Shown here piece by piece: positions 1 through 50,403 of a DNA stretch of 50,403 nt. Position 1 is the first letter of the stretch; every line of letters begins with the position of its first letter. The stretch is from Methanocellales archaeon (GTDB taxonomy: Archaea > Halobacteriota > UBA148 > JAUWXC01): the NCBI GenBank assembly GCA_030018435.1, contig JASEEY010000008.1, positions 1-50,403 of the forward strand. The letters run 5' to 3'. Under the pieces are notes generated by a model. It was not told the origin of the DNA. It saw only the letters and a program-made list of their open reading frames with translations, and made no database searches. The translations under genes were made by a program, and so were the position numbers.

Positions 1-1
1 G

Positions 2-1309
2 GAATCGCTTTTAGATCAGGATATACATCCAACGGTCATCGCATCTGGGTATAGGATGGCAACACAAAAATCGTATGAAATCTTAGATGCCATAGCGTTC
101 CCCATATCACCGGATGACGAAGGCGTGCTACAGAAGATTGCTGATACTGCAATGACCGGAAAGGGCGCTGAAGCAGCAAGGACACCCCTCTCTAAATTGT
201 GCGTGAAGGCTGTCCAATCTATAGTTGAAGATGATTTAGCCGACATAGACAACATCAAAGTCGAAAAGAGGGTTGGCGGAAGCATCGAAGACTCCGAACT
301 CATAGAAGGAATGGTCATAAGCAAGGAAAGGGTACACCCCGGCATGCCAAAAAGGGTCGAGAATGCAAAAATCCTGTTGCTTGATACCGCCATCGAATTA
401 AGAAAAACTGAAGTGGACGCCGAGATTTCCATAACATCCCCCGAACAGATGCGGGCCTTCCTCGCCGAGGAGGAGAGCATGTTGAAGAGCATGGTGAACA
501 AGATCGTAGAAAGTGGCGTGAACGTCGTATTCTGCCAGAAGGGCATCGACGACCTGGCGCAACATTACCTCGCAAAGGCGAATATTCTAGCTGCAAGAAG
601 GGTCAAGAAGTCGGATATGGAAAAATTGGCTAGGGCAACCGGTGCCTCTATCGTAGCGAGCGTAGATGAGATCACCAAAGACGATTTGGGCAAGGCTGGT
701 TTGGTTGAGGAGAAAAAGGTGGCTGATGAGGATATGATCTTCGTCACGAAATGCAAAAACCCCAAAGCGGTATCCCTGATCATACATGGCGGAACAGAAC
801 ACGTCGTTGATGAGGTCGAGAGGGCGGTGCACGATGCATTGAGGGTCGTGGGTGTTGCAATAGAGGACAAAAAACTGGTTGCAGGAGGTGGCGCCTCTGA
901 GACGGAGGTGGCGCTACAACTTCGGAGATATGCACCAACGGTTGGCGGTAGGGAACAACTGGCTATAGAGGCATTCGCAGACGCGCTGGAGACCATCCCT
1001 CGAACACTCGCAGAAAACGCTGGTTTAGATATCATCGACTCGTTGGTGAGATTGCGTTCTAGGCATGAAAAAGGTGAGAAAAATGCCGGATTGGACGTCT
1101 ACTCCGGCAACGTCGTTGACATGCAGAAGGCTAGCGTTCTCGAGCCTCTTCGCATAAAAACGCAGGCCATAGGATCGGCCGCAGAGTCAGCAGTTATGAT
1201 TCTGAGAATCGATGACGTGGTAGCTGCCAGTGGTTTGAGTAAAAAAATGCCGGAAATGCCGCCAGAAATGGGCGAAGCTAGCGGTATGGGTGGCATGCCG
1301 CCAATGTAG
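2..1309 (+). CDS. thsA: Thermosome (group II chaperonin) subunit, 5' partial
   Basis: Cytosolic ATP-driven protein-folding chaperonin. The reading frame is open from base 2 and reads [11 protein letters not shown] before the first ATG at 56, a conserved thermosome stretch, so the gene runs in from outside the window and ATG 56 is internal. About 100 N-terminal residues, including the first ATP-binding motif, are missing. Visible family marks are the apical-domain stretch around [17 protein letters not shown], the equatorial [17 protein letters not shown] segment, and a Gly/Met-rich C-terminal tail ending GGMPPM. nth follows after 5 nt in the same direction. The family is certain; which paralogue (alpha or beta) cannot be told. 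Confidence 0.96.
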
Positions 1310-1314
1310 CGGGT

Positions 1315-1944
1315 ATGAGCAAAGCACAGAAAGTCGTAGATAGGCTGGTTAAAATTTATGGGCATCCTGTGCAGAGGGATGATGCCCCATTTCGCGTGCT
1401 GATTAGAACGATTCTTTCGCAAAACACCAACTACCGCAACACGAGAATCGCCTGTGAAAATCTGTTCTCGAAATTTCGGACGCCGAAGCAGATTGCCAAC
1501 GCTAATATAAGCGAGCTCGCCGACCTGCTGAGATCGGCTGGTTTACACAATATTAAAGCAAGACGCATAAAGGATATATCAAAGCTGATCGTCGAAGGAC
1601 ATGATCTGAGCAGAGTTATACAGAAAAACGTGGATGAAGCGCGTAATGACCTTTTGAAGATAAAAGGCATAGGACCCAAAACTGCAGATTGTATCCTTCT
1701 ATTTGCGGGTGGACGTGCTGTTCTGCCTGTGGACACGCATGTATTTCGCGTAGCAAAGCGACTTCACCTGGCACCAGCAGGTGCCGATCATGAGGGGGTA
1801 AAGATCGCTTTGGAAAGACAGATACCTCCAGAGAAAAGAGGGGACGCGCACATCGCACTCATATCATTTGGCAGAGAATTTTGTAGAGCAAGAAGGCCAA
1901 GATGTGATGTCTGCCCTTTGGCTGACCTGTGCGACTTCAAATAA
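1315..1944 (+). CDS. nth: Endonuclease III (DNA glycosylase/AP lyase)
   Basis: Bifunctional base-excision enzyme that removes oxidised pyrimidines and nicks the abasic site. The 209-residue protein has the usual length. The helix-hairpin-helix [13 protein letters not shown] carries the catalytic Lys122, the VDTHV motif carries Asp140, and the C-terminal [4Fe-4S] loop has the classic C-x6-C-x2-C-x5-C spacing (Cys190, 197, 200, 206). The ATG lies 5 nt after the thermosome stop, suggesting cotranscription. The 3' end overlaps the convergent fttA gene by 8 bp. Everything needed for activity appears intact. Confidence 0.95.
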
Positions 1945-3841
1945 GCCGCATCGTCTCCAGGTTCATTGGCGCTCTCGTCTCTATTTTATACCTCTTATAC
2001 AACGAACTCGCAAGATCCAAGCACTTGCTTTCCTCGCCATGATTGACCAATATGCGCTCAGGGCGGGGTTTCATCCTCCTAACAAAATTCATCAACTGCT
2101 GTCGATCGGAGTGACCGGAAAATCCGTCAACTGTCTCCACATCCAAATTAACCTTAACGGTTTCCGTCTTTCCTTCTATTGAGAATGGGAGTTCCTTCCA
2201 TCCCTTTTGGATCCTCCTCCCCAACGTTCCTTCTGCCTGGTAACCCACGAATATGAGCGTATTTCGCTCATCGGGAGCGAACGCCTTAAGATGTTCCATC
2301 ACAGGTCCGCCATTTAGCATGCCCGATGTGGCGAGTATGACACAGGGGTCGCCACCAATGATGTCCTTGCGTTTTGCCTGCTCAACTTGGATGAAATTCT
2401 CTGATAAAAACGGATTTAGCCCTTTGTGGAAGATCTGATTTCTCAGCTCACCATTTAGGTACTCAGGGTGTGTGGTATGGATTGCAGTGGCCTCCCAGAT
2501 CATGCCATCCAGGTACACTGGTACATCGCCGAGAATGCCCGTCCTAATCGCCTCCTCCAACACGACCATGACCTCCTGGCTTCTGCCCACAGCGAACGCA
2601 GGAATCAAAACCTTGCCACCCCTGGCGATCGTCTGCTTCACAATGGTATGAAGCTTGTGTTCCGCTTCCCTGCGAGACGGCTGATAGTCGTTGGTGCCAC
2701 CATATGTAGCCTCCATTACCAGCGTCTCCAATCTCGGAAAATCGTTCACCGCTGGATCGAAGAGCCTCGTTGGTTCATATTTGAAATCGCCAGTAAAGGC
2801 GATATTGTATAACCCCTCGCCGACATGAAAATGTGCTACCGATGATCCAAGAATGTGTCCAGCGTTATAGAATGTCAATCTGATGTCCGGCGCAATGTCG
2901 GTGACGTCTCCATAGTTCAGCATGATCGTGTGCTTGAGCGCTTCCCTGATTATCGCAGACTCATAAGGCGTCTTCCTGCCTTCTCTTGCTGCCACTTCGA
3001 TGTAATCCAATTGCAGCAACAGCATCAGGTCTCTGGTCGGCGGGGTCAGATAGACAGGACCTTCATAACCGTACTTGAATAGCAATGGTACTAAACCGGC
3101 ATGGTCTAAATGGGCATGTGTGATGACCACCGCATCGATCTGATTGATTGGACTGACCTCTGGCACATAGAGATATGGAGTTCCATCGTTTTCAGATCCA
3201 AGGTTAACGCCACAATCGATTAACACCCTCGTCTCAGGCGTGGATAATATGTACGAGCTTCTTCCCACTTCCCTACAGCCGCCCAGGGCGGTTATGCGTA
3301 TCCATGAGTCCTTAGAGGTTCTCTCCCTGTGGATTTTTCTGCCAATTTGCCTTAAAATGGATTTCCTAGCGTTGCTCTCGGCGCGCATATACTGGCGTAT
3401 GTTTTTAATGATGGGTGACTCGATTGGAGGCGTCCTTGCCACTTTGGGCGACCATCCAATGCTCTTCGTGATCTCCCTGAGCATAGTACCGTGCCGTCCT
3501 ATAACCAATCCTGGCTTCTCTGCCTCGATGATAACCTCGCCTCTGTCTGTATCGAAGAAGTAATCGGTGATTTTAGCCTCTTCTGGAACTATTTGCTCGA
3601 TTTTTTTGATGGCATCTTCAGGTTTGGCAAGAACTTCGGGATCTGGTCGCACAACAATTCGCTTGCGCAGGTCCTTTGCGAGCGCTCTGACCATATCTCC
3701 ATTATCTGCGAATTTTCGAGGCTCTTCCGTATATACAACAAGTTCCGGCCCTTCAAATTCGAGGGCAGATATGGTTATGCCTGCTGGTAACCTCTCTTTG
3801 ATTCTCTCTTTGAGTTCGTTTAAAACTTCTTCTACCGTCAT
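1937..3841 (-). CDS. fttA: FttA/aCPSF1: KH-domain beta-CASP ribonuclease, transcription termination factor
   Basis: Archaeal CPSF73-like endo/exonuclease that releases transcripts at U-rich 3' ends. The 634-residue length is standard. Residues about 1-145 form the tandem KH region ([14 protein letters not shown] at 111-124). The metallo-beta-lactamase motif HAHLDH lies at 242-247, followed by the beta-CASP domain and the [12 protein letters not shown] motif. The C-terminus ends in the conserved METMRLI-like tail. It lies 40 nt downstream of psmB in the same direction and its 3' end overlaps nth. Its activity may matter for this genome, where convergent genes often overlap at their 3' ends. 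Confidence 0.95.
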
Positions 3842-3881
3842 TGGGTTTTCTCTCGACTCGATGTGTATAAAAGCAAAACGG

Positions 3882-4514
3882 CTACCCTAATTTGCCCATC
3901 CTTTTGGAAATTTCCTCTTCACTTAAGGTTTTATATGCATCTGGCGTGATCGTGACTACCTCGATTCCATCACCGGAAGCAGTATCTCGCTTGATGGCGG
4001 CCTGTAGCGCCCTTATTGCCAAGTTAATACCTTCGTCCAGTGATATGCCATCTTTATATCTGTCCTCCAAGATACCATACGCGATTGGCGAGCCTGAGCC
4101 CGTGGCAACCACTTTCCTTTCCTCAATCTGACCGCCCAGTGGGTCCAATGAATAGAGACGCGGTCCGTTCCTGCCAACCCCGCCCACGATCAACTGAGCC
4201 ATGTATGGCAGATATCTCTGTGTGCTCAGGATATTGGATAATAGTGTAGAAACCGCACCAACTGTCATAGGCTCCTCTCTCCTGATCTTATAGAGCTTCG
4301 CTTCTACTGCAATTATCCTCGCTAGAATCTGAGTATCACCAACCGCGCCCGCGGTGGTCACGCCGATTCGATCGTCAACCTGATATATCTTTTTCGCTTC
4401 CCTGCTCGCGATGAAACTACCCATAGTCGCTCTTTTTTCGCTCGCCAGCACAATGCCTTTACTACAAACTAAGCCAACTGTGGTTGTACCCTTATATCTA
4501 TCGTCGCTGACCAT
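3882..4514 (-). CDS. psmB: Proteasome subunit beta
   Basis: Catalytic subunit of the 20S proteasome, an N-terminal threonine protease. A nine-residue propeptide (MVSDDRYKG) precedes the TTTVG motif, so autocleavage exposes Thr10 as the nucleophile. Mature-numbering Glu17 and Lys33 are in place, as in Thermoplasma beta. The 210-residue length is normal. It is followed by fttA after 40 nt, probably in one operon. The 74-bp gap upstream separates it from the glycosylase gene and presumably holds its promoter, although no strong box A was picked out. Confidence 0.96.
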
Positions 4515-4588
4515 CTTTATCTCCTTTAATCAAAGTCAGGAAAACCAGTTACACGGAATTCATTAGTCATTTCTGTATTTAAGCCTTG

Positions 4589-5245
4589 CTATGCAAGGCA
4601 CCATCCTTTAAAATCACAAATCTCACATCTCTTTTTCCTACAGAAATCCTTACCTACGCGTAGGAGCGCAACTTCTAGGTTTACAACGGGCATATGAAGT
4701 TTTCCAGCAGCTTTTTTTAACTCGTCTTTATTGCCAACCTTCATCAAGCCCAAGCGTTTCCCAGCCAAGACTTCCAGTTGAGAGGGGTTTGGGTCTGCTT
4801 TACTCCATATACTCCTCAGTTCGCGCAGGAAAATCTGGGCCGTTACCTCACCGACACCATTGAACTCCATCAATCTTCCCTCCAGGTCCTCTGCACCAGA
4901 TGCAACATCGTGCAGCTTATTGAAATCGCCATCGTACTTCTGCTCTAGCATTTTGGCGATGTCCAAAAGTTTATCGGCGGTGCTAAAGTCATACCTGACA
5001 TACCCCCCTTCGTCCAGCGCCTGAACCAATCCATCCCATCCCGCCTCTAAGATCGCATCTGGGCTCGTAAGGGCTCGTTTTTCGAACGTTTTGTATGTGT
5101 TCTTTGCTATCGTTTCATTTATTCGTTTCCCAAATAGAAGCGCAGCCAAGAACCATTTGAATATCCCTGGGCGTTTATGTAACTCAATTCCAAGTTCCTC
5201 TGAGAATGGAGTCGCATATTTATTTAGCGCATCCCTTAGCGTCAT
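4589..5245 (-). CDS. HhH-GPD family DNA glycosylase with C-terminal Fe-S cysteines, lyase lysine absent
   Basis: Predicted base-excision glycosylase of 218 residues. The helix-hairpin-helix reads FNGVGEVTAQIFL at about 128-140, and the conserved acidic residue is Asp151 (KADPNP). Where endonuclease III has the lyase Lys, this protein has Val134, which suggests a monofunctional glycosylase. Four C-terminal cysteines (202, 207, 210, 216) fit a C-x4-C-x2-C-x5-C iron-sulfur loop, one gap shorter than in Nth. I chose ATG 5245; a longer reading from 5311 adds a non-conserved stretch that would run across the divergent promoter. Substrate unknown; AlkA-, MutY- or TDG-like activity is possible. Confidence 0.8.
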   Translation of the reverse strand: MTLRDALNKYATPFSEELGIELHKRPGIFKWFLAALLFGKRINETIAKNTYKTFEKRALTSPDAILEAGWDGLVQALDEGGYVRYDFSTADKLLDIAKMLEQKYDGDFNKLHDVASGAEDLEGRLMEFNGVGEVTAQIFLRELRSIWSKADPNPSQLEVLAGKRLGLMKVGNKDELKKAAGKLHMPVVNLEVALLRVGKDFCRKKRCEICDFKGWCLA

Positions 5246-5261
5246 AGAAATGATCAAAGAA

Positions 5262-5270
5262 CTATATAAT
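5262..5270 (+). promoter_or_regulatory. Box A (TATA) promoter of the 5.3-7.5 kb operon
   Basis: CTATATAAT lies 40 bp before ATG 5310, in the 64-bp gap between divergent genes. A start site about 25 nt downstream would leave a short 5' leader. The AT-rich core could also serve the minus-strand glycosylase gene. Confidence 0.5.
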
Positions 5271-5309
5271 ATGGAGAAGGAATATAAATGTGATACAAAC
5301 GGATGTACC

Positions 5310-5546
5310 ATGAGTTTGATAGAAAAATACGTTGAAAGTGTGCTCGCATTCTCCGCCGAGGCGTTTAAAGAGGCGTATCAACAAAGCCTAAAAGCAACAC
5401 ATACGCCAGAGCGGGAGTTGACCGTAAGGGCAAATGATACGATAAAAAACCTTGAGGCAAAAGGGCACAAGATTGACTTAATCGTCGTAAGCATGGGCCA
5501 GATGATCATCCTGTATGGAGATGACAAATACGTTGTGATAAAATGA
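5310..5546 (+). CDS. Small conserved-looking protein of unknown function (78 aa)
   Basis: I do not recognise this family. The protein starts MSLIEKYVESVL, has an amphipathic helical N-terminal half with a charged central region, and ends in a beta-like stretch (LIVVSMGQMIILYGDDKYVVIK). No cysteines cluster and no membrane segment is visible. ATG 5310 is preferred because upstream in-frame starts lie within the promoter region. It is the first gene of a five-gene operon, and its TGA overlaps the next ATG by 4 nt, so its translation is coupled to that of the membrane winged-helix protein. Structural or regulatory partner roles are possible but unproven. Confidence 0.7.
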   Translation: MSLIEKYVESVLAFSAEAFKEAYQQSLKATHTPERELTVRANDTIKNLEAKGHKIDLIVVSMGQMIILYGDDKYVVIK

Positions 5547-5827
5547 ACCCCGATCTCACGCGCCTATTAACTTGGATGTGCGCATTCTTTGCAATAACGT
5601 TGACCGTGAGGTTCGTCTTTTTAGTTAGAAATATCGTGCAATCCGGTAGAAAGGCGATTAGAGATGTGCTACAACAGTCAAGTGGCGAAATATTTTACTC
5701 CGACATCATAGAACGAACTGGTTTTTCTAAGGCAAGGGTTGAGATTTTGCTCAGGAGTATGGAAAAGAAGGGCATGATTCAAAGGGTTGCGCATGGAGAA
5801 GACGTTTTGATCAAACTCATCGAGTGA
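5543..5827 (+). CDS. Membrane-anchored winged-helix protein (94 aa)
   Basis: One hydrophobic helix (about residues 8-30, LLTWMCAFFAITLTVRFVFL) is followed by a winged helix-turn-helix of about 55 residues. Its recognition segment looks like YSDIIERTGFSKARVEILL, and the wing MEKKGMIQRVAHGEDVLIKL. This resembles the MarR/TrmB-like or DUF-type membrane HTH proteins common in archaea. The start overlaps the previous stop (ATGA), and the end overlaps the next gene by 4 nt. It probably senses or anchors something at the membrane and may regulate this operon; the ligand is unknown. Confidence 0.8.
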   Translation: MNPDLTRLLTWMCAFFAITLTVRFVFLVRNIVQSGRKAIRDVLQQSSGEIFYSDIIERTGFSKARVEILLRSMEKKGMIQRVAHGEDVLIKLIE

Positions 5828-6336
5828 TGGTCGTGAGATTTGTAGTGGACAGAATGCTGGGCAGACTAACCACCTGGCTCAGGTTGCTCGGTTATGATGT
5901 GGTCAGCGCAAGCGATTTTGACCTGAGTGCAGAAGAGGATGACTTGTTGTTGGGCTTAGCAAAAGAGGGAAGACTTCTTCTCACAAGGGATAGGACGCTT
6001 AGGTCAAAGGCAGAGAAGAGAGGCGTTCCTATTTGTTTTATCCATTCTGATATGGTGATGGAACAGCTGGAAGAGGTATATTCTTGCTGCGATATTCAGC
6101 TGGAGCCACAGATGAGCAGGTGCACGATATGCAATGCCTCCATCAGGAAGGCGATGCCAGAGGATGTGGACATGCTGAAAAAAGAGGATTATGTGCCGGA
6201 TCGATTGATCGGCATCATCGATTTCTGGGTGTGCGATAACTGCGGGCAGGTCTACTGGGAAGGTAGTCACTGGGATAATATCAGAAAAAGAACAGATGAG
6301 TTGAAGAAGAGGGTTGGTAGCAAGGAGAAAGAATGA
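5824..6336 (+). CDS. Mut7-C domain RNase with zinc ribbon
   Basis: PIN-like Mut7-C nuclease family (COG1656). The N-terminal part RFVVDRMLGRLTTWLRLLGYDV is diagnostic, with acidic residues in VVDRML, the DFD/EEDD region and LTRDRTLR forming the likely metal site. The C-terminal half has paired cysteines (CTIC near 100 and CDNCG near 139) forming a zinc ribbon, ending in a Lys/Glu-rich tail. Length (about 170 aa) is normal. The apparent start is GTG 5824 overlapping the upstream stop; ATG 5827 is equally possible. Predicted cytosolic RNA or tRNA nuclease, translationally coupled to its neighbours. Confidence 0.88.
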   Translation: MMVVRFVVDRMLGRLTTWLRLLGYDVVSASDFDLSAEEDDLLLGLAKEGRLLLTRDRTLRSKAEKRGVPICFIHSDMVMEQLEEVYSCCDIQLEPQMSRCTICNASIRKAMPEDVDMLKKEDYVPDRLIGIIDFWVCDNCGQVYWEGSHWDNIRKRTDELKKRVGSKEKE

Positions 6337-6833
6337 CCATAATCGTCAAAAAGGGCGATATAACGAAGATGGAATGCGATGCAATAGTAAATCCAGCGAA
6401 TTCTTATGGGCATATGGGCGGTGGAGTCGCCGGTGCAATAAGGAGGGAAGGGGAAGTGGGTATCGAAAAGGAGGCGATGGACAAGGCGCCGATCCCAGTG
6501 GGCAAAGCGATAGGGACCAAAGCCGGAAAACTGCGCTGTCGCTATGTGATTCATTCTCCTACCATGGAAAGACCCGTGATGAAAATAGGAGTAGAGAATG
6601 TTAAAAAAGCAATGCGTGCTGCGCTATCTTTGGCGAAAGAACTGGGGATAAAGAGCATAGCGATTCCTGGGATGGGGACTGGCGTCGGGGGCGTTGCACG
6701 TGATGAGGCGGCAAGAGTCATGTTTAAGGTTGCAAGGCAATTTGAGAAAGATTTTGAGATATTGTTTGTAGACCACAATGAAAAGATGGTGGAGGCACTT
6801 AAAAAGTGCTTAAGCAGTGTAATGATATCATGA
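6333..6833 (+). CDS. Macro domain protein (ADP-ribose binding/hydrolase)
   Basis: A single macro domain of 166 residues. The NPAN motif (AIVNPANSYGHMGGGVAGAI) binds the distal ribose, and IAIPGMGTGVGGV forms the diphosphate loop. The glycine-rich GGGVAGAI loop fits the MacroD/TARG or AF1521-like classes. It may remove ADP-ribose from protein or nucleic acid, or O-acetyl-ADP-ribose. The gene overlaps the Mut7-C gene by 4 nt and the B3/4 gene by 4 nt. Association with an RNase and an aminoacyl-tRNA-editing-like domain hints at RNA or tRNA ADP-ribosylation repair; this is inference. Confidence 0.92.
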   Translation: MTIIVKKGDITKMECDAIVNPANSYGHMGGGVAGAIRREGEVGIEKEAMDKAPIPVGKAIGTKAGKLRCRYVIHSPTMERPVMKIGVENVKKAMRAALSLAKELGIKSIAIPGMGTGVGGVARDEAARVMFKVARQFEKDFEILFVDHNEKMVEALKKCLSSVMIS

Positions 6834-7480
6834 TCACAATTCATCCATCTGTGCTGAGTAAATTCGACTTAGGCATTCGCTATTCTGTGATTAAAGGCGT
6901 TCGCGTCGAAGAAGAGAGCGATGCATTGGAGAGATTCAAAGAGACCGTCGCAGATGAAATCAGAAAAAAGTACACTTTGGAAACGATAAAAGATGAGGAC
7001 ATCTTCAGAAAATATAGGGATTTCTTCTGGCAACTTGGCATTGACCCAACGAAAAAGAGGCCTGCTGCGGAGGCATTGACAAGGAGAATCTTGCAGGGAA
7101 AACCCATTCCCAGGGTGAGCACGCTGGTCGACTCGTACAATCTCGCTTCCATCAAGACTGGCGTGCCCATGGGCGCCTTCGACCTGGACAGATTGGATGG
7201 CGTTTTGACGTTAAGATTCGCGAAGGAAGATGAGTTCATTGGTATAGGTATGAGCGAGCCGGTTGTAATAAAAGATGCATTGGTGGTGAGTGATGAGAAA
7301 AAACTCATTGCGATATACCCTTATAGGGATGCTGATGCTACGAAAATAACACTTCGCACGAAGAATGTCTTTTTGTTGGTATGTGGCGTGCCTGGCGTCG
7401 ATGAAGAAACGCTGGAGAAGGCGAAGACTGTCGCGGAAGACATCATAACCACCTTCTGTGGTGGCATTTCTCATAAGTGA
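6830..7480 (+). CDS. B3/B4 tRNA-editing-like domain protein
   Basis: Stand-alone homologue of the phenylalanyl-tRNA synthetase beta B3/4 domain (COG3382-like). Characteristic parts are YRDFFWQLGIDPTKKRPAAEAL, then LVDSYNLASIKTGVPMGAFDLD and the later IAIYPYRDAD. I chose ATG 6830 (216 aa), which overlaps the macro gene stop as ATGA; a GTG at 6806 would add eight unlikely residues. In PheRS this domain hydrolyses mischarged Tyr-tRNA; solo proteins are presumed to edit or bind aminoacyl substrates. Last gene of the operon; its 3' end overlaps the convergent DUF488 gene by 10 bp. Confidence 0.88.
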   Translation: MITIHPSVLSKFDLGIRYSVIKGVRVEEESDALERFKETVADEIRKKYTLETIKDEDIFRKYRDFFWQLGIDPTKKRPAAEALTRRILQGKPIPRVSTLVDSYNLASIKTGVPMGAFDLDRLDGVLTLRFAKEDEFIGIGMSEPVVIKDALVVSDEKKLIAIYPYRDADATKITLRTKNVFLLVCGVPGVDEETLEKAKTVAEDIITTFCGGISHK

Positions 7481-7860
7481 ATAACGTTGACCTTCATTTC
7501 TTCGAGGGTTAGGGAGATAAATCGCCTATGGCAGGCTTTGGGAGAACGTTCAACGCACATGATTGCTACGTTATCCTGACTTGCAAGTGCTAAAAGCCTC
7601 TTTATGCCATTCCTGTACTCTTCCGTTTTCGTGTACTCTTGATAACCACCCTTGCGGAAGCCTCCCAATTCGTTCATTAGCACGTATTTTATACCCGAAT
7701 TTGACAGCGCACTTTCCAAGTTCTCCTTTTTAAAATCCGGAGACTTGCTCGTCGGAAAACGCCTGACATCAACAACTATGCCGATATCATGCTTCTTTAA
7801 AATCGAAATGAAGTCTTCTAATGTTCTGTTTCCATATCCAATGGTAAACACCGTATGCAT
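7471..7860 (-). CDS. DUF488 family protein
   Basis: Short (129 aa) DUF488 protein with the family marks TIGYGNRTLEDF near the N-terminus, VVDVRRFPTSK, and the C-terminal MCVERSPKACHRRFIS (Cys-Glu-x-x-Cys-His-Arg). The biochemical role of the family is not established; the conserved Cys/His/Arg set suggests a catalytic or metal-binding site. It begins 5 nt after the proS stop, so it is probably cotranscribed with prolyl-tRNA synthetase. The 3' end overlaps the convergent B3/4 gene. Confidence 0.9.
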   Translation of the reverse strand: MHTVFTIGYGNRTLEDFISILKKHDIGIVVDVRRFPTSKSPDFKKENLESALSNSGIKYVLMNELGGFRKGGYQEYTKTEEYRNGIKRLLALASQDNVAIMCVERSPKACHRRFISLTLEEMKVNVIHL

Positions 7861-7865
7861 GAAAA

Positions 7866-9278
7866 CTAATACGCCCTCGCCATCAGCACGACCTTGTCAG
7901 TTTGCTTCTCGCAAATAGGACATTTGCCCTTTTTGGTCTGCGTTAATTCACCTAGTACGTCCGCTCCCGTGATTTCCTCCATCCTTAGACCACATTTTTC
8001 TGCGCCACACCAGTTGATTTTTGCTATGCCCTTTTTGACTGCGGTTTTTACCTCATTCAGCGTCGTACACTCCACAATTCTTTCATCGAACGATTTCTTG
8101 ACCTTCTCATAGAGATTTGTATGTATGTCTTTCAATTTTTGATTAATTGTTGGAACTAACTCAGACATAGGTATGGACGTCTTTTCAAAGGTATCTCTCC
8201 GCACGAGCGTTACTGAATTGGATTTCAAATCGCGTGGCCCTACCTCTATTCGCAGGGGAACGCCCTTCCTCTCCCACTTATAGTATTTCGCACCCGGTCT
8301 TTCATCGGAATCATCTAACACCACGCGGAATCCTTTATTGCTAAGCGTCTTGTGAACGCGTTTAGCCGCTTCATACACACCTTTTCCTTTACCAAATAGA
8401 ATGGGAACGATCACGACTTGAGTCGGCGCAACCTCGGGAGGGAGGATTAGGCCTCTGTCATCGCCGTGTATTGCGATGACCGCTGCTACACACCGCTCGG
8501 AGATGCCATAACATGTCTGATGAACGTATTGCTGCTCCCCGTTCACATCCTCATACTGGACATCAAACGTTTTGGCAAAATTAGTACCCAGGTGATGAAT
8601 CGTGCCTATCTGCAGCGTTTTGCCATCTGGCATGAGCGTATCAACCGCAATCGAGTAATCTGCGCCAGGAAACTTGTCCCAATCCGGGCGCTTTGTGAAA
8701 ATATGCGGAATTGCCAGTCTATCATAGAAATCGGAATAAATCCGCACAGCTTCATGTACCTGCTTTTCTGCATCTTCCCACGTGGCATGAGCGGTATGCG
8801 CCTCTTTAAACGATGTGATCTCCCTAACACGTACGAGCGGCCTGGTGTGCTTTGTTTCATAGCGAAACGTGTTCACTATCTGATACACCCTTAATGGCAA
8901 ATCCGTATGAGAGCGTATCCAGAGCTTGAACATGGGATAGATGGCGGTTTCAGATGTGGGGCGTAGCGCAAGTGGAACCTCCAGGGGCGTATCCCCACCC
9001 TTCGTAACCCAGTAGACCTCTTCCTCGAATCCCTTGATGTGTTCGGCCTCTTTCATGAACTCGGTCTCTGGAATGAGCAACGGGAAAAGCGCCTCTTGAT
9101 GATCAACATCCAACAATGATCTGAGAATCGAATATACTCTGTTCCTGAGGGTCAATCCAAAGGGATGCCACACAGAGAGGCCTTTGATCGGGTATCTGAC
9201 ATCCACGATCCCTGCCATTGACAGTATCTCACTGTACCATTCACTGAAATCCGCTTTCTTGGGGAGCGCTTTTGCCAC
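7866..9278 (-). CDS. proS: Prolyl-tRNA synthetase (archaeal type)
   Basis: Class II aminoacyl-tRNA synthetase charging tRNA-Pro. At 470 residues it is the archaeal/eukaryotic form lacking the bacterial editing insertion. Motif 1 region [18 protein letters not shown], motif 2 [20 protein letters not shown] and the C-terminal zinc-binding cysteines (CGAEKCGL and CPICEK) are visible, and the protein ends in the typical ARAY. Start is GTG 9278 preceded by GGTGA. The 27-bp repeat at 9288-9314 falls in its 5' leader, and box-A-like sequence (TATATCTTATAA on the minus strand) lies just upstream. Confidence 0.96.
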
Positions 9279-9287
9279 GAAATCACC

Positions 9288-9314
9288 TATACACTTCGTT
9301 TAAGCTTCGCGTAT
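9288..9314 (+). repeat. 27-bp dispersed inverted repeat, copy 1
   Basis: This stretch, centred on TTTAAGCTTCGCG, is an exact reverse complement of 32605-32631. Matching stops abruptly on both sides. It sits in the presumed 5' leader of proS. A 27-bp exact match cannot arise by chance in 50 kb. Function unknown. Confidence 0.9.
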
Positions 9315-9354
9315 ACTTAAGGCTTAAGAGGGTTATAAGATATATCACTTTTAC

Positions 9355-9933
9355 TCATATGATGAGTGCTGTCTCAATGGCGGCTGCTATGAACAAGAGC
9401 GGCAGGATCCAGAAGGCATATATTTCGAGACCTTTTGTGAGCTCCTTTTTAACATTTCCCTTGCTCAATAGCTTTTTGATTGTCTCTTGGCCAAGGCGGA
9501 TGCCGATGGCAGCGCTTAGAAGGATCATCGGAATTTCGATGACTCCATGAGGGAGGATGTTGATCAGGATAAGCATTACTCCATGCTCTTGGCTTACTGT
9601 ATAGATTACTGCGCCGATTATGAATCCATTGTAGATTATAAACAGGATCGGGACGATGGCAAAGATAATTCCTAAAATCATAGCAAAAAAGGAAAGGGCT
9701 GAATTCTGGATAAAAATTCTGAGCATTAATAGTGGCGGGGGCAGTTCAACCAATATGCCAAACCTACTGCTCAATTCGCTCGTCAACTCCGCTGAGAATT
9801 CTGGATTGAGAGCAGAGTATCCATATCCCGCCGTCGTGGATGCTACAAACATCAGCGCTGCTAAGAGCAGATAATATCTCATAGCGAGGACATATTGTTG
9901 AAATTCTCCACATGTCGGTCTGTGCTTTAGCAT
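9355..9933 (-). CDS. SpoIIM-like (DUF95) membrane protein
   Basis: Polytopic membrane protein of about 192 residues resembling the archaeal stage II sporulation protein M family. Hydrophobic segments include YYLLLAALMFVASTTAGYGY near the N-terminus, LSFFAMILGIIFAIVPILFI in the middle and a C-terminal WILPLLFIAAAIETALII. The loop LINILPHGVIEIPMILLSAAIGIRLG is the conserved signature (HG-x-x-E). I took ATG 9933; a GTG at 9948 overlapping the DUF63 stop is an alternative. Archaeal members have no link to sporulation; a role in membrane organisation or transport is guessed for the family. It forms an operon with the DUF63 gene. Confidence 0.85.
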   Translation of the reverse strand: MLKHRPTCGEFQQYVLAMRYYLLLAALMFVASTTAGYGYSALNPEFSAELTSELSSRFGILVELPPPLLMLRIFIQNSALSFFAMILGIIFAIVPILFIIYNGFIIGAVIYTVSQEHGVMLILINILPHGVIEIPMILLSAAIGIRLGQETIKKLLSKGNVKKELTKGLEIYAFWILPLLFIAAAIETALII

Positions 9934-9940
9934 GTCAAAT

Positions 9941-10780
9941 TCACACACCCAGCGTTATTCTGAGCACGTTCCTCGTCCCAGGAGCGAGCCCAAGCACCAG
10001 AATTACAAGTTTTGTCAGATTTTTAAGATTGTCGTTTTCATCTAAGTACGAATCGATGAAGAATAAGACTGGGATAATCACCCCGATCTTCAGCGGGTAC
10101 ACCACCAGCGCGGTTCCACTCAACTTCGCTAAGAATGCGCTCAATACATGCTTCTCCACATATCCCATATAATCCGCCCCTATGAACGTGGAGGATGCGT
10201 CAAACAAATGCGCCCAGATGATGGATGCATTGAGTTTGTCCAAGAGGAAATGTAGGCGCAGACCTCTGGCAGCGGAATATATCATAGCTGACAGTAGCGT
10301 GGCGATGCCGATGACCGCAAATGGCACCCAGGCAAAGAGGATGTCTTGATTCCACAGTAGGACAAAAAGACATAATAGCGTCAACAACACCCCAATGTAG
10401 CCAAATGCTGGCCTTATGTCACCCATCCTGTCGGCGCTATGTAGCCAGGTCAACATCAACAATACACTTATGCACCCTGCAAATACGACGAAGTATATCA
10501 GTGGCGTTGCGAATAAGTAACTCAGCGGAGGTGTGAATATCTCTGCATCTTCCATGACCCTGAGCGTGCTACCAGTGAGGATATATGGCACGGTCGCGAG
10601 TATGAACCGCTGGTCTACGATAATCTTCAACTTTTCCAGTAACTTTAATAATCCCCAGAGGCTAATGCCTAACAAAATGCCCCACGTCAGTGTATTCACA
10701 GGATTGTAGCCCGTGTCATACACAATGGGTTCGATGTAGTATTTGACGATAAAATCCCGGATTAACAAAGCAACACTCAT
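9941..10780 (-). CDS. DUF63 family polytopic membrane protein
   Basis: 279-residue membrane protein with six to eight hydrophobic helices. The N-terminal YYIEPIVYDTGYNPVNTLTWGI is the DUF63 signature; other conserved spots are the Arg/Glu-rich VPYILTGSTLRVMEDAEIF and the GADYMGYVEKH region. The family is confined to archaea and is uncharacterised. The ATG at 10780 is divergent from egsA (TTG 10792), leaving only 11 bp between the start codons, so the promoters must overlap the opposing coding regions. SpoIIM follows with only a start/stop overlap. Confidence 0.88.
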   Translation of the reverse strand: MSVALLIRDFIVKYYIEPIVYDTGYNPVNTLTWGILLGISLWGLLKLLEKLKIIVDQRFILATVPYILTGSTLRVMEDAEIFTPPLSYLFATPLIYFVVFAGCISVLLMLTWLHSADRMGDIRPAFGYIGVLLTLLCLFVLLWNQDILFAWVPFAVIGIATLLSAMIYSAARGLRLHFLLDKLNASIIWAHLFDASSTFIGADYMGYVEKHVLSAFLAKLSGTALVVYPLKIGVIIPVLFFIDSYLDENDNLKNLTKLVILVLGLAPGTRNVLRITLGV

Positions 10781-10791
10781 GAGGTGTCAGT

Positions 10792-11850
10792 TTGAACGAA
10801 GAGAACTTAAATCTCTCTAAATGGATGCAACTGCCAAGGTGTGTGATCATAGGGTATGATGCGATAAACGATGTCGGTAAGGTCTGTAAGGATCTAGGGC
10901 TGAGCGGAGAGGCGATAGTGGTAACCGGTCCAACCACCAGGAAGATCGCAGGCGATACCATCGCTGATCTATTGTCGGATGAGGGTTATGACATCAGTGT
11001 AATTGAGGTCTCATCTGCATCCATGCACGAGGTTGAGAGGGTTAAGGAGCGCGCCAGCAAGACTTCCTTTTTGCTCGGCGTTGGAGGCGGAAAATCGATA
11101 GATATCGCCAAACTGGCATCTACGCAATTAAACATACCGTTCTTGAGTATTCCCACAGCCGCTTCTCATGATGGAATCGCATCTTCAAGGGCATCGATAT
11201 CCCAGGGCAAGGGAAGTGTTTCAGTCTCTGCGCAGGCACCACTAGCTGTAATCGCTGATACAAGAATAATAGCATCCGCACCACATCGGCTGCTTGCATC
11301 CGGCTGTGGGGATATTATCTCAAATTACACCGCAGTCAAAGACTGGCAGTTAGCGCACAAACTGCGAGGCGGAGAGTATAGTGAGTATGCTGCAACCCTT
11401 TCCCAGATGACTGCAGAAATCATAATCGATGCAGCAGGGTCGATCAAGCCAGGATTGGAAAAATCTGCGCGAATCGTAACCAAGGCGCTCATCTCTTCCG
11501 GGGTGGCGATGAGCATTGCTGGAAGTAGCAGACCTGCCTCCGGCTCGGAGCACAAATTCAGCCATGCGCTGGATAAGATAGCGCCAAAACCGGCTCTGCA
11601 TGGTGAGCAATGCGGTGTAGGCACGATCATGATGATGTACTTGCATAACGGTGACTGGCGACTCATCAGGGATACATTAAAAAAGATAGGTGCGCCAACA
11701 AACGCAAAAGAGCTTGATATTGCAGATCAGCACATCATCGAAGCGCTAATACATGCACATGAAATTCGTCCAGAGAGGTATACCATTCTGGGAGATGGGC
11801 TAACTAGAGAGGCGGCGGAAAATCTCGCGAGAATCACCAATGTCATATAA
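10792..11850 (+). CDS. egsA: NAD(P)-dependent glycerol-1-phosphate dehydrogenase
   Basis: Makes sn-glycerol-1-phosphate from dihydroxyacetone phosphate, the defining step of archaeal lipid backbones. The 352-residue protein shows the nucleotide-binding [15 protein letters not shown], the [16 protein letters not shown] segment with the metal-binding Asp, and two zinc-ligand histidine regions ([20 protein letters not shown]). The start is TTG 10792 with GAGGTG five bases upstream. UPF0179 follows after 9 nt in the same direction. No key residue is missing. Confidence 0.96.
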
Positions 11851-11859
11851 GGTGTTGCG

Positions 11860-12312
11860 ATGAGCAATGCAAACGCGAAAGTAACCCTTATAGGAACTAA
11901 GCTAGCGAGGATTGGGAAAGAATTCGTGTTTTTAGGTGCTAGCAACGAATGTAAAAAATGCAAACTCAGAAAAGCGTGCATGAATCTTGATGTCGGGAGG
12001 AGATATCTGATAACAGGTTTAAGGGATGTGCAACATGAATGTCCGATACATGAGTCAGGGGTGAGTGTTGTCGAAGTGGTGGAGGCGCCAATTACAGCAA
12101 CGATAGACAGCAAGAAGGCGCTAGGGGGCGCGAAGATATCATTTAAGCCGCAGAAATGCGATGAGAAGGATTGCGGGTCGTATGATTTCTGCCATCCAGT
12201 TGGGCTGCGAGACGGCGATAAATGCACGATTGTCAAAGTGATTGGCAGTACACCAGAGCGCAACTGCAGGCGCTCGCTCAAACTAGTCGAATTGAAAAGG
12301 TCTACTTCTTAG
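11860..12312 (+). CDS. UPF0179 family cysteine-rich protein
   Basis: 150-residue protein of the archaeal UPF0179 family. Eight conserved cysteines occur in clusters: ECKKCKLRKACMN near 27-39, a CPIH at about 62, and KCDEKDCGSYDFCHP near 105, followed by a late ERNCRRS. The pattern suggests an iron-sulfur cluster or zinc sites. Function is unknown. It lies 9 nt after egsA and was probably cotranscribed; its last 11 bp overlap the convergent FKBP gene. Confidence 0.88.
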   Translation: MSNANAKVTLIGTKLARIGKEFVFLGASNECKKCKLRKACMNLDVGRRYLITGLRDVQHECPIHESGVSVVEVVEAPITATIDSKKALGGAKISFKPQKCDEKDCGSYDFCHPVGLRDGDKCTIVKVIGSTPERNCRRSLKLVELKRSTS

Positions 12313-13021
12313 CAGCCTTCTTTGGCTTTGACGTCTTCTTCGCCGGCTTCTTTGTTGGCTTTTTGGCCACCGTGTGTTTTTCCACATACTGGACTTCTTT
12401 GATGCCTGTGTGAGCCAAAATATCGTCGGCGATTTGCTTCTTCGATAACAACCAGCGCTGGTCAAATGATAATGCGTAAGGGACATTAACAACGGCCACA
12501 CTCTCCTTAATATCAACATCGAGGTCGGCGCGCGCGTACATATCTATGAGTTCACTGATCTTACTTTTAGGCGTCTTTATCTCCTCCTCGATGGTGTAAT
12601 CATACACAATGGTTTTGCCAGCCAGAGGATGATTAAAGTCGACCCTTGCACGACGCCCTATGACAGTAGCAACGGTGCCCATCCTTCCATTTAGATTAAC
12701 CCTCGCTCCCACTAGGGGTCTTTCCTTGAATTTGGTTATGGAAAAAGTCTCGATCAGCTTTGGATCGTGCGCTCCAAATCCTTTTTCGGGTGGAATCTCG
12801 ACTGTACCTTTATAGCCGACGTTCTCTCCCAGAATGTCCTCCTCCAATCCTTTAACGGCGTATTCCGAGCCAACTACAATGAGCTGTGCTCCATACTTGA
12901 CGTTCTCATTGAATATGCCTGCCTCTTTCGCAACCTTTTCGTCGGTCGTATCAAAAATGTCTCCACCCTTCACTCGTCCCGTATATGATACCTTGATGAA
13001 GTCTCCTTTTTTGACCGGCAT
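12302..13021 (-). CDS. FKBP-type peptidyl-prolyl isomerase (SlyD-like)
   Basis: Cytosolic proline isomerase and chaperone of 239 residues. The FKBP core KKGDFIKVSYTGRVKGGDIFDTT, an inserted chaperone-like flap (about 95-170, including DFNHPLAGKTIVYDYTIEEEI) and a C-terminal extension are seen, the arrangement of archaeal long FKBPs. It ends in a Lys/Ala/Pro-rich tail (about 25 residues), which may bind nucleic acid or ribosomes. Its 3' end overlaps UPF0179 by 11 bp. No downstream gene follows in the same direction. Confidence 0.93.
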   Translation of the reverse strand: MPVKKGDFIKVSYTGRVKGGDIFDTTDEKVAKEAGIFNENVKYGAQLIVVGSEYAVKGLEEDILGENVGYKGTVEIPPEKGFGAHDPKLIETFSITKFKERPLVGARVNLNGRMGTVATVIGRRARVDFNHPLAGKTIVYDYTIEEEIKTPKSKISELIDMYARADLDVDIKESVAVVNVPYALSFDQRWLLSKKQIADDILAHTGIKEVQYVEKHTVAKKPTKKPAKKTSKPKKAAKK

Positions 13022-13107
13022 GATATAGCCTAAAGCAAGGCTTTATACTTATTAATTGCGGCGACTGGTTTCTGCCACCGCCTCTGGAATGAGAATGATT
13101 TTCTTGG

Positions 13108-13755
13108 TTACCGTTTTTCGGCGATGTACATACCAATGCCGAGGGATGCTCCAACAATTGTACCAAAAATTATGTAACTCATTAAATCGGTTGGTTTTAT
13201 GAAAATACCAGAGACCATGCCACCCACCGCAAAGCAAATTGCCCCATTAATAGTCAGTTGCTGAATTTTTTTTACCGCAAAACCATAAAATGCCCCAACA
13301 ACAGCGCCTCCTATCATGACGCCCATGATCATAAAGCAAATCAAAATGATAATAAATAGTATTTCTGACATTAAACCAATATCCCCGAGGATCCAACCTA
13401 AAATTAACGCAGGGATAGAGCTCATAATTAGAAGTATTTCTGATATAACGCCTCCAACTGCAAATCCAATAGCACTGAATAAACCAAATAGTATTTTGTT
13501 CATCGTTATTTTAGAAACATATTGTAGAAAGATTCCACCTATTATGCCGGCCATAGCATATCCAACTGCTCTATAAGAATAAAAGAGACCAAAACCTACG
13601 TTTTTTGGAGCGCCAGGAAACATATCAGTATAACTTACCCATACATACATAAACAAAAATCCAATCCCAAATCCCACCGCTCCCGCTAACACGTATTTGA
13701 GAAGATTTACACGATCTTCCTTCATCGCCTGAGATAAGTCTCTAAAAAATGCCAA
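13108..13755 (-). CDS. Polytopic membrane protein, unknown family
   Basis: 215-residue, glycine-rich, very hydrophobic protein with about six membrane helices (for example VLAGAVGFGIGFLFMYVWV, ILFIIILICFMIMGVMIGGAVVGAFYGF, IIFGTIVGASLGIGMYIAE). A short cytoplasmic-looking N-terminus (MAFFRDLSQAMKEDRVNLLK) and a loop NKILFGLFSAIG are seen. Glycine-zipper-like repeats suggest close helix packing. The ATG lies 5 nt after the stop of the surface-protein remnant, so the two may share a transcript. I cannot assign a function. Confidence 0.75.
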   Translation of the reverse strand: MAFFRDLSQAMKEDRVNLLKYVLAGAVGFGIGFLFMYVWVSYTDMFPGAPKNVGFGLFYSYRAVGYAMAGIIGGIFLQYVSKITMNKILFGLFSAIGFAVGGVISEILLIMSSIPALILGWILGDIGLMSEILFIIILICFMIMGVMIGGAVVGAFYGFAVKKIQQLTINGAICFAVGGMVSGIFIKPTDLMSYIIFGTIVGASLGIGMYIAEKR

Positions 13756-13760
13756 TGTCT

Positions 13761-14195
13761 TTACTTTCCTCCTTGTCCACGACCTTTGCCTTTATCCTCA
13801 CTTTGTTCAGGTGGCACCCAATCTTCGCCTTTCTTCTCCTGACCTGGTGGAATGGCTGGTTTACCTCCACCACCACCTCCGGAGTGAGAATGACCACCCG
13901 CAGAGCCTGATGCACCTTTTTCAATCACTCTGATCGTATCGTTGCCTGCGAATCGTAATCCTTCAATTTCCCCAGTTATCGTTATGTTTACCTCTCCTGG
14001 ACTAAATATCTTCTGCACTTCTGATCGATCGAACTTCACCATGAGGTCTGGAATTCCGTCGCTATCATGATCTCCAATCTCTGTGGGTTGCGACTCGGCT
14101 GGAACAGTTCCATTTAACAATATACTTGATACATTAATCCTACCCACATCACGATCTGGAATCTCTATGTAGCAGGTGATCCATCTGCCTTGGCT
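13761..14195 (-). pseudogene. C-terminal remnant of a surface/secreted protein
   Basis: The frame is open from the TAA at 14196-14198 and reads ITCYIEIPDRDVGRINVSSI before the first possible start (GTG 14147). This domain, with NGTVPAE and the calcium-loop-like DHDSDGIPDLMVKFDRS, is a common C-terminal module of large archaeal and bacterial secreted proteins. Here it has no signal peptide and no upstream domains. A Gly/His/Ser-rich tail (GGHSHSGGGGGG) and a charged end follow. The start of the module lies upstream of every start codon, so I read this as a 5'-truncated gene. Whether the GTG product is made is unknown. Confidence 0.65.
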
Positions 14196-14428
14196 TTAAA
14201 GAGGTCGCAACCGTGGTCAAGCGCAGAAGAAGGTATCAGTTGAACGACATCAACATATCAATCGATGATGTGCGAGACCTGGGAACGTATATGGAAGTAG
14301 AGGCAATGGTATCGTGCGAGGAATATCAACCTCTGCTCAAACGCATTTTTGAAACGCTGCACAAGTTGGGGCTGAGCAAAGAAGATACGATCCGCGAGTC
14401 TTACCTAGAGCTCATTCTACGTCGATGA
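14180..14428 (+). pseudogene. C-terminal half of a CYTH-domain protein (CyaB/ThTPase-like)
   Basis: From the TGA at 14177-14179 the frame reads GFKEVATVVKRRRRYQL, then NISIDDVRDLGTYMEVEA and a C-terminal LGLSKEDTIRESYLELIL. These match the second half of class IV adenylate cyclase/CYTH triphosphate-tunnel proteins (normally about 170-180 aa): a basic KRRRRY strand, the LDxVxxLG-like turn and the SYLELIL end. The N-terminal ExExK motif needed for metal-triphosphate binding is absent, and the first start codon (GTG 14213) lies inside the domain. A 71-residue product could be made but would be half a tunnel. The 3' end overlaps the phosphoesterase gene by 17 bp. Confidence 0.7.
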
Positions 14429-15053
14429 AATCCACTTTTATCTCAGCGTTGAGCGTGATGATGGCTGCGTAGCCATTTGTTGCTTTTCCTGGATTGACGA
14501 TCGTCGTGTTTCCCACCTTCTTAACGCCCCTCGCTTCATGTATATGACCGCACACGACCAAATCAACCTGGCCCAATATTTCCCGTATAGCCTCGCTACC
14601 AACGTTGCCGTTCGCCGTTCTGTCCAGCGTATCCCTTGGTGGCGCATGGGATAATAATACCATCCTGCTGGTGCGCGGGGTACGCAAGAACAACTCTCTC
14701 AGCATCTCTCGAATCTCCTCTTCTGAGTGTTCGAAAGGTGTATTGAATGGAGTTGGATTTGATCCACCCAGTCCGATGAATGTCACATCGCCCAATTTAA
14801 ATGATGAATTATGAAGACTGACTGCCCCTGACGTCTCTATGACATTAAGCACGCCTTTTGGATCGCAGTTTCCAGAAACCGCTAATACGGTCTTCTTTGG
14901 GAGGAGATCGAATATCTCCTTAGCCTTTTCCTCCGGACCGAAATTGGTGATATCTCCTACAATGAGGATTGCGTCCACATCTCCCGCTTTCTTTAATATG
15001 GGAGTGACCTTGGAGAAATTTCCATGCGTATCTGAGATGGCTAACAGTCTCAT
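14412..15053 (-). CDS. Calcineurin-like metallophosphoesterase
   Basis: 213-residue phosphoesterase of the YfcE/MJ0912-like class. Motifs in order: SDTHGNF (8-14), VGDITNFG, SGNCDP (about 60), LLSHAPPRDTLD, and the GHIHEARG pair of metal-binding histidines. The order and spacing of the dinuclear metal ligands are complete. Likely a cytosolic phosphodiesterase; the substrate cannot be inferred. It converges on the CYTH remnant, and its start is divergent from a small membrane protein gene. Confidence 0.9.
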   Translation of the reverse strand: MRLLAISDTHGNFSKVTPILKKAGDVDAILIVGDITNFGPEEKAKEIFDLLPKKTVLAVSGNCDPKGVLNVIETSGAVSLHNSSFKLGDVTFIGLGGSNPTPFNTPFEHSEEEIREMLRELFLRTPRTSRMVLLSHAPPRDTLDRTANGNVGSEAIREILGQVDLVVCGHIHEARGVKKVGNTTIVNPGKATNGYAAIITLNAEIKVDFIDVE

Positions 15054-15078
15054 ACTGCCCAGATATCACCACATAAAC

Positions 15079-15087
15079 CTATATAAC
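15079..15087 (+). promoter_or_regulatory. Box A promoter of the 66-aa membrane protein
   Basis: CCTATATAA lies 25-33 bp before ATG 15112, in the 58-bp gap after the divergent phosphoesterase start. The distance suggests a leaderless or nearly leaderless mRNA. Confidence 0.5.
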
Positions 15088-15111
15088 TTCAGCGATAATG
15101 AGGATTTTGTT

Positions 15112-15312
15112 ATGCCAGGAGATATGATACCACAAGTCGTTAGGGCGCTTTCGGTTGGCACTGAACTGGCTTTTTCTATAATCATCGGTGCATTCATAGG
15201 ATATCTCGTTGGAAAGATGCTGGATGGCGGGTGGTTAGTAGTTGGCATAACGCTCGGCGTTGTCCTAGGATTCGTCGCTGGCATCTATCGCCTTTATAAG
15301 GCATATGGATGA
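15112..15312 (+). CDS. Small two-helix membrane protein, AtpZ/AtpI-like
   Basis: 66 residues: a short N-terminus, helix 1 TELAFSIIIGAFIGYLVGKML, a DGG turn, and helix 2 WLVVGITLGVVLGFVAGIYRLYK. The glycine pattern and layout resemble the AtpZ/ATPase gene 1 family (PF09527), whose members are linked with Na+ or Mg2+ handling near F-type ATPases, yet no ATPase gene is close. ATG 15112 follows a good box A; longer in-frame readings run through the antisense phosphoesterase gene. The family match is tentative. Confidence 0.65.
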   Translation: MPGDMIPQVVRALSVGTELAFSIIIGAFIGYLVGKMLDGGWLVVGITLGVVLGFVAGIYRLYKAYG

Positions 15313-15325
15313 AATGATGCTTCAA

Positions 15326-15724
15326 CTATCCAACTTCTATATACCCTTCAGTTCCATTTACCAGAATGGGATCGCCATCGCGAACTATCTCAAGTGGATT
15401 AAGCTCCAATTGGTCCACTGCTGGAATATTGGATATGATGGCACCTATCGCGATTATCGCCTCACATCTGAGATTGATGATCGCACATGGTGCAACCCCA
15501 TTTTTCTTGAGCTGGTACATCACGTACGAGCCGACAGTAGAGCCCTTACCATGTGGAAAAATGAGCACGCAATCCTTAATTGAAATCCCCTCCAATTCGT
15601 GCCCATGTTCGATGATTTGTCCTGTAGATGGATCAACGCCACCGAGAAATGAAATCGGCTGGGATGTTATCAACGCAGGTCCACTAGCAATTCCCTTGGA
15701 TATCGCCCTTCCCTTAACTTTCAT
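15326..15724 (-). CDS. Aconitase X small (swivel) subunit; phosphomevalonate dehydratase small subunit
   Basis: DUF126 swivel-domain protein of 132 residues. The hallmark FPHGKGSTVGSYVMYQL contains the substrate-loop serine; MKVKGRAISKGIASGPAL is the usual N-terminus. In archaea this protein pairs with AcnX large subunit to dehydrate mevalonate 5-phosphate to trans-anhydromevalonate 5-phosphate (established in Aeropyrum pernix). It directly abuts the large-subunit gene (stop 15725) and ends the HD-ubiX-ubiD-acnX operon, which supports that role over hydroxyproline metabolism. Confidence 0.9.
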   Translation of the reverse strand: MKVKGRAISKGIASGPALITSQPISFLGGVDPSTGQIIEHGHELEGISIKDCVLIFPHGKGSTVGSYVMYQLKKNGVAPCAIINLRCEAIIAIGAIISNIPAVDQLELNPLEIVRDGDPILVNGTEGYIEVG

Positions 15725-16873
15725 CTAACCACACGCAGTTTTTATACAGTCCTCAGTGCTCCCCAGCACGGCATCAACACCGCATAGATTTGGTAGATAC
15801 TGAAGAGCCTTACCGGAGTTCACCATTACCCTTTCGAATTTTTCAGTAGCAGGCGATACGACCATGCATGTATCGCAGATAACCTCGGCGCCACTTTTTT
15901 CTATCAGTTTTACTACATCCTCATGCTGCTCCCTTATCCTGCGGGATGTGCAGACCCATAGTTCAATGCGCACCTTTTTACCCTCCAGCAAATCCGCAAT
16001 CTTTCTCAGTTCAGCCCCCGAGCAGTGTGGACATCCAAATGCGATTAGGTCTGGTTTGTTGCCACTACATACCTTCTTGATGTCTTTCGTGTCCAAGGAT
16101 ATGCGCTCCGCTGGCGTATCAAAATTGCTGGACTCTGGCGTGACACCTTTCACATGATAAAGGGCTACCGCTCCAGATGCTCCCAAGGCAGCGCCGAGTG
16201 CTTTGAGCTCATCCTTGGAAGGTATCGATGACAATTCGAACAAAGGAATCCCATCACCGACCGCCTTTCCAACTATATATCCTAACGCGCCATAGTCCAC
16301 GTCGTGCAGTTGTGCATCAACTCTCACAAGCACCTCCGGAACCCTATTTTCATCCAGATGAAGTCCGTAGCAAGGAGTTTTTCCGATTAGCGCTGCCGCC
16401 AATGCACTTGGTCCCCCTTCGCGATTGGTTCTTGCGCCCAAGACGGAGTTCGCATATGCTACCGCAGACGACTCTGCCCAGGCAAGATGAACGCCGAATG
16501 CAGGCGAGTCGATGTAATAGGGTGTACACGTGCACTCTAGGGAAATGCCAAGTCGTTCATAAACCCTCAGTATCTCTTTTTGCTTTACAGTGAATTCTTC
16601 TGAAACGCCCATCCCTCTCCACTTTTCCCTATCCATTCCTACGGGGTTTAGGATGGTGGGGACTTTCACCTTTCCCTCCAAACTTGAAATCCACTCTAAT
16701 CCAGCATCGCCTATGGTTTTGTAGGATGCTCCTGAAACTTGCGCGCTTTTAATCTCAATTAATCGGTCGGCGCCATAGATGTCACCCAATGCGACGAGTA
16801 TTTCCATGGCTTTTTGTCTCGTTGCACCAAACTCGCCATCGTAGATTGCCTCTTCTCCTTTTGTCAGATACAT
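15725..16873 (-). CDS. Aconitase X catalytic subunit; phosphomevalonate dehydratase large subunit
   Basis: DUF521/AcnX protein of 382 residues. I chose ATG 16873 because the protein then begins MYLTKGEEAIYDGEFG, the standard AcnX start; further upstream is non-conserved sequence antisense-free but overlapping ubiD. Cysteine-containing motifs FGCPHCSGAEL and CDTCMVVSP and the TPYYIDSPAFGVHLAWAESS substrate segment are present and supply [4Fe-4S] ligands. With the small subunit it should convert mevalonate 5-phosphate to the anhydro compound. The gene starts 7 nt after the ubiD stop. Confidence 0.92.
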   Translation of the reverse strand: MYLTKGEEAIYDGEFGATRQKAMEILVALGDIYGADRLIEIKSAQVSGASYKTIGDAGLEWISSLEGKVKVPTILNPVGMDREKWRGMGVSEEFTVKQKEILRVYERLGISLECTCTPYYIDSPAFGVHLAWAESSAVAYANSVLGARTNREGGPSALAAALIGKTPCYGLHLDENRVPEVLVRVDAQLHDVDYGALGYIVGKAVGDGIPLFELSSIPSKDELKALGAALGASGAVALYHVKGVTPESSNFDTPAERISLDTKDIKKVCSGNKPDLIAFGCPHCSGAELRKIADLLEGKKVRIELWVCTSRRIREQHEDVVKLIEKSGAEVICDTCMVVSPATEKFERVMVNSGKALQYLPNLCGVDAVLGSTEDCIKTACG

Positions 16874-16880
16874 CTTGACC

Positions 16881-18146
16881 TCAGGCTTTTTCAAAACGGT
16901 TCGTCGCCCTCTCAAATTTTTCTTCGCCGATGGTTTTGGTAGCGTCAATGCCCATCTTGGTCGTCGTACCATCTGGAGCATTGCATGGATCCAGCGATGA
17001 ACCTCTAACATGTGGAATCGTCATTACATCTCTATCGCCCTTTACTCGTGTCGCCATCGCATATTCGATGTCGTTAAGGTCGAAGATGTTTATGTCATCA
17101 TCGACAACTATCACGTGTTTCAGGCTGTGATGCGCGGAAAGTGCAGCTAATATCGCATTTTTGCCATCTTCTTCTCTTTGTTTCTCAATCTGAACGACTG
17201 CATGGAGATAACAACATCCACCTTCAGTCAGCACGACGTTTTTCACCTTTGCAATCTTGCCGACCGCTTCATAAATCCTAGGCTCATATGGCACGCCCAT
17301 CAAAAGTTTGTGCTCACCACCTGCGGGAAGAATTCCATGATAGATGAAATCCCTGCGATGCATCATCCTTGTTAATTCTATCACAGGCTCCTCCCTCGTG
17401 AGGTCATATGTGCCGGTGATGTCCACAAAAGGGCCTTCTGGGGCGCGTCTCGTCGGATGTATGTATCCCTCTAACACCATCTCGGCATGCGGCACACGAA
17501 TACCATTCTCGCATCTGAATAGCTCAACTGGCGCCCTTTTCAACGCAGATGCGTAATTGAACTCCTCTCCTTCTGGCACCCTAGTACATGCAGCGAATAA
17601 CGTAATGGGGTCGATTCCAATTGCAATCGCTATTGGTAATGGCTTGCCTCGTTCGGATGCTTTTTTGTGCAGAAGATAGGTATGGCGTGGCGCCACCAGT
17701 CTCGCTACCAGCTCGGTCTTGCTGAGCACCATCAATCTATGCACAGACGCATTCATGACGCCTTCAAACTCAGATACAAGCACACCTGCTGTTATGTATG
17801 GCGCACCATCCTTATCGAAGTGGGTCATTATGGGAAGTTTGCTCAAGTCTGGCTCGGAAACAACCTCCTTCGTTGGCGAGTTATCTACGATGGCCGTGCT
17901 CCCACCCCTGGCATTGATGAGTCTGTTAATGATGTCTTTAGGAGAGGTGTCCAGTACCATAGCCAATATATCGCGTGAGTTCAGAAGGTTCATCACGACC
18001 TTCGAGCCATTCACGTTATAGAACAGGATCGGTTGCCCCGCTTTTTTTGCCATCGCTGGGGCCTCTAACTTAGGCGATACCGGCTCGTGAATCTCCATTA
18101 ACTTGCCGGCTTCAGCCAATTGTTTGATGAAGTTTCTAAAACTCAA
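16881..18146 (-). CDS. UbiD-family decarboxylase; trans-anhydromevalonate 5-phosphate decarboxylase
   Basis: 421-residue prenylated-FMN-dependent decarboxylase. The UbiD motifs are seen: NASVHRLMVL (with Arg), EMVLEGYIHPTRRAPEGPFVD carrying the two catalytic glutamates, and VVDDDINIFDLNDIEYAMATR. In the archaeal mevalonate route the family converts anhydromevalonate phosphate to isopentenyl phosphate. Adjacency to both AcnX subunits and to the cofactor maker UbiX makes this assignment strong; a menaquinone-type UbiD role is unlikely here. Its ATG overlaps the ubiX stop by 4 nt. Confidence 0.92.
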   Translation of the reverse strand: MSFRNFIKQLAEAGKLMEIHEPVSPKLEAPAMAKKAGQPILFYNVNGSKVVMNLLNSRDILAMVLDTSPKDIINRLINARGGSTAIVDNSPTKEVVSEPDLSKLPIMTHFDKDGAPYITAGVLVSEFEGVMNASVHRLMVLSKTELVARLVAPRHTYLLHKKASERGKPLPIAIAIGIDPITLFAACTRVPEGEEFNYASALKRAPVELFRCENGIRVPHAEMVLEGYIHPTRRAPEGPFVDITGTYDLTREEPVIELTRMMHRRDFIYHGILPAGGEHKLLMGVPYEPRIYEAVGKIAKVKNVVLTEGGCCYLHAVVQIEKQREEDGKNAILAALSAHHSLKHVIVVDDDINIFDLNDIEYAMATRVKGDRDVMTIPHVRGSSLDPCNAPDGTTTKMGIDATKTIGEEKFERATNRFEKA

Positions 18147-18697
18147 TGCACGCCCTCCCAGCGCTGGTATAGCTTGTGTTCTATGCCTAAAACGTCAAAA
18201 ATACGTCCAACGATGAAGTCGATGACATCAGAAACGTTTTTTGGCCTGGAGTAGAATCCCGGGCAGGCGGGCAAGATTATAGCTCCCGCCTCCTTCGCCC
18301 TCACCATGTTTTTCAAGTGGATAAGACTGAGGGGCGTTTCCCTTGGCACCAAGATCAACCTTCGTCCTTCCTTGAGACATATATCGGCTATGCGCGTGAT
18401 TAGCGTGTCTGAGATGCCGTTTGCGATCGCCCCTAACGTCTTCATGCTGCATGGTGCGATGACCATCGCATCGAACTTGTATGAGCCGGATGCGATATTT
18501 GCGGCAAGATCATCATGAGCGTAAACATAGGATGCAAGCTTCGCAACTTCATCAGCACTATGATCGGTCTCGATCCCAATGATGGACTTCGCGGCTTCAG
18601 AAATGATCAAATGTATTTCATGATCCTTTAATGCTTCCAGCAATCGTATCCCATATTGTACGCCAGATGCGCCGCTTATCCCAATGACAATCCTCAT
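18143..18697 (-). CDS. ubiX: Flavin prenyltransferase UbiX
   Basis: 184-residue flavoprotein that prenylates FMN to give the UbiD cofactor. The Rossmann-like N-terminus VIGISGASGVQYGIRLLEAL, the APCSMKTLGAIANGISD segment and the LVPRETPLSLIHLKNMVR motif are all standard. The gene is sandwiched between the HD gene (its stop is adjacent at 18698) and ubiD (4-nt overlap), which fits dedicated supply of prenyl-FMN to the decarboxylase. Interesting loop: it uses a dimethylallyl donor that itself derives from the pathway served by this operon. Confidence 0.95.
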   Translation of the reverse strand: MRIVIGISGASGVQYGIRLLEALKDHEIHLIISEAAKSIIGIETDHSADEVAKLASYVYAHDDLAANIASGSYKFDAMVIAPCSMKTLGAIANGISDTLITRIADICLKEGRRLILVPRETPLSLIHLKNMVRAKEAGAIILPACPGFYSRPKNVSDVIDFIVGRIFDVLGIEHKLYQRWEGVH

Positions 18698-19891
18698 CTA
18701 ATCCCCTGACAATCTGTGTTGAACGGGTGGTTTTCTGATGCCCAGTATGACGCTTGCCGCCTCCCCTACCTTTTCCTTGTACTCCTCTGGCGCATAGACG
18801 CCCAACTTCCAATTATCCCACTGTGCATCCACCAAGATGCGTACGAGATGTGATACTTCGTCCAAGCGCTTCATCTCACCATTGACCAGAATCCTTGCCT
18901 TCATCTCAACCATTTCTGGTCTTTTAGGGATATCCAATAGCACATGACCTTCAGGAACTCCAGACTCTTTAGCAATTTCACTCTCCACTTTTCTGGCTTG
19001 GTCCCTGAGCTTCAGCATCCTCTCCACGTTCACGCAATCCTTGCCCACGTAAAGCGCCCTTTTGAACAATCTGCGATTATCCATGCACTCGCATATCTTC
19101 TTGGGATATCCTTTGGAGCTGCGTAGTAGTGTCATCAGCTCATAATCATCCATCCTGCTCAGCTCCACAGGGTCCAATCCAGAGTGAATCAATTCTTCTA
19201 TTGCATGCGTGAACATCGCTTCTGCAATCCTACTTACATGGTGATAATACACGGTTGGGTGCATCAAGAAACGTGACACCAACAAGGATTCCGCAGCCTG
19301 TATGCCGCCTTCTCTTATGACCAGTTGCTCTTCGCAAAGCTCCATTTCGTGTATCAGTCGCACATAGTCGATGATTCCATATGCGACCCCGGTATAATGG
19401 GCATCCCTCACCAAATAATCCATCCTGTCCACATCAATCTCGCTGTTTATCAGCTGCCCATATGCTGTTTCGCCTCTGATGATTTGAGCGATATTCGCAG
19501 GATCCAGCGAATGTGCTTCTAGTACGTCTGCGATCGTGCTGCTTGAAATGAGTTTTTCCACATCAGCATGACTCCTGCCCATATGTTGAAGTATCAGTCC
19601 TTCTGTGGCATGTGAGAATGGACCGTGCCCGATATCATGTAGCAATGCAGCTGCCCTAACGTCGTCTCGCTCCTTTCCCGTTACTTGCAATTGATCCAGA
19701 AGCTGATCTGTAAGGTGTAACGTACCAAGCGAATGTTCAAATCTGGTATGGTTGGCCCCTGGGTAGACGAAGTTGGATAAGCCAAGTTGCCTGATACGCC
19801 TCAGTCTCTGCATTTCTGGTGTGTCGATCAGCGCCAATGCAAGATCATCTAATGCTATGTATCCATGAATAGGGTCTCTGATGACTTTCAT
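18698..19891 (-). CDS. HD-domain phosphohydrolase (dGTPase/SAMHD1-like)
   Basis: HD-superfamily phosphohydrolase (COG1078). The start MKVIRDPIHGYIALDD is characteristic, followed by LRRIRQLGLSNFVYPGANHTRFEHSLGT (first His) and AALLHDIGHGPFSHATEG (HD plus helper His), and DRMDYLVRDAHYTG. The 397-residue length is normal. I chose ATG 19891; another ATG seven codons upstream is possible. Members hydrolyse dNTPs or other nucleotides. It is the first gene of the mevalonate-branch operon and stops one base before ubiX, but a metabolic connection is not obvious. Confidence 0.9.
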   Translation of the reverse strand: MKVIRDPIHGYIALDDLALALIDTPEMQRLRRIRQLGLSNFVYPGANHTRFEHSLGTLHLTDQLLDQLQVTGKERDDVRAAALLHDIGHGPFSHATEGLILQHMGRSHADVEKLISSSTIADVLEAHSLDPANIAQIIRGETAYGQLINSEIDVDRMDYLVRDAHYTGVAYGIIDYVRLIHEMELCEEQLVIREGGIQAAESLLVSRFLMHPTVYYHHVSRIAEAMFTHAIEELIHSGLDPVELSRMDDYELMTLLRSSKGYPKKICECMDNRRLFKRALYVGKDCVNVERMLKLRDQARKVESEIAKESGVPEGHVLLDIPKRPEMVEMKARILVNGEMKRLDEVSHLVRILVDAQWDNWKLGVYAPEEYKEKVGEAASVILGIRKPPVQHRLSGD

Positions 19892-19942
19892 CGCCAACAA
19901 GTAATACTTCATATTAGATGGATATATTGGTTTGGCGAAGGA

Positions 19943-20974
19943 ATGGAAAACGAACTTAAGTGGATGAGTGAGCTCAGAAGCTGCAAGCTCTGCGAGTGGC
20001 GCTGTGGAGTAAACAGGCTTGAGAATGAAAGAGGAGTTTGTGGAATAACGATACCTCTCGTAGCAGCCTCCTCGTTACATCCCGCTCCTCCCGCATCCTA
20101 TGATGCCTTCTTAGTAGGATGCTCGTTCTGCTGTCTTTTCTGCCAGAATTGGAGGATTGCAAATTATCCGGAAAATCCTTCCTCAGGAGAGATAGAGGGT
20201 TATTATGCGCCCAAGGAATGGGGCGAGCTAGCGGTTCGTAGTCTACGTTCCCCTTTGGCGAAGCTCATCGATGCAGACAGACTATTCTTCACGGGAGGTG
20301 AGCCCACTTGCTCTCTCCCATGGGTTGAGGAGGTGGTGAAGGAGGCAAGAAAGATCGATCCAGAGGTGAGGGTCAACTACGATACCAATGGCTTTTTGAC
20401 GATGACATCCATGCGAAGGGTCATCAAGTTCACTACTTCGGTCACCTTTGACATTAAAGCCTACAATGAGGAGACGTTTCGCGCTCTGACCGGCGCTCCA
20501 GTGGAGCCCGTGCTCAGGAATGCGGAATTTATCGCGAGAAGAGCGAGGGACAAGCTCTACGAGTTCAGAATCATGGTAATCCCTGGCGTGCATGAGAAAG
20601 AGGTGCCTGACCTATGTGAGTTTCTCGCGAGCGTCGATCCATCGCTGCCTACCTGCTTCCTCGCGTTTCGCCCAAATTTCGTCATGGACGTTCATCCTGG
20701 TGCTACACGTGAACTAATGGAGCGTTGCGTGGACGCGGCGAAGAAGAAAGGACTTGAGAATGTCAGCTGGAGCGGAGGTGTGAACATTCCTGGTGAGATA
20801 TCCAAGAGCATTAAGGATAAGATGAGGTTATCAAAATTGTGGCCAAAGCAGGCTAGACTGGTTTCTGCCTATGCACTTGAGCGAGGGTGTGTTCAAGAGA
20901 GGAGGAATTGTGGCGCCTGCTCCGCACACGAAACATGCAGGATCAGGAGATACGTGCCTTATAGGAGCACTTAG
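19943..20974 (+). CDS. Radical SAM protein, PflA-like (COG1313 type)
   Basis: 343-residue radical SAM enzyme. An N-terminal cysteine motif CKLCEWRCGVNRLENERGVCG is typical of pyruvate-formate-lyase-activase-like archaeal proteins. The radical SAM cluster motif is GCSFCCLFCQNW (C-x3-C-x2-C), then FFTGGEPTCSLPWVEE for SAM binding. The C-terminus has an additional cysteine set (CVQERRNCGACSAHETC), probably an auxiliary Fe-S cluster. The target is unknown. The second radical SAM gene follows 8 nt later, implying a joint function. Start ATG 19943 has GAAGGA directly before it. Confidence 0.88.
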   Translation: MENELKWMSELRSCKLCEWRCGVNRLENERGVCGITIPLVAASSLHPAPPASYDAFLVGCSFCCLFCQNWRIANYPENPSSGEIEGYYAPKEWGELAVRSLRSPLAKLIDADRLFFTGGEPTCSLPWVEEVVKEARKIDPEVRVNYDTNGFLTMTSMRRVIKFTTSVTFDIKAYNEETFRALTGAPVEPVLRNAEFIARRARDKLYEFRIMVIPGVHEKEVPDLCEFLASVDPSLPTCFLAFRPNFVMDVHPGATRELMERCVDAAKKKGLENVSWSGGVNIPGEISKSIKDKMRLSKLWPKQARLVSAYALERGCVQERRNCGACSAHETCRIRRYVPYRST

Positions 20975-20982
20975 GAAGAAAG

Positions 20983-21804
20983 ATGCCAGCAAAATACCCT
21001 AGGTTTGTGATGCCGGATTCAGAGCCCTTTGATCCTGTTAAATTAGCCAGGGAGACAGAAAAGATCGTCTGTAAGGGCGACAAAAGAAAATACACGGATT
21101 TTTATGCCACAGGCGTCTATGGTGGCATCGCTACTGGCTACGCTTGCGGTTGTTGCTTACGTTGCATCTTCTGCTGGGTCGACTGGAGCAGGGACTTTCC
21201 AGAGAAATACGGCGAATTTTATTCTCCAAAAGAAGTTTTTGAGAAACTGGCTGACGCCGCTCATAGATATGGAACTTCCAAGCTGAGAATATCTGGGGCG
21301 GAACCCACCTTGGGAAAAGGACACCTTTTGGCGTTGCTAAAGTATGTCGAAGATTCCGAGTTCAGGCTCTTCATTCTTGAAACCAACGGTATCCTCTTCG
21401 GAATCGATGAGGATTATGTTAAGAGAATTTCAAAGTTCACCAAGCCCCATGTTAGAATTTCCCTAAAAGCGGGCACGCCTGAAGACTTCACGAGGAAAAC
21501 CGGAGCCGTACCCGAGAGTTTTGATGTCCCCTTTCAGGCTATAAGAAATCTTTTGGAGTGTGGAGTGGGTTTTCATGTGGCGGCTATGAGCGCAGACCCT
21601 AGGGTGATGAGCTCAGAGGAAAGAGCTAGCCTTGCGAGGAAACTGGCCGAAATAGATCCATCCCTCGTAACTAACATAGAAGAGGAAGTCGTGGACCCGT
21701 ATCAGACGACTTTAAAGAGGTTGGAATATGCTGGACATCAGCTTGAGTGGCCTTTGAAGGAGATTTATAGGCCGATGAAATATCTTTTGGAGAGCAAGAA
21801 GTAG
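20983..21804 (+). CDS. Radical SAM protein (273 aa)
   Basis: Radical SAM protein with the cluster motif in YACGCCLRCIFCWVDWSRDFP (C-x3-C-x2-C), followed by LRISGAEPTLGKGH for SAM binding and FILETNG. The family resembles archaeal radical SAM proteins of unknown target. The C-terminus reads DPYQTTLKRLEYAG and ends RPMKYLLESKK; a decayed second copy of this tail lies at 22921-23013. It is paired with the upstream radical SAM gene (8 nt apart). A dedicated peptide or cofactor substrate is not visible nearby. Confidence 0.87.
   Translation: MPAKYPRFVMPDSEPFDPVKLARETEKIVCKGDKRKYTDFYATGVYGGIATGYACGCCLRCIFCWVDWSRDFPEKYGEFYSPKEVFEKLADAAHRYGTSKLRISGAEPTLGKGHLLALLKYVEDSEFRLFILETNGILFGIDEDYVKRISKFTKPHVRISLKAGTPEDFTRKTGAVPESFDVPFQAIRNLLECGVGFHVAAMSADPRVMSSEERASLARKLAEIDPSLVTNIEEEVVDPYQTTLKRLEYAGHQLEWPLKEIYRPMKYLLESKK
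21769..21791 (+). repeat. 23-bp direct repeat, copy 1 (radical SAM C-terminal codons)
   Basis: Codes for RPMKYLLE at the end of the radical SAM gene. An identical 23-bp stretch occurs at 22975-22997, on the other side of the MNT/HEPN genes. Confidence 0.9.
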
Positions 21805-21837
21805 GTTTAATCATCCATAGGAATAACCGATAAACTT

Positions 21838-21855
21838 ATTAGCTAATTAGTTAAT
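21838..21855 (+). promoter_or_regulatory. Tandem palindromic operator before HTH-MNT
   Basis: ATTAGCTAAT (21838-21847, perfect palindrome) is followed by an overlapping ATTAGTTAAT (21846-21855), 11 bp before the ATG at 21867. Two half-overlapping sites next to a gene encoding a winged-helix-MNT fusion suggest autoregulation. The AT-rich tract could also hold the TATA element. Confidence 0.5.
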
Positions 21856-21866
21856 AACAAAATATC

Positions 21867-22553
21867 ATGCTAGATAAACTGCTGAAACCCTCCTCTAAGA
21901 AGATAATAGAGAGTTTGCTTAAAAAAGAGAAGAGTCTATCAGAATTAGCTAGTGAGTTGAATATCAGCAAGCCAGCCCTACTGAAGCATCTTAGGAATTT
22001 AAAAGACATTGAGGTAATTTCTGAGAAGGAGAAAAAGACCCACGTCGGTAGAGAGATTTACTATTCCTTAAATCAGCTCTCTTTGGTTTTATTAATCGAT
22101 CCGAAAAAAGCGGGCATCATTGGCCTAAAATCAAAATCATCGTTAGACCCTAGATTTCTCTTGCTCGAACAAGTGGAGCAGGAGGAGTTCAAATCCGATC
22201 TAAGAAAATATCTAGAAAAACTTGAAGACATGAAACAAAAACCCGAGTTCCATGTGGTTCTTTTTGGCTCTGTTGCACGAGGAGAAGGGACCTGGAAGAG
22301 CGACATTGACCTGCTTTTTTTAAGGGCGCAGTGGAAAGAGGACATTAAAAAGAAGATCCTCGATGCTCTCTCAGAGGCTGGGATGGATACCAAACATAGG
22401 GTTAAGCCACAGTTTATGAGAATTGATGAATTGAAGAGCGACCTATTGCTCCCTAAAGAAGTAAAAGACTCTGGGCTTGTGATTTACGGTGATCTCAATA
22501 AGAGGCTAGACATATGGAAGCAAATGAAAAGGTACAAGAATATTACAATTTGA
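21867..22553 (+). CDS. Winged-helix/MNT nucleotidyltransferase fusion (antitoxin-type)
   Basis: 228 residues. The N-terminus (about 1-75) is an ArsR-like winged helix with LSELASELNISKPALLKHLRNL. The C-terminal part is a minimal nucleotidyltransferase with GSVARGEGTWKSDIDLLF; Gly134-Ser135 and Asp146/Asp148 form the GSx10DxD catalytic site. MNT proteins next to HEPN partners act as antitoxins, in known cases by AMPylating the HEPN toxin. The stop lies 40 bp inside the HEPN gene. The module is bracketed by a radical SAM gene and the remnant of its paralogue, suggesting insertion or recombination. Confidence 0.88.
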   Translation: MLDKLLKPSSKKIIESLLKKEKSLSELASELNISKPALLKHLRNLKDIEVISEKEKKTHVGREIYYSLNQLSLVLLIDPKKAGIIGLKSKSSLDPRFLLLEQVEQEEFKSDLRKYLEKLEDMKQKPEFHVVLFGSVARGEGTWKSDIDLLFLRAQWKEDIKKKILDALSEAGMDTKHRVKPQFMRIDELKSDLLLPKEVKDSGLVIYGDLNKRLDIWKQMKRYKNITI

Positions 22554-22897
22554 GCAAAAGTTATCTTCAAACTGCATTAGATAGCTTAGACTCTGGACGC
22601 ATTGAACCCGCAATGTTCAACGCGATACACGCCTTAGAACTGGCGATAAAATCTACTCTGCCTGCCGTATCCGGAGATATTCAAAGAACACACAATGTAG
22701 GTGGTGTGTTCGGGAGACATTTTCGAGATGAGGTCAGGAAGACAACTTGTAAACGAGTAAATACCATCTTATCAAAATATAACTTACCAAGATATCCTGG
22801 TGCAAAGCCGATTAACAAAAATGAGGCAGAGGAGGACATTGAGTTCGTAAAACATTTCATCGAGGTTGATATACCAAAGCTGCTTAAAATGCTATAG
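22514..22897 (+). CDS. HEPN-domain protein (toxin partner of MNT)
   Basis: 127-residue all-helical HEPN protein. The sequence YYNLSKSYLQTALDSLDSGRIEPAMFNAIHALELAIKSTL is typical of the HEPN first two helices. The catalytic R-x4-6-H motif is not evident, so RNase activity is uncertain; THNVGGVFGRHF may supply an alternative His. It starts within the last codons of the MNT gene (40-bp overlap). As a pair the genes look like a type VII-like HEPN/MNT toxin-antitoxin system. Confidence 0.85.
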   Translation: MEANEKVQEYYNLSKSYLQTALDSLDSGRIEPAMFNAIHALELAIKSTLPAVSGDIQRTHNVGGVFGRHFRDEVRKTTCKRVNTILSKYNLPRYPGAKPINKNEAEEDIEFVKHFIEVDIPKLLKML

Positions 22898-22920
22898 GTG
22901 ACACATCTCAGATTCACAGT

Positions 22921-23013
22921 TATAGTCGATCCAGGAGGTCGTGGATTATATCCAACGACTCTAAGGATATCTAGAGGCCGATGAAATATCTTTTGGAAAA
23001 CCAGGAGAGGTGA
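22921..23013 (+). pseudogene. 3' remnant of a radical SAM paralogue, ending just before cofD
   Basis: Bases 22975-23013 read RPMKYLLENQER and a TGA, closely matching the C-terminus RPMKYLLESKK of the radical SAM protein at 20983-21804. Upstream, GTCGTGGATTATATCCAAC and the following ACGACT align with the codons for VVDPYQTTL of the same protein, with a 1-nt gap and a missing middle part. A TAG at 22972-22974 interrupts the frame. The remnant stops 3 nt before the cofD start, suggesting a paralogue was once cotranscribed with cofD. Confidence 0.75.
22975..22997 (+). repeat. 23-bp direct repeat, copy 2
   Basis: Identical to 21769-21791; part of the radical SAM paralogue remnant. The two copies bracket the HTH-MNT and HEPN genes. 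Confidence 0.9.
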
Positions 23014-23016
23014 CGT

Positions 23017-23919
23017 TTGATCATACTATCCGGCGGAACAGGAACGCCAAAGTTGCTGAGGGGGCTGAAGAACGTAATCCCTGAAGAGGGTATCACAGTA
23101 ATCGTAAACACTGCTGAAGATCGATGGGTTTCAGGCAACCTAGTTTGTCCGGATATCGATACCGTTTTGTATACGTTTGCAGGTCTGATTGATGAGAAAA
23201 AATGGTGGGGTATTAAGAACGATACCTTTTACACGCACGAAGCGCTGAAAAAGTTAGGATATCGCGAACCTATGAAATTGGGCGATCAGGACAGGGCAGC
23301 GCATATTTTTAGATCGGAGTTAATTAGTAGTGGCTATACCTTAACCGAGGCAACAGAAAGGTTGCGACTTTCTTTGGGTGTAAAAGCAAGGGTATTGCCG
23401 ATGACCGATGATCCAGTGGCGACGATGATTTATACATCTGAGGGAGAGATGCATTTCCAAGATTTTTGGATTGCGCATAAAGGAGAGCCGAAGGTATTGG
23501 ATGTCAGATTTGACGGCTTGGATGCAGCCAAACCCACAACAGAGATGATTAGCGCGTTGAGCTCTGAGGATACTATCATCATCGGACCCTCCAATCCGAT
23601 TACGAGTATCGGTCCGATTTTGGAGTTGAAAGGAATTATTCCCATACTACAAAAAAAGCACGTGATTGCTATATCTCCAATTATTAGAAATAAGCCAGTG
23701 AGCGGTCCTGCGGGAAAGCTCATGAAGGCGATGGGTTATGAAGTGTCATCTGCTGGTGTCGCACAATGCTATGAAGATTTTTTGGACGTGTTGGTGATTC
23801 ACAGGAAGGACGATTGCGTTGTTCATAATGTCAAGGTGGTAAAGATAGACACAATGATGACCTCACCAAAAGAAGGCGAAAGACTGGCAAGATTTATCAT
23901 TGAACTAACCAAGTATTAA
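23017..23919 (+). CDS. cofD: 2-phospho-L-lactate transferase (coenzyme F420 synthesis)
   Basis: Transfers the phospholactyl (or related) group to the deazaflavin Fo. The N-terminus LSGGTGTPKLLRGL is the family signature; NTAEDRWVSGNLVCPDIDTVLY, LGDQDRAAHIFRS and GPSNPITSIGPIL are all in place. The 300-residue length is normal. The start is TTG 23017 with GAGAGGTGA close upstream. DUF763 follows after 8 nt. Presence of this gene implies F420-dependent redox metabolism, as in methanogens and relatives. Confidence 0.96.
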   Translation: MIILSGGTGTPKLLRGLKNVIPEEGITVIVNTAEDRWVSGNLVCPDIDTVLYTFAGLIDEKKWWGIKNDTFYTHEALKKLGYREPMKLGDQDRAAHIFRSELISSGYTLTEATERLRLSLGVKARVLPMTDDPVATMIYTSEGEMHFQDFWIAHKGEPKVLDVRFDGLDAAKPTTEMISALSSEDTIIIGPSNPITSIGPILELKGIIPILQKKHVIAISPIIRNKPVSGPAGKLMKAMGYEVSSAGVAQCYEDFLDVLVIHRKDDCVVHNVKVVKIDTMMTSPKEGERLARFIIELTKY

Positions 23920-23927
23920 TTAGGAAA

Positions 23928-25028
23928 ATGAAACGCACTGGCATCACAACTCTTCCTTTGCATGGAGGAAAAACCCCGAGATGGTTATTTGAACGAATGG
24001 TCAAGTTAGCCGGTGGCATCACAGAAGTCCTCGTCTATGAATATGGTCCAGAGGAGTTTTTAAGGAGGGTCGCGGACCCGTATTGGTTTCAGGCATTTTC
24101 CTGCGTTCTGGGATTTGATTGGCACTCATCGGGCACGACGACCACGACATGCGGCGCCCTAAAAATGGCAATCGATCCCGAGGAATATGGCATCAAGGTC
24201 GCAGGTGGCAAGGGTCGCGCGTCAAGAAGGACGCTAGGCGAGATAGAAAAGACCGCTGACACATTCTCCCTGTCCACGGACAAAGTCGAGGGACTAAAGC
24301 ATGCGAGCAAGTTGTCCGCCAAAGTGGATAACACCTGCGTTCAGGATGGTTACCAGCTCTATCATCATTCCTTCATTTTTACTGAAAAGGGCGACTGGGT
24401 GGTTGTGCAGCAAGGCATGAGCGATAGATATGCAAGACGATATCACTGGTTATCCGATGCCGTTGAGAGTTTTGTGGAGGAGCCCCATACCGGGATATGT
24501 TCTGATAAAATAGAACAGATAGTTTTGGATTTGACCTCCAGAGACAGCAGGGAAACAAGGGAAGGCAGTCTGGAGCTGGTCAGAAGCGAAAAGGACTTGG
24601 GGAAATATCTTCGACCTGCAAAGCAGAAACTGCTGACCGACTTCGAAGCAGAAGGATTCACCATGCCCGCTCATCATCCCATACTGGACATGGATATCAC
24701 CAAGCAGGGAATGAAGGTGCTGCAAAAAGCACACGAAATACAGCCAGAGAGCTACGAGGAATTGCTATCATTAAAGGGGATGGGGCCGAGGAAAATAAGG
24801 GCGCTCGCCCTGATTTCCGATTTGATATATGGCACGCAGCCAAGCTGGAGGGACCCCGTAAAATACAGCTTCGCCCATGGAGGCAAGGACGGTCATCCCT
24901 ACCCAGTTGACAGAGCAGTATACGACAGTTCGATTCAAACTCTGGAGGATGCAATAGAAAGCGCCAAACTCGATAGGAAAGACAAATATTATGCCATCAA
25001 GAGGCTAAAGGATTTTTGCGTGGTGTGA
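23928..25028 (+). CDS. DUF763 family protein
   Basis: 366-residue archaeal DUF763 protein. The start MKRTGITTLPLHGGKTPRWLFERMVKLAG is the family signature. A conserved SSGTTTTTCGALK, HASKLSAKVDNTCVQDGYQLYHH and VVQQGM follow. Near the C-terminus, LLSLKGMGPRKIRALALISDLIYG looks like a helix-hairpin-helix, pointing to nucleic-acid binding. Biochemical function is unknown. It lies 8 nt after cofD and overlaps the next phosphoesterase gene at a TGATG junction, so these three genes form one operon. Confidence 0.9.
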   Translation: MKRTGITTLPLHGGKTPRWLFERMVKLAGGITEVLVYEYGPEEFLRRVADPYWFQAFSCVLGFDWHSSGTTTTTCGALKMAIDPEEYGIKVAGGKGRASRRTLGEIEKTADTFSLSTDKVEGLKHASKLSAKVDNTCVQDGYQLYHHSFIFTEKGDWVVVQQGMSDRYARRYHWLSDAVESFVEEPHTGICSDKIEQIVLDLTSRDSRETREGSLELVRSEKDLGKYLRPAKQKLLTDFEAEGFTMPAHHPILDMDITKQGMKVLQKAHEIQPESYEELLSLKGMGPRKIRALALISDLIYGTQPSWRDPVKYSFAHGGKDGHPYPVDRAVYDSSIQTLEDAIESAKLDRKDKYYAIKRLKDFCVV

Positions 25029-25693
25029 TGCTGATCGGTTTAATAGCAGACATACATTCAAATCTGCCTGCGCTTAGAGCCGTCCTGGATCATATGAAGG
25101 TTGATAAGATTTTATGCGCCGGTGACATCGTTGGATATTATCCTTATCCCAACGAAGTCATTGAAATTGTGAGGAAACACAAAATCGTTTCGATTAGGGG
25201 GAATCATGACGTTGCAGTAATCACCGGCGATACGAACTGGTTTAATCCACTCGCCGCGTCCGCAATAGGATGGACGCGCGACAATCTCTCACCTAAGAAC
25301 ATGGAGTTTCTGAAAACGCTTCCCGAACAGCTCATTTTTGAGGATATCGCCATCTTTCACGGTAGCCCATCTGATCCAGACGAATATGTGTATCCGATGA
25401 CGTCTCCCACACGACTTAGTGGATTTTTAGACCAAGCAGGCAAGAAAATCCTGGTTCTGGGCCACACTCATGTTCAGTGGGGTCTTGAACTCGACGACAG
25501 AAAAATTATCAATCCAGGAGCGGTAGGTCAGCCCAGGGATGGAAATCCCAAGGCGGCGTATGCTATCTTTGATACAGAGTCGGGAAAGCTAACAATGCAC
25601 AGAATCGAATATGACATCGAAGAGGTTGCATCCAAGACCATTAGCGTAGGGTTGCCACCATATTTGGCGCAGCGTTTGTTCACTGGTTTATAA
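25028..25693 (+). CDS. Calcineurin-like metallophosphoesterase (YfcE/MJ0936-like)
   Basis: 221-residue phosphoesterase. Motifs LIADIHSNLPALRAVL, CAGDIVGYYPYPNEVI, SIRGNHDVAV, FHGSP and LGHTHVQW give the complete dinuclear metal site. The GDIVGYYPYPNE version groups with archaeal phosphodiesterases. I chose ATG 25028, which overlaps the DUF763 stop. The 3' end overlaps the convergent AsnC-type gene by 6 bp. Substrate unknown. Confidence 0.9.
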   Translation: MLIGLIADIHSNLPALRAVLDHMKVDKILCAGDIVGYYPYPNEVIEIVRKHKIVSIRGNHDVAVITGDTNWFNPLAASAIGWTRDNLSPKNMEFLKTLPEQLIFEDIAIFHGSPSDPDEYVYPMTSPTRLSGFLDQAGKKILVLGHTHVQWGLELDDRKIINPGAVGQPRDGNPKAAYAIFDTESGKLTMHRIEYDIEEVASKTISVGLPPYLAQRLFTGL

Positions 25694-25915
25694 CTCTGCT
25701 CCAACGAGCGTCCTCGTTCGTGCAACCCCTTTCACGGACTGAATTTTTTCGAGTATCTTTGCGGTTGCGCTTCTCAGGTCAGGCGAATCCGCTATCACTA
25801 TGAAGTCAAACTCGCCGAACAGTGGATGCACTTCTGCGCCGATCTTTTTGAGTTCTGTATAAACATCCCTCGCCCTGCCAACTTCAGCATTCACCAGCGT
25901 GAATGTCTTTACCAT
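25688..25915 (-). CDS. Stand-alone Lrp/AsnC ligand-binding (RAM) domain protein
   Basis: 75 residues forming only the effector-binding domain of Lrp/AsnC regulators: VKTFTLVNAEVGRARDVYTELKK, then EVHPLFGEFDFIVIADS and VKGVARTRTLVG. No DNA-binding helix-turn-helix is present. Such proteins bind amino acids and may oligomerise with full-length Lrp proteins. Start ATG 25915 has GAGGTGA upstream; an earlier in-frame ATG at 25948 lacks this. Single-gene transcript converging on the phosphoesterase. Confidence 0.88.
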   Translation of the reverse strand: MVKTFTLVNAEVGRARDVYTELKKIGAEVHPLFGEFDFIVIADSPDLRSATAKILEKIQSVKGVARTRTLVGAEL

Positions 25916-25979
25916 ATTTTCACCTCTTTTTCCAGATTTTCCCAACATCTATTAACATTTGCGCAAGATATTTGTGATT

Positions 25980-26822
25980 ATGAACCCAAGTTACATCGCC
26001 AGATGCGCTCAGCTCGCCATGATCTTGGAGGTTTCGGCTACGCCAAAGCCTGGTAACGTTGACAGAGATCATGATTTCGTGGACATCAAATACGAGCATT
26101 TTCTAGCCTCCGCAATCGGTGTTAGACCTGTGTTCGAGAAGGCCGCTATGAGCGATAATAATGTAGGGTCGTTGATTAGAGAGGCCGTAGAGGAAAGCGC
26201 AAAATGGAGCGGGGGCAAAAACACGCATTTTGGCACGTTTCTTCTAATAATGCCGTTGATCATGGCAACCGGCAAAGGAGACGTTTGCGCCGCAAGCGAG
26301 ATTGTGCAAAAAACCACGGTCGAAGATGCAATCGAATTTTATAAAGCGTTCGAATGCGTTGATGTGTACTTAGGAAAGGTTGAAGATTTGAGCGTGAAGG
26401 ATGCGACGTCAATCGACGAGATTGGAAGAAGAGGATTGGCACTGTATGACATCATGCAGATATCTGCAGAGCGTGATGGAATTGCGCAGGAATGGGTGCA
26501 CGGTTTTTCAAGAACGCTCGCTGGTGCCAGAATGCTGGCGGAAAAAGTAAAAGAGATGAGTATGAACAATGCCATTGTGTACACCTATCTCACGCTCCTC
26601 GCAGAGCAACCTGACACCTTGGTTCAGAGGAAGTTCGGCTCATCGGTAGCAGAAGAGGTCAGCAGAAAGGCATCCACTATGCTAAAAGATTGGGATATCA
26701 ACACCATACGCCAATTTGACGATGAACTGATTCGCAGGAGAATAAATCCCGGTACAACAGCAGATATCGTAGCAGCCTCCCTATTTGTGCACCTTCTGGA
26801 GGGATGCAATGAAATTGCGTGA
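25980..26822 (+). CDS. Triphosphoribosyl-dephospho-CoA synthase family protein (COG1767)
   Basis: CitG/MdcB-like all-helical protein of 280 residues. The family motif EVSATPKPGNVDRDHDF and the later GKNTHFGTFLLIMPL and FGSSVAEEVSRKA are clear. Archaea have no citrate or malonate decarboxylase lyase here, so the classic role in prosthetic-group synthesis is unlikely. As I recall, COG1767 and DUF447 members also occur in methanopterin-linked C1 gene clusters of methylotrophic bacteria, so a pterin-cofactor role is plausible. I chose ATG 25980 over TTG 25959. It overlaps the DUF447 gene by 14 bp. Confidence 0.85.
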   Translation: MNPSYIARCAQLAMILEVSATPKPGNVDRDHDFVDIKYEHFLASAIGVRPVFEKAAMSDNNVGSLIREAVEESAKWSGGKNTHFGTFLLIMPLIMATGKGDVCAASEIVQKTTVEDAIEFYKAFECVDVYLGKVEDLSVKDATSIDEIGRRGLALYDIMQISAERDGIAQEWVHGFSRTLAGARMLAEKVKEMSMNNAIVYTYLTLLAEQPDTLVQRKFGSSVAEEVSRKASTMLKDWDINTIRQFDDELIRRRINPGTTADIVAASLFVHLLEGCNEIA

Positions 26823-27387
26823 TTTTGGCATTCAGGATGGCATATCTGAGGTCATCGCCACCACGATATCGCCAACTGGAAAGCCAAATGCTGCGCCGAT
26901 TGGCATCATATCTGATAAAAAGATATGCGCTAGAATATACCCTGATACGCACACCTATTCGAACATTCAAGCAACGAAGAAACTCGTTGCAAATGTCGTG
27001 AGCGACCCGCTAGTTTTTGTGTTATCCGCGCTAGGAGATTTAGACGAGAAGGAGTTGTATATAGTCGATGAAATACCAGTATTGAGATGCGCGGATGCAT
27101 GGGTGTCATTTGAATGCGAGAAGGATGAACAAGATGATACTCTAATATATTTGCATCCCATAAAGGGCAAGGTCCTTCGAAAGAGAATATGGACGATTAG
27201 GAGAAGCACCAATGCCATCATCGAGGCGACGATACATGCTACGAGGTATCTGGCCACGAAAGATGAAAAGTATCTCAAGTGGATCGCGCATTACGAGGAA
27301 ATCGTAAAAAAGTGCGGCAGCATGCGCGAAAAAGAGGCGATGAAAAAGTTGAAGGGGTTCTTGAGGGGCAGATATAAAAAATTGTAA
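26809..27387 (+). CDS. DUF447 family protein (split-barrel flavin-binding-like)
   Basis: 192-residue DUF447 protein (COG2457). The N-terminus MKLRDFGIQDGISEVIATTI followed by KPNAAPIGIISD is characteristic; the fold is thought to be an FMN-binding split barrel. The C-terminal half is helical with RRSTNAIIEATIHATRYLA. I chose ATG 26809 (GGAGGGA just upstream). Overlap with the CitG-like gene shows translational coupling, so the two proteins probably act in one pathway, perhaps cofactor biosynthesis. Confidence 0.86.
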   Translation: MKLRDFGIQDGISEVIATTISPTGKPNAAPIGIISDKKICARIYPDTHTYSNIQATKKLVANVVSDPLVFVLSALGDLDEKELYIVDEIPVLRCADAWVSFECEKDEQDDTLIYLHPIKGKVLRKRIWTIRRSTNAIIEATIHATRYLATKDEKYLKWIAHYEEIVKKCGSMREKEAMKKLKGFLRGRYKKL

Positions 27388-27433
27388 TTCGCACCATCAC
27401 TTCTTATAAATTTTGCCCTAACCTCGAAGTATG

Positions 27434-27685
27434 CTACTTGTATACTTTGCTGCGGTGCCCGATTCGTAAGATTAGCACTCCTTCCTTGGTTTTAGTATAG
27501 ATGATGCGATAGTCGCCTATGCGGTATTTGAATAGTCCCTTGAATTGCCCTTTGAGGGGCAGACCACAGTTTGGATTTTTAGATAGAGAAGTTTCTAATT
27601 GCTGAAGGATGTCTTTAGCCACGCTCTTGTCCAATTTTTTTAGATCACGAACAACTGACGATTTGTACTCAATCTTGCAGGGCAA
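27434..27685 (-). CDS. RelE/ParE-family toxin
   Basis: 83-residue RelE-type protein: IEYKSSVVRDLKKLDKSVAKDIL at the start, LPLKGQFKGLFKYRIGDYRIIYT and RIGHRSKVYK at the end, the typical mRNA interferase layout. The start appears to be TTG 27685 within the end of the antitoxin gene (17-bp overlap), so the two are coupled. Expected to cut ribosome-bound mRNA when free of its antitoxin. Confidence 0.9.
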   Translation of the reverse strand: MPCKIEYKSSVVRDLKKLDKSVAKDILQQLETSLSKNPNCGLPLKGQFKGLFKYRIGDYRIIYTKTKEGVLILRIGHRSKVYK

Positions 27686-27893
27686 GGCGTTCCCTCATTT
27701 CTTCACTTGAAATGATCTCGTCACCTTTATCATTCAAACGTTCTAAAGCAATTAGGTAGTCAGCGGATTCTTGAAGATATGATTCTATCGCCTTGCGAAT
27801 GATGTATGTCTTGGAGCGCTCTGTAGCACTAGCGAGATTCTCCAGCTCATGTACGATTTCATTAGGCAGCCGAACCGAAATAGCAATAGACAT
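27669..27893 (-). CDS. Ribbon-helix-helix antitoxin (RelB/CopG-like)
   Basis: 74 residues: SIAISVRLPNEIVHELENLA is the ribbon and first helix, ERSKTYIIRKAIESYL the second, followed by a toxin-neutralising tail. I chose ATG 27893; a longer ATG start at 27944 would add a hydrophobic-looking N-terminus that is not antitoxin-like. A palindrome TACTAGTA (27921-27928) lies upstream and may be its operator. It precedes and overlaps the RelE gene. Confidence 0.88.
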   Translation of the reverse strand: MSIAISVRLPNEIVHELENLASATERSKTYIIRKAIESYLQESADYLIALERLNDKGDEIISSEEMRERLALQD

Positions 27894-27920
27894 GCCGGTC
27901 ACCAGTGTAGTACATAGTAT

Positions 27921-27928
27921 TACTAGTA
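27921..27928. promoter_or_regulatory. Candidate operator of the RHH/RelE pair
   Basis: The perfect 8-bp palindrome TACTAGTA lies 28 bp upstream of the RHH start within AT-rich promoter sequence. Ribbon-helix-helix proteins commonly bind such short palindromes. Confidence 0.35.
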
Positions 27929-27953
27929 TATCAATGTATTGCAAATAAACATT

Positions 27954-28187
27954 TTATTCTAATCCAAAATGCTTTCTAAAATCCTTTACTCTGGCAGTAG
28001 GTTCCTTCTCCCTACCTCTCATTTTTTCTATGAACTCTGGCCTAAGTTCTGGTTCTAAAAATTCTTGTTCGTATTCGTCGATTATTAATCTGACCGCTTC
28101 TGACTTATTCCGTAAACCAAATTTTCCTTTAACAATATTCACGATTCTATCCTCATGCTCACTTAGATCTACAATTGCTTTGACCAT
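27954..28187 (-). CDS. DUF2683-family antitoxin-like protein
   Basis: 77 residues with MVKAIVDLSEHEDRIVNIVKGKFGLRNKSEAVRLIIDEYE, a ribbon-helix-helix-like core, then LEPELRPEFIEKMRGRE, the DUF2683 signature. The family usually precedes a RelE-like toxin gene; here no second toxin lies directly downstream, so it may pair with the RHH/RelE genes 60 bp further on or be an orphan. I chose ATG 28187 because GGTGA lies 4 nt upstream. Confidence 0.82.
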   Translation of the reverse strand: MVKAIVDLSEHEDRIVNIVKGKFGLRNKSEAVRLIIDEYEQEFLEPELRPEFIEKMRGREKEPTARVKDFRKHFGLE

Positions 28188-28200
28188 GACAATCACCAAT

Positions 28201-28231
28201 TATGTTTTATTATAAATTATAACATTATGTT
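28201..28231. promoter_or_regulatory. AT-rich promoter/operator of DUF2683 gene
   Basis: The region holds TATAATTTATAATAAAA on the minus strand as a likely box A and the palindrome AACATTATGTT at 28221-28231. The rest of the gap up to 28398 shows no ORF; it presumably also holds the dmrX promoter. Confidence 0.4.
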
Positions 28232-28398
28232 ATTTAAATCCTTCTCGGATAGGAATGAATTGCAATTGCGTATAACAACATATTAACGCATTGCGCTAAT
28301 ACTGCTTAAAAAGGTATATTGGATTGTCTTGATACAATAATCAATAATCCAAGTTAGCAACATAAGTTAACAGATCAACAGAATTGTGAGGTAATGGA

Positions 28399-29082
28399 AT
28401 GAACATCGCATGGGGGATCACTGGCGCAGGGCATTTGTTGAAGGAAAGCTACGAAGTTTTCAAGACGCTTGCGCAGAAACATCAAATCACCACGTTTGTA
28501 TCTCGTGCAGGCGAAGAAGTGCTGCGCATGTACGGCTTGCTTGACAAATTGGGTGAAATATCTAACGGAGAATATCTGCGCGAGATCATCTTCGAGAGAG
28601 AAGCGGGAGCGAGTGCCCCAAAAGCAGGGCGCTTTTTACTGAAGAAATATGACGCATTGGTCGTCTCACCCGCAACGTCTAACACGGTTGCCAAGATTGT
28701 ACGCGGAATTGCAGATTCCCTTATTACAAATGTAGTTGCGCAAGCCAATAAAAGTGAAACGCCGGTGTATATAGTGCCGGTGGACCTAAGTGGTGAGATG
28801 AAATCGCCACTTCCATACCATATAGATAGAGAGCTTTGCAAGAAGTGCGATGCATGCCCGCCAAAGGATGCGTGCCCAGAACATGCAATCTCAGATCAAA
28901 TCGACCTGTTAAAATGTACAGGGTGTGGGATCTGCATTGACCTTTGCCCGTACGATGCCATCAAAGGAGGAAATGTGAGACTTAAGGTACGCGATGTCGA
29001 TGCGCGTAACATAGAGGAGTTGCGCTCCATGGACGGCATCACCGTCTTAGAGCATCCGAGCGGGATTCTAACAGTGCTTTGA
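28399..29082 (+). CDS. dmrX: Archaeoflavoprotein AfpA / dihydromethanopterin reductase (acceptor)
   Basis: 227-residue flavoprotein with a C-terminal ferredoxin region. Residues 1-135 form the UbiX/flavodoxin-like FMN domain (GITGAGHLLKESYEV, VVSPATSNTVAKIVRGIAD). Eight cysteines (147, 150, 153, 159 and 173, 176, 179, 183) give two [4Fe-4S] motifs. In Methanosarcina the DmrX enzyme reduces dihydromethanopterin to the active H4-form; the Archaeoglobus homologue AfpA accepts electrons from ferredoxin. No operon partner; its 3' end overlaps the PHP gene by 15 bp. Confidence 0.88.
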   Translation: MNIAWGITGAGHLLKESYEVFKTLAQKHQITTFVSRAGEEVLRMYGLLDKLGEISNGEYLREIIFEREAGASAPKAGRFLLKKYDALVVSPATSNTVAKIVRGIADSLITNVVAQANKSETPVYIVPVDLSGEMKSPLPYHIDRELCKKCDACPPKDACPEHAISDQIDLLKCTGCGICIDLCPYDAIKGGNVRLKVRDVDARNIEELRSMDGITVLEHPSGILTVL

Positions 29083-29739
29083 AATAAACCTGTGCACGCG
29101 ACGCGGCACACCCCGAAGAGCTTGTTTAGCGAATATGTGCAGCGGAATTTTCTTCCCCCTTATTTTAGTGTCTCCTGTCTTAATCGCATCCAAAACCTCG
29201 TTCATAAGTGGCTTTGCGTTTAGCTCGGTTATCGCATATCCTATCGTGGCCGCAGTATGCGCATCAGAGCCGGCGACCATGCTTATGCCCATACGCGCTG
29301 CAGCATCCCTTGCGCGCCCATTCGAATATCCTGTGATACACCTGGAGTTGTACACCTCGATGGCATCTACATCCTTTGGAATGTAACCCAATCCATGGCG
29401 AAATGGATGAAATGGATGGGGCACGATGATGATTCCCCCCAGATCTTTCGCGATTTTGATCGTTTCATCCACAGGCAAGTCTGGTGGAATATCCTTGGTG
29501 ATGCCCAGCGCGACGAGATGACCTTCTGCGGTGGAGACCTCGACCCCGGGAATCACCATCAAATCCAGTCCAAGAGCTCTTGCCCTCTTTATCCCAGTCA
29601 ATCCACCTTCAATTGTATTATGATCGGTTATTGCGATGCCATTCAATCCAATTTCCTCAGCGCGTTTGAGGATCGAGTCTATTGGATCATATCCATCGCG
29701 TGAAAAATTCGAGTGAACATGCAAATCAAATCGCAACAT
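29068..29739 (-). CDS. PHP-domain metal-dependent phosphoesterase
   Basis: 223-residue PHP protein. The four motifs are DLHVHSNFSRDG, AITDHNTIEGG, VPHPFHPFRHG and AGSDAHTAATIG, giving a trinuclear metal site. This short form resembles the archaeal RNase P-associated or YciV-like PHP proteins acting on nucleotides or 5' ends; the substrate cannot be told. It converges on dmrX. The DHPS-related gene starts divergently 45 bp away. Confidence 0.9.
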   Translation of the reverse strand: MLRFDLHVHSNFSRDGYDPIDSILKRAEEIGLNGIAITDHNTIEGGLTGIKRARALGLDLMVIPGVEVSTAEGHLVALGITKDIPPDLPVDETIKIAKDLGGIIIVPHPFHPFRHGLGYIPKDVDAIEVYNSRCITGYSNGRARDAAARMGISMVAGSDAHTAATIGYAITELNAKPLMNEVLDAIKTGDTKIRGKKIPLHIFAKQALRGVPRRVHRFISKHC

Positions 29740-29783
29740 GATATCAATAACGTTTTGTTTTAGATGAGATATAAAACCTTAAT

Positions 29784-31226
29784 ATGCGCATTTTAGTAAC
29801 GACCGGACGCAGGGCATACGATTCGGTAAAAAAAGCAGTTGGCAATAAGGCTGATGTCCTCTTGTTAGATGTAGATGTCGCTGCGCTCATCACGCCTTCG
29901 CTATTACGAGCGGTTTCAAACATAAGTTCGTACGACCTCGTTCTTGTTCCTGGTTTGGCATCAGGTGATTTCGCATCTCTTGAGAGGGGGCTCGGTGTTA
30001 AGATAAGGCTGGGACCCAAACATGCATGCGATCTTGACTGGGTGTTGCAGCATTCTGATGAGATTGAATTTTCGCACACCGTGCCTGCGTGCCAATTGTT
30101 ATCAAGCAAAAAGCGTGGCGAAGCGCTGGAAAGGATTTGTCAGCTGGAAGGGCGCGCAACGCCACAGTTCACAATAAAAGATGTAAAAATCGGTGGCAAC
30201 TCCAGGATGAAGGTGACGGGTGAAATCGTGGATGCGACGCGATTGCACGAGAGTGAGCTTCAGAGAGTTGCAGAACGTTACCTGCAGGATGGTGCAGACA
30301 TCATCGATCTCGGAATCCCCTTGGACGCAACTCCCGCTGAAGTAAGGCGTACCGTCGAAGCGACATCCTCTCTTGGCGTTCCAATCAGCATCGATACTCT
30401 AGATTCCAATCTGATTTTGGCGGGTGTTGAAGCAGGGGCAGATATGGTGCTCAGCTTGAACAGCAGCAGCATCAAATCAGTGGGCTGGGCGGTTGCGTCC
30501 CAGGACATAGCGGCTGTGGTGATACCGGATGATGATTTCGAAAGCCTATGGAAAAACATAGAGATGGCACAGGAAATTGGGATTAAGAAGATCGTCGCAG
30601 ACCCGATTCTTGCTCCTATAGGGCATGGATTCATCGATTCCCTAACATCTTATCACAAGTTCAGACAAGTAAGTAATTTACCACTATTCTTCGGCGTGGG
30701 GAACATTACAGAGCTTATGGATGCCGATTCTATTGGTATTAACGCAACTCTGGCAGGTATAGCCATGGAGCTTTATGCCAGTATATTATTCACGCCACAG
30801 TACAGCGACAAGGCCAAGGGGAGTATTAAGGAGCTGAAGACCGCTACCCAGATGATGCTTCTCGCCAAGGATAGGGGCACTGCTCCCAAGGATTTGGGGT
30901 TAGATCTCTTGATCATCAAGGAGAAGAGGCGCAGAGAAGATGAGATAAAGGTCGAAAATCCAATTGAGGCAACGCCGCACACAGAACGGGCGCGGGACCC
31001 CAAAGGATGCTTCAGAATCGCGATCCACGATGAAAAAATCGTCGCCAAGCACGAGAAAGAGGGCATAACCATAACCGGTACCAATGCCAAAGCCATATTC
31101 GACACAATACAAGATTTAGGATTGGTATCCTTGACAGAGCACGCTGCCTACCTAGGGCGAGAGCTGATGAAGGCAGAACTTGCACTGAGGTTTGGAAGAA
31201 GTTATATACAGGATGATGAGTTCTGA
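29784..31226 (+). CDS. Dihydropteroate synthase-related protein (TIGR00284 type)
   Basis: 480-residue archaeal protein. The N-terminal third is a DUF6513-like domain (MRILVTTGRRAYDSVKKAVG). The middle is a DHPS-like TIM barrel with DGADIIDLGIPLDATPAEV, VPISIDTLDSNLILAGVEAGADMVLSLN and KIVADPILAPIG. Archaeal relatives have been proposed to act in methanopterin synthesis, joining the pterin to an aromatic ring. The C-terminal third (FRIAIHDEKIVAKH) has an additional domain. The radical SAM gene follows after 13 nt. Confidence 0.88.
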   Translation: MRILVTTGRRAYDSVKKAVGNKADVLLLDVDVAALITPSLLRAVSNISSYDLVLVPGLASGDFASLERGLGVKIRLGPKHACDLDWVLQHSDEIEFSHTVPACQLLSSKKRGEALERICQLEGRATPQFTIKDVKIGGNSRMKVTGEIVDATRLHESELQRVAERYLQDGADIIDLGIPLDATPAEVRRTVEATSSLGVPISIDTLDSNLILAGVEAGADMVLSLNSSSIKSVGWAVASQDIAAVVIPDDDFESLWKNIEMAQEIGIKKIVADPILAPIGHGFIDSLTSYHKFRQVSNLPLFFGVGNITELMDADSIGINATLAGIAMELYASILFTPQYSDKAKGSIKELKTATQMMLLAKDRGTAPKDLGLDLLIIKEKRRREDEIKVENPIEATPHTERARDPKGCFRIAIHDEKIVAKHEKEGITITGTNAKAIFDTIQDLGLVSLTEHAAYLGRELMKAELALRFGRSYIQDDEF

Positions 31227-31239
31227 ATAGGGATACGAT

Positions 31240-32241
31240 TTGATCGCCTTTCTTAATGTACTGGAAACCATAGTAGAAGACAAGATTGGCCACCTCAATC
31301 CCGCAATCCTCGCGCACGTGATCACAAACAGATGTAATTTGCGATGTAAATACTGTGTCTTCTGGCGCCGCAAGTTTGGCGATGAACTACGAACCGATGG
31401 GGTATTTTCCGTAATCGACCAGGTAGAAGAGCTTGGCATTTCCTTCTATTCTGTTACCGGCGGAGAACCGCTTTTGAGAGATGATATTCCTGATGTATTG
31501 AAATACGCTCACGATAAGGGTATGGTTACCACGTTGGTAACCAATGGCATCCTGCTCGAGAAACAGTTGGAGAAAGTGGTTCCACACCTAAGTGCGCTAT
31601 CCATTAGCCTCGACTCGCATCTCGCAGAGCACTCGACCCACAGATGCGATGCAAAAACGTACTGGAAAATACGCAAAAATATAGAGAAGGCGGCAGAATG
31701 CAGGAAGGAGCACGAAGACCTCAAAGTGAATATCAATACCGTAATTACTCAAATCAATCTGCACGATTTGATGTCTCTGGTCAAATTAGTTGATGAACTG
31801 GAAATTGGCATCACGTTTGAGCCCGTGGTGGTCATGGTTCCCGAGTCACCCACATTGGCATATGATGAGGAGTTTAGGCGCATCATTGATACTCTAATCG
31901 AGATGAAAAGTTCAGACTATCCCATCTGGAACTCGAAGGAATACCTGACATTAATCAGGGATAAGGAGACGTTTGATTGCTGTAGTTTTCTTCTCATCAG
32001 ACTGGACCCAGATGGAAACGTCATCGTTCCGTGTTATCATCCAGAGGTAACGACCAAGGTTGGAGCGATCAAGGAGAGGACGCTCAAGGATATCATCGAT
32101 AGCGGGGAAAGAAAGCGAGCGCTGATGACATCTAAAGATTGTCATCGGTGCTATCTCACCAACTACGCTGAGGTCTCCCTCGTGTATAATAACGTTTTCA
32201 AGACGGGATTAGAGCAATTTAGATTATGGTTGGAGGCATAA
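31240..32241 (+). CDS. Radical SAM protein with C-terminal cysteines (SPASM-like)
   Basis: 333-residue radical SAM protein. The motif TNRCNLRCKYCVFW (C-x3-C-x2-C) and YSVTGGEPLLRDDIPDVL are typical. The C-terminus has CCSFLLIRLDPDGNVIVPCYH and CHRCYLTNY, like a reduced SPASM auxiliary-cluster domain. The start is TTG 31240, 13 nt after the DHPS-related gene, so a shared transcript and a cofactor-related role are likely. The substrate is unknown. Confidence 0.85.
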   Translation: MIAFLNVLETIVEDKIGHLNPAILAHVITNRCNLRCKYCVFWRRKFGDELRTDGVFSVIDQVEELGISFYSVTGGEPLLRDDIPDVLKYAHDKGMVTTLVTNGILLEKQLEKVVPHLSALSISLDSHLAEHSTHRCDAKTYWKIRKNIEKAAECRKEHEDLKVNINTVITQINLHDLMSLVKLVDELEIGITFEPVVVMVPESPTLAYDEEFRRIIDTLIEMKSSDYPIWNSKEYLTLIRDKETFDCCSFLLIRLDPDGNVIVPCYHPEVTTKVGAIKERTLKDIIDSGERKRALMTSKDCHRCYLTNYAEVSLVYNNVFKTGLEQFRLWLEA

Positions 32242-32291
32242 TATTTATTGACGGAAAAGGATAAGTACAATTGGTACCACCAACCTATGCA

Positions 32292-32433
32292 CCCGCCTTA
32301 ACTCAGTCTGGTTAGAGTGCGCGGCTGTAGTTTGCTAATGCGCCTTAGAGCGCACATTACGCATCTGCTTAAGTGCTGACGCGCGTACCGCGCAGAGACC
32401 GCGATGTCCCCGGTTCAAATCCGGGAGGCGGGA
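32292..32433 (+). tRNA. tRNA-Tyr (GTA) with 67-nt intron
   Basis: Acceptor arms CCCGCCT (32292-32298) and AGGCGGG (32426-32432) pair perfectly, discriminator A32433. The D stem is ACTC/GAGT, the anticodon stem CGCGG/CCGCG, and the T arm CCCGG-TTCAAAT-CCGGG. The anticodon is GTA at 32327-32329. The intron, 32331-32397, sits at the canonical 37/38 position. CTGT (32325-32328) pairs with GCAG (32392-32395) as the 4-bp central helix, leaving 3-nt bulges AG|T and AG|A for splicing endonuclease. The inner helix of the bulge-helix-bulge is not obvious. CCA is not encoded. Confidence 0.93.
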
Positions 32434-32464
32434 TCGGCCCTCAATCTAGAGGGTGCAATCTTTT

Positions 32465-32552
32465 GCCCGGGTAGTGTAGTGGCCTATCATGAGGCCCTGT
32501 CGAAAAAGTTTGCAGAAAGGCTTCGACTCGGGTTCAAATCCCGACCCGGGCG
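32465..32552 (+). tRNA. tRNA-Asp (GTC) with 15-nt intron
   Basis: Acceptor arms GCCCGGG and CCCGGGC pair perfectly, discriminator G32552; T arm TCGGG-TTCAAAT-CCCGA. The anticodon stem is AGGCC/GGCTT and the anticodon GTC lies at 32499-32501. The 15-nt intron 32503-32517 is at position 37/38. The same CTGT/GCAG central helix seen in tRNA-Tyr forms here (32497-32500 with 32512-32515), with bulges CG|A and AA|A. The intron interior (AAAAGTTT) can form at most two base pairs, so it is a very small, relaxed bulge-helix structure. Confidence 0.92.
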
Positions 32553-32604
32553 TTCGCTTATCTTTGTGATAACAACGACGTCTTACGCCACATCGTTATT
32601 AACA

Positions 32605-32631
32605 ATACGCGAAGCTTAAACGAAGTGTATA
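32605..32631 (-). repeat. 27-bp dispersed inverted repeat, copy 2
   Basis: Exact reverse complement of 9288-9314. It lies 53 bp beyond tRNA-Asp and covers the last codons and stop of the small membrane protein gene on the minus strand. Match ends are sharp. Confidence 0.9.
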
Positions 32632-32936
32632 GAAAAGACCGCGCCCACAAATACCAGGAGATCGCCAATAACATCTACATCTGATGCTGTATAGTAGCTA
32701 TAGAATTGAAGAGATTCAAATGCGATCAACATGGCTATGATGATAAAAATTCCGATCCATGTTCTTTCTATAAGGCGGCGGTTCAAGAAAACTCTCGCTC
32801 TAAATGCCTCTACGTCCATTTGTGTTAACCCTCTATATATGCCCACCATCATTACAAGGAGGACAATGGCCAAGCAAATGTGCGCCAATCCAAACAGCAG
32901 AGTGTAACTCAGCACGTTCCCCACCCCCAATGTCAT
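32616..32936 (-). CDS. Small three-helix membrane protein, unknown family
   Basis: 106 residues with three hydrophobic segments: LSYTLLFGLAHICLAIVLLVMMVGIY, WIGIFIIIAMLIAFESLQFY and VIGDLLVFVGAVFSIHFV at the extreme C-terminus. The cytoplasmic loop TQMDVEAFRARVFLNRRLIER is basic. Function unknown. The C-terminal residues SIHFV and the stop codon lie within the 27-bp repeat, so the natural end of the protein may have been altered. A TATA-rich stretch around 32945-32978 is a plausible promoter. Confidence 0.7.
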   Translation of the reverse strand: MTLGVGNVLSYTLLFGLAHICLAIVLLVMMVGIYRGLTQMDVEAFRARVFLNRRLIERTWIGIFIIIAMLIAFESLQFYSYYTASDVDVIGDLLVFVGAVFSIHFV

Positions 32937-32994
32937 CTAAAATAAGTAGTCATATTAGTCATATATTAGTCATATATAAATGTCTTCTTTGGGG

Positions 32995-33903
32995 TTAACG
33001 TTCCAACATCTTCTCAAGTTTTTCTCTAGTGATGGGCTCCCACTTTTCCCATTTGGTTGTTCCATATTTTTTGACACCCCTTAGCACCATGGGCTCCTCG
33101 CCTTTAGCCTCGGCGGCCGACAAAACCTCTTTTTCGAGTTCAACTGCTTTATCGTAGACGATCTTTAAAAGGTCCTTGTACCTGTAGTCCCTCATCAGAT
33201 GATGATCAAGTATTATCTTTCCCTCGATTTTCCCGACGATTTTCTCGATGTTTGAGATGGCTCTGGCCAGGTTTTTGTAAGACATTATATAACCCAAAAT
33301 ATAGGTAGGCGGTCCATCCAAAATCAATACGTCTGGCTTCTCCTTGATGATCATGTCGGCATACTCTTCTATCATCGGTCCGCTTATGTCTGATGAAAAG
33401 AGCATTTTCTCCTTCTCTTCTATCGCAAGCATTAGCACATAACCCAGCTTGGAGTTTTCGACGCCGTGCCACAGCGGTCTCGAAAAATCCAGCTTAGTGC
33501 CCCCAAACTTAATGCTCTGCCCGTCTGCTATTTTGATCTCTTTTGCCACTCCTTCAACGAGGTTCAAAAATTCACTCGCACGATATCTTTGTGATTTGTT
33601 GATATAGCGCAAAGGGTCCTTGATCAAGAGAATCTTATCTCCGTACATCTCCTTATCTGCTACTGGTATGTGATGGTCGTAATGATAGTGTGTGATTACT
33701 ATGACATCGGAGATTTCACAGCCCTTTCTTATTGCTTCTTCGTATTCCATGATTAAACGAATTTTTTCTTCATCTGGCAATGGGAACGAACCCGTTTCGA
33801 CTGCTATACCAGGATCAATGGTTACTGTGACGTCTTTGGTCTCCACCCTTGTGCACATGCTTTTAATGCCAAATGAGTCGAAGGCAACCAGGTCTATCTT
33901 CAT
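32995..33903 (-). CDS. UPF0282 family metallo-beta-lactamase-fold protein
   Basis: 302 residues, archaeal UPF0282 (COG2248). The start MKIDLVAFDSFGIKSMCTRVET and TIDPGIAVETGSFPLPDEE are the family signature. The metal motif is ITHYHYDHHIPV, with later LFSSDISGP and IILDHHLMRD. Predicted hydrolase; the substrate is unknown. It is followed at a distance by the small membrane protein in the same direction. Its start faces away from the cdrS-ftsZ promoter region. Confidence 0.9.
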   Translation of the reverse strand: MKIDLVAFDSFGIKSMCTRVETKDVTVTIDPGIAVETGSFPLPDEEKIRLIMEYEEAIRKGCEISDVIVITHYHYDHHIPVADKEMYGDKILLIKDPLRYINKSQRYRASEFLNLVEGVAKEIKIADGQSIKFGGTKLDFSRPLWHGVENSKLGYVLMLAIEEKEKMLFSSDISGPMIEEYADMIIKEKPDVLILDGPPTYILGYIMSYKNLARAISNIEKIVGKIEGKIILDHHLMRDYRYKDLLKIVYDKAVELEKEVLSAAEAKGEEPMVLRGVKKYGTTKWEKWEPITREKLEKMLER

Positions 33904-34001
33904 ATATTTCCATCTTTAACTATGACTTTTAACAGAAGTACCTGCTGTTGACCAAATTTGTTACCAATACTGTATTCATATATGATATAAGAACCCATAA
34001 C

Positions 34002-34011
34002 CTTATATAAT
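34002..34011 (+). promoter_or_regulatory. Box A promoter of cdrS-ftsZ
   Basis: CTTATATAAT lies about 50 bp before the RHH start at 34060, placing transcription start near 34030. The 156-bp gap 33904-34059 between divergent genes also contains a further TATGATATAAG stretch (33981-33991). Confidence 0.55.
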
Positions 34012-34059
34012 ATCATGCTCAATTTTTTGTCTGACAAACGTCATACAAGGTGGGAGTAC

Positions 34060-34230
34060 ATGGAACGCATAACAATCAGGCTCCCAGAACAACAAATAAA
34101 GATGATCGACTTAATGGTCGATGCAGGAGAGTTTCCGTCCAAGAGTGAAGCAATCAGGGCGGCTGTTAGAAATTTAGTAGATGATAGGAGTGACAAACTC
34201 CTAGACATAATAGAGAAAATATCTGCATAG
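34060..34230 (+). CDS. CdrS-like ribbon-helix-helix regulator
   Basis: 56-residue RHH/CopG protein: [20 protein letters not shown] is the ribbon, [18 protein letters not shown] the helices. Short RHH proteins directly before ftsZ are known in Haloferax and Halobacterium as CdrS, a regulator of cell-division genes. ATG 34060 has GGTGGGAG upstream; a longer start at 34015 overlaps the promoter. ftsZ follows after 21 nt, so both should share a transcript and CdrS may regulate its own operon. Confidence 0.85.
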
Positions 34231-34251
34231 CATAAAACACAAAAAGAGGGG

Positions 34252-35346
34252 ATGGGAATGCAATCTATTGTAGAAGAGGCGTTAAAATACGCCGAAAAAG
34301 AGCGAGCGCAAACTAAAGACATCGATGATTTTGAGGAATTCGGACAACCACGAATAGTGATCATGGGATGCGGCGGAGCAGGAAACAACACCATTAACAG
34401 ATTGTTCAACATGGGTGTCGAGGGCGCAGAAATGATAGCCCTAAACACCGATAAACAACACCTAGATGCCGTCAAGGCAGACAAAAAAGTCTTAGTGGGC
34501 AAGTCGCTTACCAAGGGACTTGGTGCTGGCGGCGACCCAGATGTCGGAAGGCGAGCAGCTGAACTCGCAAGAGGGACGCTGGAAGACCTATTGAGAGATG
34601 CGGATTTGGTATTTCTCACCGCGGGCATGGGTGGAGGAACCGGAACCGGTGCTGCGCCAGTAGTTGCAGAAGTCGCTAGAAAACAAGGCGCCATTGTCGT
34701 TGGAATGGTATCAACCCCATTCAGGGTAGAGCGGGCCAGGATGGTTCTAGCCGAGGAAGGGTTAGAAGACCTAAGAGATGTGGTAGACACCGTGATAGTT
34801 CTGGATAACAACAGGCTTTTAGAATATGTGCCAAACCTTCCGATAGAACAGGCATTCTCAGTGATGGACCAATTGATCGCCGAAACCGTCAAGGGCATAT
34901 CCGAGACGATCACTCAACCATCATTGATCAACCTGGATTTCGCTGACATCAAGACGGTCATGAGTTGCGGCGGAGTTGCGGTCATGCTAGTTGGCGAGAC
35001 AAAAGGACAGGATAAATCTGAGGGTGTCGTACGGGCGGCGTTGAGTCACCCATTGCTAGATGTCGATTATAGAGGAGCGAGCGGCGCGCTAATACACATA
35101 TCGGGTGGACCTGACCTGACGCTGAGTGAGGCGGAAAACATCGCACAGCAAATCACGTACGAACTTGATCCACACGCAAACGTGATCTGGGGCTCGCGGA
35201 TTAACCCTGACTTTGAGGGCAGGGTCAGAGTAATGGCCATTATGACAGGTGTGCAATCGGCACAGGTGCTTGGACCAACGAGAATGCTGAACATGCATGG
35301 AGAGCCTGAAACACAAGAGAGACGGCTCATCGACATAATTCGATAA
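34252..35346 (+). CDS. ftsZ: Cell division GTPase FtsZ
   Basis: Tubulin-like GTPase forming the division ring. The 364-residue protein has the FtsZ G-loop [12 protein letters not shown] (GGGTGTG at 127-133), [17 protein letters not shown] at the nucleotide site, and the T7 synergy loop [11 protein letters not shown]. The acidic N-terminal extension ([11 protein letters not shown]) is typical of archaeal FtsZ. The C-terminus ends [10 protein letters not shown]. The first ATG 34252 is used. It follows the RHH gene. A T-rich tract follows the stop. Confidence 0.97.
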
Positions 35347-35352
35347 CGCTCT

Positions 35353-35379
35353 CTTTTTTATTTTTTAACCCTTTTTTTA
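35353..35379 (+). terminator. T-rich transcription termination region after ftsZ
   Basis: Three T runs of six or seven (35355-35359, 35361-35366, 35372-35378) follow the ftsZ stop by 7 bp. Runs of U are the signal used by archaeal RNA polymerase with FttA. The tract overlaps the end of the convergent gene (its lysine codons). Confidence 0.55.
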
Positions 35380-36290
35380 TTTCCTAATTCTCTCAATAGC
35401 TTACATGCTTGGCATATTTTAGCAAATGTGGGCTCTCCACACACGCTGCACTGCTGAAGATCTACTTGTGTCCATCCTTCCTTCAGTAAATCCAACATTT
35501 TATAAAAGCTACCCATTGTTGCATACATGGTACCAGGATGTTTATCCTCAAAATTGTTTAATATGCACTCTACTTCTCCCCTGAGGGACAGGCCCTTGTA
35601 TGGACACTCGACGAAATCTACGGGCAGATTCTCAACCTGTGCGTAGAGGGCGATCTCTGCCTCTGGAACATTTCTCAGCGGCTTAATCCTGGGCACCAAT
35701 CCTGGGCGGACGCTCGTGGGAACTAATCTGACCAGTCTGTCCACGTCCCCCCGTAAGATGTTCATGAGCACTGATTGTGCCTCGTCATCCAAGTTGTGCC
35801 CCGTTACCACTTTGGTGGCACCTAACGCCTGGGCAGTCCTATTTAGAAGGGTTCTTTTGAGTACGGAGCAAAAACTGCACGGGAATTTGTCCTTTCTCAC
35901 CTTCACTATTTGGTCCAGCGTCCGTCCGAAACTCTCATCGAATGACACTATGGTGTGCGATACGCCAAGCTTTTTGCATAACAATTTCGCTGCCTTAATC
36001 GTCTTCTTGCGGTATCCTCTTATCCCTTCGTCGATCGATATCGCCATTATCGAGATGTCCGGGCGGTCACAAAATAGCGAGTTCAACACGTGCAGCGCAA
36101 CCATACTATCCTTTCCTCCACTCAGCGCAACTGCAATGACATCATCTTTTTTTATCATCTTGTATTTCCGTATGCTTGTCTTGATCTTGCGCTCGACATC
36201 CTCTTTGAGATGCTCCTCACAAAGATGCATGCCAGAATACCTTTGATAGTGAATCGGCCGGCGATTGCACTTATCGCATTTCGTCTCCAT
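35358..36290 (-). CDS. tRNA 2-thiolation protein (CTU1/NcsA, TIGR00269 type)
   Basis: 310-residue PP-loop ATPase. The motif VALSGGKDSMVALHVL binds ATP; an N-terminal zinc finger (CDKCNRRPIHYQRYSGMHLCEEH), the middle CSFCSVLKR catalytic cysteines with GHNLDDEAQSVLMNILRGD, and C-terminal CSVCGEP/CQACKLL complete the archaeal TtuA/CTU1 layout. It should make 2-thiouridine at tRNA position 34 or 54. I chose ATG 36290, one codon after a TTG. Single gene converging on ftsZ. Confidence 0.92.
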   Translation of the reverse strand: METKCDKCNRRPIHYQRYSGMHLCEEHLKEDVERKIKTSIRKYKMIKKDDVIAVALSGGKDSMVALHVLNSLFCDRPDISIMAISIDEGIRGYRKKTIKAAKLLCKKLGVSHTIVSFDESFGRTLDQIVKVRKDKFPCSFCSVLKRTLLNRTAQALGATKVVTGHNLDDEAQSVLMNILRGDVDRLVRLVPTSVRPGLVPRIKPLRNVPEAEIALYAQVENLPVDFVECPYKGLSLRGEVECILNNFEDKHPGTMYATMGSFYKMLDLLKEGWTQVDLQQCSVCGEPTFAKICQACKLLRELGNKKRVKK

Positions 36291-36338
36291 CAAAAGCTAT
36301 CTTTATCATGATACGTTATAATTGATTTGGAGCGAATC

Positions 36339-37577
36339 ATGCGATCCAGAAAGAGGAGATATCTCATCGTTGGCGTAGACCCTGGCACGACCACAGCGAT
36401 TGCAATACTCGACCTGAAGGGTAAATTACTAAGCTTATCCAGCTCCAGATCGATTCCAACCTCGAGTATAGTAGAGCATATAGCCGCATATGGACATCCA
36501 CTAATCATAGCCACAGATGTGACTCCACCGCCAACCATGGTAGAGAAGATTAAAAGAGCGTTTCATGCAGTCCTATTTTCCCCAAAAGAGTCACTACCCA
36601 CCGACGAAAAAATCGCTTTGACAAAGTCTTTTGAGTGTTCCAACGACCATGAACGGGATGCGTTAGCCGCTGCACGTATGGCGTTCAAGGACTGCAAAAA
36701 TAAGTTTGCTCAAATCGAAAAGAAAACACCTGCTGGTATTGAGCCGGATGAGGTTAAAGCACTGGTAGTTCAAGGCGTCTCGGTAGATTCTGCCATCACC
36801 AAGTTATCTGCGGTGCCTAAGAAGATGGCTGAGGAAGTCAAAGAGACCAAGGAAGTAGATGAGCGGGTGCAAACGCTACAAGAGGCAATACATCGTCAAA
36901 AAAGCCAGATCAATAGGCTAAGAGCTTATGTCGACGAGTTGCAATGTAAATTATCCGCAAGAGACGAGAAGATTAAACGGCTTACTAGCAAGACGGACAG
37001 GATGGCGCTGAAAGAGCTAAGAAAGTTGATGAAGACGAAAGAAATCAGTGCACGCAATGAAAGAATCGCGCAACTAAGGAAAAAAGTGAAGGAGTTGCAG
37101 AATAAGATATCCCGTTTGTCTCACCAAATCGATCAATTGAAGGGCATTAGAGCGCTGGAGACGCTTCATGCCAAGCCTGTAAAAGCCATACGTTCCTTTA
37201 CCAAGGACTCCATTTTAGAGATAGACGTAAAATACGGGTTGAAAAAAGGAGATGTGATTTTTTTAGAAGATGCCAGTGGCGGTGGAAGTGTCACAGCCAA
37301 AATGTTAGTAGACAGAGACATAAAGGCGGTCATCATTCAGAATGAGATGTCTCATTCCGCCATGGAACGATTTCTCGCGAGCAATATCCCAGTTTTCACG
37401 ACCGAGGAAATTTCAATTAGGAGAGTTGATGACCTAGTAGTCATCGACCCAAGCACCTTAGATAAAGCGATTGCTCGATGGAAGGCGCGCAGCGAGAAGA
37501 CAAAATTCAGAAAGAAGATCGAAATTTTAGAGTCCATCCTCGAAGAATATAGGAATAGAAGGCTAAAAGGTCATTAG
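36339..37577 (+). CDS. DUF460 family protein with RNase H-like fold and coiled coil
   Basis: 412 residues. The N-terminus [21 protein letters not shown] resembles RuvC/RNase H-like folds, followed by [20 protein letters not shown] and [15 protein letters not shown], the DUF460 (COG2433) signature. A central helical coiled coil spans about 170-285, and the C-terminal part has [14 protein letters not shown] and VVIDPS. As I recall most homologues are longer (about 600 aa), so a shortened middle is possible. ATG 36339 has GGAG six bases upstream. Overlaps the convergent MAT gene by 15 bp. Confidence 0.86.
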
Positions 37578-38756
37578 CTCGCCCTTTATGACCATTTCGG
37601 TGATTTTGGAGATATCCGATAGCCATTCATCGATCACGGTCTCGGCTTTGGGTTTGATGGCGCTCATATTAGCTCCTTTTTTAGGTATGATCTGCGCACT
37701 TGCGACCTTTGGATTGTCAATTGGCTGTCCTATCTGGGACAGGATGCGTATATACACTTCTTCGATGCCGTCAATCGCCCCTACCATATCGTGCGCTATT
37801 TGGTTTGCCAGTAGATTGTAGATCTTGCCTATGTGATTGACTGGATTCTTGCCGCTAGTAGCCTCCATGCTCATGGGTCTGTTGGGGGTGATGAGCCCAT
37901 TACAGCGATTTCCCCTGCCCACAGAACCGTCATCACCCATTTCGGCTGAGGTACCGGTGACGGTTAGGTATACGCAGCCCCGTTCATAGTCATCTGCCAC
38001 ATTTACAGCTACTGACACCTTTCTCTTGGTGTGTTGTTCAGCCACTTCCTGGACGCATTTTCTCAGCATCTCTTTTATTGCCATGTAGTGTTCGAGATCA
38101 TCCACATACCTAGAGACAAGGGCATTGGCGACAGTCACGTGTATATTGTCACCTTCGCGCAGCCCCATCACCTTTATATCCTCCCCAATGGCTGGCTGTT
38201 TCTTGCTCAAATCGTTCGTTATTGCACCCTCAACCTCGTGCACAATTCGCTCCAGCTCTGAGAAAGGAGCATGACCCACACCAAAGGATGTGTCGTTGGC
38301 TTTTGGCACCCCACTTCGTTCAAAAACGTCTACGAGATCGGCGGAACCCTGCCCCAATCGCTGGTCGATTACCATGTGCGAGGTTTCCAGATTTTTTATG
38401 CTCTCTGCCAGATATTCCCTGGCTGCATCAAGGGCGATTCTTCCTACAGGAACCTTCTCATCACCGACGTATGTTGTTGCCCTCCCACTCAACAAAAGGT
38501 ACATCGGTCTTATGACTTCTCCTCCGCCAAAAGTTGGGGCCGCCTCGCCACCGACCAGCTCAACCTGGTCTGTATTATGGTGTAAAATTCTGCCGAATCG
38601 CTTTAGATATTCTCTGGATAATGCCCTACTCACAGCTTCCGCCACACCATCGCATATTGAATCGGGATGTCCTATCCCTTTTCTCTCGACCAGTTCGATT
38701 TCTTGTTGTTCGATTGGCACCTGTGTGATTTTTTCTACCCTGATGTTTCGCTTCAT
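37563..38756 (-). CDS. mat: S-adenosylmethionine synthetase (archaeal type)
   Basis: 397-residue archaeal MAT making SAM from ATP and methionine. Family marks: [57 protein letters not shown] and the [26 protein letters not shown] loop. I chose ATG 38756; an ATG at 38777 adds seven non-conserved residues. It lies 75 bp downstream of the diadenylate cyclase gene in the same direction. SAM supply suits the several radical SAM enzymes here. Confidence 0.96.
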
Positions 38757-38831
38757 TCGACTAAATGAATGTAACACAGACTTATAATGATTTCTGGTAT
38801 ATTTATTACAAAACTTTCGCTACTGCGAGAA

Positions 38832-39656
38832 TTAAATGCCAGATGCCATCTCGGCGACTTGTAGCCCATCTTTGTAAATTCGCACAACTCCGCCGCTTTG
38901 AGATACTGTAATGGCGATCGCCTGCGTATCCCTGCTTATCGCCGCCGACGCTGCATGCCTTCCACCCAGTCCCTTTTTGACCTTGATACCGCTTGCGTCG
39001 ATATCCAAGTACCTTCCAGCCGCTATGATATACCCATCCTCTCCAACGACAAATACGCCATCCAACTGTGCAAAATTTTTGATTGATTCCCAGTTGTCTG
39101 GATTTGCTACATCTCTATTCTTCTTCTTGTGTCCTTCATATGGATTCAAAACCATCTGATGGGAGCGCTTAAGCACCTCGTCTGAGTCGCCGATTATGAA
39201 GGCAGTACCAATTTTTCTACTCTCCCTCCCTTCATATCCCAATTCCAGAGCCAGTCTCAGAACGTTTCTAATCACCCTTGGATTTATTCTAATGCCCTCA
39301 TCTATGCTTCTGATTATAGGGGCTTCGCTAACGTCATACACCATGATCGTGTCGGCACGCTCGCCACCGATGACGCCTACCACTACATCACTTGCCCTGA
39401 TACCGCCCTTGAGATATGCATCCATCACAGCACGCCTCAGTTGACTAATCCCGATTGATGCCCTAGAAAGCAAATTGACAGCTAGGTCGTCCTTGATCTC
39501 ACTAGCACCCTTCCCCACAGACGCGACTATTACCGGGATGTTGGTTTTGATGCCTCCCTTTAACCCATCATCGACGATGATGATCGCGGCGGCGCCAATG
39601 TTCTCTGCCAGTTTCACTGCAGCATTACTGATGGCTGTTTTTACGTCTCGCTTCAT
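38832..39656 (-). CDS. dacZ: Diadenylate cyclase (DacZ-type, c-di-AMP synthase)
   Basis: 274-residue archaeal DAC protein. An N-terminal alpha/beta domain (1-125) precedes the DAC domain, with KIGTAFIIGD, then LDGVFVV (Asp199-Gly200, a variant of DGA) and GGRHAASAAISRDT (Arg223-His224, a variant of RHR) as the catalytic loops. Archaeal cyclases commonly deviate at the last position of these motifs. c-di-AMP controls osmotic balance in Haloferax. Start ATG 39656 is divergent from aksD. Confidence 0.9.
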   Translation of the reverse strand: MKRDVKTAISNAAVKLAENIGAAAIIIVDDGLKGGIKTNIPVIVASVGKGASEIKDDLAVNLLSRASIGISQLRRAVMDAYLKGGIRASDVVVGVIGGERADTIMVYDVSEAPIIRSIDEGIRINPRVIRNVLRLALELGYEGRESRKIGTAFIIGDSDEVLKRSHQMVLNPYEGHKKKNRDVANPDNWESIKNFAQLDGVFVVGEDGYIIAAGRYLDIDASGIKVKKGLGGRHAASAAISRDTQAIAITVSQSGGVVRIYKDGLQVAEMASGI

Positions 39657-39687
39657 TCTATTGTCCGCTTAGTATTATCATCGGTCA

Positions 39688-39697
39688 AGATATATAA
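39688..39697 (+). promoter_or_regulatory. Box A promoter of aksD-aksE-aksF
   Basis: AGATATATAA lies 30-39 bp upstream of ATG 39727 in the 70-bp gap between dacZ and aksD; transcription should begin a few bases before the start codon. Confidence 0.5.
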
Positions 39698-39726
39698 GAG
39701 GTGTGTAACATTATGTAGGGGTACCA

Positions 39727-40998
39727 ATGGGCAAAACGATGGCGGAGAAGGTTCTTTCAAAGAAGAGTGGTAGCGATGTTTCACCCGGTGACCTGATCAT
39801 TACTCCAGTCGACTTGGTTTTTGCTCACGATGGTACCATGCCGCTTGCAATACAGCAGATGGAGCACGGACTATCAAAACGAAGTGTTGAGCTATCAAAA
39901 CGAAGTGTATTTGACCCTAACAAGGTTGTGGGCGTATGTGATCATGCATCGCCCTCTCCGAGTGAAAAAGTGTCCAACATTCATAATTTCATGCGTAAAT
40001 TCGCCCTAGAAAATAGACTGCAGTTTTTTGAGAATGGCGATGGCATATGCCATCAGATTGTATTGGAGAGATTCACTGCCCCCTGGAAGGTCATCATAGG
40101 GGCTGACAGTCATACCTGCACGCATGGCGCCCTTGGTGCATTTGCAACGGGCATGGGTTCTACCGATGTGGCAGCGATCATGGCCTATGGAAAGACATGG
40201 CTCAAGGTACCGGAGTCGTTTAAGGTTGAAATAACAGGACAGTTACCAAAGCACGTGTATTCCAAGGATGTTATCTTGCACATAATCGGAAAGATAACAG
40301 CAGACGGTGCGACGTACATGTCCATGGAATTTTTGGGCAACACCGTAGACAGGATGGGTCTTGCATTGAGGCTAACGATGTGCAACATGGCAATTGAGGC
40401 GGGCGCTAAAACCGGTCTGTGTAAAGCCGATGAGAGGGTTAGAGAATTTTTAGAGTCATATGGCAGAGGGAAAGAATATGCACCGCTCGCTCCGGATAAA
40501 AACGCAGCCTACACTGATGAAATCGCCGTCGAGGCGAAAAAACTTGAGCCAATGGTGGCATTTCCACACAAAGTGGATAACGTCGCTCCTGTGACGCAGT
40601 TCGAAGACGTAGAGCTGGACATGGTGTGCATAGGAACCTGCACGAATGGACGCATAGAGGATTTGCGCGTCGCCGCTCAAATACTAAAGGGAAAGAAGGT
40701 AGCAGAGGGTACGCGATTGATTGTATATCCTGCGAGCAGAGATGTTTTGCTCCAGGCAATCAAGGAAGGCATCGTAGAAAAATTCCTCCAAGCAGGAGCA
40801 TCCATCGGAGTGCCTGGATGCGGTTTTTGCATCGGCAGGACCGTAGCGCTGGGAGATGGTGAAGTAGCATTGTCAACGCAGAACAGAAACTTTAGGGGAA
40901 GGATGGGTAACGATAAGGCAGAGATATACCTTTGCAGTCCTGCTACAGCGGCAGCAAGCGCTATAACAGGACGGATAACAGACCCACGAGGTGTGTAG
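39727..40998 (+). CDS. aksD: Homoaconitase/isopropylmalate isomerase-type large subunit
   Basis: 423-residue LeuC/AksD-type dehydratase. [4Fe-4S] ligands lie in GTCTNGRIEDLRVAAQIL and PGCGFCIGRTVAL; GADSHTCTHGALGAFATGMGSTDVA is the aconitase signature. With the small subunit it isomerises homocitrate analogues for 2-oxosuberate (coenzyme B) or other 2-oxoacid chain extension. Near residue 50 a 7-residue tandem duplication (LSKRSVE twice) is inserted. The gene overlaps nothing but aksE follows after one base. Confidence 0.9.
   Translation: MGKTMAEKVLSKKSGSDVSPGDLIITPVDLVFAHDGTMPLAIQQMEHGLSKRSVELSKRSVFDPNKVVGVCDHASPSPSEKVSNIHNFMRKFALENRLQFFENGDGICHQIVLERFTAPWKVIIGADSHTCTHGALGAFATGMGSTDVAAIMAYGKTWLKVPESFKVEITGQLPKHVYSKDVILHIIGKITADGATYMSMEFLGNTVDRMGLALRLTMCNMAIEAGAKTGLCKADERVREFLESYGRGKEYAPLAPDKNAAYTDEIAVEAKKLEPMVAFPHKVDNVAPVTQFEDVELDMVCIGTCTNGRIEDLRVAAQILKGKKVAEGTRLIVYPASRDVLLQAIKEGIVEKFLQAGASIGVPGCGFCIGRTVALGDGEVALSTQNRNFRGRMGNDKAEIYLCSPATAAASAITGRITDPRGV
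39871..39912 (+). repeat. 21-bp tandem duplication within aksD
   Basis: CTATCAAAACGAAGTGT occurs at 39871-39887 and again at 39892-39908, a 21-bp period that keeps frame and encodes LSKRSVE followed by LSKRSVF. Other parts of the gene show no such repeat. Confidence 0.92.
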
Positions 40999-40999
40999 G

Positions 41000-41515
41000 A
41001 TGAACGAAATCAAAGGAAACGTGCTGCGGGTGTTTCCAAAAGATGTCAACACGGATGAGATAATATCTGGAAAATACAAGTACGATGAGCTGGATATCAA
41101 GAAGCTGGCTATTCATGCGTTCGAGGCTATTGACCCTAAGTTCCATGAAGATGCAAGGAAGGTGAAAAGTCCGATACTCGTTGCCTCCGAGAATTTTGGA
41201 TGCGGTTCGTCCAGAGAGCAGGCGCCACTGGTTATCAAAGCATGTAATATATCTTGCATCATTGCGGAGTCATTCGCTAGAATTTTTTATAGAAATGGTT
41301 TTAACATAGGCATGCCGCTGATAGAGTGCAAGGACGTATCAAAGAAGGCATCTCAAGGAGACGGACTCGAAATAGATTTTAGCGCAGGAACCATTAGGAA
41401 TCTTTCGAAAAACGAGACGTACAAATTTAAGCCAATCCCAGAGTTTATGCAAAAATTATTGGATGCTGGCGGATTGATGCCATATTTGAGGAAAAGTGGT
41501 GGCTTTACGGAGTGA
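41000..41515 (+). CDS. aksE: Homoaconitase/isopropylmalate isomerase-type small subunit
   Basis: 171-residue swivel subunit. VFPKDVNTDEIISGKYKYDELD at the N-terminus and ENFGCGSSREQAPLVIKACN are the LeuD/AksE motifs; IIAESFARIFYRNGFNIGMPLIE follows. The substrate loop after IISG reads KYKYD, not the YLR-type motif reported for methanogen homoaconitase, so specificity is open. ATG 41000 lies one base after the aksD stop. aksF starts 4 nt downstream. Confidence 0.9.
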   Translation: MNEIKGNVLRVFPKDVNTDEIISGKYKYDELDIKKLAIHAFEAIDPKFHEDARKVKSPILVASENFGCGSSREQAPLVIKACNISCIIAESFARIFYRNGFNIGMPLIECKDVSKKASQGDGLEIDFSAGTIRNLSKNETYKFKPIPEFMQKLLDAGGLMPYLRKSGGFTE

Positions 41516-41519
41516 GAGT

Positions 41520-42536
41520 ATGACCAAAAAAGTAGCTGTCATCAGAGGAGATGGCGTTGGACCAGAACTTATCGATGCTACGCTAGGAGTCCTAAAGGTC
41601 ACAAACCCTGATATCGAGATCCTCATGTGCGACGCTGGCCTAGAGTGGTGGAAAAAGCATGGAGGAGACTCGCTGATTCCAGAGGAAACATGGAATGTGC
41701 TCAGGGAAACGGATGCGTGCTTTAAAGGACCGACGACGACTCCTGGCGGAGAAAGCACGCCAAAAAGCGTGGCAGTCTCGATAAGGCAAGGGTTGAACCT
41801 GTACGCCAATGTCAGGCCTATTAAAACCTTTCCAAACACGCCCAAGCCGTTAGGAGACGTCGATTTCGTCTGCGTTCGAGAGGGGACGGAAGGGCTCTAT
41901 TACGGCCTCGAAACCCAGGAGGATGATACGTACATCGCGCTCAGAAAGATCACGAAATCCGCGAGTGAAAAAATTGCCAAATTTGCGTTTGAGGAGGCGA
42001 AACGTAGAGGTTGGAAGACCGTAGTAGCGATTCACAAGAGCAACATTCTTAAACTAACGTGTGGCGCATTTTTAGATGCAGTTAGAAGGGTGGGAAAAAA
42101 CTACCCTGATATAGAGATAGAGACGTATCACATCGATAACATGGCGCAACAGCTCATCAAAAACCCCCAGTTATTCAATAATAAGGTACTCCTTTCGACC
42201 AATTTGTTTATGGATATTCTAAGCGAGGAGTGCTCTGCCCTGGTAGGAAGCATTGGTTTGGTATACTCAGCAAACTTCGGCGACGATTATGCGATGTTCG
42301 AACCAGCACATGGCTCTGCGCCCAAGTATGCCGGAAAAGACAAGGTGAACCCCACGGCAACAATTCTTGCAGGCGCCTGGATGTTGGAATATTTGGGTGA
42401 GAAAAAGGGTGCAGATGCAATCTTCAAAGCGGCGGAAAAGGTCATCTCAGAGGGCAAGGTCACCTACGATTTAGGAGGAAAAGCAACGCTCAGCGAGATG
42501 GCTGGTGAGATTGCAAAACGTACAGCGAATATATGA
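41520..42536 (+). CDS. aksF: Homoisocitrate/isopropylmalate/isocitrate dehydrogenase family
   Basis: 338-residue beta-decarboxylating dehydrogenase. VIRGDGVGPELIDATLGVL, the substrate loop TTTPGGESTPKSVAVSIRQGLNLYANVRPIK, REGTEGLYYGLE, the Lys/Tyr region KRRGWKTVVAIHKSNILKLT and FEPAHGSAPKYAGKDKVNPTATI are complete. It acts after the dehydratase in the chain-extension cycle. I chose ATG 41520 over an upstream GTG-like start because GAGTGAGAG precedes it. It converges on the unknown gene with 4 bp between. Confidence 0.9.
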   Translation: MTKKVAVIRGDGVGPELIDATLGVLKVTNPDIEILMCDAGLEWWKKHGGDSLIPEETWNVLRETDACFKGPTTTPGGESTPKSVAVSIRQGLNLYANVRPIKTFPNTPKPLGDVDFVCVREGTEGLYYGLETQEDDTYIALRKITKSASEKIAKFAFEEAKRRGWKTVVAIHKSNILKLTCGAFLDAVRRVGKNYPDIEIETYHIDNMAQQLIKNPQLFNNKVLLSTNLFMDILSEECSALVGSIGLVYSANFGDDYAMFEPAHGSAPKYAGKDKVNPTATILAGAWMLEYLGEKKGADAIFKAAEKVISEGKVTYDLGGKATLSEMAGEIAKRTANI

Positions 42537-42540
42537 GGAG

Positions 42541-43101
42541 TTAGCCCCTGTATTCTATATCCACGGGTTTGGGGGGCAAAGGAAACATGCTCTTGAATTT
42601 TTCCGGGTCTTCTGCTGCTTCCTTTAATTGTTTTTTGGTCATGTCCAGAAGGTCTTCAAGATAAATCGTCTCTGTGGCCTTCTTCACGTCCTCTGCCAGT
42701 TTTTTTACCTTTTCGATGTCTTTCTTAACCTTTTTGGAGCTACAGTTCCTAGGACAGTACTTCTTGAGGTTGTTTAACATCGAGAGGTATTCCTTTATCT
42801 TTTGTTTATCCAAAGATGCAAGCTGCACCTCTAAAGAGCGCTTAAGCTCCTCTGTTTTAACCTCCAGAGAAATTGGTATTGGCTTCGCACCGTCTTTCGT
42901 GGAGAATATTGCCGGAAAACTCTCTAGGTAAGCACTATACGCAGCGTCTAAATTTTCTCTTGCCTCCTTAGAATACGAGACTTTATCCTCAGGACGCTTA
43001 GAATTTTGACACATGGAGCAATATCTCACGAATCTCTCCACCGCCTGGTAAAAGTCGATGACGCCTCTTAGAGGCGTTTCAGTTCTCATTTCTATTGCCA
43101 T
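42541..43101 (-). CDS. Helical protein of unknown function, cotranscribed with aksA
   Basis: 186 residues, largely charged and helical, possibly coiled coil. Two cysteine pairs are notable: RYCSMCQNS near 28 and KKYCPRNCSSKK near 115, perhaps binding a metal together. The middle contains DKQKIKEYLSMLNNLK and a lysine-rich stretch; the C-terminus is proline-rich (FPLPPKPVDIEY). No family recognised. Its start lies 2 bp after the aksA stop, so it is translated from the same mRNA and might support the homocitrate synthase or be a bystander. Confidence 0.75.
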   Translation of the reverse strand: MAIEMRTETPLRGVIDFYQAVERFVRYCSMCQNSKRPEDKVSYSKEARENLDAAYSAYLESFPAIFSTKDGAKPIPISLEVKTEELKRSLEVQLASLDKQKIKEYLSMLNNLKKYCPRNCSSKKVKKDIEKVKKLAEDVKKATETIYLEDLLDMTKKQLKEAAEDPEKFKSMFPLPPKPVDIEYRG

Positions 43102-43103
43102 GA

Positions 43104-44375
43104 CTACTTCTCTTCCCTTGAAAGCTCCTTCTCCACGATGGGTGCGAACATGAAATACTTCTCGACATAGGCCTTAATCTCTTCATCGGAGATGCATGAA
43201 CGGCGATGTCCTTCATCATAAAGTCTTTGAATATCCTCATGGATGGCTTTTACGCGCGGATCCTTTTTGTCGATCTTGGTTTTAACGCCCATCAGCTCTG
43301 ATAATGCTTCCTCAACCTTCACCCGTATGACCTCCGCGCCGGATGTGTCACCGATCAACAGTTCGCGCTTTGCACCAACCAATTCTGGCGGAAACGGTTC
43401 GTATGTAAACGGATTTCTGATGACTCCTGCAGTATGAATGCCACTTTCATGGGTAAACACGTTCTTGCCAACTATTGCCTTGTTTCTTGGCACCCTGATT
43501 CCTATCTCGTCTTCCATGTATCTCGCAAATTGGACAAGACTTCTTGGATTGTATTTTTGAAATCCTTCGACCCTGTATATCAAGAACAATAGAACTTTTT
43601 CCAGTTCGGTATTTCCTGCCCTCTCCCCTATACCCAGGAACGTCAAACTTGACCAATTCGCACCATACCAGTACCCTGCTATGGTATTCGTCATACCAAA
43701 CCCAAAATCGTCATGGACGTGTGTCTCTATGTTTTTGACTCCAATTTGCTTGAGCTGTTTGATTATCTTGGGTATGCCGTATGGGAAATCGGTCTCTGGG
43801 AAGGGCAACCCCATGTTTACGGTATCACAAATCCTGATGACCGCATCTGGTGCCCTGTCTACGATTTTTTTTGCCAATGGAATGACAAAACCTTCTATAT
43901 CAGCCCTTGTCGTGTCCTCAAGATGACACCTGACGCGGAGGCCATGGTCAAGAGCATAGTCCAGCGCATTCAGATACTTTTCCTCCGCCTCTTCTCTGCT
44001 CTTGAGCCTCATTTTATCGAATATGTGCACATCGGAAATCGACATCAATATGCCCGTCTCTTCTATACCATCCATATTTATGGCTAGATCTATGTCCTTT
44101 GGATTTGCGCGTGCCCATGCAGTCACCTCGGGAACTTCGTAGTTCCTATCCAACATTCCCCTAGCAGCAACCCTGTCCCTCTCGTTATAGAGGAACGTCT
44201 CAATTTTCTCAATTCCAATATCATGTAAAAATTCGTAGATTTGCAGCTTATGCTCTTTTTTGAGCACGATGCCTGGCATCTGTGCGCCATCCCGTATGGT
44301 GCTGTCGCTTATCTTTACCTCCATGTCGTGAGGCAATTTTATCTTAGGCATCTCCTCATACGTGCGATACATCAT
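43104..44375 (-). CDS. aksA: Homocitrate synthase-type (AksA/NifV/LeuA family) acyltransferase
   Basis: 423-residue DRE-TIM metallolyase condensing acetyl-CoA with a 2-oxoacid. Motifs: ISDSTIRDGAQMPGIVL (divalent metal and CoA), ETHVHDDFGFGMTNTIAGY with metal-binding His-x-His, GIGERAGNTELEKVLLFL and FTHESGIHTAGV. In methanogens AksA elongates 2-oxoglutarate to 2-oxosuberate for coenzyme B; relatives are Re-citrate and isopropylmalate synthases. Start ATG 44375 (or 44372) has AGGTGA upstream. The dehydratase and dehydrogenase genes converge on it, so the cluster is complete. Confidence 0.88.
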   Translation of the reverse strand: MMYRTYEEMPKIKLPHDMEVKISDSTIRDGAQMPGIVLKKEHKLQIYEFLHDIGIEKIETFLYNERDRVAARGMLDRNYEVPEVTAWARANPKDIDLAINMDGIEETGILMSISDVHIFDKMRLKSREEAEEKYLNALDYALDHGLRVRCHLEDTTRADIEGFVIPLAKKIVDRAPDAVIRICDTVNMGLPFPETDFPYGIPKIIKQLKQIGVKNIETHVHDDFGFGMTNTIAGYWYGANWSSLTFLGIGERAGNTELEKVLLFLIYRVEGFQKYNPRSLVQFARYMEDEIGIRVPRNKAIVGKNVFTHESGIHTAGVIRNPFTYEPFPPELVGAKRELLIGDTSGAEVIRVKVEEALSELMGVKTKIDKKDPRVKAIHEDIQRLYDEGHRRSCISDEEIKAYVEKYFMFAPIVEKELSREEK

Positions 44376-44434
44376 TTCACCTAATCGCTGGAATGCACAT
44401 AAAATTAACTATGTGTAGAGTAGATAAAAAAGCA

Positions 44435-44953
44435 ATGAAAATCGTTGTACTTCGTCTCGGGCATCGCCTGTTTCGCGATCAGAGAATGACTACACACGTC
44501 GCTCTAACGGCGCGAGCTCTGGGTGCAGAGGGTGTATTGCTCACCTCCAGCGATAAATCCATAGGAAAGAATTTAGATGATGTCGCGAAACGATGGGGGG
44601 GCGAGTTTTACGTTAGGAGCGGCATTAGTTGGAAAGGTGAAGTCAAGAAATGGAAAGATGCCGGTGGGAAGGTCTGCCATCTCACGATGTATGGGATCAA
44701 TTTGCCAGATATAATTGATGAAATTAAAGATGCCGAAAAGCTTATGGTCATTGTGGGCGCAGAAAAAGTCCCAGCCGAAGTGTACGACCTAGCAGACTGG
44801 AACGTTGCCATCGGTCATCAACCACACTCTGAGGTGACAGCACTGGCAATTTTCCTTGACAGGTTGCAGGAAGGAGTAGAGCTAAAACGTAGTTTTAAGG
44901 GGGGATTGAAGGTCATTCCCAAGAGAAGAGGTAAATGCGTAAAGAGGGGTTAA
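44435..44953 (+). CDS. trm56: tRNA (cytidine-56-2'-O)-methyltransferase aTrm56
   Basis: 172-residue SPOUT methylase unique to archaea. MKIVVLRLGHRLFRDQRMTTHVALTARALGAEG is the diagnostic start; later KVCHLTMYGINLPDI and LMVIVGAEKVPAEVYDLADWNVAIG complete the knotted SAM site. It methylates C56 in the tRNA T loop. I chose ATG 44435, which gives the family N-terminus; earlier in-frame ATGs add a non-conserved stretch. The ATP-grasp gene starts immediately at its stop. Confidence 0.94.
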   Translation: MKIVVLRLGHRLFRDQRMTTHVALTARALGAEGVLLTSSDKSIGKNLDDVAKRWGGEFYVRSGISWKGEVKKWKDAGGKVCHLTMYGINLPDIIDEIKDAEKLMVIVGAEKVPAEVYDLADWNVAIGHQPHSEVTALAIFLDRLQEGVELKRSFKGGLKVIPKRRGKCVKRG

Positions 44954-46012
44954 ATGGATATTCGACGCGTATTGATCATAGGGGGCAACACACGACATAT
45001 CGCATGTTCTGCAAAAAGGGCGGGCTACACCGTTTACGCCATTGACAGGTTTGGAGACGTGGATACGGAGCGGTGTGTTGATGGTTTGCTCACTTTCGAC
45101 CATCATTTGTCAGATGAAGAGCTCGATGAGTACGTGCGTAAATTCGATGTGGATGCCATAGTGCTGGGCTCCGGCTTCGAGATGAGGGAGATATCACAAG
45201 GCAGGATATTGGGCAACGATCCAAAGATAGCATGCAAGGCATCTGACAGGGCACTACTGGTAAAGAAATTGGACCAACTTGGTATACCCCATCCACGTGT
45301 TTTTACAGATGAGATCGAATATCCTGCGATCATCAAGCCCAGGTATGGGATGGGCGGGCGCATGTGCAGGGTTATTTATGAAGGTTTGCCGCCCAGAGAT
45401 TTTGTAGCGCAGGAATATTTACAGGGCACTTTTGCCAGCGTTTCCGTGTTATCAACAGGCGAAAATGCAGTTGCGCTGGCAGTCAACGAGCAGTTGGTAG
45501 GCGTACCCTGGTTGGGGACAATGCAACCCTTCAGGTATTGCGGTAATGTCACCCCTCTTGATACCAAGCATAACGGTAGAATGCGCAGGATTGCGGAAAC
45601 GCTCGTACTTGAATTGGGATTAATCGGCTCGAATGGAGTGGATTTCGTGGTCACAAAAGATGGTCCCCTCGCACTCGAGGTAAATCCGAGATTTCAGGGC
45701 AGTTTGGATACCGTTGAGCTTTCCACGGGCGTCAATTTGTTCGATGGTCACGTTAAGGCTTGCTCAGGCGAATTGATGAAGAGTGTGCAATCCACTTGCT
45801 TCGCAGTCAAGATGGTCGTTTTTGCCAAGAATAAGATGACAATCAGAAAAAATCTGGACGTTAACGGCATAGTAAACGTGCCATCCATTGGAAAGGAAAT
45901 AAACGTGGAAGAACCGATCGCCACCGCACTTGGAACTGGCGCCACCAGGAAGGATGCGGTACACATGGCAATGAAAAATGTCCTTTTGATTAAACGCGCT
46001 GGGCAAGTTTAA
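44954..46012 (+). CDS. ATP-grasp carboxylate-amine ligase (COG2232-like)
   Basis: 352-residue ATP-grasp enzyme. The N-terminal pre-ATP domain VLIIGGNTRHIACSAKRAGYTVYAIDRFGD is followed by the ATP-grasp fold (YPAIIKPRYGMGGRMCRVI, FVAQEYLQG, LALEVNPRFQGSLDTVELS). Relatives are predicted ligases found with methanopterin and methanofuran genes; a tyramine-glutamate type ligase is one option. ATG 44954 follows the aTrm56 stop with no gap, so both are cotranscribed. The true substrates are unknown. Confidence 0.85.
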   Translation: MDIRRVLIIGGNTRHIACSAKRAGYTVYAIDRFGDVDTERCVDGLLTFDHHLSDEELDEYVRKFDVDAIVLGSGFEMREISQGRILGNDPKIACKASDRALLVKKLDQLGIPHPRVFTDEIEYPAIIKPRYGMGGRMCRVIYEGLPPRDFVAQEYLQGTFASVSVLSTGENAVALAVNEQLVGVPWLGTMQPFRYCGNVTPLDTKHNGRMRRIAETLVLELGLIGSNGVDFVVTKDGPLALEVNPRFQGSLDTVELSTGVNLFDGHVKACSGELMKSVQSTCFAVKMVVFAKNKMTIRKNLDVNGIVNVPSIGKEINVEEPIATALGTGATRKDAVHMAMKNVLLIKRAGQV

Positions 46013-46050
46013 AGTTTCTCGAGCGCGTTATTAAGAGGGGGAGTGTTAGC

Positions 46051-46551
46051 TTGGCAAGGTTGAAAGACGCTGTTGCTAGGGCATATCTTACGAGGTTGGT
46101 AGGTGAGGATGGTCTCACGATAGTCGAGAAGGCGCCGAAAGGCGAAGCAACAGATGAAAAAGTGGCAGAAGTGACGGGCGTAAGTCTAAACACAGTAAGG
46201 CGAGCATTGTACATTCTTTACGAAAACGGGCTGGCATCGTATCGCAGGGAAAGGGACAAGGACAGTGGATGGCTCACCTACCTATGGAAGATCGATTTGA
46301 GCAACATATACGAGGTTTTAGATGCGGAGATGCGAAAGCTGTTGAAAATCCTTCAGAAACGATTAGAGACCGAAAAAAACAGCATGTTTTACGCGTGCGT
46401 TGATGGTTGTGGACGGTTTTTGTTTGAGCTGGCGGCAGGAACTAATTTCGTTTGCCCGATTTGTGGAGCAACACTTGAGTACCAGGATAACACCGAACTC
46501 GTTAAAGCGCTTGAGAAGAGGGTCAAGGAAATACAAAAATGCACTATATAG
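46051..46551 (+). CDS. tfe: Transcription factor E alpha subunit (TFE)
   Basis: 166-residue homologue of the TFIIE alpha N-terminal half. A winged helix (about 1-95: DGLTIVEKAPKGEATDEKVAEVTGVSLNTVRRALYILYENGL) is followed by a helical linker and a zinc ribbon with Cys116, 120, 135 and 138; the first pair is C-x3-C instead of the common C-x2-C. It assists promoter opening by RNA polymerase. Start is TTG 46051 with GGGGGAG upstream. Its 3' end overlaps the YgiT-like gene by 8 bp. Confidence 0.93.
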   Translation: MARLKDAVARAYLTRLVGEDGLTIVEKAPKGEATDEKVAEVTGVSLNTVRRALYILYENGLASYRRERDKDSGWLTYLWKIDLSNIYEVLDAEMRKLLKILQKRLETEKNSMFYACVDGCGRFLFELAAGTNFVCPICGATLEYQDNTELVKALEKRVKEIQKCTI

Positions 46552-46885
46552 GGCGCACGATGATATTCTCGCCTTCCAACCATATCTTCACTTTCTTTTT
46601 TCCTTTGAGTATCGCATTTTCTATTTCCAGGGGGATTCCAACCACCCTGCGCCCACCAGATTGGGTCAGCTTGCGCTCGAAGATGATAGAAGGTTGCTTA
46701 AATCTCTGCCATATCTCATCGATCTTCTCATCGGACTCTGGATCAAAGTAGGCTTCGCCGCATTTTGGACAGACTTCGCCAGATAGGTTGGCTATGGTGA
46801 GTGTTCTGCCTTCGATGGATGCTGTGAATGTCAAATCCTTGGACGTCTCAACGCTTGTACCGCATATCTCGCATGTGTACATCAT
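46544..46885 (-). CDS. YgiT-type zinc finger protein with AbrB-like C-terminus (MqsA-like)
   Basis: 113 residues. CEICGTSVETSKDLTFTASIEG and EVCPKCGEAYFDPESDEKI form a YgiT/MqsA zinc finger. The C-terminus (about 70-113) reads LTQSGGRRVVGIPLEIENAILKGKKKVKIWLEGENIIVRPI, like a SpoVT/AbrB DNA-binding fold. MqsA proteins are antitoxins. The start overlaps the stop of a 52-residue ORF (ATGA). No MqsR toxin is visible beside it. Converges on tfe with an 8-bp overlap. Confidence 0.8.
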   Translation of the reverse strand: MMYTCEICGTSVETSKDLTFTASIEGRTLTIANLSGEVCPKCGEAYFDPESDEKIDEIWQRFKQPSIIFERKLTQSGGRRVVGIPLEIENAILKGKKKVKIWLEGENIIVRPI

Positions 46886-47040
46886 GTCTCCCCTAGTGTT
46901 ATGATCAGCAGTTCATTTTGAACGGAGAACTTGAGTTTTACCTCCGCATCCGCACCCTCTTCCAGCATTCTGAGTTTGGCGCGACCTGATACTCTATAGT
47001 TCCGCGATTTCCATAGCTCAAGTGCTCGGCCCTTATCCAT
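46882..47040 (-). CDS. Missed small ORF, 52 aa, coupled to the YgiT/AbrB gene
   Basis: From ATG 47040 the protein reads MDKGRALELWKSRNYRVSG, then AKLRMLEEGADAEVKLKFSVQ and NELLIITLGET. The stop TGA (46884-46882) overlaps the next ATG at 46885 as ATGA. A palindromic box A, CTTATAATATAAG (47065-47077), lies 25 bp upstream of the ATG, which fits a leaderless transcript starting at this codon. The sequence is charged and beta-rich at the end. No family recognised. It may be the partner of the MqsA-like protein or a small regulator. Confidence 0.6.
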   Translation of the reverse strand: MDKGRALELWKSRNYRVSGRAKLRMLEEGADAEVKLKFSVQNELLIITLGET

Positions 47041-47064
47041 GCTAATCCATTCACTTCTGTCTCT

Positions 47065-47077
47065 CTTATAATATAAG
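47065..47077 (-). promoter_or_regulatory. Palindromic box A for the 52-aa ORF and YgiT/AbrB gene
   Basis: CTTATAATATAAG, nearly self-complementary, lies 25 bp from ATG 47040 on the minus strand. It is also about 50 bp from the plus-strand HD gene start, which has its own box A. Confidence 0.5.
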
Positions 47078-47093
47078 AATTTTGGGGGAGAAC

Positions 47094-47104
47094 AAATTTA
47101 AATA
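47094..47104 (+). promoter_or_regulatory. Box A of the HD gene
   Basis: AAATTTAAATA lies 23-33 bp before GTG 47127, pointing to a leaderless mRNA. Confidence 0.45.
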
Positions 47105-47126
47105 GTTTCTGTGATGGTTTATCTCT

Positions 47127-47615
47127 GTGAAAAAAGAAGATGCCATCAATATGCTGAGAAAAGCGGGCTGCTCGCCGAGGGTGATCGACCATTGTATTGC
47201 GGTTGCGGAGTTCGCAGGAAAGCTGGCCAAGCGTCATGGCGCCGATCATGACCTGGTCATGACCGCTGCTTTACTCCACGACATCGGAAGGGCGAAAACG
47301 CACGGCGTTGACCATGCAGTGGTCGGTGCAGAGATCGCAAGAAATTTTGGTCTTGACGAAAAAATCGTCAAAATCATAGAGCGCCATGTAGGTGCTGGAA
47401 TTCCTGCTAGTGAGGCCCAGAAATTGGGTTTACCTAAAAAGGATTATGTGCCCAAAACGCTCGAGGAGAAGGTCGTCGCGCATGCTGACAATCTCGTGAT
47501 GGGCACTAAGAAGGTGTCCATCGATGAGACAATCAAAAATATGCAGAGGACGTTGGGGAAGCATCACCCAGCGATTCAACGAATGAAGAAACTTCACGCA
47601 GAATTGTATCAGTAG
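47127..47615 (+). CDS. HD-domain protein (TIGR00295 family)
   Basis: 162-residue HDIG-type phosphohydrolase. H in VIDHCIAVAEFAGKLA, HD in AALLHDIGRAKTHGVDHA, and later ERHVGAGIP and AHADNLV give the metal site. The family (archaeal, TIGR00295) is uncharacterised; HDIG proteins cleave phosphomonoesters or cyclic nucleotides. The start GTG 47127 is preceded by a box A and no Shine-Dalgarno, as expected for a leaderless message. Its 3' end overlaps the ACT gene by 7 bp. Confidence 0.88.
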   Translation: MKKEDAINMLRKAGCSPRVIDHCIAVAEFAGKLAKRHGADHDLVMTAALLHDIGRAKTHGVDHAVVGAEIARNFGLDEKIVKIIERHVGAGIPASEAQKLGLPKKDYVPKTLEEKVVAHADNLVMGTKKVSIDETIKNMQRTLGKHHPAIQRMKKLHAELYQ

Positions 47616-48112
47616 ACGGTAACGCTTTTCACAGATGAAATCTTCATTAGCGCATCCACTAGCGTTCCTGGAACTTTTGTATCCGTGATTATCGTGAGTT
47701 TTGGGTCATCCGTGAAATATGGGTCGTCCGTTATAGCCTGCCGGATGCTGATCCCATGCGCTGCCACAACAGTGGCGACGTCGCCTAGTATGCCTATCTT
47801 CCTAGCATCGGTGGGAGTGATGACTATGACGCCAAGACCGAGCACGGGTGCAACGTCTCTCAGAAAGGCCACTGACCTGATATTCTGAAGCACTTTTTTG
47901 AGCACATCGTCTCCCAACACCACCTCAGCCGTTGCATCGACGATCCTTCGATCTACGCCAACCTCCTTTGCAATCTGCGTGTGCGGGATTTCGATGTTAC
48001 CGGAAACCACCTTGCCTTCAGGATTCACTTGAAAACCCCTCTCGATGAGGAGACGAATCACTTTTTCTTGTGCGGGAAACTTGCTGAATTTTTCTATAAT
48101 TTTAGCCCACAT
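47609..48112 (-). CDS. ACT-domain regulator of amino acid metabolism (COG2150)
   Basis: 167 residues. N-terminal winged-helix-like part (EKVIRLLIERGFQVN, IPHTQIAKEVGVDRRIVDATAEVVL) followed by an ACT domain (GVIVITPTDARKIGILGDVATVVAAHGISIRQAI). This matches the predicted archaeal amino-acid regulator COG2150. ATG 48112 is chosen because GGTGA lies six bases upstream; the ATG at 48184 adds an unrelated stretch. A box A should lie in the 111-bp gap upstream. Confidence 0.87.
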   Translation of the reverse strand: MWAKIIEKFSKFPAQEKVIRLLIERGFQVNPEGKVVSGNIEIPHTQIAKEVGVDRRIVDATAEVVLGDDVLKKVLQNIRSVAFLRDVAPVLGLGVIVITPTDARKIGILGDVATVVAAHGISIRQAITDDPYFTDDPKLTIITDTKVPGTLVDALMKISSVKSVTVY

Positions 48113-48195
48113 ATCAACTTCACCGTTCAAAGATATACATTGAAGTCCCTGTACAAAGGTTTTTGTGTGAGATGATAAATCCATGCGACCAAATG

Positions 48196-48202
48196 TTTAT
48201 AT
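48196..48202 (+). promoter_or_regulatory. Box A of the AbrB-PIN operon
   Basis: TTTATAT lies 22-28 bp before ATG 48224, consistent with a leaderless transcript. Confidence 0.45.
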
Positions 48203-48223
48203 CTTAGAAAATGTCAATATATA

Positions 48224-48490
48224 ATGGTAAATATAATGGTAAAAATGGCAATAAAAACTGCCGAAATTGGGGAAGATGGAAGGGTTGTAATACCCAAAAA
48301 TATCAGAGATGACCTTGGTGCTAAGAAGGGCGATACACTATTATTTGAGAATATTTCAAAGGGAGAATTGCGGGTCAGGGTAATAAGGGGCGAGGATCCT
48401 TTTCTTATGATTATCCGCAATCCAAAAAAAGGCAAGGCGATTAAGCCCTCTAAGCTGAAAGAAGAGCTCTGGTCAGGATGTTCTTTGTAG
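48224..48490 (+). CDS. AbrB/MazE-type antitoxin
   Basis: 88 residues with AEIGEDGRVVIPKNIRDDLGAKKGDTLLFENI, the swapped-hairpin AbrB DNA-binding fold, followed by a tail (KGKAIKPSKLKEELW) that would block the toxin. Starts at ATG 48224, 48236 or 48245 are possible; the first fits a leaderless message. The gene overlaps the PIN gene by 13 bp, as usual for VapB/VapC pairs. The antitoxin looks intact although its toxin gene is interrupted. Confidence 0.88.
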   Translation: MVNIMVKMAIKTAEIGEDGRVVIPKNIRDDLGAKKGDTLLFENISKGELRVRVIRGEDPFLMIIRNPKKGKAIKPSKLKEELWSGCSL

Positions 48491-48930
48491 ACTCCAACAT
48501 TTTCATGTTCGCCAGTGTTGAAATCCCGCAGGGATTACAACTCTCACAGATCTTCGATCTGTGACACGATGAAAACTATCCTGAACATATGAATGCGAAG
48601 AGTTTTTTTGAAGAAAAAAGAGAGAAATTCTGTTTTAATACCATCATCGCCCTCGAATCCCATTATGGATATCTAAGAAACTTGGGCGCAGAGGAGGCAG
48701 AAGTCAGGCTGAAGGCCATGCTAGGATCCAAGCTTCTCAAGTATTATGCCATAACCGAAGAAGATTTGATTAAGGGAGCAGAAATCTCCCGGAGATATGA
48801 CATAAAAACGAACGACGCTACAATAATTGCAAACATGCTGAGGAATGGCATTGACAGGATAGCTACAGACAACGTAAAGGATTTCAGCAAACATCCCAAG
48901 GTTAAGGTGATTAATCCCATCAAGCGGTAG
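48478..48930 (+). pseudogene. VapC-like PIN-domain toxin, interrupted by an in-frame 48-bp insertion with stop
   Basis: From ATG 48478 the frame reads MFFVDSNIFMFAS, then 16 codons of foreign sequence ending in TGA (48562-48564), then HDENYPEHMNAKSFFEEKREKF and the rest of a PIN domain. Acidic residues of the metal site are all kept: Asp5, the Glu in NTIIALESHYG, Asp in KTNDATIIA and Asp in RIATDNVKDF. Both flanks share one reading frame, so removing the insert restores an intact VapC-like protein of about 134 aa. Without that, the downstream ATG 48589 would give a PIN lacking the first Asp. Confidence 0.85.
48517..48564 (+). mobile_element. 48-bp double-hairpin insertion in the PIN gene
   Basis: The insert consists of hairpin 1 (48517-48541: 11-nt arms around GCA, one mismatch, starting GTTGAAATCCC), the bases TC, and hairpin 2 (48544-48564: perfect 9-bp arms TCACAGATC and GATCTGTGA around TTC). 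Its length is exactly 16 codons. Palindromic in-frame insertions recall the small palindromic elements of Rickettsia. Only one copy was found in the window, so mobility is inferred. Confidence 0.6.
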
Positions 48931-48959
48931 TTGATTTCGTCAGTAAAAATATGGACATT

Positions 48960-49541
48960 TTAAAGCTCAGCTAGGATGAAACAAGTTTTCTCATCATATT
49001 TCACGTTCCACAGATCGAACACCTCTCTAAAAGAGTCGGAATGTTCTACGGGAACCATGATGACCCCTCTCCCTAAATAAACACCCCCGTATTTCTCTAC
49101 CAATCCCTCTCCACTTTTTCTGCCCTTTAGGGTATAGGTTAGTCTGACCTTTTTAGAGGTAGAGAGACCTTCCAATGAGTATGAGAAAATAACCACCGAC
49201 CTCATACCAAGAAGCTCTGAGATGGGTCTGTTTCTTAAGAGTGAATACCCCTCATGAAAAATAGCCCTCCAAATTGGCTCTCCTTCAAACAGAGATTCTA
49301 AAGAAGAATATGTTACATGAAATCTTTCTCCGAGAATGTTGCTCAGGTCTTTTACAATTTCCATTCTTTCCCTTGGGGTTTTGGTGCGTCCAATTACGCA
49401 GACATCGACATCCCTATATATCTCTCCCCTGATGAAAGAGCCAAAGACAACTATGTCTATTAAATCGTTCTCTCTGACAAATCTTTCAACCTTACCTAAA
49501 CCCAATGATTTTCTTTGCCTTGAGAATTCCACTTCTAACAT
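48960..49541 (-). CDS. MNT nucleotidyltransferase (antitoxin-type)
   Basis: 193 residues. VVFGSFIRGEIYRDVDVCVIG carries Gly34-Ser35 and Asp44/Asp46, the complete GSx9-10DxD nucleotidyltransferase site. The C-terminal half is specific and may contact a partner (SYSLEGLSTSKKVRLTYTLKGRKSG). It follows the HEPN gene with a 50-bp overlap. This is the second MNT/HEPN pair in the window; it differs from the first in having no N-terminal winged helix and in gene order. Confidence 0.87.
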   Translation of the reverse strand: MLEVEFSRQRKSLGLGKVERFVRENDLIDIVVFGSFIRGEIYRDVDVCVIGRTKTPRERMEIVKDLSNILGERFHVTYSSLESLFEGEPIWRAIFHEGYSLLRNRPISELLGMRSVVIFSYSLEGLSTSKKVRLTYTLKGRKSGEGLVEKYGGVYLGRGVIMVPVEHSDSFREVFDLWNVKYDEKTCFILAEL

Positions 49542-49820
49542 AGTTCACGTCCTCTTCAGAGACGAGCTCATCATACGTCTTGGTGTAGAATGTGAAGACA
49601 TCGCCATATACTTTATATAACCCCGGTATATGCCTTCTCAGCATCCTAAACCTTTGAGTATGATTTCCCGCCACCCTGCCAGTTTTCTTCAGTAGCGCAT
49701 GATCGCACAGCTCAACCAAGGCTTTGAAATAGTTGTTTATCGCAACTCGAAGAGCCCTCTCACTATGTGCTTTTTCTCCCCACTCATAAAACCCTTGAAA
49801 GCCTCTTCCTGAATCGTCAT
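49492..49820 (-). pseudogene. HEPN-domain gene with single-base frameshift
   Basis: From ATG 49820 the frame reads MTIQEEAFKGF and then shifts. The continuing frame reads FYEWGEKAHSERALRVAINN, then NYFKALVELCDHALLKKTGR and a helical HEPN end (FTFYTKTYDELVSEEDVNYV). One missing T in the run GGGTTTTATG (plus strand A's 49788-49791) would join the two. A true 109-residue HEPN protein would result. This could be a real mutation or a homopolymer error; TTG 49719 alone would make a truncated protein of 75 residues. Confidence 0.75.
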
Positions 49821-49837
49821 CCTACCATCCTATTTGT

Positions 49838-49929
49838 GTTAATATGTTAACATTAAGGATTTATAAACCTTTCTATGTTAATATAATAACAATGGTCGGA
49901 TGTAGTGGCATCTACGTTAACATGTTAAC
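49838..49929. promoter_or_regulatory. Three evenly spaced 14-bp palindromes
   Basis: GTTAATATGTTAAC (49838-49851), GTTAATATAATAAC (49877-49890) and GTTAACATGTTAAC (49916-49929, perfect palindrome) begin exactly 39 bp apart. The first lies 18 bp before the HEPN start; a box-A-like TTTATAAA sits between sites 1 and 2. Likely operator sites for a dimeric regulator; the regulator is not identified. Confidence 0.7.
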
Positions 49930-50161
49930 AAAGAACGAGGTTGAAGAGCCTTATTTTCAACAACTCTTATATAGCCTTTTACTATAACTTATAATTAATT
50001 TATAATGCTACACTTTTACATAGATACAAAGGGACATAATCTAGGAGGGGGTTAGAGAGGGGGCGCAAGAAAATTACGATTGCGCAGTTTATGAATCCAA
50101 GGCGTGATTAGCATAGCGGAGGATGATTTGAGCACCTCGATTTTCAGATGCGGAGCAGTAC
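49930..50161. other. Intergenic region, AT-rich, no gene seen
   Basis: No ORF or structured RNA was recognised. AT-rich tracts (TTATAACTTATAATTAATTT region near 49981-50003) are possible promoters for the exported protein downstream. A short G-rich run (AGGAGGGGGTTAGAGAGGGGG) occurs at 50042-50062. Confidence 0.5.
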
Positions 50162-50403
50162 ATGCATGACGGTGGCGTAAAAAAGGCTTGGGGGTGTATC
50201 CTCGTAGTTGGTATTATAGTGGTAGCGCTCGTCATCTCGATGGGAATTGCTACAGCGCAGCCATATGGAGATCCACAGATCATCGTATCGACGAACAGAT
50301 ATACCCTGCTTGACTTGGATTATGGAGGTACTCAATCTACCCCTCCACCAGACTTTCCTGCTGATGAATCCCAAACGATACGAATATATGCGCTTAAACT
50401 TGA
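50162..50403 (+). CDS. Exported or membrane-anchored protein, 3' partial
   Basis: The frame is open to the window edge, giving at least 80 residues. A positively charged start MHDGGVKKAWG precedes a hydrophobic signal sequence or membrane anchor (CILVVGIIVVALVISMGIATA) with a plausible cleavage site after ATAQ. The mature part (PYGDPQIIVSTNRYTLLDLDYGG) contains a threonine/proline-rich stretch. GGAG lies six bases before ATG 50162. No family can be named from this fragment; the antisense ORFs here look like shadows. Confidence 0.65.
   Translation, partial: MHDGGVKKAWGCILVVGIIVVALVISMGIATAQPYGDPQIIVSTNRYTLLDLDYGGTQSTPPPDFPADESQTIRIYALKL

Follow-up and report, generated by a model that had tools for sequence, protein, structure and literature searches.

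A 51-nt two-hairpin element in an interrupted PIN toxin gene belongs to a dispersed archaeal family with many in-frame copies in protein genes

The window analyzed here is a 50,403-nucleotide stretch of DNA from a Methanocellales-like archaeal MAG with a genome of about 1.0 Mb. It carries a toxin–antitoxin module in which the toxin gene is interrupted by a short structured block. An earlier sequence-only reading had proposed a PIN toxin with an antitoxin upstream, and both assignments were confirmed by domain matches (PF01850 and a MazE-like PF04014). The features at the locus are as follows.

48224–48490, + strand: MazE/AbrB-type antitoxin gene (PF04014, E 8.1e-07), which overlaps the toxin start
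48478–48930, + strand: PIN-domain toxin gene, interrupted (PF01850, E 2.8e-10, downstream part)
48509, + strand: T at −7, matching one half of the target preference
48516–48566, + strand: 51-nt two-hairpin element (TGTTG...GACA), very probably mobile; exact gap in three relatives; covariance-model match of 78.5 bits
48517–48541, + strand: hairpin 1, 25 nt, 10 bp with one conserved A.A mismatch and a 3-nt loop (folding; covariation across 33 copies)
48542–48543, + strand: linker TC between the hairpins (sequence, alignment)
48544–48564, + strand: hairpin 2, 21 nt, 9 bp, perfect, with a 3-nt loop (folding; covariation)
48562–48564, + strand: in-frame TGA formed by the last bases of the right arm of hairpin 2 (translation)
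48571–48573, + strand: GAA at +5 to +7, part of the preferred target and there already in empty sites
48589–48930, + strand: rest of the PIN open frame downstream, 113 aa, lacking the N-terminal MFFVDSNIFMFAS

The element splits codon 13 (Ser) of the PIN gene between its second and third bases. Uninterrupted alleles are found in three relatives, two from the same genus (G001 and, over the aligned part, G003) and one from another family (G004). All three lack exactly these 51 nt, and no base of the target is doubled. The sequence-only reading had described an exact in-frame insertion of 48 nt and suggested comparing uninterrupted orthologues, all three of which lack the block; the single reading frame common to both flanks stands, and the length had to be corrected because an outer T and CA had been missed. 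The same reading took the TGA at the end of hairpin 2 to be the only lesion, and translation agrees that it is the sole in-frame stop, the sense frame of this copy reading VEIPQGLQLSQIFDL and then the stop.

Folding reproduces the architecture first proposed, a 25-nt hairpin and a 21-nt hairpin separated by TC. The minimum free energy of the element as RNA is −22.4 kcal/mol (z = −5.8), with none of 200 shuffles as good, and the DNA fold is the same as the RNA fold. Across 33 distinct full-length copies, paired cells make up 98.1%, and compensatory changes on both sides are found in 12 of the 19 pairs, a level reached in none of 500 shuffles. Pairing is lost when partners are slid within this alignment. 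The length is exactly 51 nt in 34 of 36 independent copies. Inverted repeats at the ends extend for 3 bp only (TGT...ACA), and Rfam has no match at the element.

The source genome contains eight copies in total, seven in addition to the one in the PIN gene, at 81–96% identity. With a covariance model built from these eight, members were detected in 7 of 11 genomes from the class; G004, a complete 1.07-Mb relative, has about 30 copies. When an exact degenerate pattern was run over 84,980 species, one genome per species, it matched solely in Methanocellales/Methanosarcinales archaeon records (MAGs), with Rickettsiales outside the matches, in a set that may miss near relatives of the source. The suggestion that the block is a small palindromic mobile element reaching coding genes is thereby supported: the search of the genome and its relatives that was proposed for it uncovered a dispersed family, with seven more copies in the genome, dozens in relatives, empty sites, and many in-frame copies.

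Empty sites with a clean 51-nt difference were found for the PIN, CobQ-like, CCA (L107, in G002), Trm1 (L098, in G004), and ParA genes, orthologues being stretches taken around search matches. Elp3 and endonuclease dU also differ from their orthologues by 51 nt, with less certain junctions. For LeuRS and asparagine synthase (both against G006) and thymidylate kinase (against G002), the junction cannot be placed exactly because the orthologues are too diverged. The same insertion is also found in orthologues of independent assemblies, for the CobQ-like gene in G000 and G003 and for ParA in G000 and G002.

Some loci show additional arrangements. On contig 26 of G000 (L004 and L005, at 1501–1551), two copies share a longer imperfect inverted context (CCTTCCCTTCTGC...GAAGGAAGG), and one of them is close to a tRNA-Leu gene. 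G009 has several near-identical two-hairpin repeats (CACTCACATTTC...; L071–L074, L077). Most of these have the same NNNN-GAAAC-type flank after them, and one lies between two tRNA genes.

The insertion sites share sequence on both sides. (G/C)AA occurs at +5 to +7 in 21 of 36 independent copies, where 1.4 would be expected, and T occurs at −7 in 26 of them (9.7 expected). The preferred site, T at −7 ... | NNNN(G/C)AA, is dyad-like, with halves that mirror each other about the insertion point. The right-hand motif is also found in empty sites, indicating that insertion favors it. At its left end (TGTTGAA), the element itself contains the right-hand target half, and some copies are nested in or adjoin others. 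Nested or tandem elements were seen at L024, L046, L049, and L054, partly within genes (CarB, TiaS-like), and one sits between hairpins 1 and 2 of another.

It is possible, though doubtful, that the family is a non-autonomous relative of IS200/IS605 or REP/RAYT elements that a Y1 transposase mobilizes in single-stranded form, an origin compatible with the main explanation. The absence of target duplication and the placement of hairpins near both ends fit this idea, as does the resemblance of the bottom-strand end of the element (TTTCAACA) to the preferred flank (TTSNNNN). In IS605, the left and right cleavage sites resemble each other in such a manner. However, no Y1 transposase (PF01797) was found in G000, G002, G003, or G006, nor in G004 despite 97% completeness and its many copies. 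PF01797 matches do occur in G001 and G009, and the G001 element has ends unrelated to those of the family. The target preference is also dyad-like, as opposed to a one-sided tetranucleotide. The case for a Y1 transposase as the mobilizer is weakened by its absence from most copy-bearing genomes and by the unrelated ends of the G001 insertion sequence.

Open copies of the element lie in frame within a broad set of genes, conserved ones included. Frames run through the element in genes for a CobQ-like protein, the CCA-adding enzyme, and a ParA/MinD-type ATPase in G000; LeuRS, asparagine synthase, thymidylate kinase, endonuclease dU, MoaD/ThiS, a TiaS-like protein, and PolB in G004; CarB, Trm1, and a DUF362 protein in G006; Elp3 in G002; and RelE-like and PIN-like proteins in G001. 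Gene names beyond those matched by structure or domain were assigned by reading the sequence. When the CCA-adding enzyme is aligned with 1r89, a 17-residue gap falls no more than one residue from the element, and comparison of Elp3 with a solved structure gives a 22-residue gap with the element inside. In similar comparisons, the CarB element falls within an unaligned stretch, and the LeuRS alignment is loose around the element. In G000 (contig 24, L003 1017–1634), a frame change splits a gene that reads as nitroreductase-like, and the element is in frame in the C-terminal part of this gene.

The element is 17 codons when read through, and four of the six frames of its consensus are open. The sense frame 'VEIPxGLQLSQxFxLR' is used in PIN, ParA, Elp3, asparagine synthase, endonuclease dU, and MoaD, and another, 'LKSxRDYNS...', in thymidylate kinase. 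The antisense frame 'DRRSARVVIPxGFQ' is used in the CobQ-like, CCA, CarB, DUF362, and RelE-like genes, with 'CxSSxNCESC...' in LeuRS and Trm1. The TiaS-like gene uses a frame that is normally blocked by TGT TGA; the copy found there has TGT CGA, and the partner arm is changed to match. Among the in-gene copies examined, only the PIN copy has a stop within the element, at a position that is a sense codon in other copies read in the same frame. Because the in-gene copies are otherwise open, translation is the simplest reading, and we infer from these sequences that translation, not removal, is the fate of the inserted codons.

Removal from the message, by an archaeal bulge-helix-bulge intron or other splicing, would leave the host proteins unchanged, and it had been raised in the sequence-only reading. 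A structured block that is precisely inserted inside essential genes would suit such a process. A bulge-helix-bulge motif requires base pairing between the beginning of the intron and that of exon 2. In the element, the partner of GTTG is CAAC within hairpin 1, and by inspection of the sequences the flanks show no complementarity to it, on which ground bulge-helix-bulge splicing was rejected. The in-gene copies also keep frame and avoid stops, which would be needless for a spliced element. With the other in-gene copies open and no splice-type pairing with the flanks, removal is not needed as an explanation and is very improbable. Translational bypassing of the element is a shade less probable again: bypass inserts are similar in size and have hairpins, and in the PIN copy a stop falls inside the gap (see PMC5009743 for a review of bypassing), yet the clear in-gene copies, PIN aside, have lengths divisible by three and no stops, which bypass would not need. 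That the block is an artefact of assembly, or that a diverged PIN gene contains hairpins by chance, could be entertained for a window that, from its relatives' records, presumably comes from a metagenome-assembled genome. Such a reading is made negligible by the dispersed homologous copies, the strong covariation, and the insertions common to orthologues in independent assemblies, the last being a strong argument against an artefact.

The favored account of the PIN gene itself is recent loss of a dispensable toxin. The TGA likely silences the toxin, and we infer that the product is lost. Loss would be bearable given that the antitoxin is intact. Over the 113 downstream codons, this genome's branch has seven synonymous and no nonsynonymous changes, which suggests either that the interruption is recent or that some product is still made. 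A frame without signs of decay beyond the TGA fits a recent insertion and also residual use. Reading of the TGA as a selenocysteine codon was rejected, as no tRNA-Sec was found above the cutoff in the source genome. The PIN part (48589–48927, compared with L012 and L013) has 96% protein identity to G004, from a different family, and 94% to G001, from its own genus; this higher identity to the more distant genome may reflect transfer of the module.

It is highly likely that the block in the PIN gene is one copy of a 51-nt two-hairpin non-autonomous mobile family that is tolerated and translated in genes and that has truncated the toxin here. The element inserts without duplicating its target, at sites of loose dyad symmetry (T at −7, S-A-A at +5 to +7), essential genes included. 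It would then be transcribed and translated, adding a 17-residue peptide to the host protein; its length of 17 codons, together with four normally open frames out of six, would explain why it is tolerated. In the PIN variant, an A-T pair (A-U in RNA) in hairpin 2 makes the sense frame end in TGA, which would truncate the toxin.

A two-hairpin family of 45–48 nt is found in five of five genomes of another order in the same phylum (G016, G025, G034, G041, and G042), with up to dozens of matches per genome (e.g., L163, L148, L156, L025, and L026). Some copies sit in frame inside genes whose products resemble thymidylate kinase and other proteins, and one is located in a fumarase C-terminal domain. 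By analogy, this cousin behaves like the 51-nt family, a likeness of architecture and in-gene placement, descent apart. The chances are roughly even that minimal two-hairpin elements of 45–51 nt form a distinct archaeal class, with related members in two or more orders of one phylum, that uses an as yet undescribed enzyme to enter dyad-symmetric sites without duplicating them and repeatedly adds short peptides to essential proteins.

No description of the family in Archaea was found in the literature searched, which consisted of open-licence papers, and the 51-nt family appears to be undescribed in this domain. Several known systems share some of its attributes. The MITEs of archaea and bacteria (reviewed in PMC10969869) are also small, non-autonomous, dispersed, and sometimes fused in frame to genes; unlike them, the family shows no target duplication and has only 3-bp inverted ends, and the sequences examined yielded no partner transposon. 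REP elements with GTAG or CGTC tags (PMC3733652) are likewise short hairpins in many copies, whereas the archaeal elements have no such tag at their ends, no Y1/RAYT protein in most copy-bearing genomes, and a frequent location in genes. Translational bypass inserts (T4 gene 60 and the Magnusiomyces byps; PMC5009743) are about 50 nt, structured, and found in genes. The copies described here need no bypass, being in frame and open.

Closer parallels come from two other groups. The double-hairpin elements of Allomyces mitochondria (Paquin 2000; PMC2800124, PMC7218506) are mobile, consist of two hairpins, and lack flanking duplications; those within genes stay in transcripts, as the archaeal copies probably do. 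They are mitochondrial and, in those accounts, reported absent from structurally important gene parts, whereas many archaeal copies are in frame inside conserved enzymes. The Rickettsia palindromic elements (RPE; Ogata 2000, 2002) of Rickettsia and Wolbachia (PMC3767692, PMC10969869) are palindromic repeats dispersed in a small genome, with many copies in frame within unrelated protein genes and the frame preserved. As described there, they differ in being 100–150 bp rather than 51 nt, and the family reported here is archaeal and has two separate hairpins. The best analogy, drawn from these descriptions, would be RPE in behavior with the architecture of the Allomyces double hairpins. To our knowledge, protein-coding palindromes have been found mainly in Rickettsia and Wolbachia. 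The phenomenon would be more general if Archaea have a shorter family of this kind, one with exact empty sites, with a target preference that is conserved, and with copies tolerated in tRNA-related and metabolic enzymes. The family also offers a clean setting in which to study the movement of such elements and their effect on the proteins of small genomes.
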